The translations under genes were made by a program, and so were the position numbers. From an uncultured Victivallis sp. (GTDB lineage: Bacteria; Verrucomicrobiota; Lentisphaeria; Victivallales; Victivallaceae): 64,000 nt of DNA. The number at the start of each line of letters is the position of its first letter. Within the stretch, counting starts at the first letter, position 1. Location: NCBI GenBank assembly GCA_944389815.1, contig CALXNS010000007.1, positions 1 to 64,000 of the forward strand, in the 5' to 3' direction. Of the stretch, positions 1 to 64,000 are shown piece after piece. The notes below the pieces were generated by a model that was not told the origin of the DNA, did not search any database, and saw nothing but the letters and a program-made list of their open reading frames with translations.

Positions 1-103
1 CGGTGAATTTCGACGGGTCGCAGTGCGCGGTCGGCGCGGCGGGACGACTGGCAACGGTTTATCTTTTCACATTTCTCCCATATCATCAAAAAGGAGTGCA
101 GAA

Positions 104-829
104 ATGAAACGTTATCGTAGATTTACATTGATCGAACTTCTCGTCGTAATTGCGATCATCGCCATTCTCGCATCGATGCTGCTGCCGGCGTTGAATCAGG
201 CGCGTGAGAAAGCACGGGGGACGCATTGCCAGTCGCAGCTGAAGACGTATGGGGTTTACACGGCGGTCTATGCCGATCAGTTTCGAAGTATTCTCTATTA
301 CTGCAATTACAATGAATCACAATTTCTGCCGTATTTCATGTATCTTGCCGGAATCGTTTCCAAAAGCGATGTGGCCTATCTGCGTTGTCCGAAGAGCGGA
401 TTTTTCGGCGTAAATGTGACCGCCGATTCGGGGGCGGATTTCATGCGGCACTTTGAGAACACTTACGGGTTGAATGTCAATTTCCGGGCGCCGGCTGGAG
501 TTTTGAGCACCTATCAGGACGGCTTCAAGGATTACAACTCTTCGAACGGGCTCGGATCGGCTCACGCCTGGGTGAATCTCGGCCGGGTGAAACGTCCCTC
601 CGGGCTGGTGATCGCGGCCGATCAGGGGAATAATTCCCGCTGGCTCAACGGACAGCTTCTTCCCAATGACCGGTTTTTCATGCCGGGCGGCGTGGTATTC
701 CCCTCGAGCAGTATCACTGATGCGCTGGTCGTCCGGCACAACAATCAGGGCAATGCCATGTACGGCGATGGACACGTGACGTCGTCGTCATACGGGGAAT
801 TTGTGGCCATGGGATTTATCGCCTACTGA
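104..829 (+). CDS. Prepilin-type N-terminal methylation / H-x9-DG protein
   Basis: This 241-residue protein has a type IV prepilin-like N-terminus: a short basic leader (MKRYRR), then [16 protein letters not shown] with the glutamate at mature position 5. The C-terminal part carries the H-x9-DG motif (H, nine residues, then DG in MYGDGHV) of pseudopilin-like proteins that are abundant in Lentisphaerota and Planctomycetota. Such proteins are probably processed by a prepilin peptidase and anchored in the inner membrane; their role is not established. The ATG at 104 was chosen because AAGGAG sits at 91-96 and upstream in-frame sequence is not leader-like. It lies 27 bases upstream of a secreted glycoside-hydrolase-like gene, a pairing repeated near 47-51 kb, so a role in glycan handling is inferred. 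Confidence 0.88.
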
Positions 830-856
830 AGTTATCACTCGAGGAGAAGTGGAAAA

Positions 857-3622
857 ATGAGAATACGACATACAGCAGGGATTCTTTGTGCCCTGATTCT
901 GGGATTGAGCACGCTTTGCGCTGATGAGATGATTGCGCGGGACGGCTGGGAAGTCCGCGTGACGCCCCGGGGATTTACCATTGACAAAGATGGGGTTAAA
1001 TTGTCGTCGGGCAGTTCGTGCGGAATAGTGGCGGGTCCGCAGTGGAATCCGATTCTGGGCAGCGATGAATTCGCCGGCGCGGTTCGTGCCGGGCAGATCG
1101 TCAAAAAGGAGAATCGCCAGCTCGGAGTGACGATGGAGAAGGATAAGAGCCGCGGGGTGCTGACGTTTGAAATCATCGATGCGGAAAAATTGAAAATCAC
1201 CTGGGCGGTTGACACCGATGTTCCGGAAATCGCTGATGACACGGTATGGTTCATCGGGCTCGATCAGGAGGATTACGCGCTTGGCGAAGCCCGGTTCGGC
1301 AATGGGAAAACGGTGACGCTGCCGTGCCGGGCGCCGGATGCGGAGGTGCGGAAATCATTGTGGCGTCTGACGCCGGATGTCCGGGAGATGTCGATCACCG
1401 GTCGGCGCGGAGTATTGACGATATCCGGGACGTATTTTCATTTGTTCGACGCGCGGTTTCACGGATATTTTCTGCCGGAACTGCAAACCTTCTGTCTGCG
1501 TTCCGCGCCGGTTCCGGCGGGGGACCGGGCGGAATTTGTGATTTCGTTTCAACCGATGATCCAGCTGAAGCCGGAATTGGTTCAGCCGGTGGAGGATGCG
1601 GCATTTTTTCTCGATTGCGGAGATCGTCTTCTGCCGCTGGCGAAGGGGGAAAACCGCCTGAAGTTTGAAGGGATTGCTGCGGATGCGACTTCGGATCTGA
1701 CGGCTGTTGTAACCGGCGGCGACGGCCGGGAGCGTTCGTATTCCGGTTGCGGGGAATCGATGTTGATTGAATTTTGTGGCGGGGATGTTTCGTTCCGGGC
1801 CGTGGCTGTTCGTGACGGAAAAACTCTGGGGGGATGCGGCCCGCTGGGCATCCTTGCCGATGGGGCGCGTCCGATGCTCGAACGGGCGAAGGAGATGCTT
1901 GAAGATGCGGGGCGGAAATATCCCGCCGCCGCGCTGGATGCGGTTTCCCGTGAATATGGCCGTTTGGCGGAACTCTGCCGGAGCAATCCGGCCACGGCGG
2001 AGCAACTGTCGCAGCGGGAGGCGGAATGCACTGCATTGCTGCGACGCCTGAGTTGTTTTGCCGCGGCGGCGAAACTGGGGCGGCAGGATGTTGCCGCCGT
2101 GGTGCTGCCGTCGACGGCACGGTTGATGCCGGGAGCGGAAATTATTCTTCCGGAAGAAGAAGTTACGCTGCATGCGGCGGGCGGTCAGACGTTGTTTTTT
2201 CAACTGGTTCTGCTGCCGCTCGGCCTGGAGAAGGGAAAAATCGCCGTGACGGCGCCCCGGATGGAGGGGATTGAATTTGATGAGGCGAAATTGTTTGAAG
2301 TGCTGCCGGTCGTCGTCGGGCCGCGGAGTTATCCGGATATGCTTGAGGAACGCAGTGAATTCGATTTCGACCGGGAAGCGGTCAATTTGTTCGTCGCGGC
2401 GAAAGTGCCGAAGGGGGCGCCGGCGGGACGGCATGAATTGAGTGTGGTGTTCAAACCGGAAGGGGAAACATCTTCCACCTTCACCCTCTCCATCCCGGTG
2501 GAGATTTATCCCTTCGATTTGCCGGAGATTCCCGAAATGCTCGTTTCCGGTTCCTGGGGCCCGGCATGTTTCGAAGAACATCTGCCGCAGGCGACGGCGG
2601 AGGAGCGGGCGCGGTTCCTCAATTATGTCTCCGGGCACAAGGTGACGTTGAACAATTCCATGCAGCATCCGCGCGAACTGGATTCATTCGACTGGTCGCT
2701 CACGGATGTTCAAATGCGCATGGCGAAGGCGGGCGGCCGGGTGAATCTGGGCAATCTGCCGTGGATCGAATGGCTGGAACGGTTCTATTACGCGATTCAG
2801 CCGGAGGCGAAGTACAAGAGCGCCGCCGCATATTACGCGATGGCCGCCGACCGGATCGCGGCCAATGCCGCAGCCGTCGCCGCCGCCGGGGTGGAGCGGG
2901 AAAGAACTTTTTTCTATTATGATGAGATCGGCACCGGTCAGCGGGAGGTGGCGGAGATGCTCCGGAAACTCAAGGAACGAACTGGTGCGGGGTTGATGCT
3001 CTGTTTCGACAAACCGCAGTACGGGGTGGAATATATTGATTACTACCGGGAGTTGCCGGACTGGCTGATTTTCTGCGGACGTTATTTCGGTGACGACCGT
3101 TTCCGGGAGATGTTCGATTCGCTCCGGGCGGAAGGAAAAAAGATCGGCTGGTACTTCAATACGGATTATCCGCCGCTGCCGAGCTTCAATGTGGTCGAGG
3201 CTCCGGCCGGATTGCAGAAGGCGTTGAGCCTTTATATGATCCGCGAAAAAATTTCCTGCAATTTGCTGTGGGGGTTGAACGCCTGGCGCCGGGATGAAGT
3301 CAACGAAAAGGCGCCGTTCCCGTATGTGCTGGAAAGCGGTGGAAACGGGTATTTATTCTATCCGGCGTGCGACCGGAAACATTTCGCCTCGTCGTTGCGG
3401 TTCGAACTTCTGCTTGAGGGAATTGAAACGGCGCAATATTTCGAACTTCTTGCCGCTCTCGCGGCCGAACATCCCGAGTCCGCGGCGGCCGCCGGAGCGA
3501 GGGAACTCCTCAAACTGGAGTGCCTCGGGCCGATCCATGATTCCGCGGCGACGCCGGAGATGCTCCGGGATCTGGAACGCCGGGCGGCGGAGTTGATCGT
3601 GTCGCTGAAACAGGAGAAGTGA
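857..3622 (+). CDS. Secreted DUF4091 / GH123-like glycoside hydrolase
   Basis: A 921-residue protein with a clear signal peptide (MRIRHTAGILCALILGLSTLCA). The N-terminal two-thirds look like beta-sandwich domains. The C-terminal part (about residues 550-915) resembles the DUF4091 catalytic barrel related to GH123. Asp689-Glu690 in the motif YYDEIG match the adjacent Asp-Glu pair used by GH123 N-acetylgalactosaminidases for substrate-assisted catalysis. The next gene is a paralogue with the same motif at the same relative place, so the two may act on related substrates. Export to the periplasm or outside follows from the signal peptide. Substrate specificity cannot be read from the sequence; amino-sugar glycans are an inference from family membership. 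Confidence 0.8.
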   Translation: MRIRHTAGILCALILGLSTLCADEMIARDGWEVRVTPRGFTIDKDGVKLSSGSSCGIVAGPQWNPILGSDEFAGAVRAGQIVKKENRQLGVTMEKDKSRGVLTFEIIDAEKLKITWAVDTDVPEIADDTVWFIGLDQEDYALGEARFGNGKTVTLPCRAPDAEVRKSLWRLTPDVREMSITGRRGVLTISGTYFHLFDARFHGYFLPELQTFCLRSAPVPAGDRAEFVISFQPMIQLKPELVQPVEDAAFFLDCGDRLLPLAKGENRLKFEGIAADATSDLTAVVTGGDGRERSYSGCGESMLIEFCGGDVSFRAVAVRDGKTLGGCGPLGILADGARPMLERAKEMLEDAGRKYPAAALDAVSREYGRLAELCRSNPATAEQLSQREAECTALLRRLSCFAAAAKLGRQDVAAVVLPSTARLMPGAEIILPEEEVTLHAAGGQTLFFQLVLLPLGLEKGKIAVTAPRMEGIEFDEAKLFEVLPVVVGPRSYPDMLEERSEFDFDREAVNLFVAAKVPKGAPAGRHELSVVFKPEGETSSTFTLSIPVEIYPFDLPEIPEMLVSGSWGPACFEEHLPQATAEERARFLNYVSGHKVTLNNSMQHPRELDSFDWSLTDVQMRMAKAGGRVNLGNLPWIEWLERFYYAIQPEAKYKSAAAYYAMAADRIAANAAAVAAAGVERERTFFYYDEIGTGQREVAEMLRKLKERTGAGLMLCFDKPQYGVEYIDYYRELPDWLIFCGRYFGDDRFREMFDSLRAEGKKIGWYFNTDYPPLPSFNVVEAPAGLQKALSLYMIREKISCNLLWGLNAWRRDEVNEKAPFPYVLESGGNGYLFYPACDRKHFASSLRFELLLEGIETAQYFELLAALAAEHPESAAAAGARELLKLECLGPIHDSAATPEMLRDLERRAAELIVSLKQEK

Positions 3623-3677
3623 TTCAGTATTTTCGACGAAAATTGATTTTTACCTTGTGAAATGTTGAGGTTCATTT

Positions 3678-6407
3678 ATGAAGAAAAAAATTTTGATTGC
3701 CACATTGATGCTGCTGTCGACGGCTGTACTGCTGCCGGCCGCCCCGGTGGAGGTTCGATGCGCGGTGCCCGATCCGGCGATTCCGGTCGGCCGCACAGAA
3801 ACAGCTCCGGTTATCGACGGGGTGCTCGAAGACGCTGTCTGGGAAAACGCGCCGGAGTGCCCGTTGCAGCTGGTGCGTTCAAAAACGCCGCCCTCCGGCG
3901 ACCGGCGTCCGGAATATCCGACCCGGGTCCGAATGGTGGCGGACGATGAATTCCTCTATCTCGGCGTGGAGGCGGTCAATCCGGAATCGGGGCGAGGTGC
4001 GCCCGGCGCGGAGGTGTGGGATGCGGATACGGTTGAATTTTTCTCCGACAACAGCGTCAATGCGATTTCGAGCAATTACCAGATGCTCATATTGAATCGG
4101 TTCGGTGAGCTTTATCTCTCATATCGCGGCGGAGACATCCCGCTCAACCGGCTCGACCGCGCGACGGTCCGCACCGCGGTGCGGACCGGAGACGGGAAGT
4201 GGTGCGCCGAGATCGCGATTCCACGTAACTCTCTCGGATTGAATGGTTCCACGGATTTTCTTCTCGGACAGATTGGAAGAAGCAATCCGGATGCGGGGGA
4301 GGTGAGCGCCGCGGGAGATCTCAATCAGACCTTCCATGAAGCGTTTCGTTTTGTCCGGTTTCATTTTGCGCGGTCGGCCGTTTCGTTTGAACTTCCGCAC
4401 GAACTGGCGATTCCGGTCGGGCAGTCCGAGCTCAATTTGACGGCGGTCAACCGGGGAACTGCACCGCTTCGCGTGACGGCGTGGTGTGAATTTGCCGGGC
4501 GGACGGCTGTGCCGGAACAGTTTGAATTCGAACTTCCGCCGGGGCGTTCCGAACTGAAGCTTCCAATCACGCTTACGGCGGAGGACAGCGCGTTCACGCT
4601 GCACGTTGCCGATGAAAACGGAAAAATATTGTTCACCTCGCTGCCGTGCCGTTTCCCGAAACGCGCGCTTTCTCTGCGATTGCGGGAGGTGGAGGCGTTC
4701 TTCGCGCGGGCGCCGGAACACCCCCGGCTGGCGGAATTGGCGGAAAAATTCCGCACGGTACGCGACGACTGGACGCAACTGGAGGCGTTTCTCGACGCGC
4801 ATGAAGCGGAGCTTGCCAGGTTTCGTCTGGCGGTGGATTCCGGCCGACCGGAGCTTCTGGAGGGGAATTTCTGCATTTACGCGCTCGATTCGATGGAAAA
4901 GGTTGCTTCGGGGGCGATCATTCCGCCTGCGCGGCGGATCGCATCGGAGATCGTGCTCGACGGCACTCCGGGCGGCGTGGCGAATTTTCAGCTGGCGGTC
5001 GTGCCCTTCGATCGCCCGGTGCGGGATCTCCGCCCGGTGCGGTACACCTTTCACGGGAAAATTCCGGAAGCGTCCCTGAAGGTGCGGCGCGAAAAGGAGA
5101 TCAACGTCGGCGACGGAATTCTCGTGCCGGATCCGCTTTCCGAAGAACTGGAAACGAATCTTGCGCCGGAAGAGAATTCGGTGATCTATTATGTTTCGTG
5201 CGAGATTCCCCGAGAATTGGCGATGGCGGAGGAACGCGAATGCCGCGGCGAGATTGTTTTCGCCGATGACTCGGGTTGCAGAATTGCCATGCCGATCCGG
5301 TTGCGGATCCGCAACTTCGTTCTGCCGGAGAGTATGCCGACGCTGTCGCTGGTCAATTACGAACCGTTCATGGCCGCCGGTGACTGGCAACGTCCACCGG
5401 AGGAGATCGGGCGGGAGTTGCGCGCGATCAGTTGTCACTACGGGCTTTATCCCATTCGTTCGGTGGCGCTGCCGGGGGATCTCGACCGTTACCAGGTCGC
5501 GCTCGAACCGGAGTGGCGGCAGCTGGCCGGGGATTCCGGTTTCATCTTCGCCGGAGCGATGCCGTGGATCGAATGGTTTCCGCCCTATTACCTCAAGAAT
5601 CCGAATCGGAAATATCCGACCGCGAAAGCGTATTTCGAACACCTGATCGACGGTTACTGCGAAGTGGCGCGGCAGTTGAAGGATGCCGGACGGCTCGATG
5701 AAGGGTATGCATATTACGATGAGATCGGCATCGGTCAGGATGAGGTGCGCGAAATCCTCATGGAGATGAAGCGCCGTTCCGGATTGAAGCTGATTACCTG
5801 TTTCGACAAACCGTTCGAGGGGAGCGCATATCTGGATTATTACGCCGGTCTGGTCGATTTCTACATCTTCAACAACTCCTACTTCTCGGATCCGGCGCTG
5901 CTGGAGAAGATTGCGTCGCTTCAGGCGGAGGGAAAAAAGATCGGCTGGTATTTCAATGTCAGCGCCCCCGGCGCGCCGACCACCTTCAACATGATCGACG
6001 TCCCGGGCGCCGTGCAGCGTTTCCATTATTGGAAACTCTATCAGTTCGGGGTTGATGCGACGCTGTACTGGGGATTGAACCATTTCGGCGGGCTCGATCG
6101 CACGACGGAACCGTGGAAGGCGTCGATGCGCGGCAATGGTTTCCTCGTTTATCCGGAGAACGGGAAGGTCATTCCGTCACTCCGGCTCGAATTGATCCGA
6201 GAGGGAATCGAAGACCTCGCCCATTTCCGTCTGGCGGAACGTCTGGCGAAGGAGAATCCGGATCATCCCGCAGCGGCGAAAATTCTTGAATTATTGAAGC
6301 TGGAGTGGTCGGGACCGATTTCGCAGGCCGACGTGACTGCGGAGCAGCTTCGGAAATTCCGCGCGGAACTGGATGACGCGCTGGAAATTCTCTGGGAGGA
6401 GCGTTGA
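3678..6407 (+). CDS. Secreted CBM9-like / DUF4091 glycoside hydrolase
   Basis: A 909-residue protein starting with a signal peptide (MKKKILIATLMLLSTAVLLPA). Residues about 30-230 look like a family-9 carbohydrate-binding domain: PVIDGVLEDAVWENAP near its start, then a tryptophan/aspartate-rich beta-sandwich pattern. The C-terminal half is a DUF4091 barrel with the candidate catalytic pair Asp681-Glu682 in YYDEIG. It is clearly paralogous to the protein upstream from the FDKP and KKIGWYFN motifs onward, but the N-terminal binding module differs. This suggests duplication of the catalytic half with different targeting. It sits in the same orientation, 55 bases downstream, and its stop is almost contiguous with the next gene, so the cluster is probably cotranscribed. 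Confidence 0.8.
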   Translation: MKKKILIATLMLLSTAVLLPAAPVEVRCAVPDPAIPVGRTETAPVIDGVLEDAVWENAPECPLQLVRSKTPPSGDRRPEYPTRVRMVADDEFLYLGVEAVNPESGRGAPGAEVWDADTVEFFSDNSVNAISSNYQMLILNRFGELYLSYRGGDIPLNRLDRATVRTAVRTGDGKWCAEIAIPRNSLGLNGSTDFLLGQIGRSNPDAGEVSAAGDLNQTFHEAFRFVRFHFARSAVSFELPHELAIPVGQSELNLTAVNRGTAPLRVTAWCEFAGRTAVPEQFEFELPPGRSELKLPITLTAEDSAFTLHVADENGKILFTSLPCRFPKRALSLRLREVEAFFARAPEHPRLAELAEKFRTVRDDWTQLEAFLDAHEAELARFRLAVDSGRPELLEGNFCIYALDSMEKVASGAIIPPARRIASEIVLDGTPGGVANFQLAVVPFDRPVRDLRPVRYTFHGKIPEASLKVRREKEINVGDGILVPDPLSEELETNLAPEENSVIYYVSCEIPRELAMAEERECRGEIVFADDSGCRIAMPIRLRIRNFVLPESMPTLSLVNYEPFMAAGDWQRPPEEIGRELRAISCHYGLYPIRSVALPGDLDRYQVALEPEWRQLAGDSGFIFAGAMPWIEWFPPYYLKNPNRKYPTAKAYFEHLIDGYCEVARQLKDAGRLDEGYAYYDEIGIGQDEVREILMEMKRRSGLKLITCFDKPFEGSAYLDYYAGLVDFYIFNNSYFSDPALLEKIASLQAEGKKIGWYFNVSAPGAPTTFNMIDVPGAVQRFHYWKLYQFGVDATLYWGLNHFGGLDRTTEPWKASMRGNGFLVYPENGKVIPSLRLELIREGIEDLAHFRLAERLAKENPDHPAAAKILELLKLEWSGPISQADVTAEQLRKFRAELDDALEILWEER

Positions 6408-6412
6408 ATCTT

Positions 6413-8338
6413 ATGGTGCTGGAATCGGGGACATTTTCCGTCGGATGCAATTACTGGGCCAGTCACGCCGGGTGTTTCATGTGGCGCAACTGGGATGCAT
6501 CCGTGGTTGAATCGGATCTGGAGCGGTTGGAAAAAATCGGCGTGAAGATGCTGCGGATATTTCCATTGTGGCCGGATTTCCAGCCGCTGGTAGTGTTGTG
6601 GGGGCAGGGCGGTGTGCCGCGCGCATTGGCCCGGCGCGATGATGAACCATTGGCATCGGACGGTTCGACCGTCGAACCGGAAATGCTTCTCCGTCTCCGT
6701 TTCGTCTGCGACTGCGCAGCCCGGCACGGCATGAAATTGATCGTTTCGCTGGTGACGGGCTGGATGTCGGGACGGCTTTTCGTACCGGCGGCATTTGAGG
6801 AACGTAACCTTCTGACCGATCCTGAGGTGGTATTTTACGAGACGCGCCTCGTGCGTGAAATCGTCTCATTTCTTGCCGATCACGAAGCGGTTGTCATCTG
6901 GGAACCGGGCAATGAATGCAACTGCATGGCGGAGTGTTCGCGTCCGGCTGCCCGGCTCTGGCTGGAAACGATCGTCGGAGCGATTCGCCTGGCGGACTCT
7001 TCCCGTCCGGTCGCGGCGGGAATGCATGGATTGACGCCGGCGGCGGCGGATTCGCTGACGCCGGAGGTCAAATGGCGGATCGGGGATGTGGGCGCGGCGT
7101 GCGATCTGCTTACGACGCACCCTTATCCCTTGTTCACTCCTCATGCGGCGACGGATCGGATCGGTTCGTTCAAGAGTCTTTTTCATGCGACGGCGGAGAG
7201 CAGGTTTTACGCGGATCTGAGCGGGAAGGGATGTTTTGTGGAAGAGCTGGGCACTCTTTCCGGCGTGACTGCGGGCGAGAAGGCCGCCGGAAAATATCTG
7301 TCTGGAACGCTGCTCAATTTATTTTTCCACGATTGCCGGGCGCTGTTGTGGTGGTGTGCGTTCGATCAGGCGCATATCGGGCGCCCGCCGTACCGCTGGT
7401 GTGCGGTCGAACGGGAACTTGGATTGTTCCGGGAGGATGGTTCACTCAAACCGGTGGGCGGGGAGCTGCGGGATTTCGAAGCATTTCGTTCGAAGCTCCC
7501 GGAGCAGGGACGTTTTCCCAGCTTCCGGCGTGACGCGGCGGTGATTCTCACATCTCCTGAGGCGGCGTGGAGTTCGGGCTGGGGGGCGTTTCTGCTGGCG
7601 AAGCAGGCTCATTTCGATGTGGAATTCTGCTATGCCGATCAGCCGCTGCCGGAATATGATTTATATATTGTGCCGTCGGTGGATGGGTGCGGCGGCATCA
7701 CGCCGGAACTTTTCAATCGATTGCTCCGGCGTGCGGAAGAAGGTGCGACAATCTTTATATCTTCCACCGGGGGGCCGTTGTCGCCGTTTGAAACGGCGTT
7801 CGGAGTGGAATCCGACGGGTATGACACGCCTGCCGATGGGATAACGCAGGTGAAGTTCGGGTCTGAGGAGCTGTCGTTTCACGACGTGGTGCGTCAACGT
7901 CTTCTGCCGACGGATGCGGTCGTCGCGACGGGGAACGACGATGGAGGTACCCCCTTCTTCTTCCGGCGGAGAGTCGGTGCGGGAGAATTGTGTTATTTCG
8001 CATTTCCATTGGAGAGGGAGGTTGCGACCATGCCCGGCGCCTGTGAACAGGGATATTACCGCATTTACGAGTCGGTCGCGGAGAAGGTGCTTTCGCAACG
8101 GCCGATTACGGTTGCTGCGCCGCACGTGTCCGTAACCATTCATCCGGCGGGGGAGAATCGCATGTTCGCCGCATTCGTCAATAACGGCCGAAGTACGGAA
8201 ATCGTTACGCCGCAGCTGCGGAACGCCCGGATCGTCGGCATTTTCCCGGCGGAACGGAAAAACGAAGTTGAACTCCAGCCCGGCCAATGGCGCGTTTTCG
8301 AGCTTGTCGCCGGTGATGAAGAGTCCAGAGAGGTGTGA
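6413..8338 (+). CDS. GH5-like (clan A) glycoside hydrolase, cytoplasmic
   Basis: A 641-residue protein without a signal peptide. The first 370 residues form a cellulase-type barrel: conserved start (GCNYWASHAGCFMWRNW), acid/base candidate Glu168 in WEPGNEC, and a nucleophile candidate at Glu277/Glu278 in FVEELG. The remainder resembles the glutamine-amidotransferase-like and beta-sandwich domains seen in some beta-galactosidase/mannosidase relatives. ATG 6413 was chosen over an in-frame TTG at 6404 because GGGAGGAG lies at 6394-6401. The start is 5 bases past the previous stop, so translational coupling is likely. Being cytoplasmic, it probably cleaves imported oligosaccharides delivered by the adjacent symporter. 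The exact substrate is unknown. Confidence 0.75.
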   Translation: MVLESGTFSVGCNYWASHAGCFMWRNWDASVVESDLERLEKIGVKMLRIFPLWPDFQPLVVLWGQGGVPRALARRDDEPLASDGSTVEPEMLLRLRFVCDCAARHGMKLIVSLVTGWMSGRLFVPAAFEERNLLTDPEVVFYETRLVREIVSFLADHEAVVIWEPGNECNCMAECSRPAARLWLETIVGAIRLADSSRPVAAGMHGLTPAAADSLTPEVKWRIGDVGAACDLLTTHPYPLFTPHAATDRIGSFKSLFHATAESRFYADLSGKGCFVEELGTLSGVTAGEKAAGKYLSGTLLNLFFHDCRALLWWCAFDQAHIGRPPYRWCAVERELGLFREDGSLKPVGGELRDFEAFRSKLPEQGRFPSFRRDAAVILTSPEAAWSSGWGAFLLAKQAHFDVEFCYADQPLPEYDLYIVPSVDGCGGITPELFNRLLRRAEEGATIFISSTGGPLSPFETAFGVESDGYDTPADGITQVKFGSEELSFHDVVRQRLLPTDAVVATGNDDGGTPFFFRRRVGAGELCYFAFPLEREVATMPGACEQGYYRIYESVAEKVLSQRPITVAAPHVSVTIHPAGENRMFAAFVNNGRSTEIVTPQLRNARIVGIFPAERKNEVELQPGQWRVFELVAGDEESREV

Positions 8339-10416
8339 TGATGGGGTGGATCGACTGGCTCATTCTCGGCGGTTCGATTACGATCCTTGCGGTCATTGCG
8401 TGTCGAACGCAGAAATATGTACGTTCGGTGACGGATTTTCTTGCGGCGGGACGAACCGGGAGACGATATTTGCTCACCTCGGCGAACGGTCTTGCCGGGA
8501 TGGGATTGATTACGCTGGTTGCCTATACGCAGAAATTCCATCATGCCGGCTGGGCGATCAGCTGGTGGAGCGAAGGGGCGTTTCTGTTGATTGCGATTCT
8601 CAATCTTTCCGGGTTTGTCTATTACCGTTACCGGCAGACGCGGGCGCTGACGCTGGCGCAGTTTTTTGAAATGCGTTACGACCGCGGTTACCGGATTGTG
8701 ATGGGGGCGATCTGTTTTCTGGCGGGAATTTTGAATTTCGGGATTTTTCCGGCGATCGGGGCGCGGTTCTTCATCTGTTTTCTGGGGCTGCCGGAGAGGC
8801 TCGGCGGAATTCCGACTTATCCACTGATGATGTTTTTCTTTCTCGGCGGCGCGCTGCTGATCGCCGCTTCCGGCGGCCAGGTGCAGAACATGGTGACCGA
8901 TACGGTTCAGGCGCTCTTCGTCTACACGATGTGCGTGGTGGTGGCGATCACGGTGCTCTGCCTTTTCAGCTGGGGCGAATTCCGGGAGGTGCTGTTGAAT
9001 CATCCGCCTGGGAAATCCTTCATCAATCCCTTCGATACGGCGGAGATTGCCGATTTTAATTTCTGGTTTTTCCTGATCAATTTATATTTTGTGGTGGCGC
9101 AGTTCGGCGCGTGGCAGGGCAATCAGGGATATGCCGCGTCGGCGGTGAATCCGCATGAAGCGAAAATGGGCAACATTCTTTCCACCTGGCGCCAGGTGTC
9201 GATCACATTGTTCAACACGGTTTTCGCGCTGGGAGCGTTGACGGTGCTGCTGGGGGTGAATTATCAGCAGGAGGCGGCGGCATTGCTGCGGCATCTTTCG
9301 GAGACGCTTTCGCCGCAGGTGGCCGATCAGATGTCGATGCCGATGGCGCTTTCGGAGGTGTTGCCGCTCGGAATTCGCGGGATGTTTGCGGCGGTGCTGT
9401 TCTTCTTCATGCTTTCGACCGATACGACCTACATTCACAGCTGGGGGGTCATTTTCGTGCAGGACATCGTGCTGCCGGCGTATGGGAAACCGGTCAGTTG
9501 CCGGACGCATTTTCTGCTGCTGCGGCTCTCTCTGATCGGGGTGGCGCTTTTTGCGTTTCTTTTCAGCTGGTTTTATCAGCAGAGTGAATACATCAACATG
9601 TTCCAGATGTTGACCGGGGTGATTTTCTCCGCGGGCGCGGGGTGCGCGATCATCGGCGGGCTTTACTGGAAACGGGCGGGCCGGGCCAGTGCCTGGGGAG
9701 GAACGATCGTCGGATTTCTGCTGGCGATGCTCGCGATCGTGCTGCTTGATGTGCGCGGCTGGAGAGTGGCGCGCGGCATTCTGCTGGAATTTTTCCCCGA
9801 AAACGCCGTCTTGCTGGCGGCGACGGAGAAGTGTCCGATCAACGGCGCGTATTTGAGTTTGATTGCGACCGTTGCCGCTCAGATTGTCTTCGTTCTCTTC
9901 GCATTTCTGAACCGGAAACCCTTCAACCTTGACCGGCTGCTCCATCGCGGCGCCTATGCCGATCCCGCCCCCGGAAGCGAACCGGAAAACGGCAGCGGTA
10001 ACGGCGACGGCAATGCAAGTGATTGCGGAATGTCTGTGGAAAAAAAGAAGGCAGTTACGCCAATTTCCTGGTACCGGAGGCTGTTTCTCGGGTTTGACGA
10101 AGAATTCAGCCGCGGCGACAAATGGGTTTCGGTTTCGGTTTCGTGCTGGGTGTTTTTCTGGGGCGGGGCGTTTATTGTCATTACCGCTTGGAATGTATTG
10201 GGTTATTTGTTTCCCGGGTCATTCATTCGAATGTGGCCGGACGAATGGTGGTTCAACTGGTTCATGTTCTATCTGGGGATTCATACGCTTCTGGCGCCGG
10301 TGACGGCGGTTTGGATGACCTGGGGCGGAGTGCGTGATCTGCGGGAGATGTTCCGTCTGCTCCGGGAGTGCCGGCACAGCACGGATGATGGTTATGTCGA
10401 GCGAAAAGAAAACTGA
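8338..10416 (+). CDS. Sodium:solute symporter (SSS family)
   Basis: A polytopic membrane protein of about 690 residues with the architecture of SSS transporters. The N-terminal membrane segment begins WIDWLILGGSITILAVIA, followed by a DFLAAGR motif and many hydrophobic segments to about residue 540. A hydrophilic, glycine/asparagine-rich loop near residues 540-575 precedes two more hydrophobic segments, a C-terminal extension relative to the core family. The start overlaps the previous stop (TGATG; ATG 8338 or 8341 are equally possible, AGAGAGG just upstream). Location directly after a cytoplasmic glycosidase and before a sialidase-like gene suggests uptake of a sugar or sialic-acid-like product. 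That substrate assignment is inference. Confidence 0.85.
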   Translation: MMGWIDWLILGGSITILAVIACRTQKYVRSVTDFLAAGRTGRRYLLTSANGLAGMGLITLVAYTQKFHHAGWAISWWSEGAFLLIAILNLSGFVYYRYRQTRALTLAQFFEMRYDRGYRIVMGAICFLAGILNFGIFPAIGARFFICFLGLPERLGGIPTYPLMMFFFLGGALLIAASGGQVQNMVTDTVQALFVYTMCVVVAITVLCLFSWGEFREVLLNHPPGKSFINPFDTAEIADFNFWFFLINLYFVVAQFGAWQGNQGYAASAVNPHEAKMGNILSTWRQVSITLFNTVFALGALTVLLGVNYQQEAAALLRHLSETLSPQVADQMSMPMALSEVLPLGIRGMFAAVLFFFMLSTDTTYIHSWGVIFVQDIVLPAYGKPVSCRTHFLLLRLSLIGVALFAFLFSWFYQQSEYINMFQMLTGVIFSAGAGCAIIGGLYWKRAGRASAWGGTIVGFLLAMLAIVLLDVRGWRVARGILLEFFPENAVLLAATEKCPINGAYLSLIATVAAQIVFVLFAFLNRKPFNLDRLLHRGAYADPAPGSEPENGSGNGDGNASDCGMSVEKKKAVTPISWYRRLFLGFDEEFSRGDKWVSVSVSCWVFFWGGAFIVITAWNVLGYLFPGSFIRMWPDEWWFNWFMFYLGIHTLLAPVTAVWMTWGGVRDLREMFRLLRECRHSTDDGYVERKEN

Positions 10417-10460
10417 GAAAATTCTTTCGGAAATCATTGATCGGAATTTTGTTTTCTGGT

Positions 10461-10489
10461 TTGATTTTCACCGCGGGTGATGATATAAT
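10461..10489 (+). promoter_or_regulatory. Sigma-70-type promoter with extended -10
   Basis: TTGATT at 10461-10466, a 17-base spacer, and TATAAT at 10484-10489 preceded by TGA (extended -10, TGnTATAAT). It lies in the 139-base gap between the symporter and the sialidase-like gene, so the latter can be transcribed on its own. Confidence 0.7.
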
Positions 10490-10555
10490 TTTCCGGACGG
10501 CGGCAGGAATCGGTTCCGCTGTCGGCAGAAGAAGCGGTGATGAAGGAAATCAATC

Positions 10556-11725
10556 ATGAAAGAGCAAACCCGTGTCTGTATCGACAATGCCGAACTGGCG
10601 ATGCGGCCTCCCCGGCTGATTACTCCGGTTCCGGCGGAATATTTTCCCGAATGCGACGATTATACGATGAGCAGCGGCATCGCCCGGACTCCCGGCGGAC
10701 GGCTTTATCTGGCGTGGTTCGGAAAAGACGACGGGCCGGAAACGGTCATGTTGCTTGCGCACAGCGACGACGAGGGGAAAAGTTGGAGTGCTCCGGAATA
10801 TCTGATCGATCCGGGGCGGACTCCGGAAGGACACCATCTCTCCTGCCTGGTCGGGACGGTGTGGTGTGATCCACTCGGGCGTCTCTGGTGGATTTTTTCA
10901 CAGAGCGTCGGTTATTACGACGGACGTGCCGGGGTCTGGGCGGTGATCTGCGAAAACCCGGATGCCGCAACTCCGGAATGGGGAACGCCGTTTCGCATCT
11001 GGCACGGGTGTGCGCTCAATAAGCCGACCGTCCTGACCGATGGTTCCTGGGCGCTGCCGGTCTCACTCTGGCGCCGGGAACAAATCTGGGTCGATCGGAA
11101 TTTCAACTGGAATGACGTGGATTCATCGCTCTATGCGGAACTTGACGATCTGCGCGGCGCCAATTTGCTCGTTTCCGCTGATTGCGGCCGGAATTGGGAA
11201 TTGCGCGGGCGGCAGCGTTCGGTCGATCCGTGTTTCGATGAAAACATGGTACTGGAGCGGCGGGATGGAACGCTTATGATGTACGCCCGCGATCAGCATG
11301 GCATCGTAAGTTCGCTCTCTGCCGACGGCGGTCGGCACTGGACACCCTTCCGGCGCGAATGGCGCACGGCCAGCGCCCGGTTCTTCACGACGCGGCTGCC
11401 GTCGGGAAAATGGCTGATGGTTCGGCACGATACCGAGGGGGAACGTTCGCATCTTACCGCGTTTCTCTCTGATGATGAAGGAGTTTCCTGGTATGGGAAA
11501 CTGCTGCTTGACGAGCGCGACTCCATTTCGTATCCGGATGGATTCGTGCATCCTGACGGGCGTATTTTCGTGCAGTACGACCGGTTGCGTACGAAGGGGG
11601 AGATTCTGCTTGCGGTCTTCACCGAAGAGGATGTTGCCGCGGGACGTGACGTTTCCGGGCGCGTTGAATTGAAGCGCCCGCTCATTCAGGGCGCGACGCA
11701 GCGTCGTCTGAGCGCTGCGGTTTGA
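10556..11725 (+). CDS. Sialidase-like BNR-repeat protein
   Basis: A 389-residue protein with four Asp-box (SxDxGxxW) motifs at residues 70-77 (SDDEGKSW), 207-214 (SADCGRNW), 255-262 (SADGGRHW) and 305-312 (SDDEGVSW). These are the hallmark of six-bladed sialidase propellers. No signal peptide is visible, so it probably acts in the cytoplasm or is released by an unknown route. In the sialidase superfamily similar proteins also hydrolyse other sugars or act as epimerases, and not every catalytic residue (Arg triad, Tyr/Glu) can be confirmed by eye. ATG 10556 has AAGGAA about 8 bases upstream. The gene closes the glycan cluster and has its own promoter. Confidence 0.82.
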   Translation: MKEQTRVCIDNAELAMRPPRLITPVPAEYFPECDDYTMSSGIARTPGGRLYLAWFGKDDGPETVMLLAHSDDEGKSWSAPEYLIDPGRTPEGHHLSCLVGTVWCDPLGRLWWIFSQSVGYYDGRAGVWAVICENPDAATPEWGTPFRIWHGCALNKPTVLTDGSWALPVSLWRREQIWVDRNFNWNDVDSSLYAELDDLRGANLLVSADCGRNWELRGRQRSVDPCFDENMVLERRDGTLMMYARDQHGIVSSLSADGGRHWTPFRREWRTASARFFTTRLPSGKWLMVRHDTEGERSHLTAFLSDDEGVSWYGKLLLDERDSISYPDGFVHPDGRIFVQYDRLRTKGEILLAVFTEEDVAAGRDVSGRVELKRPLIQGATQRRLSAAV

Positions 11726-11768
11726 ACTGCGGCAATTGAATGAGCGTTGGTTACATCGCGGGGATGGG

Positions 11769-13178
11769 TCATGCGGCCTGGCCGCAAGTGAGATTTTCCG
11801 TTTCAGCGGATTCTCGTTTTTGAATTTCCCGGTTCAGCGAACGGAAGAAGAAAATGAGAAACGGCACTGCGCTGGAAAAGGCGAAGACGTCGGAGATGCT
11901 CTGGGTGAATTCGATTCCCGCCAGTCCGAAATAACGCGGCAGGATCAGAATCAGCGGCAGGAAATAAATCCCCTGCCGCGTGGCGGAGATCAATGTCGCC
12001 TGAAGCGCCTTTCCGATCGATTGGAACAACATGTTCGAGAGTACGATCGTCGCCTGCAGCGGCAGCGCGACGCATTGAGCGCGGAACGCCGTTGCGCCGA
12101 TGGCGATCACCGCCGGATCGTTGACCTTGAAGAGCGAGATGAGCTGCGGCGCGAAAAGGAATCCGACCGCGCCGACGCAACTCAGGAAGATCGTGCCGGT
12201 CTTCACGCAGAAACGGAACGACTCCTTAACCCGTTCAAACCGTTTCGCACCGTAATTGTATCCGGCGACCGGCTGGAATCCCTGACCGAAACCGATCAGC
12301 ATCGCCAGCAGGAAGAAGAAGATTCTTCCGACGATCGACATTGCCGCGACGGCCGAATCGCCGTAGGCTGCGGCGGAGACGTTGAGCGCCACGGTGGAGA
12401 TGCCGGCCAGTCCCTGGCGGCAGAAAGAGGAGAATCCGAGTTTGAGGATTTCCAGATAATCGGCCGCCTGCCGCGACACGCTCTTCCAGCTGAGGCGGGT
12501 GATGCTCTTTCCGGAGCAGAAGAAATAGAAGAGGATGCCGAAACTGACGCATTGACTGATCAATGTTGCGATCGCCGCGCCGGCAATTCCGAGCTTGAAC
12601 TGGAAAATGAAAATCGGGTCGAGTGCGACGTTGAGCAGTCCGCCGAATCCCAGTCCGACGGTCGAGAGCACCGCCTTGCCCTCCGAACGGAGGATGTTGT
12701 TCATGACGATTGAACCGCACATGACGATTGCGCCCATGAAGATGAAACCAGCGTAATCCCGTGCGAACGGCAGAATCGTCGGCGTCGCCCCGAGCAGAAC
12801 CATCAACGGTTCCGTGAAGAGCAGCCCGAATGTGGTCAGCAGTGCGCCGAAGAAGAGCGCCAGCAGGAATCCGCTTGAAGCGAATTTGTCGGCGGTTGCG
12901 CGTTCCTGTTTGCCGAGAGCGCGCGACACGTGGCTGCCGGTGCCGATTCCGACCATGAATCCCAGCGCCTGGATGATCGCCATCACGGCGAAGACGATGC
13001 CGACGGCGCCGGCGGCACTGGTGCCGAGCCGGGCGACGAAGAAGGTGTCGGCCATGTTGTAGAAGGCGCCGATCAGCATCGTAAAGATCGTCGGGATCGC
13101 AAGAGTGGTAACCAGCCGTGGGATCGGGGTTTCCGTCATGCGGATGAATTGTTTCTGTTCGGCTTCGGAGCGGGTCAT
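11769..13178 (-). CDS. MATE family efflux transporter
   Basis: A 469-residue protein with about twelve hydrophobic segments and the MATE/NorM pattern: an early TLAIPTIFTMLIGAFYNMADTFFVAR segment split by the family's conserved polar residues, and a matching second half. It is expected to export cationic drugs or metabolites using a Na+ or H+ gradient. The ATG overlaps the TGA of the upstream marR-family gene by four bases, so the two are translated from one mRNA under the operator described just upstream. It converges on the sialidase-like gene, with only 43 bases between the stops. Confidence 0.92.
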   Translation of the reverse strand: MTRSEAEQKQFIRMTETPIPRLVTTLAIPTIFTMLIGAFYNMADTFFVARLGTSAAGAVGIVFAVMAIIQALGFMVGIGTGSHVSRALGKQERATADKFASSGFLLALFFGALLTTFGLLFTEPLMVLLGATPTILPFARDYAGFIFMGAIVMCGSIVMNNILRSEGKAVLSTVGLGFGGLLNVALDPIFIFQFKLGIAGAAIATLISQCVSFGILFYFFCSGKSITRLSWKSVSRQAADYLEILKLGFSSFCRQGLAGISTVALNVSAAAYGDSAVAAMSIVGRIFFFLLAMLIGFGQGFQPVAGYNYGAKRFERVKESFRFCVKTGTIFLSCVGAVGFLFAPQLISLFKVNDPAVIAIGATAFRAQCVALPLQATIVLSNMLFQSIGKALQATLISATRQGIYFLPLILILPRYFGLAGIEFTQSISDVFAFSSAVPFLIFFFRSLNREIQKRESAETENLTCGQAA

Positions 13179-13624
13179 TTAAGATTCTCCTGAAAATCCA
13201 GCGGCGTGCCGGTCAAGTTGTCATACATTCGGCGGAGGAATTGTTCAAACTGCTCGCGTTCCTCTGCGGTGAAATCCTTCAGGGAGCGGCTGTTGACGCT
13301 GTTGTAGCGCGGGAGGATCTCCATTTCGACGAGGGTGCGCCCCTGAGTTGTCAGTTCGATGAGAGCCGCCCGCTTATCGCCCGGCAATGCGGAACGGCGC
13401 ACAAGAGCCTTCTCCTCAAGGTTGTTCAGCATCTTGGAGATCGTCGTCGGTTCGATGTCGCACGCCGCCGCCAGTTCTTTTTGCAGGCACGCGCCGTGCA
13501 GCGCAAGAAACGTCAGCACCTTCGGCTGGCCGGGGGAAAGCCCGATCGCCGCCATCCGCGGGCGAACCTGGTTCTTCTGCGCATGAAACACCTTCAAAAT
13601 CAATAAATTAAACGGCATGTTCAT
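13175..13624 (-). CDS. MarR family transcriptional regulator
   Basis: A protein of about 149 residues with the winged-helix core of MarR regulators: LTFLALHGACLQKELAAAC (helices 2-3), the recognition helix IEPTTISKMLNNLEEKALV, and the wing with the family signature DKRAALIELT. The ATG at 13624 was preferred over a TTG at 13636 because the predicted -10 box ends at 13642, which would leave the TTG almost at the transcription start. It overlaps the MATE gene by four bases. A perfect 11-bp inverted repeat covers its promoter, indicating autorepression relieved by a ligand that is probably exported by the MATE protein. Confidence 0.93.
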   Translation of the reverse strand: MNMPFNLLILKVFHAQKNQVRPRMAAIGLSPGQPKVLTFLALHGACLQKELAAACDIEPTTISKMLNNLEEKALVRRSALPGDKRAALIELTTQGRTLVEMEILPRYNSVNSRSLKDFTAEEREQFEQFLRRMYDNLTGTPLDFQENLK

Positions 13625-13641
13625 CGGAGTGAACAAAATAA

Positions 13642-13669
13642 AAAATAGTTTGCTTCCTCATTGTTTCAA
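13642..13669 (-). promoter_or_regulatory. Promoter of the marR-MATE operon
   Basis: On the minus strand, TTGAAA (13669-13664), a 16-base spacer and TATTTT (13647-13642), about 18 bases upstream of the chosen ATG. Most of the spacer and the ends of both hexamers fall inside the inverted repeat at 13645-13679. Confidence 0.6.
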
Positions 13670-13679
13670 AGCAAACTAT
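13645..13679. promoter_or_regulatory. Probable MarR operator (perfect inverted repeat)
   Basis: ATAGTTTGCTT at 13645-13655 is exactly mirrored by AAGCAAACTAT at 13669-13679, with a 13-base spacer. The repeat overlaps the predicted promoter of the adjacent marR-family gene, the usual position of a MarR autoregulatory operator. No protein-coding or terminator role fits, since no T-run follows either arm. Confidence 0.75.
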
Positions 13680-13738
13680 ATCACTGTTTTTTTGTTTGTC
13701 AACTGGCCGTGATAAATTTTTTCAGGAAAAATAAAGAC

Positions 13739-13776
13739 GCCGCACCTCCGGGAGAAGATTTTTCGTGAGGGGCGGC
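13739..13776 (-). terminator. Intrinsic terminator after the decapeptide-repeat gene
   Basis: On the minus strand a 10-bp stem with one mismatch (arms 13767-13776 and 13739-13748, GCCGCCCCTC / GAGGTGCGGC) is followed by GTCTTTATTTTT. It begins 30 bases after the stop of the leftward gene at 13806-14228. Confidence 0.75.
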
Positions 13777-13805
13777 GCGCTTCCGTTTCAAACGAAGAGG
13801 CGGCG

Positions 13806-14228
13806 TTACTTGAATAATACGATTTCGACGCTGCCCTTTACGAATTTGCCGATTGCGACGGCGCCTTCGGCATAATATCCGAGCGCGACGGCGCCCTGTG
13901 CCTGATATCCGGCGGCGATCGCCCCCAGAGCCTTCCACAAACCGACCGCGGTGCCGCCGAGGGCGAGACCGAGCGAGAGGGCAAAACCGCCGATGGCCAG
14001 AAGCAATGCCACCGCCACCCCGCCGATGGAGAATATTCCCACGCTCAATCCGCCGAAGGAGACGATCCCGAGCGCCCCGCCGCCGATGGCAACTATGCCG
14101 GCGGCGCTGTCTCCGATGGCGATGATGCCCTTCGCCCGCCCGCGCGTCTCATTGTTTTCGGGATCCGGGCCGATGGCGATGTCGTACAACGGCAACCCGG
14201 CGACGATGGTCGAAGATCTTTTCCGCAT
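13806..14228 (-). CDS. Small glycine-rich decapeptide-repeat protein
   Basis: A 140-residue protein with a basic N-terminus (MRKRSS) followed by runs of a ten-residue repeat. Residues 34-73 read GIIAIGDSAA, GIVAIGGGAL, GIVSFGGLSV, GIFSIGGVAV, and residues 102-131 read GAIAAGYQAQ, GAVALGYYAE, GAVAIGKFVK. Between them (about 74-100) is a strongly hydrophobic, glycine-rich stretch. No named family is assigned. The alternating small/hydrophobic pattern could be a membrane-associated segment or a compact beta-roll; the AIG-x-x-A-x-G rhythm recalls trimeric-adhesin head repeats, but this is only resemblance. The start is ATG 14228, preceded by AGGAG; longer upstream in-frame sequence lacks coding character. 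A terminator follows it. Confidence 0.7.
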   Translation of the reverse strand: MRKRSSTIVAGLPLYDIAIGPDPENNETRGRAKGIIAIGDSAAGIVAIGGGALGIVSFGGLSVGIFSIGGVAVALLLAIGGFALSLGLALGGTAVGLWKALGAIAAGYQAQGAVALGYYAEGAVAIGKFVKGSVEIVLFK

Positions 14229-14893
14229 GGTTCGAATTCTCCTGAATGTTTTTCGGCAACGAAGAACAGGAACAACATTGAATTTGGATTCGCAGATACT
14301 ATATGCGGTAACAAGATGGAATGCAAGGAGAAATATCGTTTTTTCCTGGAAAAGATTCCAGCCGTTTCCTCCGGAAAACGGGAGGCCGGGACGGAACGGT
14401 GGAGGCGGTTGAAATGTTTTTGAATGCGGTTGGCGGATTGCAACACTTAAACGATTATTTTTCAGCAGTTTGTGTGTGATTCTAAATTGCGCAGGGCGGC
14501 AGAGTTGTTCAATTCCGGGAAGCGGTGTTTCCTCATCGCCACGGAAGAGTGTCTGGAGAGGGGATCGATCTGCGGAAGCGGTGGCACACTCTGTTTCATG
14601 TTGATCTGTCGTGGAATTGTTTCTTCTTTCATATTCCTGATTCTTGTGCAAGAAAGAGTTTGTTTCCCGTGTATTACAACATGATGCGACAGGATACGAT
14701 TCGTGCCGGGAGGGACGGGGAGATGTTCGATTTTTCCCGGAAATCACGGGGAGTTGTTGAAAAAATGGAGCTCCCGGCAGCGATCATATTTGCATCAGGC
14801 AAATTGCAGAAGTATTTTATGAAGGATTCCCTCAATTCAGTTGCGGAAAATCAATTACGGCAAAGAAGCTAAGCTGAGTTCTTCACGATAGAG
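14229..14893. other. Intergenic region, no gene supported
   Basis: This 665-base gap separates two divergent transcription units. Short open frames in it (for example around 14525-14872, +) lack a ribosome site and have residue composition atypical of proteins. It presumably holds promoters for the leftward repeat protein and the rightward sigma-factor gene, but no convincing -35/-10 pair was found. Confidence 0.5.
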
Positions 14894-15460
14894 ATGGCTT
14901 ATACGACGAAAAAATCATTGCTGGAAGCGATACGGAACGGCGATGAGGTTTCATGGTATGAATTCTATGAAACCTATCGGCCGCTCATCGTGGTGCGCGG
15001 CCGCGATTACAAGCTCAACTCCGCCGAGATCGATGAACTAATCCAATCGGTCATGCTGCGTTTCTTCAACCGGAGCAGGAGCTTCGTTTACGATCGTTCG
15101 CAGGGGAGGTTCCGGGATTACCTGGGCGTGATGATTTATCATTGCGCGTTGAACATCATCCGTTCACGGCGCAAAAACGAAATCGGCTGCGGGGACGGGG
15201 AGCTGGAGATGCCCGCTGAAGACGATTCCCGCTGGCACCGGGAGTGGGAACAACATATTCTGACGCAGGCGTTGAAACAATTGCAGCTCCAGATCGAAGA
15301 GACCACCTTTCAGGCATTTGAGCTCTACGCCGTCAAAGGCGAGGCCCCGGAGAAGGTCGCGCGTTTTCTGAAGACTTCCGTCAACATGGTTTATGTCGCC
15401 AAAAGCCGTGCAACCAGCAGACTCCGGAAAATCGTCAAACAACTGCAGGATGAGGAGTAG
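14894..15460 (+). CDS. Sigma-70 family (ECF-like) RNA polymerase sigma factor
   Basis: A 188-residue protein with sigma region 2 at about residues 10-95 (SWYEFYETYRPLI, then the IDELIQSVMLRFF helix and FRDYLGVMIYHCALNIIRSRR for -10 recognition) and region 4 at about 115-185 (TTFQAFELYAVKG, the helix-turn-helix APEKVARFLKTSVNMVYVAKSRA). Regions 1 and 3 are absent, as in ECF sigma factors. The next gene starts 8 bases after its stop and encodes a ZAS-type zinc protein, the arrangement of an ECF sigma factor with its anti-sigma factor. A membrane kinase follows, suggesting a phosphorylation-linked signalling locus. Confidence 0.9.
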   Translation: MAYTTKKSLLEAIRNGDEVSWYEFYETYRPLIVVRGRDYKLNSAEIDELIQSVMLRFFNRSRSFVYDRSQGRFRDYLGVMIYHCALNIIRSRRKNEIGCGDGELEMPAEDDSRWHREWEQHILTQALKQLQLQIEETTFQAFELYAVKGEAPEKVARFLKTSVNMVYVAKSRATSRLRKIVKQLQDEE

Positions 15461-15468
15461 GTTCTTTT

Positions 15469-15726
15469 ATGCATTACGCAATACATGAACTCGATCAATA
15501 TCGCAGCCGGACGATGAACCTCTTCCGGCGACTTGCGTGTCGCTGCCATCTTCTCCACTGTCAAAAATGTCGCGCACAGCTGCGGCAGCTGGAACAGGAT
15601 GACCTCTTTCTCGCCGAACTGCGGCAGTCCGAGCAGCGGATGGATGTCCCGGAAAATCCATCCGAATACCGCAAATTGTGCGGAATCTTCGAAGAAGAAC
15701 GGCACAAACGGGAATCGTCGATATGA
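15469..15726 (+). CDS. Small zinc-finger protein, putative ZAS-type anti-sigma factor
   Basis: An 85-residue protein with His27-x3-Cys31-x2-Cys34 (HLLHCQKC), the ZAS signature of zinc-binding anti-sigma factors, preceded by Cys24 and Cys26. No transmembrane segment is present, so any control would be soluble. The gene lies 8 bases after the sigma-factor stop and is probably translated with it. The remaining 45 residues are charged and helical. Function as an anti-sigma factor is inferred from the motif and position; the protein is shorter than most characterised examples. Confidence 0.65.
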   Translation: MHYAIHELDQYRSRTMNLFRRLACRCHLLHCQKCRAQLRQLEQDDLFLAELRQSEQRMDVPENPSEYRKLCGIFEEERHKRESSI

Positions 15727-15941
15727 AGCAATCGAAATTAGCCGCTTCCCGCTTGCAAAAAGAATGTTCGATATCTGAGGGTGCCCGATTTTGTTCCGAT
15801 CGCCTTTGCGGCCTTTTCCGTGGTTCGGGCGTCCCGGCGGCAACCGCTTGCCGGGCGGTGGCTGAACTTTCGAAAATGTCTGCCCCGCGACAAGATTGAT
15901 GAACGGCGCGTGAGGAAGGATATGATGGAGCCCCGGAGAAA

Positions 15942-17609
15942 GTGAAGATTCCCGATTATGATATTTTGTGCAAATGCGGTCACGGCGCCTACGGCGACGT
16001 GTGGATCGCCCGGAACCGCGCCGGAACTCTTGTCGCTTTGAAAACGGTCGAAAAATCCGAGCAGATCGAAAAGGAGCTGGCCGGACTGCGCAGTTATTCC
16101 CGGATAAGCGGTTCGGTGCATCTGATCCGGATCTTTCACGTCGGCGAGGTGGAAAATGTTCTCTATTACACGATGGAACTTGCCGACAACCTCGGCTCCG
16201 ATTCACTCTACATTCCGGCGACGCTCGACAATCTGCTGCGGGTAAAGAAACGGTTTTCCGCGGCCGAAACCGTCGAACTGGGCGGAAAACTCCTTTCCGG
16301 ATTGAAAACGCTTCATCAATCCGGACTCATTCACCGGGACATCAAACCGGAGAATATTCTCTACGTCAACGGCGAACCGAAACTTTCCGACATCGGCCTG
16401 ATGCGTTCCGTCTCTCAATCATTGAGCCTGGGCGGTACATTGGGCTTTCTGCCGCCGGAACGGTTGAACAGCGGCTCTTCAAGCAGCCGCAACAGCGGCG
16501 ATGACCTTTATGCGCTCGGCAAAGTGCTTTACTGCTGTCTGACCGGAAACAAGGTGGAGGATTATCCCTCTTTCCCGCTTTCGCTGCTCAGCGACGAATA
16601 CAGTCATTTGAATGAAGTTCTGCTCACCGCGTGCAATAAAAATGCCGGATTGCGCTTCAGGAGCGCCGGAGAGTTCGAACTCGCTTTGTTCGACGGGATT
16701 TCCCGGGGAAAACGGTTCCGGAATACATTGTTCCGGTGGCGTTACCGGCTGCTCGGGGTGCTGTTGCTCATCCTTTGCGGCGCAATCGGGTTTCTGCTGT
16801 CGAAGGCGGCTTTTGTTTCGCCGGAAAAAACGGCCTCTTCCGGGAACGCGGCTCCTCAGGAGAAGCCGCTGGTGCTCGGCGAAATTCGGAATCGCACCTA
16901 TTTTTCGATGAATGTTGGAACGGGCGATCCGGATTTGGATTCTTCGCAGACCAGTTATATTGATCCGGTTTTCCGGAATTACTCTCCTCAGGTGCTCGAT
17001 TCCGCCCCGCGCCGCCAGGAGAAGGTTTTCACGCGGTTTTACGGGGATGAATGGCGGAGTATTTACTCCAGAAATTTCCAACAATCCGGCAGGACGCTTC
17101 AGATCAATTCCTATGCCGAAGGCGGGATACGGTTGATGCTGCCGCTCGATTACTCTTATGCGATCCGGTTCGAAATCGATTACGAGAAGCTTGAGGATCT
17201 CTTGATTTTCCAGATTGCGGCGTTGAACGGCGCCGGAGTCGACCGCGCGTATTATCAGTGGACGCTCCAGAGAGCCGGAAAACGGTTGCTGCTGAATCCG
17301 TTGGAATATCAGGGGGAAAATGGGGCGCGGAAGTTTCAGTTCCGCCCGGTGAGCCAGCCGGAAGATACGCCGGGATTCCACCGAGTCGAAATGCTTCAGA
17401 CGGCGAAGATTTTCCGCTTATACATCGATGAGGAACTGGTGCTTTATGCGCCGAGTTTCTTTCTCGGCGGATATTTCACGATCCTTTATCAGGGGGAGGG
17501 AAATTCCAATTTCGTCGAACTGAAGAACTTTGAACTTCTGAAAATTCCGCATGACCCGGAATGTCCTGCGAGTGAAGAATATAAATTGCCCAACGAAAGA
17601 GATGATTGA
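15942..17609 (+). CDS. Transmembrane Ser/Thr protein kinase
   Basis: A 555-residue protein starting at GTG 15942 (GGAG 4 bases upstream). Residues 1-255 form a Hanks-type kinase: glycine loop GHGAYGDVW, Lys34 in VALK, catalytic loop HRDIKPEN with Asp133, and DIG at 150-152 replacing the usual DFG. The essential Lys and both Asp are kept, so activity is plausible. One hydrophobic segment at about 268-288 (LLGVLLLILCGAIGFLL) precedes an extracytoplasmic beta-rich domain of about 250 residues resembling a concanavalin-like ligand-binding fold. The gene overlaps the following lipoprotein gene (TGATG). Together with the sigma and ZAS genes it suggests a surface-sensing pathway; partners are inferred. 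Confidence 0.88.
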   Translation: MKIPDYDILCKCGHGAYGDVWIARNRAGTLVALKTVEKSEQIEKELAGLRSYSRISGSVHLIRIFHVGEVENVLYYTMELADNLGSDSLYIPATLDNLLRVKKRFSAAETVELGGKLLSGLKTLHQSGLIHRDIKPENILYVNGEPKLSDIGLMRSVSQSLSLGGTLGFLPPERLNSGSSSSRNSGDDLYALGKVLYCCLTGNKVEDYPSFPLSLLSDEYSHLNEVLLTACNKNAGLRFRSAGEFELALFDGISRGKRFRNTLFRWRYRLLGVLLLILCGAIGFLLSKAAFVSPEKTASSGNAAPQEKPLVLGEIRNRTYFSMNVGTGDPDLDSSQTSYIDPVFRNYSPQVLDSAPRRQEKVFTRFYGDEWRSIYSRNFQQSGRTLQINSYAEGGIRLMLPLDYSYAIRFEIDYEKLEDLLIFQIAALNGAGVDRAYYQWTLQRAGKRLLLNPLEYQGENGARKFQFRPVSQPEDTPGFHRVEMLQTAKIFRLYIDEELVLYAPSFFLGGYFTILYQGEGNSNFVELKNFELLKIPHDPECPASEEYKLPNERDD

Positions 17610-18460
17610 TGAAAGGTTTTTATTTTTTCATTCCGATTTTACTGTTTGCCGGCTGCACGCCGGTTCCGCCGCAATGGGAGAGCGTTCAGCGGCAGGCTGC
17701 CGAAGCCAGGTTGCAGAACGCCGTCACGCAGCTGGAAATGAACGCCGCCGCCGCCATGTTGGCGGAGAACGCCGAGGAACGGATGATTGCCGCGCTGGAA
17801 TACAAACTTGGTACGCTCCAAACGAAAGAGGAACGGCTCGCATTGCTTCTGAATCAGCTGCAATGGCAGCGCTGGGTTGAACGCCGCAATCAGGAGCCCA
17901 TCACCGACGGTTCGATCGAACCGCTGCTCCAGCGCGGCAGAGCAGAGGCGCGGCTGAAGAATCGTTTCCTCGAATTGACCGTGCCGGAGGAGGTGCGTCA
18001 GGCGTTTCTCGCCATGGAAGATGCGCCGATACGGTTTCACGATGAATGTATTTCCTTGAACTGTGGAGAATTGGATCTTTTGATCCCCGCTGAGCCCGAC
18101 GAGGAATACATTCCGGTATTTGAAACGATCGGACAGCTTCGCATTCCCTTCTGCCGGGTGGTGAAGTCGGCGGAAAATGTTTACTGGATCGGCGTTATTG
18201 AACCGACGAATTATCACGTCATGTCATCATTCGGAGAAGGGACCGAGAGCAATTTGTGCATCTGGAAAAACGGGGAGAATTCGGCCAATTATCTGATCGG
18301 AAAGAAAATTGAAGTTCAATCTCTCTCGGTCAAAGACGGCATGATTGAAGTGGAATTCGTCACAGAGGCCGGGGAATGTCGCCGCAGGAACTTCGATTGC
18401 CAGACCGCCAACGATACGCAAGTGCAGATCAATCACTGGACAACGGAAAAGATCGACTAA
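17609..18460 (+). CDS. Putative lipoprotein, coiled-coil N-terminus
   Basis: A 283-residue protein with a lipoprotein signal peptide (MKGFYFFIPILLFAGC, lipobox LFAGC). Residues about 35-115 are alanine/glutamate/glutamine-rich and likely form a coiled coil. The C-terminal part is beta-rich with no family recognised. The ATG overlaps the kinase stop codon (TGATG), so the kinase and this lipoprotein are translationally coupled; it may be a periplasmic partner of the kinase's extracytoplasmic domain. That partnership is inference. Confidence 0.75.
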   Translation: MKGFYFFIPILLFAGCTPVPPQWESVQRQAAEARLQNAVTQLEMNAAAAMLAENAEERMIAALEYKLGTLQTKEERLALLLNQLQWQRWVERRNQEPITDGSIEPLLQRGRAEARLKNRFLELTVPEEVRQAFLAMEDAPIRFHDECISLNCGELDLLIPAEPDEEYIPVFETIGQLRIPFCRVVKSAENVYWIGVIEPTNYHVMSSFGEGTESNLCIWKNGENSANYLIGKKIEVQSLSVKDGMIEVEFVTEAGECRRRNFDCQTANDTQVQINHWTTEKID

Positions 18461-18542
18461 GTCCGGCTCCGGCTGAAACTGATTGAGCCGGGAGAATGCG
18501 GGAGCCCGGGGGCGGATCTGACGGACGGAAACGGGAAACGGG

Positions 18543-19853
18543 TCAGAACCGGTCATGCCGTTCCGGAGCGTCGCTGTCGAAGGGGCGTCCCATCGTCTCA
18601 CGCATGCGCAGCGAATATTTCAAGACGACATACGAAAAGAATGAGAGCGTCAGGAATACCGCCAGATAGGAGTCGCGCGGATAAATTCTGATCCCTCCTG
18701 ATTGTTCCGGCGGATAAAGATTCAGCAGAAATCCGACCGCGTTGCCGAATATCGCCACCGCAAGATAAAAACTGAAATTCATGAAACAGACCGCCGTTCC
18801 GGCCAGTTCGGGTGGATTGGTCTCGTGAAGCAGCGGAATCGTAATGGACGAGGTGCTCGCCGTCAATGCGAGGAGACAGAAGAGCCCGGCAATCATCCCC
18901 GCGCATCTGAGGTCGAATGCCAGCAGGAGTGTCACCAGCGTGAACACGACGGCGCAGACGATCCCGGCCGCTTGACAGAAGATTCGACGGCGATTTCCAG
19001 TCAGGCGGCTCAGCAGCGCGAAGAGCACACAGGAGAGTGCCGAAATCGCTCCCATCAGCGAAAGAATCCACGCTGCCGGTTCGGATTCGAAATGGCAGAA
19101 ATCCTCCAGAAATTTTTTCCCGATCACCGTCTGAAGAACATAATAAAGTCCGAAATTGATTCCGCTGAAGAGAAAGAGTTCCCGGTTATGGCGCCGCGCC
19201 AGCACCCGCCTGAAGGTAGTGAAAACCCCGGAAATCCGGATGGATGAAGTGGTTTCATCTCCCGTTCCGGCAACGAGAAAGCATAGATAACACCCGACCG
19301 AAAGTGCGGCAATGAGTTTAAGCAACGACTGCCAGCCGAGAAGGTGAACTCCGGCGACGAAGGGCGCGTTGGCCACGATTCCCCCCGCGTAACCGGCCAT
19401 GATGGCCAGGGAGATTGCAATCGTATAATTTTTCCGGCAGCTCCGGATGATTTCATCAATCAGCGAGAGATAAATCGCGCTGGCGCCCAACCCGGTCAGC
19501 CCGCGGCTGAAATAGAGCCAGAACGGGCTCGCAGAACAGGGAAAAAGCAGTGAACCGGCACAGAAAAGCAATCCGCCTGCGGCGATCACCCGTCGCCCGC
19601 CGTAACGATTGATCAGTACGCCGATCGTCAACTGATTCAGCGCGTAAACGTACATGAAACTCGATCCGAGAGCGGTGACGCGCGGTGCCGATAAGTGCAG
19701 ATCCGCCTGCAGTAAATCAAAGATCGCTCCGGGAATCGCGACGCGCTGGATGTTGGCGAAAAAGTAAAGCAGTGTCGCCGATACGAGGAGCAGCATCCGG
19801 CTGCAGGGCAACCGCGAAGCCGCCCCGGAACCGGAGGATATGGCGTGGTTCAT
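18543..19853 (-). CDS. Major facilitator superfamily transporter
   Basis: A 436-residue polytopic protein with about twelve hydrophobic segments. The loop after segment 2 reads VLINRYGGRRV, matching the MFS motif A region (G-x-x-x-D-R-x-G-R-R) in degenerate form. It is the last gene of a leftward operon of oxidoreductases (start 18 bases after the previous stop), so it probably imports the substrate of that pathway or exports a product. Substrate not identifiable. Confidence 0.88.
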   Translation of the reverse strand: MNHAISSGSGAASRLPCSRMLLLVSATLLYFFANIQRVAIPGAIFDLLQADLHLSAPRVTALGSSFMYVYALNQLTIGVLINRYGGRRVIAAGGLLFCAGSLLFPCSASPFWLYFSRGLTGLGASAIYLSLIDEIIRSCRKNYTIAISLAIMAGYAGGIVANAPFVAGVHLLGWQSLLKLIAALSVGCYLCFLVAGTGDETTSSIRISGVFTTFRRVLARRHNRELFLFSGINFGLYYVLQTVIGKKFLEDFCHFESEPAAWILSLMGAISALSCVLFALLSRLTGNRRRIFCQAAGIVCAVVFTLVTLLLAFDLRCAGMIAGLFCLLALTASTSSITIPLLHETNPPELAGTAVCFMNFSFYLAVAIFGNAVGFLLNLYPPEQSGGIRIYPRDSYLAVFLTLSFFSYVVLKYSLRMRETMGRPFDSDAPERHDRF

Positions 19854-19871
19854 GTCGGGAATGTTTCCGGT

Positions 19872-20837
19872 TCAGTTCCGTATCTGCAAAACGACCTTGC
19901 CGATATTCTTTCCGCCAGTCAGAATCGCGTGGGCTTCCTCTGCCCGGGTGATCGGTACGATGGCGTGAATAACCGGTCGGATCCTGCCGGATTCGAGCGC
20001 CGGCCAGATTTTTTCGCGCAGTTCGGAAAGAATGCGCGCCTTCATCGCCGCCGGACGGCTGCGCAATGTGCTGCCGATCAACCGGATTCCCCGCTTCAGG
20101 ATCGGTCGGAGCGCGATTTCGGCGTGTTCGCCGCCGAGGGTTGCGATCAGCACCCAGCGTCCGCCGGGAGCAAGTTTTTCGATATTCCGCCCGAGATCGG
20201 CGCCGCCGACGCAGTCGAGGACGACGTCGACCGGATTGGCGTCGAGCACTTTCCCGAGATCGTCATGGTGCCGGTCGACGACGATATCCGCACCGAGGCG
20301 ACGAACCATCGCCGCCTTTTCCGCGGAGCCCACGGTCGTTATCACTCTTGCCCCGAGGAATTTCGCCATCTGGATTGCCGCAGTTCCAAGTCCGCTTGCC
20401 CCGGCATGAATGAGTACGGTTTCTCCGGGACGCAGGTCTGCTTCAATGACGAGGTTCAGATAGGTGGTTGCGAACGCTTCGGGCAGCGCGGCCGCCTCCT
20501 CCATCGCGTATCCCGACGGGATCGGGAGCAGCATCGCCGGATCAACTGCGACCTTCTCCGCGTAACCACCGCCGCCGAGCAGCGCAACGACCCGGTCGCC
20601 GATATGCCACGACCCGTGGTAATTGTTTCCGATTTCGGTTATTACGCCGGCGACTTCAAGCCCCATCCATTCCGGGGCGCCGGGCGGCGGCGGATATTTG
20701 CCTGCCCGCTGCAGCAGGTCGGCCCGGTTCAGCGCCGCGGCATGGATTTCGATCAGAACCTCGCCGGGAGCCGGAACCGGATCGGGAACTTCACTCCAGA
20801 CAAGTCGTTTTTGTTCATCAACTTTAATGACATGCAT
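19872..20837 (-). CDS. NAD(P)H quinone oxidoreductase, PIG3 family (zinc-free MDR)
   Basis: A 321-residue medium-chain dehydrogenase/reductase with the N-terminal GroES-like half (NRADLLQRAGKYPPPPG is typical of the PIG3/TP53I3 group) and a C-terminal Rossmann half with AGASGLGTAAIQMAK. The zinc ligands of alcohol dehydrogenases are absent, as expected for this group, which reduces quinones or enones with NADPH. It lies 4 bases downstream of a Gfo/Idh/MocA gene in the leftward operon. In this context it may reduce an unsaturated sugar-derived intermediate, but that is only inference. Confidence 0.88.
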   Translation of the reverse strand: MHVIKVDEQKRLVWSEVPDPVPAPGEVLIEIHAAALNRADLLQRAGKYPPPPGAPEWMGLEVAGVITEIGNNYHGSWHIGDRVVALLGGGGYAEKVAVDPAMLLPIPSGYAMEEAAALPEAFATTYLNLVIEADLRPGETVLIHAGASGLGTAAIQMAKFLGARVITTVGSAEKAAMVRRLGADIVVDRHHDDLGKVLDANPVDVVLDCVGGADLGRNIEKLAPGGRWVLIATLGGEHAEIALRPILKRGIRLIGSTLRSRPAAMKARILSELREKIWPALESGRIRPVIHAIVPITRAEEAHAILTGGKNIGKVVLQIRN

Positions 20838-20841
20838 CGCT

Positions 20842-21975
20842 TCAATCCTCCAGTGGGTGTTTGCGGTCGGAAAGTGGAAAACGCAGAGTCCCTCCCGCCA
20901 GTTGCGAGGCGTAGATCCCCTGAATCATTTCCTGTACCAGGCGGGCGTCTGCGGCCGAGGCGAGCGGCGGGCGGTCTTCGGTGATTGCCTGCAGAAGATC
21001 CCAGGCCGCGAACCGGTTGTTGTCAACGAAATATTTCATGTAACGACACTTTGCGTAATCGATCGGCTCCGCGCCGGGAATCGTCCACTCCTCCTGCAGC
21101 GGAACTTTTTCAAAATGCGCCTCGTCTTCCGGCGGAAACGGCGAATGCGTGATCCGCAGGAAACGTTCGCCGTCATCGTAACGCATCGCGAGTGCGCCTT
21201 CGCTTCCGGCCACGGTGATTCCCATTCGCACCTGCTTGCCCTGGAAGAGATTTCGGCGGCTTTCGAAGAGCCCGTTGATCCCGCCGGGAAAGCGGAAGAA
21301 GGCGAAAATATCGTCTCCCGCCGCCGGTCCGATCGGTTCGCTCGTCGGCGTCCGGTCGGTGCGTTGCAGCGGGCGCCCGGCGGTGTAAACATGGCCCGTC
21401 ACGGTTTCCGGCGTGCCGAAAAGATAACAGCCGAGGTCAAGAATGTGCGTGCCGAGCACCATCAAATCTTCGCCCCCGCCGCGTTCATCTTCCTTGCCGC
21501 GGCCGTAGAAGGTCAGCGGCCTGCCGATGGCTCCGGATTCGATCAATTTTTTCATCGTCCGGAAGATCAGCGAGTAACGACCGAGGTGGGCAATGGCGAT
21601 TTTGATCCGGCCGGCGGTTGCCAGTGCGACGATTCGATCGGCGGTTTCCAGATCGGCCGCCATCGGTTTTTCGCAGAGTATGTGGCAGCCGTGTGCGGCG
21701 GCGCATTCGATAACTTCGAGATGATCTCCCGGTTCTCGGGAACCAAGAACGACAATGTCGAGCTCTTCCCGATCCAGCATTTCCCGCCAGTTTTGATAGT
21801 GTCGTGCCGCTCCAGCCTCATTCATGCGTTCTTCGATGCCGTCGAGGCGGGAATCCGCCAGAGCGGCGATTTCGACGCCCGGAAGACCGCGGAAGGCCAG
21901 GTGCGTTCCGTGGCTGCCGCGTCCGTGACCTGCGGTGTCGAAGATGATGCCGACTTTCCAGGGCGTTTTCATCAT
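20842..21975 (-). CDS. Gfo/Idh/MocA family oxidoreductase
   Basis: A 377-residue protein with an N-terminal NAD(P)-binding fold of unusual spacing (GIIFDTAGHGRGSHG), the family's EKP motif in ILCEKPMAAD and a C-terminal alpha/beta substrate domain with GTHILDLGCYL at the position of the catalytic histidine helix. Members oxidise or epimerise sugar hydroxyls, commonly through 3-keto intermediates. The ATG overlaps the previous stop by four bases. A second family member opens the operon, suggesting two successive redox steps on one sugar. Confidence 0.87.
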   Translation of the reverse strand: MMKTPWKVGIIFDTAGHGRGSHGTHLAFRGLPGVEIAALADSRLDGIEERMNEAGAARHYQNWREMLDREELDIVVLGSREPGDHLEVIECAAAHGCHILCEKPMAADLETADRIVALATAGRIKIAIAHLGRYSLIFRTMKKLIESGAIGRPLTFYGRGKEDERGGGEDLMVLGTHILDLGCYLFGTPETVTGHVYTAGRPLQRTDRTPTSEPIGPAAGDDIFAFFRFPGGINGLFESRRNLFQGKQVRMGITVAGSEGALAMRYDDGERFLRITHSPFPPEDEAHFEKVPLQEEWTIPGAEPIDYAKCRYMKYFVDNNRFAAWDLLQAITEDRPPLASAADARLVQEMIQGIYASQLAGGTLRFPLSDRKHPLED

Positions 21976-22988
21976 GAATTCCTTCCCGGATTCATCGCCG
22001 CAAGATAGGCGTCCATGGCGGTGTTGACCGGCCAGACCGTATCCTTCGGACAGCGCGAAATTTCCAGTTTCAAACCGTCATGCAGCGGCATGAGGTCTTT
22101 CGCATTTATGCCCAGCGTGGAGAGGATTTTGTTGTTGTCGGTGATCCGGGTGAAGAGCCGGGCGTATTCGAGCTGCCAGCGCGGGCTTTTCTCATAGGGA
22201 TCCGGACAGAGGATGCGCAAATAATCCTCCTTGTCAACCCAGACCGCTTCGAGGTTGCAGATATCCTTGTAGTAGTCGGCGATTTCGCCCCAGGAGTGAT
22301 GTTCTCCGGTCGCGACGTTGAAGTCATCGCCGAGCGCTTTTTCGCAGAAGAGCAACCCCGCGAGCATCCGGGCGACGTCTCCTCCCCAGCTCAACGTCGC
22401 CTGCCGATTCCGGGCCTGTTCCGGGACGACGACTTTCTTTCCGGCGAAAGCGCGCCCGACCGTATTGGCCGCCTCCAGCGTCACAAGCTGATAACGCATC
22501 AATGAATAGGTCGTCGCCGGGCGGACGATCGTCCAGTTCCGGCGTGGAGAACTCCGCAGAATTCTCTCTCCCCGGGCCTTGTAGATGCAGTAATCATCCG
22601 AATTCCGGAGCAGGGGATCCTTCGTCGTGTCGATCAGCTGCGGCGAACTTTCCCTGACCGGGTGTTCCAGATCATCGTAGACCCGGCAGCTGGAGAGAAA
22701 TATATAGTGCTCCGTATGATCCAGCGCCTGCGGCAGATACCAGGCAAGTTCACAGGTGGTGTAAGTGAGGAAATCGACGATTCCGTCGTAACCGCCTTTC
22801 AAAAGTTCGCGGTAGACGTTCCGTTCCTTCGCATCGGCTTGAATATAGTTGATTCCGGGAAGTTCCTGCACTGGTTTGTCGAGGGCGACCGCGTCAATCC
22901 GGTATCCGGATGGAAGCAGTTGCGGAAGAAGATATTGTCCCATGGCGCCGGTGGCGCCGAGAACCAGAACTTTCTTGTTGGAATTCAT
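21972..22988 (-). CDS. NAD-dependent epimerase/dehydratase family protein
   Basis: A 338-residue extended short-chain dehydrogenase with the nucleotide motif GATGAMG near the N-terminus and the catalytic Tyr-x3-Lys in YCIYKARGE. Family members act on nucleotide sugars or free sugar acids. It shares four-base stop/start overlaps with both neighbours, so it is part of a tightly coupled operon. The substrate is not determinable from sequence. Confidence 0.85.
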   Translation of the reverse strand: MNSNKKVLVLGATGAMGQYLLPQLLPSGYRIDAVALDKPVQELPGINYIQADAKERNVYRELLKGGYDGIVDFLTYTTCELAWYLPQALDHTEHYIFLSSCRVYDDLEHPVRESSPQLIDTTKDPLLRNSDDYCIYKARGERILRSSPRRNWTIVRPATTYSLMRYQLVTLEAANTVGRAFAGKKVVVPEQARNRQATLSWGGDVARMLAGLLFCEKALGDDFNVATGEHHSWGEIADYYKDICNLEAVWVDKEDYLRILCPDPYEKSPRWQLEYARLFTRITDNNKILSTLGINAKDLMPLHDGLKLEISRCPKDTVWPVNTAMDAYLAAMNPGRNS

Positions 22989-23791
22989 TGTTTTTTCTCC
23001 GGTTGGATTGAGTTGATTGCTGAGATTTGTTTTTCATTCCGGCTGTGAGTGTGCACGCCGAGGACGCGTCCGCCGTCGATGGTGTGGTTTTCGCCGGTGA
23101 TGAAACTGGAATCGTCCGAAGCCAGAAACGCCGCCAGTGCCGCGATTTCCCGAGGTTCTCCGGAACGTCCCAGCCAGGTGCCCCGATGGGGAATCGCCGT
23201 CTGGCCTGTGATCATCCCCGGCGAAATGCAGTTGACATTGATGTTGTACTGTCCTACTTCAAGTGCCAGTGCCCGGGTCAGGGAGAGGATTCCGCCCTTG
23301 GCTGCGGCATAATCCACCCGGTCGAAGAGTCCCTTTTCCGCTGCGACGGAAGACATGTTGATGATTTTTCCGTATCTGCGTTGAATCATCTGTTTGAGCA
23401 ACGCGTGGATACAACTGAGTGTTCCATTCAAATTGAGGTCTATGATCCGGCGCCAGATTTCTTCGGTTGTGTTTTCGAAGCGGGAGAGCTGATGGAACAA
23501 CCCCGCGCTTCCCCCGGCATTGTTTATTAGAATCTCAACCGAACCGAAATTCCGGAGTGCCGTTTCCGCCATCAACCGGACCTCTTCGCTCCGGGTCACA
23601 TCCATCCGGCAGGGGAGGGCGCGTCCCCCGACGGAACGGATTGTCGCCGCCGCTTTTTCGGCGTTTTCACTGCTGAGATCCGCGCAGACGACGGCCGCGC
23701 CTTCCGCCGCAAGGCGCGAACAGATTGCCAGGCCGATCCTGCCGCCCGCGCCGGTAACCACGGCGGTTTTCCCTTTGAGTCTCATTTCCAT
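22985..23791 (-). CDS. SDR family oxidoreductase (catalytic residues intact)
   Basis: A 268-residue classical short-chain dehydrogenase with TGAGGRIG (cofactor), NNAGG, catalytic Ser in NMSSVA, and the Tyr-x3-Lys pair in DYAAAKGG. It resembles sugar/polyol dehydrogenases and 3-oxoacyl reductases; the operon context favours a sugar or sugar acid. ATG at 23791 or 23785 are both possible; AAGGAAAA lies just upstream. It overlaps the epimerase-like gene by four bases and follows a related SDR gene that has lost the catalytic pair. Confidence 0.88.
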   Translation of the reverse strand: MEMRLKGKTAVVTGAGGRIGLAICSRLAAEGAAVVCADLSSENAEKAAATIRSVGGRALPCRMDVTRSEEVRLMAETALRNFGSVEILINNAGGSAGLFHQLSRFENTTEEIWRRIIDLNLNGTLSCIHALLKQMIQRRYGKIINMSSVAAEKGLFDRVDYAAAKGGILSLTRALALEVGQYNINVNCISPGMITGQTAIPHRGTWLGRSGEPREIAALAAFLASDDSSFITGENHTIDGGRVLGVHTHSRNEKQISAINSIQPEKKQ

Positions 23792-23797
23792 TTTTCC

Positions 23798-24553
23798 TTA
23801 CTCCTCCTTCGGCCCGAGGATGCAGCCGCCGTCGATGATGTAACTCTGGCCGGTGATGTAACCGGCCTCCTCTGAACAGAGAAAACAGACCAGTTTCGCA
23901 ACCTCCTCCGGCGTTCCGGTGCGACCGAATACACTGCCGCCGATGACGGAGTCCGGATCGGATTCCGATCGGATGGCGCCCGTGGCAATGGTGTTGACGC
24001 AGATGTTGTACGCACCGTAATCCATCGCCAGAGTCCGGCACAGGGCAATGATTCCGCCCTCTGCCGCCGAGCGAATCGGCGCGCCCTGCAATCCGGAAAT
24101 TCCCGCCACCGACACCAGATTGACGATTCTGCCCGTCTGTCGCTCGACCATCGACGGCAGGACATCGCGAATGGTCGCAATGGTTCCCAGCAGAAGAGCA
24201 TCAAGGCGGGAAACCCATTGCGTCGGTTCCGATTCCGTGAATTTTCCGCCGGATTCGGCGGAATGGAGATTCCCTGGTGCGTTGTTGACGAGAATATCGA
24301 TTGGACCGAATGTTTTCGCCGCACTCTGCGTCATTTGCCGGAGTTGATTGACATCGGTCGGGTCGGCGGGGAGCGCAATCGCTTCACCGCCGGCGTCACC
24401 GACTGCCGCAGCGATGCGCCGCGCTTCTTCGAATACGGGGGCGGTTACTGCGACGCGCGCTCCGTATGAGGCGAGCATGAGAACTGTCGCCCGGCCGATC
24501 TCGTCTCCCGCTCCGGTTACGAGGGCATTTTTTCCCTGCCATTGATTTTGCAT
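23798..24553 (-). CDS. SDR family protein lacking the Tyr/Lys catalytic pair
   Basis: A 251-residue SDR-fold protein with a good cofactor motif (TGAGDEIG), NNAP, and a serine in VSVAGISG. At the catalytic site, where the neighbouring paralogue has Tyr-AAA-Lys, it reads Arg161-SAA-Glu165 (APIRSAAEGG). Both catalytic residues are replaced, while the rest of the fold, including the GG-I helix, is preserved and the frame is intact. It may be a non-catalytic binding or partner subunit for the adjacent SDR, or use different chemistry. It lies 6 bases upstream of the active paralogue in the same operon. Confidence 0.85.
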   Translation of the reverse strand: MQNQWQGKNALVTGAGDEIGRATVLMLASYGARVAVTAPVFEEARRIAAAVGDAGGEAIALPADPTDVNQLRQMTQSAAKTFGPIDILVNNAPGNLHSAESGGKFTESEPTQWVSRLDALLLGTIATIRDVLPSMVERQTGRIVNLVSVAGISGLQGAPIRSAAEGGIIALCRTLAMDYGAYNICVNTIATGAIRSESDPDSVIGGSVFGRTGTPEEVAKLVCFLCSEEAGYITGQSYIIDGGCILGPKEE

Positions 24554-24568
24554 GATTCTTTTCCTCTC

Positions 24569-25582
24569 TTACCGCAGAACGCCTGAAGCGTGCAGAACTG
24601 CTTCCTGGACAATAAGTTCATGGGTGATCGGATAAGGATTTTCCATCTCGTTGCGGATGATTTTCGCAAATTCGATCAACTGATCGTCGTGGCGGCCGTT
24701 CATCGTCCCGACGTTGACGATGTGGGTTCCGGCTTCGAACTGCGCATTCCCTTCGAGCAGCGTCAGGCGCAGTTCGAGCGGATCGATTCGGAACCGGTCC
24801 GCCGGCGGTTCCAGCGGGCAGATTTCAATCGAACCCATCGTTCCGCAGACGATCAGTCGGCGATGTTTCATTCCTTCCACTTCGGTTACGCCGGTGCGGA
24901 CCGTGGCGACGGCGCGCGGATATTCGAGAACCGTTACTCCGGTGTCGTAGAGGTTGTCGTTGCGCGTTTTGGTCAGGTAGGGCGTCACCCGGAGCGGGCG
25001 GCCGAGAAGCGTGACGACCAGGTCGATCATGTGGCAGGCGAAGATGTAGACTGCGCCGCCGCGGAACTGCGCGAGCCAGCGGCGATAGGCTTCATCATGA
25101 CCGTCGTAACGGTTCATTACTGCGTGTACTTCGAAAATCTCTCCCAGCCAGCCGTTTCTGACCGCATCGAAACAGAATTTGATCGCCGGATTGTTGCGGT
25201 ACATGTAGCCGAGCTGGATGGTGAGATGTTTGCGGTGGAATTCATGGAGGAGTTCGCAAAACTGTCCGAAATCTTCGCCGGCAGGTTTGTCCATGTGAAC
25301 GTGAAGGTTCCGTTCAACGCACAGCTGAGCTGTCCTGACCAGCTCGGAAACATCGGTTTCGACCGTAACCGCGTCCAGATCGGGGATGTTGAAAAGCTCC
25401 TCCATCGAGAGGCGGGGCAATCCCCGGTAAGCCTCACGATCGCCGCGCTGTTTCCACCAGGATTCGTCCGGCTCGACGATGCCGACGACTTCAAAATGCG
25501 AGGAGAGGTGTCGCAATGACTCCATCGTGTCGGAGGCGTGATTGTGACCGATGCCGATTTGTCCGATTTTGATCTTCCGCAT
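24569..25582 (-). CDS. Gfo/Idh/MocA family oxidoreductase (first gene of operon)
   Basis: A 337-residue protein: N-terminal GQIGIGHNHAS cofactor loop, DKP (HMDKPAG) in place of the more common EKP, and FRGGAVYIFACHMIDLV with the H-x2-D pair of the family's catalytic helix. ATG 25582 was chosen because AAGGAAAA precedes it and the Rossmann fold begins immediately; in-frame upstream sequence is AT-rich and not protein-like. It opens the seven-gene leftward operon, divergent from a LacI regulator, so it probably catalyses an early oxidation of the inducing sugar. Confidence 0.88.
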   Translation of the reverse strand: MRKIKIGQIGIGHNHASDTMESLRHLSSHFEVVGIVEPDESWWKQRGDREAYRGLPRLSMEELFNIPDLDAVTVETDVSELVRTAQLCVERNLHVHMDKPAGEDFGQFCELLHEFHRKHLTIQLGYMYRNNPAIKFCFDAVRNGWLGEIFEVHAVMNRYDGHDEAYRRWLAQFRGGAVYIFACHMIDLVVTLLGRPLRVTPYLTKTRNDNLYDTGVTVLEYPRAVATVRTGVTEVEGMKHRRLIVCGTMGSIEICPLEPPADRFRIDPLELRLTLLEGNAQFEAGTHIVNVGTMNGRHDDQLIEFAKIIRNEMENPYPITHELIVQEAVLHASGVLR

Positions 25583-25616
25583 GAATATTTTCCTTTTTTT
25601 GGTGTTTGCAAGGAAT

Positions 25617-25644
25617 ATTTTAACAACGGAAAAAATATTTACAA
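25617..25644 (-). promoter_or_regulatory. Predicted promoter of the oxidoreductase operon
   Basis: Minus-strand TTGTAA (25644-25639), a 16-base spacer and TAAAAT (25622-25617), about 35 bases upstream of the first ATG, in an AT-rich divergent region facing the LacI gene. Confidence 0.55.
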
Positions 25645-25682
25645 GAGAAAAGGGAACGATGTTTTGTAAAAGAAGTTGCAAA

Positions 25683-25726
25683 ATTCATTTGTTTTCAGAA
25701 AAAACATCAATATATTGCAAATGAAT
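25683..25726. promoter_or_regulatory. Inverted repeat in the divergent LacI/operon region
   Basis: ATTCATTTG (25683-25691) is mirrored by CAAATGAAT (25718-25726) with 26 bases between. Each arm lies close to a TTGCAAA (25676-25682 and 25715-25721). It could hold two half-sites or two operators for the adjacent LacI-family regulator; it lacks the central CG typical of many LacI operators. Confidence 0.4.
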
Positions 25727-25783
25727 CAATTTTAAATCATACGCGACAGGCGCCGCTCCGGCGGAGCCGATGGAACATGAACG

Positions 25784-26752
25784 ATGAAAATACAGGAAAT
25801 TGCGAAGGAAGCCGGCGTTTCGACGGCGACGGTGTCGCGCGTATTCAGCAATCACCCGAATATCCGCGAAGCGCTGCGGGAACGGGTTCTGTCGGTGGCG
25901 AGGCGGCACGGTTATCATCCCCGGCAGTCGCAGAAGCGGCAGAATGTGGTGATTGTGAGTCCGTTCCGGGAGATATACCCGATCCGGAGTTATGTGGAAA
26001 TGGTGATTTCCGAACTGACGCTGGAACTTTCCGCGCGGGGCTACCGCATTGAAATGCTGCCGCAGGATAATCTCGGCTGTCTTGACCGTATTCGTTTCTG
26101 CGGCGTGGTCTCGATCGGCGTTGATGCGGAGAAGTTCGGGAACTGGGAGGCGTGTTTTGCCGCGCCGCTGATCGTCGTCGATCGCGACATACCTGCCGGC
26201 GGCGTCGGAGGAGAGATCTATTCCGTCCGGTCGGATGAAGTTCAGGGAATGAATCTCGGCATTGATCATCTGGCGCGGAATAATTGCCGCAAAATCGGAG
26301 CCATCATCTACGGCGAAGCGGGCATCGGAAATGCGGAAACCCGGCGGAACGCCGTACTTCATGCGTTGCAGCGGAACGGGTTGCCGTTTTCGAATCAGCT
26401 GGTGCGGTTTGCGCTGGCGGACACCTATGTTGAAGAGATCGGAAAACTTTTGAGATTCGACATCGACGGTCTCTTCTGTCCGGGGGGGAATGCCGGGATT
26501 ATTGCCGCTTACGCGCTCTCGCTCTACAATCGCCGCATTCCGGAGGATATCTCGCTGATCGCCTCTGAGCGTTCGATGTTTTCCCGTTACGGCATCCCGC
26601 CGCAGACGACGATTTCCCAGGATTACGCGGCGCAGGCGGCCGCGGTGGCGGATCTGCTCGATGCGCGGTTGCGCGGGGAACCGTTTCCGCACAACACGGT
26701 GATTCCCTACAAGTTGATCTTGCGCGACAGCGTTGCCTTTCATACATCGTAA
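25784..26752 (+). CDS. LacI family transcriptional regulator
   Basis: A 322-residue regulator with the LacI helix-turn-helix at the very N-terminus (MKIQEIAKEAGVSTATVSRVF, then HPNIREALRERV and a hinge near residue 47) and a periplasmic-binding-like effector domain (about residues 55-320). It is transcribed divergently from the seven-gene oxidoreductase operon across a 201-base AT-rich region, so it very likely controls that operon in response to a sugar. A short hairpin follows the gene. Confidence 0.92.
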   Translation: MKIQEIAKEAGVSTATVSRVFSNHPNIREALRERVLSVARRHGYHPRQSQKRQNVVIVSPFREIYPIRSYVEMVISELTLELSARGYRIEMLPQDNLGCLDRIRFCGVVSIGVDAEKFGNWEACFAAPLIVVDRDIPAGGVGGEIYSVRSDEVQGMNLGIDHLARNNCRKIGAIIYGEAGIGNAETRRNAVLHALQRNGLPFSNQLVRFALADTYVEEIGKLLRFDIDGLFCPGGNAGIIAAYALSLYNRRIPEDISLIASERSMFSRYGIPPQTTISQDYAAQAAAVADLLDARLRGEPFPHNTVIPYKLILRDSVAFHTS

Positions 26753-26770
26753 GGAGTGTTGATAGCCTGC

Positions 26771-26789
26771 CGGGACTCAATCCCGTTTT
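26771..26789 (+). terminator. Weak intrinsic terminator after lacI
   Basis: CGGGA-CTCAA-TCCCG (26771-26785) followed by TTTT, 18 bases past the LacI stop codon. Confidence 0.4.
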
Positions 26790-27059
26790 CAGAAACAGCC
26801 TTTACCAGAAGATTAGGCGTTGTTTTTTTGACGTTCAAGTTGATAAATGATTTTTCATGCTCGACTGGTTATATGCCGGAGGGCCATCGGTATACGCCAT
26901 GTCAAAGACATTGTTGGATTTTTGCGCGGAGGAAGTGTGTTACGCCGGTTATCACTTTTTCTGCCATTTTTGAGCGTCCGCAGGAGTTGCAGCTTAAGAA
27001 AAGCAGACAGATTGATTCATGTTCGCCGGAACAAAGAAATGTTTTTTTTAAGAAAAAAC
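26790..27059. other. AT-rich intergenic region, no gene supported
   Basis: About 270 bases between the LacI terminator and the promoter at 27060. Open frames here show no ribosome site or recognisable protein features. Confidence 0.45.
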
Positions 27060-27088
27060 TTGACTTTTTGCTTGTTTTTTATCATAAT
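27060..27088 (+). promoter_or_regulatory. Strong sigma-70-type promoter upstream of the RHS gene
   Basis: TTGACT (27060-27065), a 17-base spacer and CATAAT (27083-27088), each five of six consensus bases. Expected start near 27095, about 160 bases upstream of the RHS ribosome-binding site. Confidence 0.7.
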
Positions 27089-27094
27089 AAATAT

Positions 27095-27179
27095 ATAAAA
27101 TCAATTTGCGGAATAGTGAAGAGGGGAAATTAGTTCAACCGCCGGAAGGAGGCGGCGGGGGGGAACTGTTGTTTTTTTT
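27095..27179 (+). ncRNA. Candidate small RNA or attenuated leader
   Basis: From the predicted start near 27095, the transcript would end in a strong hairpin: AGTTC (27132-27136) with GAACT (27163-27167), and CCGCC (27139-27143) with GGCGG (27151-27155), followed by a run of eight T (27172-27179). This is the shape of an intrinsic terminator about 85 nt from the start. It could produce a short RNA, or act as an attenuator for the RHS gene whose ribosome site is 60 bases further. No known RNA family was recognised. Confidence 0.45.
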
Positions 27180-27272
27180 CGTAAGTTGTTAAACGTTTTT
27201 GAGAAATTGCACGAGAGTTTCGCCACAGAATAGAGGAGCTGGAGGAGAAATCGTGAAAAAGTTTTTTGTGGA

Positions 27273-30236
27273 GTGGTTCTGGCGACGCTGGTTGCGGGCG
27301 CGCTGGAAAATGTCAATTTCATTTCCCGGCCGTTGACGGCAGGGAAGGCGTCCCTGACGGAAAATGGTTTTATTCTTGCTGAAATACTCGGCCGGGCGAA
27401 TTTCTCCCCGGAATTGCGTCTGCCGATTCAGCTGTTGTACAATTCCACCAGCGAAAAAAGCGGGATATTCGGTTTCGGCTGGCGTTCCCCGCAGCTGGAA
27501 AGTTCCGCCTATTATGACAAGGATGGAGTGTTGTGGATGACGCCGTGGGGCGAAGAGATCAAGTTCTTTCCGAAAGACGCGGATCAGCCGGCAAATGCGG
27601 TGAAGATCGAACTGTATGAGGAAGCGCAGAAAGGGCGCGGTTTCTTCGCGCCTTATTCCGAATGGGAGGCCAATACGAGCGCCTCACCGCGCAATGTGGC
27701 CCAGTCCGGCGATTGGATTTTTACTGGAAAGCGCCAGTACCGGGGCTGGAAATTTATCTATCGGGAAGCGAAACTTCGTTCCATTACGGCCCCGTCCGGC
27801 CGATCGCTTTCCTTTGTTTATTCGAATGATCGGCTTGTCCGGATTGAACAGCAGGGTGCGGCGCTGGTCGAACTTTCCTATGACGGGACGCGGGTGGCAT
27901 CGGCGAAGATCAACGGAGTAGTGACTCGTTTCCAATACCGGAACGGAGAAGTGATCATTCTGCCGAAGACGACGGCGGGGGAATTGATCCGGACGGAGCG
28001 TCCGCGGCTCTTCACCATTCAAACCGGCAATCTGAATCCGATTGAATTTGCGTATCAGAATAGTTTTCTGCGTCAGATCCGGCGCGGTGATTTTGTTGAA
28101 AAGTTCAGAGTGGAGACCGAGACGCTGGAGGATCGGCTGGCGAATCTGCGTTCTCTGGATCGCAAGAGCGGTGTGAAACATTCCGGCCGGGTGGCGGGGC
28201 GGCTGCTGGCGGATGCGCAGTTTCAATACAGTTACTCCGGCAGTGAACCGGGGCGGGTGAAACTGACGAATTCATTCAATCAGACCGCGGAATACGATTA
28301 TGCCCGGAACACGGGAATTTTCAAAATTCAGGAATTTTCCGGGAAGAAATACACGATATATTATTTCATGCGTTACGATGTAGCATACCTCGGCAAAGTG
28401 CGCAAGATCGTGGACGGTCGTGGTCGCACCGTCGTCAATTACCGTTATGACAAGCTGACCGGCAATGTAATTCGCGTGCGTGACATGGCGGAGAACGATC
28501 TTGATTTCTCCTATGATGCTTTGGGGAATCTGCAGTTGATTTCCCGTCGTGCCTCGACTCAGGATGCCGCGGAACCGGTGACGGCGTTCCGTTACGATGA
28601 CCGCGGCAACCGCATTGGTGTATCGACGCTGGACGCGGAGGGGAAGGCGGTAGTGACGACGGCGATCCGCTACGATCAGAATCGTCAACCGATTCAGATC
28701 GGGAACGGTCAATTTCAGAAAAACATCGCGTATAACTCCTCAGGTTATCCGATTCGGCTGCGTGATGAGTTCGGCCGGGTACAGGAGTTGCGTTATGATA
28801 AATACAACCGTCTTGAAAGCGTGACGGATCATTTCGGAGTGACGACGCATTACACATACAATTCATCCGGCGCGCTCATCGGGATTGAACGTCACGGAGA
28901 CGGGCAGTTGCTTACGTTGCTTGCCATCAGTTACGATGGGAATGGGCGAGTGGTTGGATACGTCGATCAGGCCGGCCGGTCAAAGAAGCTGGAACGGGAC
29001 GCCTTGGGGCGGGTGGTCAGGGAGTTTTTCCCGGATGAAAGCTGTGTGGAATACGCCTACAATGCGCTCGGTCAGCTTGCTTCGGTGGTCGATCAGAATG
29101 CGAATGAATTGAAGTTCGACTGGAGCCGTTTCGGGTTGGAGTCAAAGACGACCGCGGCGGGTCAGTTGACCGATTACGTTTATGATGAATATGGTCTACT
29201 GAGTCGTGTTGACTCCAGAGAGCAGCAGCAGGTCGATCGTTCGATCGCGTACACCTATGACCAATACGATCGAGTGGAAAAAGTCACCTACGGGAGCGGC
29301 GAGACGGAAAGTTTCCAGTATGACGCGTGGGGTCGTGTGATTTGTGCGACCCGGGGGGAGCGGAAGGCGACGATGCGTTACGATTACTTCGGGCGGCTTG
29401 TGGAAAAGCGCGAAGGCAACCTCATAACCACCTATGCCTACAATCCGTGGGGGCAGCGCATTTCGCGCACCACCGAAGTTGACGGCCTGAAACTGAGCGA
29501 AGAACGAAGCTACGATAAATTCGGCCGTCTGACGGAGATCAAGTCCGGTGAGAAGAGCGTGGTTTACGTTTACAACCGCGTCAACCAGCTGGAACGGCAG
29601 ATCGTGGACAACGTGCCGATCGAGTTCACCTACACGAAATACGGTCAGCTTGAATCGAAGATTCTCGGCGGGAGGAATGCGCTGATCTCGAAATTGGAAT
29701 ACCGTTACGGCAGTGATGGAATGGTTCTCGGGCGGCTCGTAGACGGCAAATATCAGAGCTATCAGTACGATCGGAAGGGTCAGCTGCTCGCCGTTCGGGA
29801 TGAAAAGAATCTTCCGGTGGAGGAGTACATCTATGATCCAGCCGGAAACATCCTCAAAAAGACGGTGGCGGGGAAGACGACCGTTTACACCTACGATGCG
29901 GCGAATCAGTTGAAGACCAGTGAAACCGACGGCGTTATCACGGAATACGCGTATGACGCGGCGGGGCGGCTGGTGAAGGAAGGCGACAAGGTTTACCGTT
30001 ACGGTTATCTGGATAAGGTGCTGAGCATCAATGAGAATGGAGCAGAAACCGGGCGGTTTGATTATTACGTGGACGGTCAGCTTGCTATGGCGATACACGA
30101 CGGAAAAAAGGAAAACTTCGTCTGGGACGGGCTTGCATTGATTAAGCGCGGTGCAAGTACTTATGTCAACGAACCCTGCGTTACCGGGGGCATTACACAA
30201 TATAATACTTCATTAATTGAAATATTTTCCGTTTGA
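27273..30236 (+). CDS. RHS / YD-repeat protein (signal peptide out of frame, C-terminus truncated)
   Basis: A 987-residue frame with many YD repeats (YDxxGR / YxYDxxGN, for example KLTGNVIRVRDM, YDALGNLQLI, YDKFGRLTEI, YDPAGNILKK). It resembles RHS core shells that enclose toxins or act as surface proteins. A good ribosome site (GGAGGAG at 27240-27246) leads to GTG 27253 (MKKFF), but that frame stops early. The repeats continue in another frame from GTG 27273. One extra base in the A5/T6 run at 27256-27267 would give a typical signal peptide, MKKFFCGVVLATLVAGA. The C-terminus ends soon after VNEPCVTGG, without the usual RHS tip domain, so the protein is probably truncated or inactive. Confidence 0.8.
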   Translation: MVLATLVAGALENVNFISRPLTAGKASLTENGFILAEILGRANFSPELRLPIQLLYNSTSEKSGIFGFGWRSPQLESSAYYDKDGVLWMTPWGEEIKFFPKDADQPANAVKIELYEEAQKGRGFFAPYSEWEANTSASPRNVAQSGDWIFTGKRQYRGWKFIYREAKLRSITAPSGRSLSFVYSNDRLVRIEQQGAALVELSYDGTRVASAKINGVVTRFQYRNGEVIILPKTTAGELIRTERPRLFTIQTGNLNPIEFAYQNSFLRQIRRGDFVEKFRVETETLEDRLANLRSLDRKSGVKHSGRVAGRLLADAQFQYSYSGSEPGRVKLTNSFNQTAEYDYARNTGIFKIQEFSGKKYTIYYFMRYDVAYLGKVRKIVDGRGRTVVNYRYDKLTGNVIRVRDMAENDLDFSYDALGNLQLISRRASTQDAAEPVTAFRYDDRGNRIGVSTLDAEGKAVVTTAIRYDQNRQPIQIGNGQFQKNIAYNSSGYPIRLRDEFGRVQELRYDKYNRLESVTDHFGVTTHYTYNSSGALIGIERHGDGQLLTLLAISYDGNGRVVGYVDQAGRSKKLERDALGRVVREFFPDESCVEYAYNALGQLASVVDQNANELKFDWSRFGLESKTTAAGQLTDYVYDEYGLLSRVDSREQQQVDRSIAYTYDQYDRVEKVTYGSGETESFQYDAWGRVICATRGERKATMRYDYFGRLVEKREGNLITTYAYNPWGQRISRTTEVDGLKLSEERSYDKFGRLTEIKSGEKSVVYVYNRVNQLERQIVDNVPIEFTYTKYGQLESKILGGRNALISKLEYRYGSDGMVLGRLVDGKYQSYQYDRKGQLLAVRDEKNLPVEEYIYDPAGNILKKTVAGKTTVYTYDAANQLKTSETDGVITEYAYDAAGRLVKEGDKVYRYGYLDKVLSINENGAETGRFDYYVDGQLAMAIHDGKKENFVWDGLALIKRGASTYVNEPCVTGGITQYNTSLIEIFSV

Positions 30237-30343
30237 ATAATTTGCAATTTTTTTTATTGAAAAGCTTGATTTTATAAAAAAATACCATATTCTATAATTA
30301 ATAGATAAATTATAAATAATAATATTTAATTTAGAATTTAAGT

Positions 30344-30635
30344 ATGAAAAAGGCTGACGGCTGTCTGATGATTCCCCCCGGAATACATCGACGGTTATAA
30401 AGATGGCGAGGTCAAGAATGTACATATTTTCAACTGCAGCCATGCGGATGATCGATGGCATGTCACCGAAACGGCCCGCTGTCGCGGTGTTCAGCGCAGG
30501 CGCTGGAAAGAATTTGAAAAGTACATAAAAACAAGTGCGGAGGAGATGCGCCGGCAGGCAGTTGATATTGAAAATAAGGACCGGGAAACTGTGTGCGGGC
30601 AATGTGTCGTCACGCTGTATTCTGACGGAGAATAA
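30344..30635 (+). pseudogene. Frame-broken small gene of unknown function
   Basis: ATG 30344 starts MKKADGCLMIPP, then the frame must shift by one base inside a run of six C (30374-30379). From there about 85 codons stay open to TAA 30633: a hydrophilic sequence with several histidines and cysteines (NVHIFNCSHADDRW, CGQCVV). Without the shift the first frame ends at once, and the second frame has no start. It is probably a recently broken gene or carries a sequencing error. It lies between the RHS protein and the next small gene. No family was recognised. Confidence 0.5.
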
Positions 30636-30725
30636 TGTTCCGCCTCTGGAACGTTGACAGAAACCCGTGGTGATTTTTTAAGAGGAAATTAAATTATAAA
30701 TAATTAATATTAAGGATGTTATATT

Positions 30726-31160
30726 ATGGTCGATCTGGGATTTTCAAGGTTCCTTGAGTCAGAAATGTCACAGGAGCGTTTAGAGGAGTCACTGTTGGAA
30801 CTTCTCGAGGAGTATCATTTGACGGAGCGTGATGAGATTCAGCAAGCATTGGTCGATATTTTGAAGCAATGGAACTCAAGCAGTCTCTTCCTGATCTCTT
30901 ATGATTTGGAAAACAATGATCCCAGCATAAAAGAAAAATTACTTGAGCGCGATGGGTTCATTGATTCTTGCCAGAGTAATGATTTACCGGAATCGACACT
31001 GCTCTGGAAAGGAAAAAATACAGACACGGCCGGGGACGCGCTTAAAAATTTTCAAGAAAAAGTGAAAGAAATCATAGATCACGAAAGACTTGATACAAAA
31101 CTTTCCCGTGTTGCGGTAATTGAGTATTTTAAGCATTGCGGAAAAATTGCGAATAATTAA
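30726..31160 (+). CDS. Hypothetical acidic protein, possible RHS-associated immunity protein
   Basis: A 144-residue, acidic, helix-rich cytoplasmic-type protein (MVDLGFSRFLESEMSQERL). AAGGA lies 10 bases upstream of ATG 30726. No family was recognised. Its size, acidity and position two genes after an RHS-repeat protein resemble immunity proteins that accompany RHS toxins, but the RHS protein here seems truncated and no toxin tip was found, so this is a weak inference. The flanking sequence is AT-rich, suggesting acquired DNA. Confidence 0.55.
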   Translation: MVDLGFSRFLESEMSQERLEESLLELLEEYHLTERDEIQQALVDILKQWNSSSLFLISYDLENNDPSIKEKLLERDGFIDSCQSNDLPESTLLWKGKNTDTAGDALKNFQEKVKEIIDHERLDTKLSRVAVIEYFKHCGKIANN

Positions 31161-31199
31161 GCACGGCAGATATAGATTGATAACGTTAGATCATAAAAT

Positions 31200-32096
31200 A
31201 TGTGGACAAAACTTTGGATACTGGTGACGACGTTATCCATCTGGATCGGTGTTGTCCCGACGGCGGCAGCCGAGGTGAGGAGTGTGACGGTCAAAACCAG
31301 GGCGGAAAATAATCGCGTTGTTTCCGTCTGGTTCCGCGTTCCGGAAAATTATGACGCACGCTCCGCATGCCGTGTCCTCGTGATCTTCGGCGGACGCAAT
31401 GCCGAGGGTAAAGGCGAGGCATCCGGCGCCCTCGGCTGGGGCGAATGGGCCGATAGACTGAATATTTTCCTGGTTTCTCCCGGATTCAAGGACGATGACT
31501 ATTGGGAGCCTCAGGAATGGTCCGGCAAGGCGTTGCAGCAGGCGTTGCGCCAAATCAAACGTGATTATAATATCTGTATCGATAAGCTCATGTTTTACGG
31601 TTATTCCGCCGGCAGCCAGGCCAGCAACCTTTTTGCCGCATGGAATCCCAATAACTGTCGGGCCTGGGTCTCACATGCCTGCGGCGTCTTTCATGAACCC
31701 TCCACCCGTATGCGCAATGTTCCCGGCCTGGTCACATGCGGCGATGCCGATCAGGCCCGTTATATCATCAGCCGGAATTTCGTCGAAAACTGCCGGGCCA
31801 GAGGAATTAACATCATCTGGAAATCATTTCCGAATCATCCCCATGATGTGCCTCCCGATTCACTCGCACTCGCCCGCGCTTTTCTCGAATATTATCACAA
31901 ATATTACTCTTATGATTTGACCGGTCGTCCTCCTGCCGCACGCCAGTCACTCGCCAACGTCGCCTTCGTCGGCGACGATCAGGAACATGAATTCTATCCG
32001 GCAGATTCGGCGAAAGCGAAAAATGTTCTTCCGGAGGATCGCGTCAATCTGCCCGATCGCCGCATCGCCGAGGCGTGGGGAAGGGCCGCGCAATGA
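31200..32096 (+). CDS. Secreted alpha/beta-hydrolase, esterase-like (copy 1)
   Basis: A 298-residue protein with a signal peptide (WILVTTLSIWIGVVPTAAA). It is an alpha/beta-hydrolase with the nucleophile elbow GYSAG (Ser) in LMFYGYSAGSQASN, a possible oxyanion-region VIFGGRN, and late His candidates in SFPNHPHDV. It resembles feruloyl-esterase/PHB-depolymerase-like carboxylesterases. The next gene encodes a clear paralogue that overlaps its stop codon by four bases, so they are translated together. Exported esterases of this type often remove acyl groups from polysaccharides; the substrate here is unknown. Confidence 0.78.
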   Translation: MWTKLWILVTTLSIWIGVVPTAAAEVRSVTVKTRAENNRVVSVWFRVPENYDARSACRVLVIFGGRNAEGKGEASGALGWGEWADRLNIFLVSPGFKDDDYWEPQEWSGKALQQALRQIKRDYNICIDKLMFYGYSAGSQASNLFAAWNPNNCRAWVSHACGVFHEPSTRMRNVPGLVTCGDADQARYIISRNFVENCRARGINIIWKSFPNHPHDVPPDSLALARAFLEYYHKYYSYDLTGRPPAARQSLANVAFVGDDQEHEFYPADSAKAKNVLPEDRVNLPDRRIAEAWGRAAQ

Positions 32097-32872
32097 TACG
32101 AACTTCACGGTGGGCACTCTTTATTCTGCTGTCGCTCTGCCTTTTTGTGCCTCTGGGGAACCGCGCCCGGGAATTGACCATCAACAATATTTCATTTGCC
32201 TGCCGCGTTCCGAAAAAATATGATGAGAATTCCCGGATCATGGTTCTTTTCGGCGGACGCAACTGGCCCGGGGAAAAGACGCTTGCGACGTTCGATTTCA
32301 ATCAGCTTGCCGACGATCATTCTCTTTTTCTGATTTCCCCCTCCTTCCAAGATCGGGAATACTGGGAACCGGCCCTCTGGTCGGGACGTACTCTTCTTGC
32401 CGCCGTCGCCCGTCTGGAAAAAAACTATCGTCTGAAACCGGGAAAACTTTATCTTTACGGATATTCCGCCGGCGGTCAGTGCGCCGCGCTCTTTTATGAC
32501 TGGATGCCGCAGCGGGTCGCCGCCTGGGGAGCGCATGGCTGCGGCGTTTATCCGGAATCGGTGCGGCATGTCTCCACTCCGGCGCTCATCAGTTGCGGCA
32601 TTCAGGACGCCGAACGTTTTCAGATCAGCCGTCATTTTCTCTATCGCTATCGCGAAAACGGCGGTCTCCTGCTCTGGAAACCTTTTCCCGGCGGACATGA
32701 ACTCAATCCGGAAGCTCTTGAACTCGCCCGTGCCTGGTTCGACGCCTTGCTTTCCGGTGCCGAGCCGGAGGAGTTCGGTGAAGATGACACCATGCAGATC
32801 GACCGGAATATCGACGTGGAGTTCCGCAATCCGCTTTACAACCGGACTCTTCGGGAGCTGTGGCGGAAATGA
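32093..32872 (+). CDS. Secreted alpha/beta-hydrolase, esterase-like (copy 2)
   Basis: A 259-residue paralogue of the preceding gene: signal peptide (WALFILLSLCLFVPLG), MVLFGGRNW, nucleophile elbow GYSAGG, and a histidine in FPGGHELNP. The ATG at 32093 overlaps the upstream TGA, and its own stop overlaps the ATG of the next gene (32869), giving a three-gene translationally coupled string. Pairwise similarity includes the YWEP segment and the C-terminal ELARAWF stretch. The tandem copies suggest duplication with divergence toward related substrates. Confidence 0.78.
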   Translation: MIRTSRWALFILLSLCLFVPLGNRARELTINNISFACRVPKKYDENSRIMVLFGGRNWPGEKTLATFDFNQLADDHSLFLISPSFQDREYWEPALWSGRTLLAAVARLEKNYRLKPGKLYLYGYSAGGQCAALFYDWMPQRVAAWGAHGCGVYPESVRHVSTPALISCGIQDAERFQISRHFLYRYRENGGLLLWKPFPGGHELNPEALELARAWFDALLSGAEPEEFGEDDTMQIDRNIDVEFRNPLYNRTLRELWRK

Positions 32873-34052
32873 TGGAGTTCACCTGCGATGGAATGGTTCG
32901 ATACGGTTTCGGCTTCTACAATCCGAACCACGCAGCGGCATTGATTTGTGCGCTCATGCCGTTCCTGTGGGGATGGAAACGTCTTCCGCAGCTGGGATGG
33001 GCACTTTTTCTGCTCCTTGCCATTGCGCTGGCTTTCACTTATTCGCGAACCGGAATCATTGTTGTTTTCTTTGAACTGGCGGCCTGGTTTCTGCTGTCGG
33101 AAAGATGGAACTGGAATTGGCGGCGGAATTGGAAATGGATCGTTTTAATGGCTGCTGGTGTGACCGTCATTGCGGCATCTGTCGGGGTTCTCGCACGTTT
33201 CACCCTGGATCGTTCGCTCCTGAATCGGCCGGAAATCTGGCTGGCCGGCGGAAAACTTTATGCCGCCAATCCGATGGGCGTGGGATCTGGATATTCCGGG
33301 ATTCTTGTCTCTACATTTCTGCTCGATGACATCGAATGTCGTACGCTGGTGAATTCGCATCTGACGTTGCTGGTGGAAAGGGGCGTAATTGCGGGATTTC
33401 TGTGGGGATGCGGCATCATTTATGCGTTAATCCGGGGATCGGCAAAGTTCGAAGCTGGTGCGCGTTTGCCGGGATGGTGATTTCAGCTTCTGCGGCAAGT
33501 GTTTTCGACTGGGGGATTCTATTGGATTTTCATGAATATGGCGAACTGCCGTTTTCCAATTTCCTCTTATCGTGGTTGACGCTGCTGCTGTTCATCGGCT
33601 TGGGGGGATATCTTGCCTGGGGGAAGATCAGAAGGCGTGAACTCGTTGCGGCGGCAGGAAGCTGTATGGTTATTTTGCTGCTTCCGCTCATGTTATATTC
33701 CGACACTCTGCCGAAAGTGCGCAATGGAATGGTCGTGAAGGAGGGGAGGGCGGAACCTCTGGTGCTCTACTCCGCGCCCTGGACGCTGCGGAGTGTTTTG
33801 TCTTTCATGAAAGACGGTTATCGGGTTCCGTTGCAGGCGGGACGGTTGCCGGAGCTGCGAGAGTTCGACGTAGGGGATGGCATCTGGTTTTTCGGAAATG
33901 CGGCGGAATATGCGAAAGAATATCCGGGTGCGGGTTGTATTTTTGTTTCACCGCCGGAATTTTTTCGATGTCCGGAAGGTACGGAGAAAATCTACTTGAA
34001 ATATTTCGCAGAAAGCTGTGAGTTTGAAAATTGCGATGTGGAATATTACTGA
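32869..34052 (+). pseudogene. O-antigen-ligase-like membrane protein, frameshifted
   Basis: The first part (32869-33480) has GFYNPNHAAALICALMPF, typical of Wzy/WaaL-type O-antigen ligases, plus several membrane segments and stops after RLPGW. The second part (in frame from about 33454 to 34052) has further membrane segments (LLSWLTLLLFIGLGGYLAW) and a soluble C-terminal domain. A one-base change near GAAGCTGG (33451-33458) would join them into one protein of about 395 residues. The family's usual N-terminal membrane segments before the NPN motif are missing. The start overlaps the esterase stop by four bases. It is either a broken gene or a sequencing error. Confidence 0.65.
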
Positions 34053-34092
34053 AATCTGCAGCAATATCTGTAATTGCAGCTCGTCATATTTT

Positions 34093-34240
34093 TTACCATT
34101 GATAGGGAATAACAATTCTGTTTTTTAATTCTATGGGCAACTTGATGATCGCTTCTTTGAGCATCCGGTTCTCTCGCTTCAAGCGTTTCCCGGCATGATA
34201 TCCACTTCGCCCCGCTCAAATTGTTTTGCTCCATCCGCAG
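34093..34240 (-). pseudogene. Decayed IS3-type transposase fragment (orfA-like)
   Basis: On the minus strand one frame reads GKRLKRENRMLKEAIIKLP, the leucine-zipper-like helix typical of IS3-family OrfA C-termini, with upstream similarity (ERGEVDI) split into another frame. No full transposase or clear ends remain. The identification is tentative. Confidence 0.35.
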
Positions 34241-34385
34241 GCAGTTGGTTTCGTCATTTGCAGTGTATCATCTTCTGCGAGAGTTCATGTTCATTGCACA
34301 ATGGTTTTCGTACTCATGCTCTTTTTTGATGACTCTCTTAATTTAACACATCTCGCAATGGGGTCGAACTAATTTATACACAAGA

Positions 34386-34871
34386 TTACTCGCCCTGGCT
34401 GTCTGCCTTTTCTGAGCCTTCGCAATCGGCCTGCGCCTGTCCGCGTGAGAGTAAAATTTTGAATAGAAAAAAAGAACAACTTCCCCATAAAAGAGTTACG
34501 AATATTGAAATGAACAAGTTGAAAAGATAGGCAAGACATTCCAATGTAGCCAGAAATTTTCCCTGCGTCTCAAAAGGCGATGAATCCATATAGAACAGCA
34601 GAGGGAGCAGAGCCGCAATGAAAAGGCCGGCGGCAAGTCCGCTTGCAAGCAGCTTTTTGTCACGATTCCAATGACGGGTGATCCAGTTGAAGACGCCCCA
34701 TGTTCCCAGATAAAATACGAAACTCGCAAGCGTCATGTCGGAATCGATGAAGAAAAATATGGCAATAACAAAAAATACGAATTGAATCAACAACTCTCCA
34801 TGTTGAATTTCTCCCTGTAGAAATGCTTTGTTCAGGTTGAAGGCCATCGTAATTCCAATTTTATCTTCCAT
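34386..34871 (-). CDS. Hypothetical inner-membrane protein
   Basis: A protein of about 161 residues with roughly four hydrophobic segments (LLIQFVFFVIAIFFFI, LASFVFYLGTWGVF, LLASGLAAGLFIAALLPLLF, LFNLFISIFVTLLWGSCSFFLF) and a charged C-terminal tail. The start is uncertain: ATG 34871 was chosen; a TTG at 34919 would add 16 residues. No family recognised. It is the only leftward gene in this accessory stretch. Confidence 0.55.
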   Translation of the reverse strand: MEDKIGITMAFNLNKAFLQGEIQHGELLIQFVFFVIAIFFFIDSDMTLASFVFYLGTWGVFNWITRHWNRDKKLLASGLAAGLFIAALLPLLFYMDSSPFETQGKFLATLECLAYLFNLFISIFVTLLWGSCSFFLFKILLSRGQAQADCEGSEKADSQGE

Positions 34872-35563
34872 GAACAATCGCCCGGATGCCTCCCGCCGGA
34901 ATTGTTTTTTCAGAAGCAACTCTCAGAAGAGGTTCTGCCGATAAAAGTAAAATAGCATGATAAATTTCGATTGCAAATCGTCGTTCTTGTTCCGTTGCGG
35001 AGCGACCGCGTTTTTTCTTTTGGGACGAAACGAGTTATCATGTCATCTCGAGTATGGCCGGAGTCAGTTGTGATCCATTCAGCGCATGATAATGTCGATT
35101 CCGGTTGTTTTGCTGTCATGTTGTGGGGGATTGGGAATGTGGAACAGGAAAAAAGCATTATTTCTCACTAATGCAGCAAGAACGCCGGGCACTTCCGTGT
35201 ATCACATGGTAAAAGATTTTATTTCAGCCTTCGTCAGCGTTGATCCGGCAGGGCGTCATGAAAAAAAGAGAGCGTTGAGATCAGTTTTTATTTGCATTTG
35301 GCAAGTATCTGAAGTAAATTAGGTTTAAACCTGATTGAAGGAGGATCGTGAGCCTGAAGTAAATAAATCGTAATTTTTACAACTGAAAATCGACGTCCTC
35401 GCCAGAACTACCACTTCTACATGACGTCAACAGAAAAACGCACGATTGGTGTGTCCATATTTGGCACATCTTGACTGGTGTTTTTCTGTACGCTGTGGTA
35501 GGCGTTGGCGAGGGCACTTTTCGAGGTGTGCTTTTTTTATGTTCAACCTAAAGGAGTAGGAAA
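34872..35563. other. Intergenic region, no gene supported
   Basis: About 690 bases upstream of the zinc-ribbon/TM2 gene cluster. Open frames on both strands lack ribosome sites and protein-like composition. A ribosome site AAAGGAG precedes the TM2 gene at its right end. No clear promoter pair was identified. Confidence 0.45.
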
Positions 35564-35995
35564 ATGTCTTTTCAGTTCCAATGTCCGCATTGCAATGCCC
35601 AGCTTGAAGCCGAAGAAGATTGGATCGGTTCAGAAACCACATGCCCAAATTGCAGTCAGACGATTACCATCCGGCGACAGGACAGGAATGAAACAACTCC
35701 GCCCCAATACACTCCGCCTCCAGCTGCAGTCCACACGGCAACCTCATCTGCCGCAACTTCCGCCGTGCCGAACGACACACCTCTAAAATCACGGAAGGTT
35801 TATCTGTTACTTGGAATACTGCTGGGCTGTGTTGGAGCCCACGATTTCTACGCCGGCTATACTACCAAGGGTGTTGGCAAACTGGCCATCTCTTTATGTA
35901 CGTGTTGCATGCTGTCTTTGATTTCTTCCATCTGGGCGATCATCGATGTGTGCACCATCACCGAGGATGCGGAAGGACGTCCTTTTGTGGATTGA
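35564..35995 (+). CDS. Zinc-ribbon / TM2-domain membrane protein
   Basis: A 143-residue protein with an N-terminal zinc ribbon (Cys7-x2-Cys10 and Cys27-x2-Cys30), a proline/threonine-rich linker (about 40-75) and a C-terminal TM2 domain. The latter comprises KVYLLLGILLGCVGAHDFYAGY, a short turn, then GVGKLAISLCTCCMLSLISSIWAIIDV. TM2 proteins are small membrane proteins of unclear role. The zinc ribbon has the same spacing as one in the gene at 37797. ATG 35564 is preceded by AAAGGAG. The next gene starts 2 bases after its stop. Confidence 0.85.
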   Translation: MSFQFQCPHCNAQLEAEEDWIGSETTCPNCSQTITIRRQDRNETTPPQYTPPPAAVHTATSSAATSAVPNDTPLKSRKVYLLLGILLGCVGAHDFYAGYTTKGVGKLAISLCTCCMLSLISSIWAIIDVCTITEDAEGRPFVD

Positions 35996-35996
35996 A

Positions 35997-36371
35997 ATGT
36001 CGCGGTTCAGAATAATTGCAATTGTCGCAGCAATTTTGATCGGCTGCGGCATGCTGTACGTCCTTTATTTCAATAATCCGGAAACGGCAGTGTGGTATCC
36101 GTCGTGTATATTTCATAAATATACCGGGCTCCATTGCGCCGGCTGCGGGAATACCCGTGCGGCTTATTATCTGCTCCATGGCAATATCAGGAAAAGTTTG
36201 GCTTGTAATATAATGCTGATACCATACATGCTTTTATTTCTCTGTATTATTTTCAAGCCGAAATGGTTGGATAATTCTATTTCAGTCTGGGCAATTCCCG
36301 GTGTTATTGTTGCGTTTACAGTACTTCGAAATGTGCCGTGGACGCCGTTTCCCCTGTTGGCGCCTCATTAA
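35997..36371 (+). CDS. DUF2752 membrane protein
   Basis: A 124-residue protein with the DUF2752 signature: a C-x-x-x-x-x-TGL-x-C-x-GCG-x-TRA stretch (CIFHKYTGLHCAGCGNTRA), between an N-terminal membrane segment and two further hydrophobic segments. ATG 35997 was chosen because it lies 2 bases after the previous stop and starts directly before the first hydrophobic segment. The function of the family is unknown; its cysteines may bind metal or haem-like cofactors, but this is speculative. Confidence 0.82.
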   Translation: MSRFRIIAIVAAILIGCGMLYVLYFNNPETAVWYPSCIFHKYTGLHCAGCGNTRAAYYLLHGNIRKSLACNIMLIPYMLLFLCIIFKPKWLDNSISVWAIPGVIVAFTVLRNVPWTPFPLLAPH

Positions 36372-36402
36372 TACAAGTTAACTTAAATTCAGGAGGATAG
36401 GT

Positions 36403-36717
36403 ATGTCAGAGAACGAAATTCAACTCAATGAAGGAAGAGGGCAGTTGAAAAACAATTTGGGACTTATCGGTATGATTCTGGGTATTCTCAGTATGACAAT
36501 TTGTTTTTGGCTGGGGGGGATATTCGGAGCAGCCGGGCTTACCTGTTCAGTATTAACGTTAAAACGCGTTTCTGCCGAAAGCGGCGATCCGCAGCGCAAA
36601 ATGGCATGGGCTGGAATTATCTGTAGTTCTCTTGGTATCATCGAAGGTATTATTTCCGCTGTCGGTCTTTTGATTTTGTGCGTTATCTGGATCAGAAACG
36701 GTGGATTCTACATTTAA
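36403..36717 (+). CDS. DUF4190-like small membrane protein
   Basis: A 104-residue protein with two long glycine-rich hydrophobic segments (LGLIGMILGILSMTICFWLGGIFGAAGL and WAGIICSSLGIIEGIISAVGLLILCVI), joined by a polar loop, a layout seen in DUF4190-type proteins. AGGAGG precedes ATG 36403. Part of a run of small membrane genes. The function is unknown. Confidence 0.68.
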   Translation: MSENEIQLNEGRGQLKNNLGLIGMILGILSMTICFWLGGIFGAAGLTCSVLTLKRVSAESGDPQRKMAWAGIICSSLGIIEGIISAVGLLILCVIWIRNGGFYI

Positions 36718-36735
36718 AAAACAGAGGGGTGATTT

Positions 36736-37041
36736 GTGAAAAAGACAAATACATTGGCGTTGATTGGAATGATTCTTTCCATCGTCAGCATTACCATTTG
36801 CTGTCCGATTGAAATAGGTTTTTATGGAATCCCTCTACCGCTGGGAATGCTGCTTGCCATTGCCGGGGGCATCTGTTCATTGCTGGGGTATCTGGCCAGC
36901 CGCAAGGAGAAGTTTGAGCAGCCGTTTACATATCTTGCCATTGCCGGTATGATTATAGGCGGAGTCGCGCTGATTCTTAAGTTAGTGATCGGGATTATTA
37001 TTTTGATCGGTGGAATTAGCCTCCTTAGTATGTCACATTGA
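36736..37041 (+). CDS. Small membrane protein related to its neighbour
   Basis: A 101-residue protein of similar size and organisation to the preceding gene: an N-terminal hydrophobic segment (TLALIGMILSIVSITICC), a short internal loop with basic residues (SRKEKFEQ) and a C-terminal segment (IAGMIIGGVALILKLVIGIIILIGG). It shares the LIGMIL motif with its neighbour and may derive from the same family. GTG 36736 follows AGAGGGGTG. The function is unknown. Confidence 0.66.
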   Translation: MKKTNTLALIGMILSIVSITICCPIEIGFYGIPLPLGMLLAIAGGICSLLGYLASRKEKFEQPFTYLAIAGMIIGGVALILKLVIGIIILIGGISLLSMSH

Positions 37042-37057
37042 ACAAGGAAAGAAAAAG

Positions 37058-37396
37058 ATGGACAAAGGACTTAAAAATTTGTTGGGAGGCGACCTGAAGT
37101 CAGGTTTAGCCTATTATCTTGGGCTGTTTACAATTCTGCCCGCCTTTTGTCTGATGATTTTGCTGGCGATCCTTTCGATGCAGGGGGCCCGGATAACAGG
37201 ATGGACCATAACTTTGTTTGTGCTGAGCCTGCCGGCATGGATTTTCGGGATATTTTGTTTTGTGAAGGAATGTTGCGCAAAGCCTAAAAATGTAAGTGCT
37301 ATCCTGCACTCTCTTGTGCCGGTCATTCTCGGAGGAATCACATTTTTGACTTTCATCGCAATCATGATAATCCTTACTTTTATTGTAAAACATTGA
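37058..37396 (+). CDS. Hypothetical membrane protein
   Basis: A 112-residue protein with three hydrophobic segments (YYLGLFTILPAFCLMILLAIL, WTITLFVLSLPAWIFGIFCFV, LVPVILGGITFLTFIAIMIILTFIV). ATG 37058 was chosen: AAGGAAAG lies just upstream and the start falls 17 bases past the previous stop. Not recognised; likely part of the small-membrane-protein operon. Confidence 0.6.
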   Translation: MDKGLKNLLGGDLKSGLAYYLGLFTILPAFCLMILLAILSMQGARITGWTITLFVLSLPAWIFGIFCFVKECCAKPKNVSAILHSLVPVILGGITFLTFIAIMIILTFIVKH

Positions 37397-37418
37397 TGGA
37401 AAAAAAGGATAATTTGCC

Positions 37419-37610
37419 ATGACGTTTCGTTTAATAATACTGCACCTGACTTCCATACTGACAACATTGTCGCTTCTGGTTTTTATGGCCAGTGTGGTGT
37501 TTTTCGCTCCAAAAGAAAAAAGTCGTCTGATTGTTGGCGGAATTGCCGTTGCGTTGGGGTTCTTTGCGATGATACTCTCCATTCTGTCCAGCATATTGAG
37601 TCTCGTGTAA
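37419..37610 (+). CDS. Small two-segment membrane protein
   Basis: A 63-residue protein with two hydrophobic segments (LTTLSLLVFMASVVFFA and LIVGGIAVALGFFAMILSILSSIL) joined by a short basic turn. AAAGGA precedes ATG 37419. Not recognised. Confidence 0.52.
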   Translation: MTFRLIILHLTSILTTLSLLVFMASVVFFAPKEKSRLIVGGIAVALGFFAMILSILSSILSLV

Positions 37611-37659
37611 TAATAAGGAGACATGGTTCGACGGTGCAGATGATGCCCGCCTTCAGTGC

Positions 37660-37697
37660 TCCGGGCCGGATGATGCAGGGAGCGGATCCGGCCCGGA
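37660..37697. terminator. Strong 12-bp inverted repeat (terminator or regulatory hairpin)
   Basis: TCCGGGCCGGAT (37660-37671) pairs perfectly with ATCCGGCCCGGA (37686-37697), loop 14 bases. No real T-run follows on either strand, so it may be a rho-independent-like terminator with a weak tail, or a stable mRNA-stabilising hairpin between the small-membrane-protein genes and the zinc-ribbon gene. Confidence 0.5.
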
Positions 37698-37796
37698 ATT
37701 CCCTTCATGGAAGAGGCTTCAGCGAAAATCTGCCTGGAGGCGGGAGAATAATCAGCGGAAATGGTTCATTAAAAATATTCAAGAGGAATTAAAACA

Positions 37797-38354
37797 ATGT
37801 CCTTTCATTTCAAATGTCCTTATTGTGCGACTGAACTTGAAGCTCAAGACGAGTGGGTCGGGTTGCAGACCACCTGTCCGGGATGTCGGAAAAGTATTGA
37901 GGTCAAACCTGCCGCAGCCTCCGTACCCGTTCGTCCTCGGGTCAAACTGGTTGCAGGTGCCCCAAAGGCGATTCCCCGGAATGTGCCTCCTGCTGCCGGA
38001 AGTTTCCCCTTTGTTTGTCCGGCATGCGGTTCGGTGACGGAACTTGATTCCTCGCTGTTGAATCAGGTGTACGAATGTCCGGAGTGTTGCGAGAAAAGCA
38101 TCGCCGTTCCCGCCGAAGAAAGACCGTGTCCGCATTGCGGACAGATGATCAAATATCAGGCTAAGATTTGCCGCTTCTGCAAAAAACCGACAGAAGTCAA
38201 GCCCGGTGGCAATCGTTCCGCGAAAAAGGCGCCGGTCACCGATTCCACCAGTGGCATGGCACTGAGGATTCTTGTCTATCTTCTTACTTGTGCAGCTCTC
38301 CTCTTCATCTTGGTCGTTGTGCTTGTGGCGGTGATAAAGGCGATATTTTTTTGA
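37797..38354 (+). CDS. Multi-zinc-ribbon membrane protein
   Basis: A 185-residue protein with an N-terminal zinc ribbon (Cys7-x2-Cys10, Cys27-x2-Cys30), a second cysteine set CPAC and CPEC, a third CPHC and CRFC, and a C-terminal membrane segment (ILVYLLTCAALLFILVVVLVAVI). The first ribbon has the same spacing, and near-identical surroundings (MSF-x-F-x-CP), as the TM2 protein at 35564. AGAGGAA precedes the ATG. The function is unknown; similar zinc-ribbon membrane proteins are frequent in Lentisphaerota. Confidence 0.78.
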   Translation: MSFHFKCPYCATELEAQDEWVGLQTTCPGCRKSIEVKPAAASVPVRPRVKLVAGAPKAIPRNVPPAAGSFPFVCPACGSVTELDSSLLNQVYECPECCEKSIAVPAEERPCPHCGQMIKYQAKICRFCKKPTEVKPGGNRSAKKAPVTDSTSGMALRILVYLLTCAALLFILVVVLVAVIKAIFF

Positions 38355-38558
38355 TGGTTTACAAGAATAAAGGGACAATATTCCCAATGTTCAGGAAAAA
38401 GATGGAGAGTGACATTTTTTCAGATTTCACATGGATTCTGCCAGATGGAATTGCCGCAAAGCTGAATCGAGGCCACTCTGTTGCACATCCATGGTTTGGT
38501 GCCTGAGGTGGAATGTTGGGGACTCGGATGGTGTTTCCCGCAATCCCGGCATAAAAAA

Positions 38559-38581
38559 GCCGTCGTTCTGAAAGCGCCGGC
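38559..38581 (-). terminator. Possible terminator of the tRNA gene
   Basis: On the minus strand GCCG ... CGGC (4-bp stem) is followed by six T, about 15 bases past the tRNA 3' end. The stem is short. Confidence 0.4.
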
Positions 38582-38596
38582 CCGCAAAATCAAAAC

Positions 38597-38672
38597 TGGA
38601 GCCAATGATCGGAATCGAACCGATGACCTATTCATTACGAGTGAATTGCTCTACCGACTGAGCTACATTGGC
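38597..38672 (-). tRNA. tRNA-Thr (anticodon CGT)
   Basis: The minus strand folds as a 76-nt tRNA: acceptor GCCAATG pairing with CATTGGC, D-arm GCTC..GAGC, anticodon stem ATTCA/TGAAT with loop CTCGTAA (anticodon CGT, reading ACG), T-arm ATCGG-TTCGATT-CCGAT, discriminator T or C region followed by encoded CCA. No introns or odd arms. It sits between the zinc-ribbon gene and the NSS transporter. Confidence 0.95.
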
Positions 38673-38687
38673 TTCAAACTGTCCCAT

Positions 38688-38693
38688 AATATA
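38688..38693 (-). promoter_or_regulatory. Putative -10 box of the tRNA-Thr promoter
   Basis: TATATT on the minus strand (38693-38688), 15 bases upstream of the tRNA 5' end at 38672. The -35 region is weak (TTTAAA at spacer 16). Confidence 0.45.
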
Positions 38694-38757
38694 ACTTGCT
38701 TTTTTCGTTTTTAAAGCCGCTTTTCGAAAAATTTGTGTTTTTTTTGATCTTTCTTAT

Positions 38758-40356
38758 TCAAAATCCCAGGTTCACCCCGATGAATTTCAGGAAGATCAGC
38801 AATATGACCACCGGCGCCAGAAAACGCACCAGCAAGCCCCAGCCCGTCAGCAACGTCAACCCATGGTTGCGCGTCGTCTGATACATCGGCTCCCCGCGAA
38901 ATCCCGAGAGCCAGTTCAGCAGATTTTCATCCGAGAACTTCGCCGCCCCGCGCCGCAGTTCTCGACCCGCCTTCCGCGTCTTCCAGATCCAGCCCACGAA
39001 TATCGTAATCAACATCCCCGACAACGGCAGCATCCAGTTCGAGGTGGCGAAGTCCAGCGTGTCAAACCAGCTCCCCAGCAGCCGATCTTCCCCGAAAACA
39101 ACTCCAAGTCCTTTCTGCACCCAGGGAATCTCCTCCCAGTCCGCACAACTGCAGCACGACAGCAACCCCAGCAGAACCGTCCCGATGAAACAGCTCAGCA
39201 ACGCGATGTTCCGACGGATTTTGAATTGATCCACCAGAAACGTCACTCCGCTCTCCAGCAGCGCCGCAGCACTCGTCAACGCCGCAATGCTCAACATCAG
39301 AAAGAACAATCCCCCCCACAGCCAGCCGAGATTGCCCGGCATCTGGTGGAACGTCGCCGGCAGAATCTTGAAGATCAAACTCGGACCCGCACTCGGCGAA
39401 AATCCCATCGCAAACACCGCCGGAAAAATCGCCAGCCCCGCCATGATCGCCGCCATCGTGTCCAGAAATACAATCCACGCCGACGCCGAGAAAATATTCT
39501 GCTCCTTCTTGAGATAACTCCCATACGTGATCGTGATCCCCATCCCGAGACTCAACGTGTAAAAGGCGTGTCCCAGCGCCTCAAGCACACCGCCCGCACT
39601 CAATTTGGAGAAATCCGGTTTCAGGAAGAATTCAACCCCCGCGTACGCTCCCGGCAGCGTCACCGCCCGGATCAGCACCGCCACCAGCAGGAGAAACAGC
39701 ACCGGCATCAGGCATTTCGACCAGCGTTCAATGCCGCCGCGAATTCCGCCCCACAACATGATCCCCGTAATCGATATGAAGATCAGAAAGCCGGTCGCCA
39801 CACGCCATGGATTCTTCAGATATTCCAGAAAGACCCGTTCCGCCTCCGTCGGCGTCGTGAAATTGATCCCTTCCCAGAACGAACGGTAGACATAATCGAG
39901 AATCCAGCCGCCGACCACCGCGTAATAGGAGAGAATCAGCATCGCCGCGATCAGCGAAAACAATCCCGCCGTAGCGAACCCGAGCGCGAGAAACAAACAC
40001 CCGAACAGCAGCGAAAGCGCCGCAAAACCGTAATCTCCTCCGTACAGAAGACACAGCGCCGAAAGAATCAGAAACCACCCGATCACTTTGCCGAGCGGAG
40101 AACGTTTCAACTCCAGCGCCCGGAACGCCCCGTAAGGATTCTGCCGGGTGTGCCGCCCGAGCGCCATTTCGCAGAGCATCAGCGGCACGCCGATCAGAAA
40201 AATGCAGCACAAATATACCAGTACGAATGCGCCTCCGCCGTTCTGACCGGTGATGTAGGGAAATTTCCAGATGTTGCCGAGGCCGATCGCCGAGCCGGCG
40301 GTCACCAGAATGAAGCCCAGATTGCCGCTCCAGGAGTCGCGTTCCGTCGTTGCCAT
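38758..40356 (-). CDS. Sodium-dependent neurotransmitter:sodium symporter (NSS) family transporter
   Basis: A protein of about 532 residues with the NSS signature near the start: WSGNLGFILVTAGSAIGLGNIWKFPYITGQNGGGAF, the Na+- and substrate-binding segment 1 of the LeuT fold. About ten to twelve hydrophobic segments follow. Such transporters import amino acids with Na+. ATG 40356 is preferred over an in-frame ATG at 40395 because a promoter at 40411-40439 would leave almost no leader for the longer form. Transcribed leftward, divergent from the PaaI gene. Confidence 0.85.
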   Translation of the reverse strand: MATTERDSWSGNLGFILVTAGSAIGLGNIWKFPYITGQNGGGAFVLVYLCCIFLIGVPLMLCEMALGRHTRQNPYGAFRALELKRSPLGKVIGWFLILSALCLLYGGDYGFAALSLLFGCLFLALGFATAGLFSLIAAMLILSYYAVVGGWILDYVYRSFWEGINFTTPTEAERVFLEYLKNPWRVATGFLIFISITGIMLWGGIRGGIERWSKCLMPVLFLLLVAVLIRAVTLPGAYAGVEFFLKPDFSKLSAGGVLEALGHAFYTLSLGMGITITYGSYLKKEQNIFSASAWIVFLDTMAAIMAGLAIFPAVFAMGFSPSAGPSLIFKILPATFHQMPGNLGWLWGGLFFLMLSIAALTSAAALLESGVTFLVDQFKIRRNIALLSCFIGTVLLGLLSCCSCADWEEIPWVQKGLGVVFGEDRLLGSWFDTLDFATSNWMLPLSGMLITIFVGWIWKTRKAGRELRRGAAKFSDENLLNWLSGFRGEPMYQTTRNHGLTLLTGWGLLVRFLAPVVILLIFLKFIGVNLGF

Positions 40357-40410
40357 GATTTTTGTTCCAATCGCTTCCGTTGGTCGTGTTGTCATTTGTT
40401 CAAATTCAAT

Positions 40411-40439
40411 AAATTACATGCGAAAAAGCTTTTTTTCAA
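40411..40439 (-). promoter_or_regulatory. Promoter of the NSS transporter gene
   Basis: Minus-strand TTGAAA (40439-40434), 17-base spacer, TAATTT (40416-40411). Confidence 0.55.
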
Positions 40440-40551
40440 CGCCTCTTCCGGGAAATCCGGAGAATTTTTGAGAGATCGTTTCCGCGAACGAGAGAAGAGT
40501 CGCCTGCAACTCAATGCGGCAGGGAATCTGGAGCCGGGTAGAAATGCAAGG

Positions 40552-40580
40552 TTGCAAAAACGCCATTGAAAGGATATATT
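40552..40580 (+). promoter_or_regulatory. Promoter of the PaaI thioesterase gene
   Basis: TTGCAA (40552-40557), 17-base spacer, TATATT (40575-40580), about 48 bases before the expected translation start. Confidence 0.68.
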
Positions 40581-40634
40581 CTTTTCCGGAAAAGACGCAT
40601 TCTCACTATTTAATTTTCAGGAGTTCAAGTTATC

Positions 40635-41051
40635 ATGGAAGTCGATCCCGAATTCATCAGAAAAGCCCTCAATGAAAGCGATCGTTTCTGCAAAACCAAC
40701 GGCATGGCGCTCGAAGTTGCCCGTCCCGGTTACGCCGAAGCGAAAATGGAGATCGTCACCAGCGTCCTGAATGGCTTGGACACCGTTCAGGGCGGGGCGA
40801 TTTTCTCGTTGTGCGATCTCGCGTTCGCCGGCGCGGCGAACACTTACGGATTCCGTTGCGTGGCGATGAATGCGAACATCTCCTTCATCCGCCCCGGTAC
40901 CGGCAGTTATCTGAAGGCGGTCGCCACCGAAGTGAACCGCGGCCGCCGCACCGGAATTTACCGGGTCGACGTTTTCAACGACGCCGGAAAACTGGTCGCC
41001 AACGCGACGATCACCGGTTTCATCTCCGAGGAACCGTTCGTGCAGGAGTGA
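40635..41051 (+). CDS. PaaI family hotdog-fold thioesterase
   Basis: A 138-residue protein of PaaI type: the conserved GGAIFSLCDLAFAGAANTYG helix with Asp in the usual catalytic region, and later SFIRPGTGSYLKAVATEVNRGRRTGIYRVDVFN. Members hydrolyse (hydroxy)phenylacetyl-CoA or related acyl-CoA thioesters in the cytoplasm. CAGGAG lies upstream of ATG 40635, and a good promoter precedes it. No catabolic neighbours are visible, so its exact substrate is unknown. Confidence 0.9.
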   Translation: MEVDPEFIRKALNESDRFCKTNGMALEVARPGYAEAKMEIVTSVLNGLDTVQGGAIFSLCDLAFAGAANTYGFRCVAMNANISFIRPGTGSYLKAVATEVNRGRRTGIYRVDVFNDAGKLVANATITGFISEEPFVQE

Positions 41052-41216
41052 TGCCTGCCCCCGGCGCCGGCGCGGCGTTTTTCGGCGGGAAAATCCGGCG
41101 GAGAACTGGCACGGGACGAGTTGAGGCGCTATATTGTATGACGGATACAGAAATAATTGTCTCACGTGAATCAACGGTTAATTTAAAATACCACACACGA
41201 CAGGGGGAACGCAGTC

Positions 41217-42644
41217 ATGAAACTCGATCAAACGCTTGCAAACGCCATCACCGCCGCCGGTCAGGCGGATCTCTTGCGGTTCTGGGATACTTTGACGGAG
41301 GAGCAGCAGAGCGCATTCGCCTCTCAGCTCGCCGGGGTCAACTGGCAGGAGATGCCGCGGCTGATCGCCGAATATGTGCTGCAGCGGCCGAAGACTGAGA
41401 TCCCGGCCGATCTCGGCCCGGCACCGTATTTCCCGCTCAAGCCGCGCAATGCCGAAGAGAAGGCATTGTACGACCGCGCCCGCGCCCGGGGCGCCGAATT
41501 GCTGCGCGCGGGCAAAGTCAGTTGCCTGACCGTCGCCGGCGGGCAGGGGACGCGGCTCGGATTCGACGGGCCGAAGGGAACGTATCCGATCGGACCGGTG
41601 AGCGGGCGGCCGCTCTTCGAATATTTTGCCGAATCGATCCGTCGGATCGGCGCGAAATACGGTCGGCCGTTGCGCTGGTATCTGATGACCAGTTTGCTCA
41701 ATCGGGCCGCCACCGAGGAATTTTTCCGAAAGAATTCGTTTTTCGGACTCGATCCGGAACAGGTGTTTTTCTTCACGCAGGGGACGATGCCCGCGGTCGG
41801 GTATGACGGGAAATTGCTGCTCGCGTCGAAATCGTCGCTCTCGCTGTCGCCCGACGGGCACGGCGGGACGCTGCTTGCGTTGCGCAAATCCGGCGCTCTG
41901 GATCGCATGACGGAGGACGGTGTGGAGTATTTGTCCTATTTTCAGGTGGACAACCCACTCGTGCCGGTGGCGGATCCGCTTTTCATCGGGCTGCATGACC
42001 TGGAAAAATCCGAAATGTCCGCGATCATGCTGGCGAAAACCAATCCGTATGAGAAACTCGGCAATTTCTGCGTGAGCGGCGGCCATGTTTCGATCATCGA
42101 ATACAGCGACCTCCCGGCGGAACTCGCCGAACGGCGCAACGCGGACGGTTCTCTTGCCTTCATCGCCGGCAGCCCGGCCATTCACATGATCTCGCGCGAA
42201 TTCGTCGCGCGTCTCACTGCGGGCGGTTCGTTGAAACTGCCGTGGCACCGGGCGGATAAGAAGATTCCGTGCATCGATGCCGACGGCAATCCAGTTCACC
42301 CGACCGAACCCAATGGCGTGAAACTTGAATCGTTCATTTTCGATGCGATGCCCCTTGCGGAGCGGACCATGGTGCTTGAAGGGGATCGCAAGTCGGTGTT
42401 CGCTCCGACCAAGAATCCGACCGGAGTCGATTCCGTCGAAAGCTGTCGGGCGATGTTGATCGATCGCGATGCGCGGCGGTTGGAAGCGGCGGGCGTCAAG
42501 GTGCCGCGCCGGGCCGACGGGGTGGTCGATGCGAAAATCGAAGTGTCGCCGCTGGCGGTGGCGGATGATGAAGATATGATTGATTTCGTCCGGACCCGCG
42601 GCCTGAAGGAGATCGCTCCGGGCGCGGAACTGGTGCTCGACTGA
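41217..42644 (+). CDS. UTP--hexose-1-phosphate / UDP-N-acetylhexosamine pyrophosphorylase
   Basis: A 475-residue enzyme of the eukaryote-type UDPGP family: nucleotide-binding loop GGQGTRLGFDGPKGTYP at about residues 105-121, and the substrate segment FQVDNPLVPVADP. It makes a UDP-sugar (UDP-GlcNAc or UDP-glucose) from UTP and sugar-1-phosphate. The family commonly includes UDP-N-acetylglucosamine pyrophosphorylase of PVC bacteria, fitting a supply for peptidoglycan next to ftsW and murG. Which hexose is used cannot be settled by eye. It is followed 40 bases later by ftsW. Confidence 0.88.
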   Translation: MKLDQTLANAITAAGQADLLRFWDTLTEEQQSAFASQLAGVNWQEMPRLIAEYVLQRPKTEIPADLGPAPYFPLKPRNAEEKALYDRARARGAELLRAGKVSCLTVAGGQGTRLGFDGPKGTYPIGPVSGRPLFEYFAESIRRIGAKYGRPLRWYLMTSLLNRAATEEFFRKNSFFGLDPEQVFFFTQGTMPAVGYDGKLLLASKSSLSLSPDGHGGTLLALRKSGALDRMTEDGVEYLSYFQVDNPLVPVADPLFIGLHDLEKSEMSAIMLAKTNPYEKLGNFCVSGGHVSIIEYSDLPAELAERRNADGSLAFIAGSPAIHMISREFVARLTAGGSLKLPWHRADKKIPCIDADGNPVHPTEPNGVKLESFIFDAMPLAERTMVLEGDRKSVFAPTKNPTGVDSVESCRAMLIDRDARRLEAAGVKVPRRADGVVDAKIEVSPLAVADDEDMIDFVRTRGLKEIAPGAELVLD

Positions 42645-42684
42645 GAACCGGCACGCCCCTGAAGTTGTGTGAGGGCGCGGATCG

Positions 42685-43944
42685 ATGATCGATTTTCGCA
42701 AACCTTTGTTTCTGCCCGATGAAACATCGGCCGCTGCGCTGGAGGAGGTCGCGCCGTCGGTGGCGATTTCCTCGGCGCGCGGGCTGCTGGTGGTCGTGAC
42801 GCTGTTGACGGTGTTCGGGCTGACGATGCTCTATTCGGCAAGTTACGGGACGGCGGGGCTGAAGTTTTTCCGCAACCAGTTGATCTGGGTTGCGGCGGGC
42901 GGCGCCGGCGCGGTGGCTGTGTTTCTTTTCGGGTACCGGAAGGTGGCGGGCCACGCGCTGCTCTGGATGGGAATTTCGTTTGTGCTGCTGCTGGTGGCGG
43001 CATTCTGTTTCCCCGCGGTGAACGGCGCGAACCGCTGGATCCGGTTTCGGGTGCCGGGAATGGAGATGAGCATTCAGCCGTCGGAATTTGCGAAGGTGGC
43101 GGTGGCGCTTTTCGTTGCAAAATATTGTTCCGAGAATCTGCGGACATTCAACAACTTGCGCGGTCGTAACGGAATGCTGGTTCTGGCCGCGGTTACGGGT
43201 GCGGTGATTCTGGGCATTCTGATTGGTCGGGATCTTGGAACGACGATTCTGGTGACGAGCGCGGCGTTGGGGATCATGGTTGCGGCGGGATTGTATTTGC
43301 GATATTTGATCGTACCGGCGATTTGCGCCGGGTTGCTCGGAGTCTACATTTATTTTCACGATCCGGCGCGGGTTGCGCGGGTGGTGTCGTTCACACAGCC
43401 GGAAGTGATGCAGCAGGGGAAGGGTTATCAGCTGTGGAATTCACTGCTGGCGCTCGGTTCGGGCGGCTGGAACGGCATCGGCTTCATGGAGAGCCGGCTG
43501 AAGGCGCGTTATCTGCCGGAGGCGCATACGGACTTCATCCTGGCGATCGTCGGCGAGGAGCTCGGAATGGTGGCGATGGTGGGGGTGATTCTGCTCTATG
43601 CGGCATTTACCTGGTACGCGCTGCGGATCTCGCTGCATTCGTCATCGCGGCTCGGGATGCTGCTGGGCTTCGGATTGACGCTCGGGATTTCGCTTCAGGC
43701 GTTCATCAACATCGCGGTGGTGACCGGTTCGATTCCGACCAAGGGGATGCCGGCGCCCTTCATCAGTTACGGGGGAAGCAATCTGGTGGCGTCGCTGATC
43801 GCGGTCGGGCTGCTGCTGTCGATTGCGGCGGACACGGCGTGTCCGGGGTACAGCGAACAATACTGGAATGTGATCCGTTCGCGTCTCTCGTTTCTGCCGT
43901 GGTGGCGTCAATATCGGAACCGGGACGACGAGAGTGATGAATAA
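42685..43944 (+). CDS. ftsW: FtsW/RodA family peptidoglycan polymerase
   Basis: A 419-residue membrane protein with about ten hydrophobic segments. SEDS signatures include IRFRVPGMEMSIQPSEFAK early in the second half and the diagnostic TKGMPAPFISYGGSNLV near the C-terminus. A long cytoplasmic N-terminal region (about 30 residues) precedes the first segment. It polymerises lipid-II-linked glycan during division; FtsW rather than RodA is chosen because murG follows directly, 21 bases downstream, as in the dcw cluster. Confidence 0.9.
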   Translation: MIDFRKPLFLPDETSAAALEEVAPSVAISSARGLLVVVTLLTVFGLTMLYSASYGTAGLKFFRNQLIWVAAGGAGAVAVFLFGYRKVAGHALLWMGISFVLLLVAAFCFPAVNGANRWIRFRVPGMEMSIQPSEFAKVAVALFVAKYCSENLRTFNNLRGRNGMLVLAAVTGAVILGILIGRDLGTTILVTSAALGIMVAAGLYLRYLIVPAICAGLLGVYIYFHDPARVARVVSFTQPEVMQQGKGYQLWNSLLALGSGGWNGIGFMESRLKARYLPEAHTDFILAIVGEELGMVAMVGVILLYAAFTWYALRISLHSSSRLGMLLGFGLTLGISLQAFINIAVVTGSIPTKGMPAPFISYGGSNLVASLIAVGLLLSIAADTACPGYSEQYWNVIRSRLSFLPWWRQYRNRDDESDE

Positions 43945-43965
43945 CGCAGAGGGAACGGCGAAAAC

Positions 43966-45096
43966 ATGGAACATTTGAAGACGCTTGCGATCACCTGCGG
44001 GGGCACTGGAGGGCATTTTTATCCGGGATTGAGCATTGCGCGGGAATTCCGTGAATGCGGTGGCGAAGTGGAACTGCTTCTTTCCGGCGTGAATGCGGCC
44101 CGGCAGTGTGAAATTGCCGAATCGTTTGGAATTTCCGCAATGGAACTGCCGCGGATGCCGTCGCCGAAGGCGTCGCCATGGGGATTTGTCGCCGGACTCG
44201 CCGGCGGTTTTTCCGGAGCGCGGCGCAAATTGCGCGAACTGCGTCCGCAATTGCTGCTCGGGATGGGGTCGTTCGCATCGCTGCCGGCGATATTGGCGGC
44301 GCGTTCGCTGGGGATCGCGTATGCGCTGCACGACGGAAATGCCCGGATCGGGCGGGCCAATCGGATTCTGAGCCGGGGCTCGCTGCTGCTGGGGACGGGA
44401 TTTCCGCCGGTGAATGGCGGGAAAATTCATTGTCCATTGGAAGTGACCGGGATGCCGGTGCGTCCGGAACTGCGGAAGAGTGTCGGAATCACCCGGCAGG
44501 AGGCGATCGATGGTTTGAACCGGGAATTCGGGAGACATTTTGAACCTGCAACTCCAATTGTGTTGATTTTCGGCGGCAGCCAGGGAGCGGCGGTGTTCAA
44601 CACGGTGTTTCCCGCGGTGCTGCGCCGCATGGCGGGGGAATTTCCGCTGCAGGTGCTGCATCTTGCCGGGACAAAACAATTCGACGCGACGCGGGCACGG
44701 TATGAAGACGCGCCGTTTCCCCATCTGGTGCTGGGGGCGAGCGAAAAAATGGAACTCTTTCTCGGGGCGGCGGATCTGGTGATCTGCCGTTCGGGGGGAA
44801 GCACGGTGGCGGAACTGGCGCTTTTCGGGAAGGCGTCGGTGCTGATTCCGTATCCGTATGCGGCGGAACTGCATCAGAATGACAACGCGGATTTTCTCGC
44901 TTCCGCAGGAGGGGCGTTGAAACTGGAGAACGCCGAGTGCACGGAGGCGCGTGCGGAAGAAATTCTGCGCGATTTTCTCACGTCGCCGGAGCGCTGGCGC
45001 GAACGCGGCCGGATTGCCGCGACGCTGGGACGTCCCGACGCGGCGCGGGTGTTGCTCGAATTGCTGGATCGGAAGATCGGCGATGCGCAACCGTGA
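43966..45096 (+). CDS. murG: UDP-N-acetylglucosamine--lipid I GlcNAc transferase MurG
   Basis: A 376-residue GT-B glycosyltransferase: N-terminal GGTGGHFYPGLSIA, the second-domain GGSQGAAVFN, and ICRSGGSTVAELALFGKASVLIPYP with the UDP-GlcNAc-binding segment. It forms lipid II from lipid I at the inner membrane. It follows ftsW and overlaps the next gene (prmC, 14 bases). The family length and all recognisable motifs are present. Confidence 0.95.
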   Translation: MEHLKTLAITCGGTGGHFYPGLSIAREFRECGGEVELLLSGVNAARQCEIAESFGISAMELPRMPSPKASPWGFVAGLAGGFSGARRKLRELRPQLLLGMGSFASLPAILAARSLGIAYALHDGNARIGRANRILSRGSLLLGTGFPPVNGGKIHCPLEVTGMPVRPELRKSVGITRQEAIDGLNREFGRHFEPATPIVLIFGGSQGAAVFNTVFPAVLRRMAGEFPLQVLHLAGTKQFDATRARYEDAPFPHLVLGASEKMELFLGAADLVICRSGGSTVAELALFGKASVLIPYPYAAELHQNDNADFLASAGGALKLENAECTEARAEEILRDFLTSPERWRERGRIAATLGRPDAARVLLELLDRKIGDAQP

Positions 45097-45934
45097 ACTT
45101 CTCCGCCATCTGGAGTCGCGTTTTGCCGCCGCGGGGGTGGAATCTCCCCGGGTGGAGGCGGAAATTCTGCTCCGGGAGTGCGCCGGAATTGGTGCGCTGG
45201 AACTGGCGCTGGACGCGGCGCGGGAAGTTCCGGCGGAGGCGACGGAACGAATTCTGGCGCTGGCGGCCCGGCGGGAGTTGCGCGAACCTTTGCAATATCT
45301 GCTGGGCAAGGCGTGGTTCATGGATCTGGAGCTCGAGGTGACGCCGGCGGTATTGATTCCGCGTCCTGAGACTGAACTTCTGGTGGAGTGGGTGGTTGAA
45401 CGTCTACCGCGGGGCGGACGGCTGCTCGATCTCGGTACCGGTTCGGGGGCGATTGCGCTTTCCGTGGCGTCGATGCGTCCCGACGCGGAGGTGACCGGGG
45501 TGGATGTGAGTGTGGCCGCGCTGACGGTGGCGAAACGGAATCGCAGGGCATTGCATCTGGAAGAGCGGGTACGGTTATTGGAGTCGAATCTTTTTTCCGG
45601 TGTGGAGGGCGAAAAATTCGATCTGGTCGCGGCAAATCTGCCCTATGTAACCGATTCCGAATATCTCGAACTCGCGCCCGAGGTGCGCGATTACGAACCT
45701 CGTCTGGCATTGACCGCCCCGGATGAAGGATTCGCGCTGATCGAAGCGGCAGCCGCGGCGCTGCCGGGACATCTCCAGCCCGGAGGCGGAGCGATTTTCG
45801 AACTTGCGCCGCATCAGGCCGGGCGTCTTGCCGGAGTGTTGAGTTCCGGTGGCTTGTTTCGGGCGGTGGAGATCCGGCGCGATTTGACCGGGCGGGAACG
45901 TTTCGTAGTCGGGATGATTCGACCGGCTGAGTGA
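45083..45934 (+). CDS. prmC: Peptide chain release factor N5-glutamine methyltransferase PrmC
   Basis: A 283-residue HemK/PrmC protein: N-terminal helical domain (about 1-75), then the AdoMet motif LLDLGTGSGAIALS and the active-site motif. The latter reads Asn185-Leu-Pro-Tyr (ANLPYV) where the usual motif is NPPY. It methylates the GGQ glutamine of release factors. ATG 45083 was chosen because it lies just before the murG stop, giving a 14-base overlap and MRNRELLRHL, a typical start. The ftsW-murG-prmC order is unusual; prfA is not nearby. Confidence 0.88.
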   Translation: MRNRELLRHLESRFAAAGVESPRVEAEILLRECAGIGALELALDAAREVPAEATERILALAARRELREPLQYLLGKAWFMDLELEVTPAVLIPRPETELLVEWVVERLPRGGRLLDLGTGSGAIALSVASMRPDAEVTGVDVSVAALTVAKRNRRALHLEERVRLLESNLFSGVEGEKFDLVAANLPYVTDSEYLELAPEVRDYEPRLALTAPDEGFALIEAAAAALPGHLQPGGGAIFELAPHQAGRLAGVLSSGGLFRAVEIRRDLTGRERFVVGMIRPAE

Positions 45935-45961
45935 AAATCAGGATTTTTTCCTTTCGGGTTC

Positions 45962-45990
45962 TTGCATTTTTACCTGGAGTCCGGTATAAT
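45962..45990 (+). promoter_or_regulatory. Promoter upstream of the LacI-pseudopilin-hydrolase locus
   Basis: TTGCAT (45962-45967), 17-base spacer, perfect TATAAT (45985-45990). Ten bases past the expected start, ATGGC-GAAA-GCCAT (46006-46019) followed by seven T looks like a weak attenuator; GCGCG..CGCGC further on could be an operator. Confidence 0.65.
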
Positions 45991-46069
45991 ATTATAATGT
46001 TGGGCATGGCGAAAGCCATATTTTTTTGCGCGGGTTTATATCGCGCGGTATAAGCATTGGAGCAGGAGC

Positions 46070-47077
46070 ATGCCGAAGAGAATTACCGTATCGATGGTTG
46101 CAGAACGCGCCGGAGTTTCGCGCGGCGTGGTTTACGCCGTGCTCAATCCGGAGAAAAAGACCAACATCGGTGTCGGCGAGGAGAAACGCGAAGCAGTTCG
46201 GCGGGTGCTGGATGAACTTGGTTACATTCCGGATATGAGTGCGCGGGCGCTGGCCTCGGGGCGGACGTCCCGGATCGGCATTTTAATGAGCGTGTACAAA
46301 CCGGTCGGCATGCGGATCGGCGCGACGATTCAGGAGGCGTTGACGAATCGCTCCTATGCGGTGCTGCTGGAATATCATCAGTCGTCGCCCGAACGGGAGC
46401 GGGAGCGGCTCAAGTTGTTTTTTGCACACGGGATCGACGCATTGGTGATCAGCCGGACGTCGCCGGAATACAATTGTGATCTGCTCGACCGCTTTCTGGA
46501 AGCGGGAATCCGGGTAATCAGCCTGGGAGATGACGATGTGACCCGGCCGGAAATGGACAGCGTGGCGTTTGATTCGGTCAGCGAGATGCTGGAAATCGTC
46601 CGGCATGCGGAGGCGTACGGGTATCGGCGGATGGCGTATCTGGGATTGGCTGATCAACTTGATTACGGGGTGGAGATACGCGGTCAGCGATTCCGGGAAG
46701 CGGTTGCGCGTTACGAAGATCTGATGTACTGTGGGTCAGAGCGGATCGCATCGTTTGATGAATTGTTGCGCTACGCGGAGCGCCTGCGTCGGCCGGATGC
46801 GCCGGAGCTGGTGGCCTGTTTCAACGATGAACTGGCTGACTCTCTGGTGAAGGCGTTGAGGATCAAAGGAATTCGCGTTCCGGACGATATCGGCGTCACC
46901 GGCATCGACGGCGTGCCGGATCCGATGTTCGCCATGCCGCTTACGACGATGCGGCTGCCGATCCGAGAGATGGCCGAAGCGGTATGCGAAGTCTTGACGA
47001 AGCCGGAGATCGGGCAGCATATCGTGCTTCAGCCGAAATGGATATCTGGGGCGACGACGAGAAATTCGTGTCGATAA
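46070..47077 (+). CDS. LacI family transcriptional regulator
   Basis: A 335-residue protein with the LacI helix-turn-helix (MPKRITVSMVAERAGVSRGVVYAVLN), hinge near residues 50-58, and a sugar-binding effector domain with FNDELADSLVKAL and a C-terminal GVTGIDG segment. ATG 46070 has GGAG upstream. It precedes two pseudopilin-like genes and a hydrolase gene, so it probably regulates them in response to a carbohydrate. Its own promoter has a putative attenuator hairpin. Confidence 0.92.
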   Translation: MPKRITVSMVAERAGVSRGVVYAVLNPEKKTNIGVGEEKREAVRRVLDELGYIPDMSARALASGRTSRIGILMSVYKPVGMRIGATIQEALTNRSYAVLLEYHQSSPERERERLKLFFAHGIDALVISRTSPEYNCDLLDRFLEAGIRVISLGDDDVTRPEMDSVAFDSVSEMLEIVRHAEAYGYRRMAYLGLADQLDYGVEIRGQRFREAVARYEDLMYCGSERIASFDELLRYAERLRRPDAPELVACFNDELADSLVKALRIKGIRVPDDIGVTGIDGVPDPMFAMPLTTMRLPIREMAEAVCEVLTKPEIGQHIVLQPKWISGATTRNSCR

Positions 47078-47116
47078 ACAGCAGGGAAATGTTAAAAGAA
47101 GGGAGAGCGCGAAAGG

Positions 47117-47806
47117 ATGAGACGGAATTCATTGTTTACATTGATCGAGCTTCTGGTGGTGATTGCGATCATCGCGATACTTGCGGCGATGCTGCTGCCT
47201 TCGCTCAACAAGGCGCGCGAGACGGCGAAAAAGGCAAACTGTATGAATCAGCTCGGACAGGCGATGAAATCTTTTCAGTTTTATGCCGATGCGAATAACG
47301 ATTATTTCTTTTCCCACCAGAACCCCGGGTGCATTCCCTGGAGCAAGGTGCTGACGGATATGCAGCTCATCACGATGAATGCGATCACCTGTCCGTCCAC
47401 GAAACCGAATACAGGAACCCATATATGGAGTACTTACGGAGCGATGCGGCCGGATCTCGGCGACCGTACTTTCTATGATGCGAAAAAACTCGACTGGGGG
47501 GATTTCCTGGTCATTCCCGCAGGACAGGATGCCCGTTACATGTCGTTGCGGAAAATGCGGAATGTTTCGGACATCTTCTTCCTGGCCGACACGATCGTCG
47601 ATCCGGGAGCGACCTCCCGGCCGGGCGAAGGCGAATGGTGTTACAATCCGAGCGCGTTTGTTGAGGATGCCGCCATCAGCCTTACGCACAACGACAGCGC
47701 CAACATGGCCTATATTGACGGCCATGTCGCAAGTTCCGGCGAAAATGAGCTTCGGGCGAAGGGGGTTACGAAATATATGAAGGGCGGTTTCAAGTCAGGT
47801 GTCTGA
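47117..47806 (+). CDS. Prepilin-type N-terminal methylation / H-x9-DG protein
   Basis: A 229-residue protein: [28 protein letters not shown] with glutamate at mature position 5, and a C-terminal H-x9-DG motif ([14 protein letters not shown]). It parallels the protein at 104-829. GAAAGGATG gives the ribosome site. A second, degenerate paralogue follows immediately (starting 47808), then the secreted hydrolase gene, so these pseudopilin-like proteins may organise or anchor surface glycan processing; this is inferred. Confidence 0.87.
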
Positions 47807-47807
47807 A

Positions 47808-48494
47808 GTGAGACGGAATTTTCTGTTGTTGGAAGTTGTGTTGCTTGCCGTATCTGCGGCGGTTTTGATTGTGTTTGCCGTGCCGTCGCTGACCCGGCTG
47901 CGGGCGGCGGCATTGGAGGCCGGCTGCATGGGGAATCTGGATCTCGGGATGAAGGCGTTTGCATCGTATGCGGCGGATAACGACGGCTGGATTTTTTCCC
48001 ACCTGCCGGGCACATCCGAATCCGTAACCGGAACGCCCTGGGGCGAGACGCTCTATCAGCAGAGACGGCTGCCGCTGGAGGTGCTGCGCTGTCCGATGCT
48101 GGAGGCGCGTGCCGGAGATTTCATCAATACCTACGGGATGCTGCGCACGACGCTGGAACCGGGGAATCATTTTTATCATGCCCGGATACGGCGCTGGGGG
48201 GATTTTGCCCGCAACGGTCGGGGTGCATTGTATTATCAGACAAGTTTGATGAAGGTTCCGGATCAGGTGATGACGCTTGGAGATACGGAAATTTACGAAG
48301 GCGACCACGCCGGAAGGGGATTTTTCGCCTATCACCCGGTCGTTCCCGCCGCGGGCAGCGCGTTTTCGTTGCGTCACGACCGCAAGGGAAATCTGAGCTT
48401 TGCCGATGGACATGCCGCCGCCTTCGCCGGGAAGGAGCTGATCGGACTCGGGTTCAACTGCTGGGTGGAGGAGGGAAGCGCCAAGATGCGTTGA
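47808..48494 (+). CDS. Degenerate prepilin-like H-x9-DG protein
   Basis: A 228-residue protein starting at GTG 47808. Its N-terminus NFLLLEVVLLAVSAAVLI keeps the acidic residue at the position of the pilin Glu5 (in LLLE) but not the FTLIE consensus. The C-terminal H-x9-DG motif is intact (HDRKGNLSFADGHA). It begins 2 bases after the previous stop, with AGGTG as a weak ribosome site. The changed leader suggests it may not be cleaved or assembled like its neighbour. Confidence 0.75.
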   Translation: MRRNFLLLEVVLLAVSAAVLIVFAVPSLTRLRAAALEAGCMGNLDLGMKAFASYAADNDGWIFSHLPGTSESVTGTPWGETLYQQRRLPLEVLRCPMLEARAGDFINTYGMLRTTLEPGNHFYHARIRRWGDFARNGRGALYYQTSLMKVPDQVMTLGDTEIYEGDHAGRGFFAYHPVVPAAGSAFSLRHDRKGNLSFADGHAAAFAGKELIGLGFNCWVEEGSAKMR

Positions 48495-48636
48495 AACGTG
48501 ACGTGGTGCGGCACCGGGCGGAAAAAGGGAAAATCGTAGTGTAATTGCCGGAAGACTGCGTGTCGTGAAAAGGGAAATTCGCGGCACGGAATGGAGTGTG
48601 GTCCGGAAGAGCAGAATCAGGAGGGAGGAAGAAAGG

Positions 48637-51573
48637 ATGTTGCGAGTCGTAACCATGATCGGAGCCGTGCTGGCCGCAGGGGCGGTGTTCGCCGCGGAAA
48701 TGCGACCGTTGCCGTGGTCGGCGGAACTCAATAAGCCGGAGCGTTATCGCGCGAACAGTTCAGGAGAGATGAAAATTTCCCGCGATGCGGAATCTGACGC
48801 ATTGCGTTTCGACATGAAATTCAAGCCGGGTACGGATTTCTGGTGTTATCCGGTATTCACGTTTCAGGCGCCGTTCGAATGCTTTCCGGATGCCGAGGAG
48901 ATGCGGTTCGATGTGCGGGTCGAATCGAACGATCCGGCGAAACCGGTGAAACTTGCCTATGTGATGGTTGAAGGCAACGAGATGATCGCATACCCCAAAC
49001 CGACCGGCGAATGGCAGGAAGTGCGTATCGATCTCAAGGAGAAGGTGAAGGCCCCGGAACAGGCCGGATTTTTCCGGATCGGCATCAACCCGACGGCGGA
49101 TGAAGCGACGCTCTTTCTGCGCAATGTGCAGTTCTTGAGTTCGCGGAAACCTTCGGGGAAAATGGATGCGGCATGGGCGGTGATTCCCGCGGCGCCGGGG
49201 ACGGTTTTCACGGAGAAGGAACCGTTGAAGTTTACGCTTCGCGACGGATTTCAGGTGCCGTGTGAATATGTGGTGCGCGACTGGCAGGGAAAGGAAGTTG
49301 CAAATGGAACGTGGCCGGATGAGGGGCGCGGCGAGTTGAATCTCGATGCGTTGCCGCTCGGATATTATACGTTGACGCTCGACTCTCCGGCGATGGATTT
49401 TGACGGCGTCCGCGGCTTCGGAATCGTGGTCGATCCAGGGGCTCGAAAGCGCAATCCGGAAAGTTTCTTCGCGATGGACACCGCGCAGAGCTGGCTGGGA
49501 CGCGCCGGTGCGGAGAATACCCGCCATCCGTACAACGGGTTTGAGACGATCTCCGAATTGTGCCGCCGCGCCGGGCTGGAGATCGTCCGTGAACGTCTCA
49601 GCTGGAGCGAATGCGAACCTCAACCCGGCGAATTCACCTGGAAGCAGTATATGGAGAATGCCGATCTTTTAAGCGAACGCGGCGTCAAGGTTTCCGGGAT
49701 GTACCATAATTGTCCGAACTGGGCGCGGAGTCATTCGGAGAAGCTGCCGGATGATCTGGTCGCGACCTACCGTTTCGCCGCCCGGGCGGCAAAGGATTTC
49801 GAAGGGAAGATGGCCGACTGGGAGTTCTGGAATGAGCAGGATATCGGGTTTTCGCTGGAACCTGCGTGGGATTTCGCGGCGAACTTGAAGGCGGCTTACC
49901 TCGGATTCAAGTCAACGGTGCCGGAGTTGCCGGTGCTGATGGGGGGCATTGCTGTTTCCCCGCTCAAGAATTATAACGATGTGGTCATGGAGAACGATAC
50001 AATCGAATTTTTCGACATCTTCAATGTCCACACCTATCGTCAGCTCTGCGAGTATCCCGAGTTCGCCGCGGGCATTCACGCCTTCATGAAGAAGCACGGC
50101 ATGGAACATACGCCGCTGTGGCTCACGGAATGCGGTCCGGTGGTCGAAGGCAGTGCCCGTGGAACAAGTTATATGAAAGGGTTGCGGGCGCATTCCCCGG
50201 AACAGGAGATGTTAATTGCCGAATTCGCACCAAAGAGTCAGATCACGATGCAGTCGCTCGGATTCGATCGCGATTTTTATTTCGTGCTCTCTCCCTACAA
50301 TGAGCAGGACGGCGCCAAGGACTGGGGATTGATGCGGCGTGACTTCAGCGCCAAACCGGGGTATTTCGCCTTCGCCAACCTGACCAATCAACTGGGGGCG
50401 GCAACCTATCTGGGGACGTATGACACCGTGCCCGGGGTGCGCGGTTATCTTTATGCGCAGCCGGACGGGAGCCGGACGCTGGTGTTCTGGAGCGAGTCCG
50501 AAGTGGACACCTCGGGGGTGATTCCCAATTTGAAGCCGGATAATCTGTTTGTGCGGGAGGTTTCCATCCCGTCCGATACGGACGCGGTGCTGACGGACAA
50601 CTTCGGCGCTTCGCGTCCGGTTGCCGCGGAGAATGGCGCAATCAAATTGACCGCGACCCGTTATCCCGCGTATCTTTCCGGACTGCGGGAGCTTGAACCG
50701 AGCACGCCTTTCGTCAAACGGGAACTGCGCCCGGCGGCGGATTCGGGACGTGATAAGACGGTGATTTTCAAGACGGTGCTCGGCGATGCGTTTCTTTTGA
50801 GCGCGGGCAAGGATTTCGTCGAATTGAAGACGGTTCCGGCTCCGATGACTGTTGAGGTATTCAATCTCTCCAATGAACCGAAGACCGGCACGATCGAGGT
50901 TGCCGGAGCGAAGCTTGAGGGATTGCCGGAGACGGTGACGGTGCCGGCGTTCGGAAAAGTGTCTCTTCCGGTAAAGCTCGATCCGCAGTTGAACGATGGT
51001 GAATTTGAGACGAAGATGGTGCTGTCCGGAAAGTTCAACGGTCGGGAGACGACCCGGCTGGTCATGCCGATCCTGCAGTTCAGCAACATGCTCAAGACCA
51101 CCCGGCAGCAGCCGTGGCACGAGGCGGGCGATCCCGGCCGCTGGATGACCAATTCCGCCGGGAAGCAGAATATTTCGTATGACGAGGCGGAGAAAGCGGT
51201 GGTGTTCCGGACGGAATTTCCGCGTGGCGTCGACCGCTGGACGTATCCGGTGCTGCAGCTGCAACTGCCGCAGGAGTCGTTGGCGGGGGCGTATGGCGTT
51301 GCCTTCAACTACAAGGTGGCGGATCCGGCTTTAATCAAGCAATCGCTCCTGATGGCGGTCACCGGTGATGATAAGGAGCGCGGCAAGGCGACCTACATTC
51401 AGTTTACCGTGCCGGACGGGGAGTGGAATGAGATCGTTGTACCGTTCCCGCCGGAAATCGATCCGGATGACATTCGCATGTTGCGGCTCGGTCATAACGT
51501 CGAAACGAAAGGTGGCGATATCTTCGAGGCGAAAATGCGCAATTTCCGGGTGCTCTATATGGATCGGAAATAA
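48637..51573 (+). CDS. Secreted clan-A glycoside hydrolase flanked by two similar beta-sandwich domains
   Basis: A 978-residue protein with a signal peptide (MLRVVTMIGAVLAAGAVFA). The barrel in the middle has the acid/base candidate Glu400 in FWNEQD and the nucleophile candidate Glu498 in WLTECGP, typical of GH39/GH5-like clan-A enzymes. Its N-terminal domain (about residues 30-180) and C-terminal domain (about 830-975) resemble each other (WCYPVFTF against WTYPVLQL), indicating a duplicated carbohydrate-binding-type module at both ends. ATG 48637 was chosen because GGAGG and AAAGGA lie just upstream and the signal peptide begins there. A bidirectional terminator follows. Confidence 0.8.
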   Translation: MLRVVTMIGAVLAAGAVFAAEMRPLPWSAELNKPERYRANSSGEMKISRDAESDALRFDMKFKPGTDFWCYPVFTFQAPFECFPDAEEMRFDVRVESNDPAKPVKLAYVMVEGNEMIAYPKPTGEWQEVRIDLKEKVKAPEQAGFFRIGINPTADEATLFLRNVQFLSSRKPSGKMDAAWAVIPAAPGTVFTEKEPLKFTLRDGFQVPCEYVVRDWQGKEVANGTWPDEGRGELNLDALPLGYYTLTLDSPAMDFDGVRGFGIVVDPGARKRNPESFFAMDTAQSWLGRAGAENTRHPYNGFETISELCRRAGLEIVRERLSWSECEPQPGEFTWKQYMENADLLSERGVKVSGMYHNCPNWARSHSEKLPDDLVATYRFAARAAKDFEGKMADWEFWNEQDIGFSLEPAWDFAANLKAAYLGFKSTVPELPVLMGGIAVSPLKNYNDVVMENDTIEFFDIFNVHTYRQLCEYPEFAAGIHAFMKKHGMEHTPLWLTECGPVVEGSARGTSYMKGLRAHSPEQEMLIAEFAPKSQITMQSLGFDRDFYFVLSPYNEQDGAKDWGLMRRDFSAKPGYFAFANLTNQLGAATYLGTYDTVPGVRGYLYAQPDGSRTLVFWSESEVDTSGVIPNLKPDNLFVREVSIPSDTDAVLTDNFGASRPVAAENGAIKLTATRYPAYLSGLRELEPSTPFVKRELRPAADSGRDKTVIFKTVLGDAFLLSAGKDFVELKTVPAPMTVEVFNLSNEPKTGTIEVAGAKLEGLPETVTVPAFGKVSLPVKLDPQLNDGEFETKMVLSGKFNGRETTRLVMPILQFSNMLKTTRQQPWHEAGDPGRWMTNSAGKQNISYDEAEKAVVFRTEFPRGVDRWTYPVLQLQLPQESLAGAYGVAFNYKVADPALIKQSLLMAVTGDDKERGKATYIQFTVPDGEWNEIVVPFPPEIDPDDIRMLRLGHNVETKGGDIFEAKMRNFRVLYMDRK

Positions 51574-51612
51574 TCTGCGTTTCCAATGAATGCGATTCGG
51601 TCGCGTTTCCTG

Positions 51613-51639
51613 AAAAAACGGGAGACGCGGCCGTTTTTT
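51613..51639. terminator. Bidirectional intrinsic terminator
   Basis: AAAAAACGG (51613-51621), 9-base loop, CCGTTTTTT (51631-51639): a perfect nine-base stem with an A-run and T-run on opposite sides. It lies between the convergent hydrolase gene and murJ, serving both strands. Confidence 0.88.
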
Positions 51640-51670
51640 CCGACACGAATTATCGGCTGAAAACGAAAGA

Positions 51671-53287
51671 TCAGGATTCGATTTTTCTGCGGCGCAGTGT
51701 GCTGAACAGTTCGCCGACTTCCGCGGCCCTGAAGATGGCGTTCAATGCGAGATAGCCGACGCCGAAAAGCGTCATGAGAACGAGGAAGGCGGGAAATTCT
51801 CCGCCGAATCCGGGCAGTGTCAGACGTTCCCGCAGCAGAGGGTACAATGCATACAGCACCGCGCCGATCAACGCGGCGAAGGTCAACGAACGGAAGAACG
51901 TCAGCGACAGACGCTTCCATTGCAATGAGAACCCCTCTCTGTAAAGATGCCGCATGAGAAGGAAATTATTCAGCATCGAACCGAGCACCGTCGCCAGCGC
52001 GATTCCCCCCTGCCGCAGATGCCACATCAAACAGAGGTTGAGTACGATGTTCGCTCCGATGGCGCAGAGCGAGGCGCGCAGCGGAACGGTCATCATTTTT
52101 CTGGCGTAGAAGACCGGCGTGATGACCTTCAATGCGCAGAAGGAGGGGATGCCCGCCCCGTAGAAGATCGCAACATAGCGCGTCGCCTCCAGATCGTCGA
52201 GCGTATAATTGTTTCCGAGGCAGAGAATGCGGATCAATGGTTCCCAGAAGAACATCACCGCAATTCCCATCGGCACGCAGACGAAGTAAACATGCCGCAG
52301 ACTGAAAACGAGATCTTCGGCCATTTCATCGGTTCTTCCGGCGGCGGCCGAATGGGCCATGTTGGCCATCAGAACCGAACCGAGGGCGATGGCGAAAATT
52401 CCGATCGGGAGATCGACGATCCGATCGACGTTGTAGAGCGCGGGCACGGCCTGCGGGCCGAGTCCGATCGCGAGCGTCCGGTCGATGATGAAACTCACCT
52501 GGAGGGCGGATTGACCGATCAGCCCGGGCAATACGAGCTCCCAGAGCCGTTTCAGAATCGAATGGTCGCGGAACGCGGCGAGTTTCAATTGCGGAAAACG
52601 ACCGTGGTGGTGAAGCAGAAGCAACATCAACACAAGCTGCAATGCGCCGGCAAGCAGCACGAGCCAGGAGAGGGTGTTGAGAAATTGCGGCAGTTGTTCC
52701 AGTGTCAGATGTCGCCGCCAGCCCCATGCCAGGCCGCCGATCAGGAAGAAATTGAGCAGAAGTCCGCCGAGTGCGGGCAGAAAAAATTCATGCCGGGTGT
52801 TGAGCACTGCGCCGACCACGCCGATCAGACAGATGAAAAACGCATAGGGCATCAGGAGCGGAATCAGCGTGAGAGCAAGCTGGATTCGTTCGGTCGTCAA
52901 CAGCGGAAAAGCCGCTTGTGCCGCGGGAAGCGTGGTGAGTGAACGCAATCCGATCGCAATTGCCGAAACAACGACGACCACCCCGGCGAGCAGCGCGCTG
53001 AGGACGGCGAAGACCACGGTCAATTCACGCCGGACCCGTTCCGGCCCTTCTTCCTTTTCTGCCTGGGTAACCAGCGGAATCAAAGCGTTGCCGAGAGCGC
53101 CTTCGCCGAGAAGACGGCGAAAGAGATTCGGAATTGAAAAGGCCAGAAACCAGGCGCCGGCGATGCTGCCGCCGCCGAGGACGCGCGCTTCGAACATGAC
53201 CCGTACCAGGCCGAGAATCCGGCTGGCGAAGGTTGCAAGTGAAACGCCGAGCGAACTTTTCAGAAGTCTGGAGCCAGAGTCGGCCAT
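51671..53287 (-). CDS. murJ: Lipid II flippase MurJ
   Basis: A 538-residue membrane protein of the MviN/MurJ family: N-terminal SRLLKSSLGVSLATFASRILGLVRVMFEARVLG, then FSIPNLFRRLLGEGALGNALIPLVTQ, and about fourteen hydrophobic segments. It flips lipid II to the outer face of the inner membrane for peptidoglycan synthesis. ATG 53287. It is the downstream gene of a leftward group that starts further upstream with pdxJ. Confidence 0.93.
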   Translation of the reverse strand: MADSGSRLLKSSLGVSLATFASRILGLVRVMFEARVLGGGSIAGAWFLAFSIPNLFRRLLGEGALGNALIPLVTQAEKEEGPERVRRELTVVFAVLSALLAGVVVVVSAIAIGLRSLTTLPAAQAAFPLLTTERIQLALTLIPLLMPYAFFICLIGVVGAVLNTRHEFFLPALGGLLLNFFLIGGLAWGWRRHLTLEQLPQFLNTLSWLVLLAGALQLVLMLLLLHHHGRFPQLKLAAFRDHSILKRLWELVLPGLIGQSALQVSFIIDRTLAIGLGPQAVPALYNVDRIVDLPIGIFAIALGSVLMANMAHSAAAGRTDEMAEDLVFSLRHVYFVCVPMGIAVMFFWEPLIRILCLGNNYTLDDLEATRYVAIFYGAGIPSFCALKVITPVFYARKMMTVPLRASLCAIGANIVLNLCLMWHLRQGGIALATVLGSMLNNFLLMRHLYREGFSLQWKRLSLTFFRSLTFAALIGAVLYALYPLLRERLTLPGFGGEFPAFLVLMTLFGVGYLALNAIFRAAEVGELFSTLRRRKIES

Positions 53288-53312
53288 GAGATCAATGAAT
53301 TCCGTTGGGTTG

Positions 53313-54038
53313 TCAGTCGCCGAGGCGATATGGTTTCATGCATTCGATCATCTCGCGGACCGCCTGTTCCATGCCGACCATGATGGCGCGTCCGACGATG
53401 CAGTGACCGATGTTGAGCTCGCACAGATGGGGAATGGTCAGAATTCCGGAGATGTTTTCGTAATCGATGCCGTGCCCGGCGTTGACCTTCAAGCCCCGGG
53501 TGTGGGCGTAAACGGCGCCGTCATGGAGGCGTTGAAGTTCGACTTCGCGTTCGGCGCCGCGGGTATTGGAATATTTCCCGGTGTGCAGTTCGACGTAATC
53601 GGCGCCGCATTGGTGTGCCGCGTCTAGCTGTTGCATCTCAGGATCGATGAACAAGCTGACCGTAATGCCGCGGGATTTGAGTTTTTCCGTTGCGCGCCGC
53701 ACCTTTTCGAACTGGCCGGCCACATCGAGTCCGCCTTCGGTGGTCAGTTCGGTGCGTTTCTCCGGCACGAGGCAGCAGCTGTTCGGTTTGATTTCCATGG
53801 CGATGGCGACCATTTCATCGGTGACGGCCATCTCCATATTCAGGCGTCGCACCTGCTTTGCCAGGGCGCGGATATCGGCGTCCTGAATGTGGCGGCGGTC
53901 TTCGCGCAGATGGGCGGTGATGCCCCAGGCGCCGGCCTTCTCACAGAGAATGGCCGCTTCCAGCGGACTGGGCGATTCGGCCAGCCGTGCCTGACGCACG
54001 GTGGCGACGTGATCGACATTGACACCAAGATTCAACAT
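53313..54038 (-). CDS. pdxJ: Pyridoxine 5'-phosphate synthase PdxJ
   Basis: A 241-residue barrel enzyme: LGVNVDHVATVRQARL near the N-terminus and GLKVNAGHGIDYENI toward the end, both diagnostic. It condenses 1-deoxy-xylulose-5-phosphate and 3-amino-2-oxopropyl phosphate to pyridoxine phosphate. ATG 54038 has AAGGTG upstream; an upstream in-frame extension (MNPEFLQGVII) lacks conservation features. It lies 25 bases upstream of murJ in the same orientation. Confidence 0.94.
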   Translation of the reverse strand: MLNLGVNVDHVATVRQARLAESPSPLEAAILCEKAGAWGITAHLREDRRHIQDADIRALAKQVRRLNMEMAVTDEMVAIAMEIKPNSCCLVPEKRTELTTEGGLDVAGQFEKVRRATEKLKSRGITVSLFIDPEMQQLDAAHQCGADYVELHTGKYSNTRGAEREVELQRLHDGAVYAHTRGLKVNAGHGIDYENISGILTIPHLCELNIGHCIVGRAIMVGMEQAVREMIECMKPYRLGD

Positions 54039-54098
54039 GATAATCACACCTTGTAAAAATTCCGGATTCAACGTTTCCGGTTCTGTTTTTTTGGCAAC

Positions 54099-54123
54099 GT
54101 GCGGGACTCGAAGTTTCCCGCAC
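54099..54123. other. Inverted repeat between hisD and pdxJ
   Basis: GTGCGGGA (54099-54106) pairs with TCCCGCAC (54116-54123), an eight-base perfect stem with a nine-base loop. No T-run follows in the direction of hisD transcription, so it may be a weak or partial terminator, or an mRNA element. Confidence 0.45.
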
Positions 54124-54131
54124 GGGATGAA

Positions 54132-55430
54132 TCATCCAAGTTTCTCCACCCGGACCGCCGCGGCGCGCCCGTGGGCGTCCAGCCCCTCCATCGCGGCGAA
54201 CCTCCCGACGATCGGCGCTTCACGCAGCAGCGCGTGCCGCGAATATTTTACGATACTGGATCTCCGGTAGAAGCTGATCGTTTCGAGACCGTTGAAGAAA
54301 CGGGCGCTCGATGCGGTCGGCAGCACATGCGACGGCCCGGCGCAGAAGTCGCCGATCGGTTCAGGCGTCCACGGCCCGAGGAAAATCGCTCCGGAAGCGG
54401 TGATTTTTTTCGCCAGAAGTTCCGGTCGCTCCGTCTGAATTTCCAGATGTTCCGGTGCGTAGGAACTTGCGACGCGCGCCGCCTGTTCGAGATCGGCAAC
54501 GCAGATCAGAAAGAGTCCGTGCTCCATGACGCGATCAACAGTGGCGACCCGCGGGAGCGACGCCTTCTGCCGGAGGAATTCGGCTTCGACTTTGTCGATC
54601 ATTTCGCGGGAGGTGGTCACCATCACCGCTTGTTCCAGCCCGGAACCATGTTCCGCCTGCGAGAGAAGATCCGCGGCGACGAACGCCGGATCAGCCGAAT
54701 CATCGGCGATGACGAGAATTTCCGAGGGGCCGGCGACCATGTCGATTGCGACCTGACCGTAAAGAAGTTTTTTCGCCGCGGTCACGTAGGCATTGCCGGG
54801 ACCGACGATTTTTTCGACGCGGGGGACGCTCGCCGTCCCGAGTGCGAGTGCGGCCACGCCGTAGACGCCGCCGAGCCGGTAGACTTCGGTAACTCCGGCC
54901 TGCTGCATGGCGTAGAGAACGGCGGGCGGCACCTTCCCGTCCCGTCCGGGAGGTGTGACCGCGACGATTTCGCGGACGCCGGCGGCGGAAGCGATGCCGG
55001 CAGTGTGAATCACGGTGGAGACCAGCGGAGCGGTTCCGCCCGGAATGTAGACGCCGACCCGGTCGAGCGGTTCAAATTTTTCTCCGAGCGTCACGCCCGG
55101 GCGGGGGGAGGCGCTCCAGTTCCGCGGGCGGGTGCGCTTCGCAAAATCGCGAACCTGCCGCAGTGCAGTGCGGATGGCGGATTTGTCGCGGTTCGAAACG
55201 GCGTTTTTCGCCGCCTCCAGCTCTTCCGGAGTGATGCGGAAATCGGCCGGGGTGAGTTCGACATGATCGAATTTTTTGGCAAATTCCACGAGCGCCGCGT
55301 CGCCGCGCGCTTGCACTTCAGCGATGATTGTCCGGGCTGCGGCTTCGGCTTCCGGCGGGAATCCGGGACGCTGATAGAGCGTACCGAGTTCGGCTTCGAA
55401 ACCGGGCTGGTCAAAAAAAAGTTTCTTCAT
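54132..55430 (-). CDS. hisD: Histidinol dehydrogenase HisD
   Basis: A 432-residue protein with the HisD signatures KIVGPGNAYVTAAKKLL (the PF00815 core), the GPSEILV segment and DTHTPE-like region replaced by AEHGSGLEQAVM. It oxidises L-histidinol to histidine in two NAD-dependent steps. The gene overlaps the stop of panC by four bases (ATG at 55430-55428, panC TGA at 55429-55427), so the two are cotranslated. No other his genes are in the window. Confidence 0.94.
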   Translation of the reverse strand: MKKLFFDQPGFEAELGTLYQRPGFPPEAEAAARTIIAEVQARGDAALVEFAKKFDHVELTPADFRITPEELEAAKNAVSNRDKSAIRTALRQVRDFAKRTRPRNWSASPRPGVTLGEKFEPLDRVGVYIPGGTAPLVSTVIHTAGIASAAGVREIVAVTPPGRDGKVPPAVLYAMQQAGVTEVYRLGGVYGVAALALGTASVPRVEKIVGPGNAYVTAAKKLLYGQVAIDMVAGPSEILVIADDSADPAFVAADLLSQAEHGSGLEQAVMVTTSREMIDKVEAEFLRQKASLPRVATVDRVMEHGLFLICVADLEQAARVASSYAPEHLEIQTERPELLAKKITASGAIFLGPWTPEPIGDFCAGPSHVLPTASSARFFNGLETISFYRRSSIVKYSRHALLREAPIVGRFAAMEGLDAHGRAAAVRVEKLG

Positions 55431-56278
55431 GATTTCACCTGAATGAATTGATTGTCGATCAGGCGGGTCGTGCCGAAATAGGCCGCGACCGCGAGCAAGA
55501 GTTCCGTGGTATCGGCGTTCGGCGCGGTCAAAGATCCGGTGTCGAGCGCTTCGACGTAATCGACTCTGCCGCCCGCCGCTTCAATCTCTTTTTTCATCAG
55601 TTCGATCACGGTCGGGATCGTTTCAAGTCCGCCGCCCTCGATCGTGCGCCGACCGGCGCGCAATGAACGCGAGAGCACCAATGCGCGTTTTCGTTCCTCG
55701 GCCGAGAGGTAACGGTTGCGCGAACTCAAAGCGAGGCCGTCTTCATCACGCACCAGCGGCGCGGCAATGATTTCGATCGGGAAGTTCAGATCGCGCACCA
55801 TCCGGCGGATGACCAGCAGCTGCTGCGCATCCTTGCGCCCGAACACGGCGTAATCCGGCAGTGTCAGATTGAAGAGCTTTGCGACCACGGTGGTCACCCC
55901 GCGGAAATGAATCGGCCGGCTCGCGCCGCAGAGCGGGCGTGAGAGCACGGTTTCCTCAACCCAGGTGGATGCGTCGTCGGCGTACATCGAATCCGGAGCC
56001 GGAGCGTAGACAGCATCGACCTTGTGATCCTCGCAGAGTGTCCGGTCGTGTTCGAAGTCGCGCGGATAGGCGTCCAGGTCCTCATTTGGTCCGAACTGGG
56101 TTGGATTCACGAAGATCGAAACGATGACGATATCCGCCCGCTGCCGGGCGATGTCGATCAGCGAAGCGTGCCCGGCATGCAGATATCCCATCGTCGGGAT
56201 GAGCGAGATCGTTTTGCCGCGGCGTTTGGCGGAGAGCGCATAGGCTTGAATTTCCGCCGGTGTTCTGAAGATTTCCAT
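55427..56278 (-). CDS. panC: Pantoate--beta-alanine ligase PanC
   Basis: A 283-residue enzyme with the class HxGH nucleotide motif (MGYLHAGHASLI), NPTQFG and the KDAQQLLVIRRMV segment. It forms pantothenate from pantoate and beta-alanine with ATP. ATG 56278 follows AGGAAA; an in-frame upstream extension lacks coding character. It overlaps hisD by four bases, and ilvE lies upstream on the same strand across a terminator hairpin. Confidence 0.94.
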   Translation of the reverse strand: MEIFRTPAEIQAYALSAKRRGKTISLIPTMGYLHAGHASLIDIARQRADIVIVSIFVNPTQFGPNEDLDAYPRDFEHDRTLCEDHKVDAVYAPAPDSMYADDASTWVEETVLSRPLCGASRPIHFRGVTTVVAKLFNLTLPDYAVFGRKDAQQLLVIRRMVRDLNFPIEIIAAPLVRDEDGLALSSRNRYLSAEERKRALVLSRSLRAGRRTIEGGGLETIPTVIELMKKEIEAAGGRVDYVEALDTGSLTAPNADTTELLLAVAAYFGTTRLIDNQFIQVKS

Positions 56279-56330
56279 AAAGATTGTTTCCTGTCTGAAA
56301 CTGCGTTGATTTCGGTCTTGAAAGCGAAAG

Positions 56331-56351
56331 GGGCGGCCGATTGCGCCGCCC
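56331..56351 (-). terminator. Terminator hairpin downstream of ilvE
   Basis: On the minus strand GGGCGGC (56351-56345), loop GCAATCG, GCCGCCC (56337-56331), then CTTTCGCTTTC. It lies 50 bases after the ilvE stop. The T-tail is interrupted. Confidence 0.6.
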
Positions 56352-56402
56352 TTCCGCCAGTTGTTTGTCGTTCCGCGGAAAACGCGGTCGATATTTCGAA
56401 GT

Positions 56403-57410
56403 TTACGCTTCGACCAGCCAGCCGTGCCGGTCGGGGCGTTCGCCATGCTGGATGCCGGTCATTTCGTCATAGAGGCGTTTGAGCACCGGGCCGATTTCAG
56501 TGAGGTGATAATCGTAAACCGTGTCGCCGTCGAAGATCCGTCCGACCGGGGTCAGCACCACGGCGGTGCCGCAGGCGGCGACTTCGGCGAAATCCGCGAG
56601 TTCGGTGGCTTTTATTTTGCGCCGTTCGACGGTCATGCCGAGATCTGCGGCGATGGTCATCAATGAATTGTTGGTGATCGACGGCAGAATCGAATCGGAA
56701 AGGCTCGTGACATATTTCCCGTCTCTGGTGATGGCGAGGAAATTGCTGGTTCCGAATTCGTCGATATAAGTGTGGGTTGCCGGATCGAGGAAGAGCGCGA
56801 CCGGACAATGATGATCCTTGGCCTGTTTGCTGGAAATCAGGCTTGCGGCGTAGTTCCCCGCGGCCTTGATGTGACCGGTGCCGTGCGGAGCGGCGCGGTC
56901 GTAGTCGCGGGAAATCATCGCGTCGACCGGTTTGATGCCGCCCTTGTAATAGGCGCCGACGGGGACGACCATGATGATCAATTCATATTCGAGACTTGCG
57001 CCGACGCCGATCTGGGGGGTGGTTCCGAACATGACCGGGCGGATGTAGAGCGCGCCTCCGGTGCCGTACGGGGGGACGTAATCCTCGTTGTCGCGGACGA
57101 CGGTGCGGACCGCTTCGACGAACTTCTCGACGGGAAATTCCGGCATCAGGAGATGTCGCGCGGAACTGTTCATGCGTTCCCCGTTTGCTTCGGGGCGGAA
57201 GATTCTGATTTTTCCGTCCTTGCAGCGGAAGGCCTTTCCGCCTTCGAAGATGGCCTGCCCGTAATGAAGGGCGTTTGCGGCGATGGAGATGGTGATCTCG
57301 TAACTGTTGGAAAGTTTGCCGTCATCCCATTTTCCGTCGGCGTAGTGGAAGCGGATATTGCTTCGTGTGGGGCGGAATTTGAATCCGAGGTTTTCCCAAT
57401 CGATGTCCAT
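56403..57410 (-). CDS. ilvE: Branched-chain amino acid aminotransferase IlvE
   Basis: A 335-residue fold-type IV PLP enzyme: the PLP lysine lies in GHIKAAGNYAAS, with later LDPATHTYIDEFGTSNFLAI and SLPSITNN segments typical of group-II branched-chain aminotransferases. It interconverts Val/Leu/Ile and their keto acids. ATG 57410 has AGGAGAA upstream, and a good promoter precedes it. The leftward transcript ends at the hairpin downstream. Confidence 0.93.
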   Translation of the reverse strand: MDIDWENLGFKFRPTRSNIRFHYADGKWDDGKLSNSYEITISIAANALHYGQAIFEGGKAFRCKDGKIRIFRPEANGERMNSSARHLLMPEFPVEKFVEAVRTVVRDNEDYVPPYGTGGALYIRPVMFGTTPQIGVGASLEYELIIMVVPVGAYYKGGIKPVDAMISRDYDRAAPHGTGHIKAAGNYAASLISSKQAKDHHCPVALFLDPATHTYIDEFGTSNFLAITRDGKYVTSLSDSILPSITNNSLMTIAADLGMTVERRKIKATELADFAEVAACGTAVVLTPVGRIFDGDTVYDYHLTEIGPVLKRLYDEMTGIQHGERPDRHGWLVEA

Positions 57411-57458
57411 GGTCCGGAATTCTCCTAAATATGTTAAGGTGTATTGCCGTCGAATGAA

Positions 57459-57487
57459 AATATAACGCTGTTTTGCGTCAATATCAA
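57459..57487 (-). promoter_or_regulatory. Promoter of ilvE
   Basis: Minus-strand TTGATA (57487-57482), 17-base spacer, TATATT (57464-57459), about 48 bases upstream of the ilvE ATG. Confidence 0.65.
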
Positions 57488-57641
57488 GGGGCGGGGCGTG
57501 TTTTTGACGAACAAGCCGGTCGAATGGAAAAAAAACACGCTTTTCTTGAAAAAAAATTGGCATTTTCTGAAATGGAAGTTTATGTTATGAAAAATGCGGT
57601 TACCAGTGGAAAACGTTTCGGAAAATCAGGGAGTTTGAACG

Positions 57642-58262
57642 ATGAAATATTTGAGTGCGATGTTCTTTGCCGCAGTCGTCGTGATGTTTCTCGGCGCCGG
57701 TTGTGTCAATAATGAGATTCCGGTCGAGGATACGCAGCCGGTTCCGGAAGCGGTCGATGATCCGGGTTACTTCGATGAAACCGGTCTCGGCGGCGTTCCC
57801 GGCGGCGGCTTCGACGTTGCCGGCGGTTCCGGAGTCGGCGAGTGGGAGGAAGGCGCGAACAGTCCCGGCGCCGATGAGGACGGTTGGGTTCCGGCTGATC
57901 CGACCGGCAACCGCTTGAACATGCCGGTGATCTACTTCGCCTACGATTCGGATCTTCTGGTTCCGAGCGAAACCGCGAAACTGGATGCGATCGTCGCCTA
58001 TCTCAATGACAAGCCGGCTCTCGCGCTGGTGATTGAGGGACACTGCGACCAGCGCGGCACGGAGGAGTACAACCGCGCCCTGGGCGAACGGCGCGCCAAT
58101 GCGATCCGCGCCTATCTGGCCGGCAAGGGTTTGGCCGACGGCCGGATGAAGACCGTGAGCTACGGCGAGGACAAGCCGGCAGTCGAAGGCGAGGGCGAAA
58201 GTGTGTGGGCTCAGAATCGGCGCGGCGTTCCGGTTCCGATGCGAATGCCGCAGGCAAATTGA
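57642..58262 (+). CDS. pal: OmpA-family peptidoglycan-associated lipoprotein (Pal-like)
   Basis: A 206-residue lipoprotein: signal peptide with lipobox LGAGC (MKYLSAMFFAAVVVMFLGAGC), a low-complexity Asp/Gly/Pro linker (about 25-85) and a C-terminal OmpA domain with VIYFAYDSDLLVPSE, VIEGHCDQRGTEEYNRALGERRA and VSYGEDKPAV. This domain binds diaminopimelate-containing peptidoglycan and tethers the outer membrane to the wall. No tol or pal-system partner is nearby, so its exact name (Pal versus OmpA-like) is by similarity only. Confidence 0.88.
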   Translation: MKYLSAMFFAAVVVMFLGAGCVNNEIPVEDTQPVPEAVDDPGYFDETGLGGVPGGGFDVAGGSGVGEWEEGANSPGADEDGWVPADPTGNRLNMPVIYFAYDSDLLVPSETAKLDAIVAYLNDKPALALVIEGHCDQRGTEEYNRALGERRANAIRAYLAGKGLADGRMKTVSYGEDKPAVEGEGESVWAQNRRGVPVPMRMPQAN

Positions 58263-58398
58263 TCTGATTCCGGATCATATCAGAAATTAGTTTCAAAACA
58301 CCGTTTCCGCTCGACTGACTTGGAAAAGTTTCGCCGGGCGGTTTGTGTTTCCTGAGCATTGGGATTTTCAAACCTTCAAACATGAGGATGGAATAGTT

Positions 58399-59592
58399 AT
58401 GAGTAAGATTCACGTGGAGCACGTTTTTACCTCGGAATCGGTGTCCGAGGGGCATCCGGACAAGGTCTGCGATCAGATTTCCGATGCGATTCTCGATGCG
58501 TGTCTGTCGCAGGATCCGGAGAGCCGGGTCGCGTGCGAGACGCTGACGACGACCAATCTGGTGGTGATTTCCGGAGAGATCACCACGAAGGCGAAGGTGA
58601 ACTGGCAGGATGTCGCGCTCAATGCGATCCGCAAAATCGGTTATAATGATCCTTCGGTTGGTTTTTCCGCTGATGACGCCAAGGTGATGATCTGCGTACA
58701 CCGTCAGTCGCCGGATATTTCGCAGGGCGTGACCGAGGGGGCGGGACGTTTCAAGGAGCAGGGCGCGGGCGATCAGGGAATGATGTTCGGTTATGCGAGC
58801 AATGAAACTCCGGCGCTGATGCCGGCGACGATTTATTATGCACACAAGATCGTTGAGGAACTGGCTCGGCTGCGGCATGAGGATCCGGTGCGTTACAGGT
58901 ATCTGCGTCCGGATTCCAAGAGCCAGGTTTCCATCCGTTACAGGGACGGCAAGCCGGTCGCGGTCGAAACGGTGGTGGTTTCGCACCAGCATACGCCGGA
59001 TATGCCGATCGAGTGGCTGGAAGCTCTGGTGCGCGATGTGGTGAAGAAGGTGATCCCTGCGGAACTTCTCAGCGACAAGATCGTCTATTACGTCAATCCG
59101 ACCGGTCGTTTCGAAGTCGGCGGTCCGCACGGCGACACCGGTTTGACCGGGCGCAAGATCATCGTCGACACCTACGGCGGCGTCGGCAGCCACGGCGGCG
59201 GTGCGTTTTCCGGGAAGGATCCGTCGAAGGTGGACCGTTCCGCGGCGTACATGTGCCGTTACATCGCCAAAAACATCGTCGCGGCGAAACTCGCGGAGAA
59301 GTGTGAAGTTCAGGTGGCGTATGCGATCGGTGTTGCTGATCCGTTGAGCATCAATGTCGACACCTACGGTACCGGCGTGATAAATGATCGCGATCTGGAA
59401 CAGGTGATCCGCAAGGTGTTCTGCCTGAAACCCGCTTCGATCGTGAAGGAACTCGGGTTGAAATATCCCGGCAGCGGCTGGTGTTATCAGGATACGGCCG
59501 CCTACGGCCACTTCGGCCGCCCGCAGTTCCCGTGGGAACGTGTGGACCGGGTCGGCGAACTGCAGGAAGCCGCCGCCGCATACCGGAAGTGA
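58399..59592 (+). CDS. metK: S-adenosylmethionine synthase MetK
   Basis: A 397-residue protein with the diagnostic N-terminal [34 protein letters not shown] and [29 protein letters not shown]. It makes AdoMet from ATP and methionine. ATG 58399 was chosen because the conserved start follows directly. It opens a SAM-cycle string (metK, PfkB kinase, ahcY); no SAM riboswitch was recognised in the 136 bases upstream. Confidence 0.97.
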
Positions 59593-59599
59593 GCGAACG

Positions 59600-60613
59600 A
59601 TGAAATTCCGTCATGAGAGCGATTCCTCTTCGGGGGAGGCGGTTCGGCTGCTCGGAGTGGGATCGCCGCTACTGGATATTTTAGTTTCGGTTAACGAAGC
59701 GTTTCTGGAGAGCGTCCCGGGCGAGAAAGGCGGCATGCTGATGGTCGACGCCGCGTTTCAGCAGGATGTGTTGTCGCGTCTTGCCGCCGAACCGCGCCTG
59801 GTGCCGGGAGGATCGGCGGGCAATACGGTGTTCGCACTGGCGCGCCTCGGAGTTCCCGCGGCGATGTTCGGCAAACTCGGGAACGATGCGAACGGCGCGT
59901 TTTACCGGAAGCGCCTGGAGGAACTGGGCGGTTCGGCGGCAGAGTTTCAGATAACGGAGGAACAGCCGACCGGCAGTTGTCTGGCGATGATTACGCCGGA
60001 CGGGGAACGGACGATGCGTTCGAATCTGGCGGCGTCGCTTCTGTTGCTGCCGTCCGAGGCGGAGCGGGTGGATTTTTCCCGTTACGATCTTGTTTACGTG
60101 GAAGGTTACATGCTTTATTCGGCAGTGCTGCCGACGGTGATGCGGCGCGCACGGGAAGCGGGATGCCGGATCGGACTGGACCTGGCCAGTTTTGAAGTGG
60201 TGCGCGATTTCCGGGAGGATCTGCCGGAGATTCTGCGGGAATATGTGGATATAGTTCTGGCCAACGAAGAGGAGGCGGCGGAACTTTTTCCGGGAATGAC
60301 GCCGGAGCAGCAGCTCGACCGGCTCTCTTCGTGGTGCGAGGTTGCCGCAGTGAAGCTCGGGCGGGACGGCGCATTGGTTCGCGAGGGCGGTGAGACGGCG
60401 CGGATTCCGGCGCAGCTTGTGGAGCATCCGGCGGATACGACGGCTGCGGGCGATTTGTGGGCGGCGGGATTTCTTTATGGTTTGATCCGGGGACGTTCGG
60501 TGTCTGAGGCTGCGTATTACGGCGCGGTGACCAGCGGCGAAGTTGTGAAGGTGATCGGGTCGGAGATCCCGGAAGAGCGTTGGGATTACATCCGGAGCCG
60601 GTTGAAGAGATAA
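59600..60613 (+). CDS. PfkB family kinase, likely adenosine kinase
   Basis: A 337-residue ribokinase-fold protein: N-terminal [19 protein letters not shown] resembles the GNPLLDI start of adenosine kinases, then [15 protein letters not shown] and the catalytic anion hole [14 protein letters not shown] (Asp of AAGD). It starts 7 bases after metK and ends 22 bases before ahcY, which releases adenosine and homocysteine. Phosphorylating that adenosine to AMP would pull the cycle forward. The family includes other sugar kinases, so substrate identity is inferred from position. Confidence 0.85.
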
Positions 60614-60635
60614 GAGAGGAGCAACAGGAAAAGTC

Positions 60636-62042
60636 ATGGATTATAAAGTCAAAGACATTGCGCTGGCGGATTTCGGGCGCAAGGAGATTGAAATCGCCGA
60701 GCAGGAGATGCCCGGATTGATGGCGACCCGCGCCAAATACGGCCCGGAGCAGCCGCTGGCGGGAAAGAAAATCATGGGCAGTTTGCACATGACGATTCAG
60801 ACGGCGGTCCTGATTGAGACGTTGAAGGCGCTGGGAGCGGATGTCCGCTGGGCGAGCTGCAACATTTTTTCGACGCAGGATCATGCCGCTGCGGCAATTG
60901 CCGCCGGCGGGACGTCGGTTTTCGCCTGGAAGGGGGAGACGCTGGAGGATTACTGGGAGTGCACCTACCGGGCGTTGACCTGGCCGGACGGTTCGGGGCC
61001 GGACCAGATTGTCGATGACGGCGGCGACGCGACGCTGCTGATTCACCGCGGGGTCGCTGCGGAGGATGATCCGTCGATTCTGGATGTGAAGTCGGATGTG
61101 CATGAGGTGAACGTCATCAACGCGCTCCTGAAACGTGTTCTGGCGGAAGATCCGGGGCATTGGCACCGGGTCGCCGCGGCGGTGAAAGGGGTGTCGGAAG
61201 AGACCACGACCGGAGTGCATCGGCTTATTCAGATGCGTGACCGCGGAGAATTGTTGTTTCCCGCGATCAACGTGAATGATTCGGTGACCAAGAGCAAGTT
61301 CGATAACATATACGGCTGCCGTCACAGTCTGACCGATGGAATCAAGCGTGCGCTGGACGTGCTGTTATCCGGGAAGACGGTGATGGTCTGCGGTTACGGC
61401 GACGTGGGCAAGGGTTGTGCGGAGGCGCTCCGGAATGAACGCGCCCGGGTGCTGGTGAGCGAAGTCGATCCGATCTGCGCGCTGCAGGCATGCATGGCCG
61501 GATTCAAGGTCTGTACCGTGGACGATGCGCTTCCGGAGGCGGATCTCTATGTGACGACGACCGGAAATTGCCGGATCATCACCGCCGAACAGATGTCGAA
61601 GATGAAAGATCAGGCGATCGTCTGCAATATCGGTCACTTCGACGATGAGATCGAAGTTGCTGAACTCGAGAAGTGGCCGGGGGTGAAGAAGCTGGTGATC
61701 AAGGGAAGTGAGTGTCCGGTGAGCCGTTTCACCTTTGCGGACGGACATTCGATCTATCTTCTGGCCGAAGGGCGGCTGGTGAATCTGGGGTGTGCGACCG
61801 GACATCCGTCGTTTGTGATGTCGAGCAGCTTCACCAATCAGACGCTGGCGCAGATCGACATTGCGCGTCATCCGGATCGTCGGGTCGATGTCTATCTCAT
61901 TGAAAAGAAACTTGATGAGGAGGTCGCCCGGCTTCATTTGGAGAAACTCGGCGCGAAACTCACGCGACTCACCCCGGAACAGGCGGCGTACATCGGCGTG
62001 CCGGTGGATGGTCCGTACAAGCCGGAAAGCTACCGGTATTGA
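60636..62042 (+). CDS. ahcY: Adenosylhomocysteinase AhcY
   Basis: A 468-residue protein with the NAD-binding GYGDVGKG loop, [14 protein letters not shown] and DDGGDATLL, all typical of S-adenosylhomocysteine hydrolase. It splits S-adenosylhomocysteine into adenosine and homocysteine. AGAGGAG precedes ATG 60636. It is the third gene of the SAM-cycle string. Confidence 0.97.
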
Positions 62043-62083
62043 GACGGGCAGGAGGAACGGAACGGTTTTTTTTGAAAGAGCTC

Positions 62084-62112
62084 TTGCATAATGGCGGAGA
62101 AGCTGTTATATT
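62084..62112 (+). promoter_or_regulatory. Promoter of the rpsP operon
   Basis: TTGCAT (62084-62089), 17-base spacer, TATATT (62107-62112), about 187 bases before rpsP. The leader contains palindrome TATGGCCATA and CCTGT..ACAGG, which may form small structures. Confidence 0.65.
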
Positions 62113-62298
62113 AAAGATTCTTATATTGCGGCACCAAATGATGTCTATGGCCATATCCTCGGGCCTGTGGATTTCGGGACAGGTGTTCGGCGGCTGAAAA
62201 CGTGGCTGTCAGCGTCGAAGAGTGCATCGGTCCGGGTGCTGTCAGTGTGATGAATCGGGAAATTCAGAAAAAGAGAGATTGAAAGAGGTTCAAGAGTT

Positions 62299-62667
62299 AT
62301 GGTCAGAGTCAGATTGAAACGTACGGGAGCGCATAAGATGGCCTGTTACCGGGTAGTGGTGATGGATCAGCGTTCCAGCCGCGATGGGAAGGCGATCGAG
62401 GAACTCGGTTTCTACAATCCGCGCAGCAAGGAAGAGAAAGTCAATCTGGAACGTGCTGATTACTGGAAGAGCGTCGGGGCGGATTTTTCGGAAACCGTCA
62501 CGAAGATCATCGAGCGCGTCCGTGCCGGCAAGAGTTTGAAGGATGTGGTTCGCAAGGCGACTCCCTCCAAGAAGGCGAAAGCTCGTATGGAGGCGGAAGC
62601 CAAGGCGAAGGCGGAAGCTGCCGCCGCTGCGGCCGAGCAGACTGCGGAGGCCGCGCCCGAAGCGTAA
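62299..62667 (+). CDS. rpsP: 30S ribosomal protein S16
   Basis: A 122-residue S16: MVRVRLKRTGAHKMACYRVVVMDQRSSRDGKAIEELGFYNP is the conserved N-terminus. The C-terminal 40 residues are an alanine/lysine/glutamate-rich tail beyond the usual length of about 80, as occurs in some lineages. AGAGGTTCAAGAG lies upstream. First gene of the rpsP-khpA-trmD-rplS operon. Confidence 0.96.
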   Translation: MVRVRLKRTGAHKMACYRVVVMDQRSSRDGKAIEELGFYNPRSKEEKVNLERADYWKSVGADFSETVTKIIERVRAGKSLKDVVRKATPSKKAKARMEAEAKAKAEAAAAAAEQTAEAAPEA

Positions 62668-62777
62668 TGACTTCGGTGCGCAGCCGGATGGCGACGCGTT
62701 TGTGCGGGTCGTGCATGAGGAGGAAATGAAGAAACGGCCCGCGGAATTGAACGCGGAAACTGCAGGAACAGAAAACG

Positions 62778-63095
62778 ATGTTAAAGAAATTATTGAGTTT
62801 ATTGACCGGCGGCGGCAGCGGTGGCGCGGAGAGCGTTGCCCGTGGCGACGGCGGACTGCGTGATCTGGAAGGCTTCGTTGATTACGTGGTTCGTTCGCTG
62901 GTGGATTTCCCGGACGAAGTGAAGCTTGAAATGGTCGAGAACGACGAGGGCTGCACGATACAGATCCGGTGCCGTAAGGAAGATATCGGCAAAATCGTCG
63001 GCAAACGCGGTAAAACGATCATGGCGATTCGTTCGCTGGTGAGCGGCGCGGCCGGACGTCAGCGGAAGCGGGTTTCGGTCGAAGTGCTCGACTGA
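62778..63095 (+). CDS. khpA: KH-domain RNA-binding protein KhpA
   Basis: A 105-residue protein with a KH domain (GKIVGKRGKTI, GxxG loop) preceded by a glycine/serine-rich stretch (GGGSGGAESVARGDGG). In Gram-positives KhpA (YlqC) sits between rpsP and rimM and binds RNA; here it keeps the position after rpsP. The N-terminal glycine-rich insertion lengthens it slightly relative to the about 80-residue core. Confidence 0.88.
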   Translation: MLKKLLSLLTGGGSGGAESVARGDGGLRDLEGFVDYVVRSLVDFPDEVKLEMVENDEGCTIQIRCRKEDIGKIVGKRGKTIMAIRSLVSGAAGRQRKRVSVEVLD

Positions 63096-63118
63096 AGCGT
63101 GCGGAGCGGAATGCCGTC

Positions 63119-63820
63119 ATGCGGATCGATATACTGACGCTGTTTCCGGAGATGTTTCCGGGGCCGCTGGGCGAAAGCATCATCGGCCGGGCGTCGGCGG
63201 GCGGAATGGCTTCGATCCGCGCCGTGGATTTGCGAACCTTCGCACATGACGCGCGGGGGACGGTGGACGACAAGCCTTACGGCGGCGGTCCGGGGATGTT
63301 GATGAAGGTTGAACCGGTCGTGGAGGCGGTGGAGTCGCTGCGGGAGCCGGAGAGTGTGGTGATCGTCACGTCTCCACGCGGAGAGCGGTTCAATCAGGCG
63401 CTTGCGCGTGAACTGTCCGGGCGAAAGCACCTGATCGTGGTGGCCGGGCATTACGAAGGGATCGACGAACGTGCGATCGAAGAGATCGGCGGTCGTGAGA
63501 TATCGCTGGGGGATTTCGTTCTCACGAGCGGAAATCTGGCGGCGATGGTGATTGCCGATGCGGTAATCCGGCTTCTTCCGGGAGTGCTCGGAAGCGATGA
63601 ATCCAGCGAGGAGGAGTCGCATTCGGACGGGTTGCTGGAATATCCGCAATACACGCGGCCGCCGGAATACCGCGGACGGACGGTGCCCGGGATATTGTTG
63701 TCGGGCGACCATGAAAAGATTCGCCGGTGGCGACGTGCCGAGGCGGAACGGCTGACCCGGGAACGGCGGCCGGATTTGTGGGAAAAATATTTACAAAAAC
63801 ATGGAGATGTTTTGAAATGA
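63119..63820 (+). CDS. trmD: tRNA (guanine37-N1)-methyltransferase TrmD
   Basis: A 233-residue SPOUT methyltransferase: RIDILTLFPEMF, DDKPYGGGPGMLMK, VVAGHYEGIDERA and AVIRLLPGVLGSDES are diagnostic. The loop read GDYVLTGGELPA in many TrmDs is GDFVLTSGNLAA here. It methylates G37 of tRNAs reading CNN codons. Its TGA overlaps the rplS start (ATGA). rimM, usually just upstream, is absent. Confidence 0.96.
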   Translation: MRIDILTLFPEMFPGPLGESIIGRASAGGMASIRAVDLRTFAHDARGTVDDKPYGGGPGMLMKVEPVVEAVESLREPESVVIVTSPRGERFNQALARELSGRKHLIVVAGHYEGIDERAIEEIGGREISLGDFVLTSGNLAAMVIADAVIRLLPGVLGSDESSEEESHSDGLLEYPQYTRPPEYRGRTVPGILLSGDHEKIRRWRRAEAERLTRERRPDLWEKYLQKHGDVLK

Positions 63821-64000
63821 ACATAATTGACAAGATTCGCAGTGAACAGGTTCGTCCGGAGCGGCACGAGTTCAACGTCGGCGACACGATTCGCATCTAT
63901 GTGAAGATCGTCGAAGGCGACACGGAACGTATTCAGCAGTTCCAGGGGACGGTCATTGCGCGGCACGGCAAGGACATCGAAGAGACGTTCACGGTTCGCC
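63817..64000 (+). CDS. rplS: 50S ribosomal protein L19 (partial, runs off the window)
   Basis: 61 visible residues (MNIIDKIRSEQVRPERHEFNVGDTIRIYVKIVEG and QQFQGTVIARHG) match the start of L19. It overlaps trmD by four bases and continues beyond position 64000. Confidence 0.94.
   Translation, partial: MNIIDKIRSEQVRPERHEFNVGDTIRIYVKIVEGDTERIQQFQGTVIARHGKDIEETFTVR

Follow-up and report, generated by a model that had tools for sequence, protein, structure and literature searches.

The minus-strand gene at positions 23798..24553 of the window (the whole stretch of 64,000 nucleotides that was analysed, from an uncultured Victivallis sp.) encodes a protein, here called PSDR, that carries Arg and Glu in place of the catalytic Tyr and Lys of an SDR enzyme. 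PSDR is probably a catalytically dead SDR subunit that assembles with the product of the adjacent gene, the active-looking twin SDR2. An earlier note on this DNA raised the idea of a non-catalytic protein maintained next to an active paralogue, and this idea gained support from the Arg/Glu pair in six out of six genomes, from purifying selection, from fixed adjacency and from the apparent joint exchange of the two genes. The gene and the residues concerned are:

23798..24553, minus strand: PSDR, a classical-SDR-fold pseudoenzyme of 251 aa with R161-x3-E165 (from translation, Pfam and alignments)
24071..24073, minus strand: Arg161 codon (CGC), at the site of the catalytic Tyr; invariant in 6/6 orthologues
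24059..24061, minus strand: Glu165 codon (GAG), at the site of the catalytic Lys; invariant in 6/6, as GAG or GAA
24110..24112, minus strand: Ser148 codon, the catalytic Ser, kept according to the alignment
24194..24196, minus strand: Leu120, where an SDR has its active-site Asn; orthologues have Leu or Val
24437..24442, minus strand: Ala38-Pro39, closing beta-2; the twin SDR2 has Asp-Leu here, with the NAD ribose-binding Asp; the changes D>A38 and L>P39 are fixed in 6/6
23981..23983, minus strand: Thr191, in the post-beta-6 PG motif, whose Pro it replaces; orthologues have Ser/Thr

The reading frame comprises 251 codons and a stop, and the plus strand of the same interval has stops. Over its whole length PSDR matched PF13561 (144.5 bits against a cut-off of 27, E=5e-42) and PF00106 (136.7 bits, E=9e-40), and these adh_short / adh_short_C2 matches identify it as a member of the classical SDR superfamily. 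The monomer model, built from 12 sequences, had a mean pLDDT of 72.8 and a pTM of 0.78, and its best PDB matches were FabG- and hydroxysteroid-dehydrogenase-like SDRs, with TM values of 0.71-0.80 among the matches listed. When PSDR was aligned with SDR2 and with the non-orthologous SDRs compared, Arg161 and Glu165 fell on the Tyr and Lys of the Tyr-x3-Lys motif that marks an active classical SDR, which bore out, coordinates included, the replacement described in the earlier note for this minus-strand gene. Among 12 other SDR matches in the same genome, Tyr was found in all and Lys in 11, with Arg in the remaining one. Orthologues with Tyr/Lys, which the earlier note had named as the sign of a local mutation, were looked for, and all five other orthologues carry Arg/Glu; a local mutation or sequencing error as the source of the pair was thus rejected, six genomes being in agreement.

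The further claim that the cofactor motif and the serine are preserved held in part. Ser148 is invariant across the PSDR orthologues and the T-G...I-G frame of the glycine-rich motif is kept with its last Gly, but the middle Gly of TGxxxGxG is replaced by Glu and the acidic beta-2 residue used for NAD(H) by Ala38, the latter in 6/6. The middle Gly is also absent from the active neighbour SDR2, which has Arg there, and the motif reads TGAENEIG/SGAENEIG in the orthologues L033/L034. Losses not described in the earlier note comprise, besides the beta-2 Asp (Ala38), the active-site Asn of helix alpha-4/alpha-E (Leu120, with Leu or Val among the orthologues) and the Pro of the PG motif, now TG or SG. 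That PSDR is an ordinary redox SDR in which proton transfer and cofactor binding fall to other residues is very unlikely: the strong Pfam SDR scores and the retained Ser would agree with it, but several separate cofactor and catalytic features are lost in every orthologue, and there is no Lys or Tyr within the R161-E165 turn.

The five orthologues are 69-77% identical to PSDR, and R161 and E165 are present in 6/6 when the window gene is included; the Glu165 codon varies synonymously while the residue is kept. The next SDR below them shows ~43% identity, and among the matches listed from 100 relatives, 137 order genomes and 388 phylum genomes no other orthologue was found between 69% and about 43%. 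A search of the genome contigs returned the same carriers only. Four of the six carriers belong to the window's own genus (the window genome counted) and two to another family of the order.

PSDR is under purifying selection, though less constrained than its neighbours. Its dN/dS was 0.14-0.33, mostly 0.19-0.30, compared with 0.06-0.14 for SDR2 and about 0.05-0.14 for GfoA and Epi, two further genes of the operon. A decaying duplicate without function would be in keeping with amino-acid sites that evolve ~2 times as fast as those of SDR2 and with a stem branch of 0.97 in the gene tree. We nevertheless consider decay extremely improbable, since the frame is intact in 6/6 genomes, dN/dS lies well below 1, 150 out of 251 residues are invariant and so is the C-terminal GPKEE.

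In classical SDR tetramers, alpha-E/alpha-F and alpha-G/beta-7 form the subunit interfaces. Regional constraint was determined as PSDR substitutions relative to those of SDR2 over the same genomes. The ratio was 3.1x in the nucleotide-binding (Rossmann) half, 7.8x in loop 94-109 and 2.5x in helix alpha-E, and it was 1.0x in beta-5 with the old active-site loop, 1.4x in alpha-F and 1.3x in the C-terminal alpha-G/beta-7 part. Therefore constraint has been lifted from the cofactor half of PSDR but maintained on most of the interface parts and on the remodelled pocket, in which S148, Q156, A158, P159, R161 and E165 are invariant. The relaxation of alpha-E, which is also an interface element, speaks against a partner subunit, and the invariance of the pocket would also fit a ligand-binding or a new catalytic site. 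A ligand-binding role and new chemistry had been offered as possibilities in the earlier note; both have weaker support, given the relaxation of the cofactor half.

It is unlikely that PSDR is an SDR-fold enzyme with a new, cofactor-independent chemistry (an isomerase, dehydratase or lactonase, say), in which Ser148, Arg161 and Glu165 would sit in the old substrate pocket and the nicotinamide site would be emptied. Such an enzyme would account for the invariant S148, Q156, P159, R161 and E165 and for an old active-site loop as conserved as in SDR2, and NAD-free SDR-derived enzymes have a precedent in the halohydrin dehalogenases, which have the SDR fold, a lost nicotinamide site and a catalytic triad altered to S-x12-Y-x3-R (PMC4989007). 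However, these enzymes keep Tyr and have Arg for Lys, whereas PSDR has S148-x12-R161-x3-E165 and lacks their signature. Moreover, the remainder of the site is lined by loop 94-109 and the Rossmann half, both of which vary strongly.

PSDR directly precedes an intact SDR2 in all six genomes, as part of a conserved operon. Around PSDR the window contains:

25784..26752, plus strand: LacI-family regulator, divergent
24569..25582, minus strand: GfoA, a Gfo/Idh/MocA oxidoreductase; ATG 25582 is preferred over TTG 25681 as the start
23792..23800, minus strand: PSDR stop and 6-nt gap, with AAGGA (ribosome-binding-site-like) for SDR2; the junction is short in all six genomes
22985..23791, minus strand: SDR2, the active-looking twin of 268 aa, with S, Y-x3-K, N and the beta-2 Asp present
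21972..22988, minus strand: Epi, of the NAD-dependent epimerase/dehydratase family (extended SDR)
20842..21975, minus strand: GfoB, a Gfo/Idh/MocA oxidoreductase
19872..20837, minus strand: QOR, a PIG3-family quinone-oxidoreductase-like MDR (NCBIfam TIGR02824, 389 bits, above cut-off)
18543..19853, minus strand: MFS transporter, at the operon end

This is a sugar-type oxidoreductase operon of gut Victivallis. In the five other genomes the order is LacI (divergent), zinc-type MDR, GfoA, PSDR, SDR2, Epi, GfoB, QOR and MFS, the zinc-type MDR family being confirmed in three of these five carriers. In the window (25582-25784) the zinc-type MDR gene is missing between LacI and GfoA and the leader in front is conserved, apparently a clean deletion. 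An Amidohydro_2 (lactonase-like) gene lies between GfoB and QOR in one orthologous locus (L032, 9719-10495), with a gap of the same size in L035, and may hint at a lactone step in the pathway. The N-terminus of GfoB is without the usual GxGxxG (GIIFDT...GSHGTHLAF) and its orthologues share the form DT...GxHxTHLxF, so that judged by sequence GfoB may be another altered-cofactor oxidoreductase of the operon. Its nearest PDB relative, a scyllo-inositol/L-glucose dehydrogenase, offers a weak lead to the pathway. Epi is strongly conserved (78-82%), and at E<=0.001 the PDB contained no sequence relative of it. An antisense ORF that covers both SDR genes in L033 was dropped, being absent from the ORF lists of L031 and L032. 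A literature search on the PSDR operon returned nothing.

The operon also bears on the idea that PSDR is a sensor or regulator, still with a nucleotide or else a pathway metabolite as its ligand, and is not necessarily tetrameric with SDR2. The retained SDR fold and the survival of the NNA segment and of the first and last Gly of the glycine-rich motif would suit such a role. We give it a slim chance, as the beta-2 Asp is lost in 6/6, the middle glycines are variable and the operon already has its LacI-type regulator.

Related operons differ in the number of their SDR genes. In a syntenic operon of a congener (G005, L072), a single SDR stands between GfoA and Epi; it is intact, 56% identical to SDR2 and 42% to PSDR, and the Epi of that operon is 79% identical. 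More distant operons of this kind have two or three SDR genes in tandem, each of which encodes Tyr-x3-Lys; three such genes lie between GfoA and GfoB in L070 (G099:C111, 1557-3969). In the tree the stem leading to PSDR was long (0.97), and PSDR was placed near other long branches and apart from SDR2. The AU test rejected an exclusive clade of PSDR and SDR2 (p=0.007) and did not reject a clade of PSDR, SDR2 and the L072 SDR (p=0.109). A recent in-place duplication of SDR2 was rejected as the origin of PSDR, as the tree separates the two and by the same AU result (p=0.007). Either duplication within the operon or descent from an older paralogue may have given rise to PSDR.

PSDR and SDR2 showed the lowest dS among the compared operon genes in 15 out of 15 genome pairs; in one example it was 0.06/0.06 for PSDR/SDR2 against 0.72-1.10 for the other operon genes. 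The low-divergence block is sharply set off from the rest of the operon and has the following coordinates:

6001-7526: L032 and L035
6001-7530: L033 and L034
22985-24553: the window

Between G069 and G118, which belong to two species, PSDR and SDR2 are 96-99% identical as one block and the other operon genes 73-87%, although the compared genomes are metagenome-assembled and an assembly artefact could mimic a block of this kind. The edges of the block lie near the GfoA end and the Epi beginning, and the surroundings outside the operon were not alignable. Between G002 and G003 the block reached 98-99% against about 90-95%, with other nearby stretches equally similar. Between pairs, the ratio of flanking to cassette dS ranged over about 1.5 to 14. 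Such a spread is explained less well by a fixed constraint than by exchanges that took place at different times. With this variation, and with dN falling as well in the closest pairs, constraint on synonymous sites is disfavoured as the cause of the low dS.

Hence it appears that PSDR and SDR2 form a single cassette in inheritance and in exchange from species to species. Taken at face value, a dead and an active gene that travel together are expected if their proteins work together, yet the joint exchange could reflect linkage alone. Constant pairing and apparent exchange with SDR2 are more than new chemistry by itself would require of PSDR. A combined form, in which PSDR would use its Arg/Glu pair for a new reaction that needs no cofactor, as a close partner of SDR2, and the two genes would move between species as a catalytic module, we judge to be quite unlikely.

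For a dead partner subunit, the mechanism might be as follows. PSDR and SDR2 would be made from one operon in which their genes meet at a tight junction, and would probably assemble into a classical SDR tetramer of alpha2-beta2 composition. PSDR would have lost NAD(P) binding in the normal mode, and SDR2 would use NAD to oxidise or reduce an intermediate that is a polyol, a sugar or a sugar acid. The interface surfaces of PSDR, and perhaps its remodelled pocket, may stabilise SDR2 or tune its specificity. We infer the complex, its stoichiometry, the inactivity of PSDR and the SDR2 reaction, while the residue losses, their conservation, the purifying selection, the regional constraint, the fixed adjacency and the joint low divergence were observed. 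An AlphaFold model of a PSDR-SDR2 read-through fusion was of low confidence (pTM 0.50, pLDDT 58.9), with an uninformative interface.

Heterotetramers of two different classical SDR subunits are known from the human mitochondrial ketoacyl reductase HSD17B8/CBR4 (PDB 4cql, 4cqm), in which both subunits can act catalytically. The CBR4 chain was among the PDB sequence relatives; in contrast to the pair proposed for PSDR and SDR2, the human system is not one of a dead and an active subunit. A closer likeness is offered by BbsCD of anaerobic toluene degradation, described, in a title cited in PMC10818641, as a heterotetramer with inactive pseudoenzyme subunits. Both systems have adjacent SDR genes, one intact and one without catalytic machinery, the latter providing a heterotetramer subunit in BbsCD, and in our case the inactive gene adjoins the active one across species in 6/6 genomes. 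The BbsD chain (7pcs_B) is a PDB sequence relative of both PSDR and SDR2; BbsC was absent from the 60 PDB matches listed. BbsCD acts on CoA esters, whereas the putative PSDR-SDR2 complex belongs to an operon that is sugar- or polyol-like (Gfo/Idh, epimerase-family, MDR). Outside the SDRs, the AdoMetDC prozyme of Trypanosoma is a dead paralogue that complexes with the active enzyme and activates it (PMC5201418). It shares the dead-partner principle with our reading of PSDR, although the protein family is unrelated.

To our knowledge, dead paralogues as obligate partners have been described for few SDR enzymes, and SDRs are among the largest enzyme superfamilies. Dead/active SDR pairs are already known; what is new here is the evidence that the two genes are exchanged together, along with a syntenic operon that has one SDR. 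The related operons present a natural experiment, with one intact SDR in L072 and the dead/active pair in six genomes, and a comparison of the two would directly reveal the contribution of a dead subunit. Furthermore, PSDR is a reason for care in annotating a gene as an oxidoreductase by its SDR fold.
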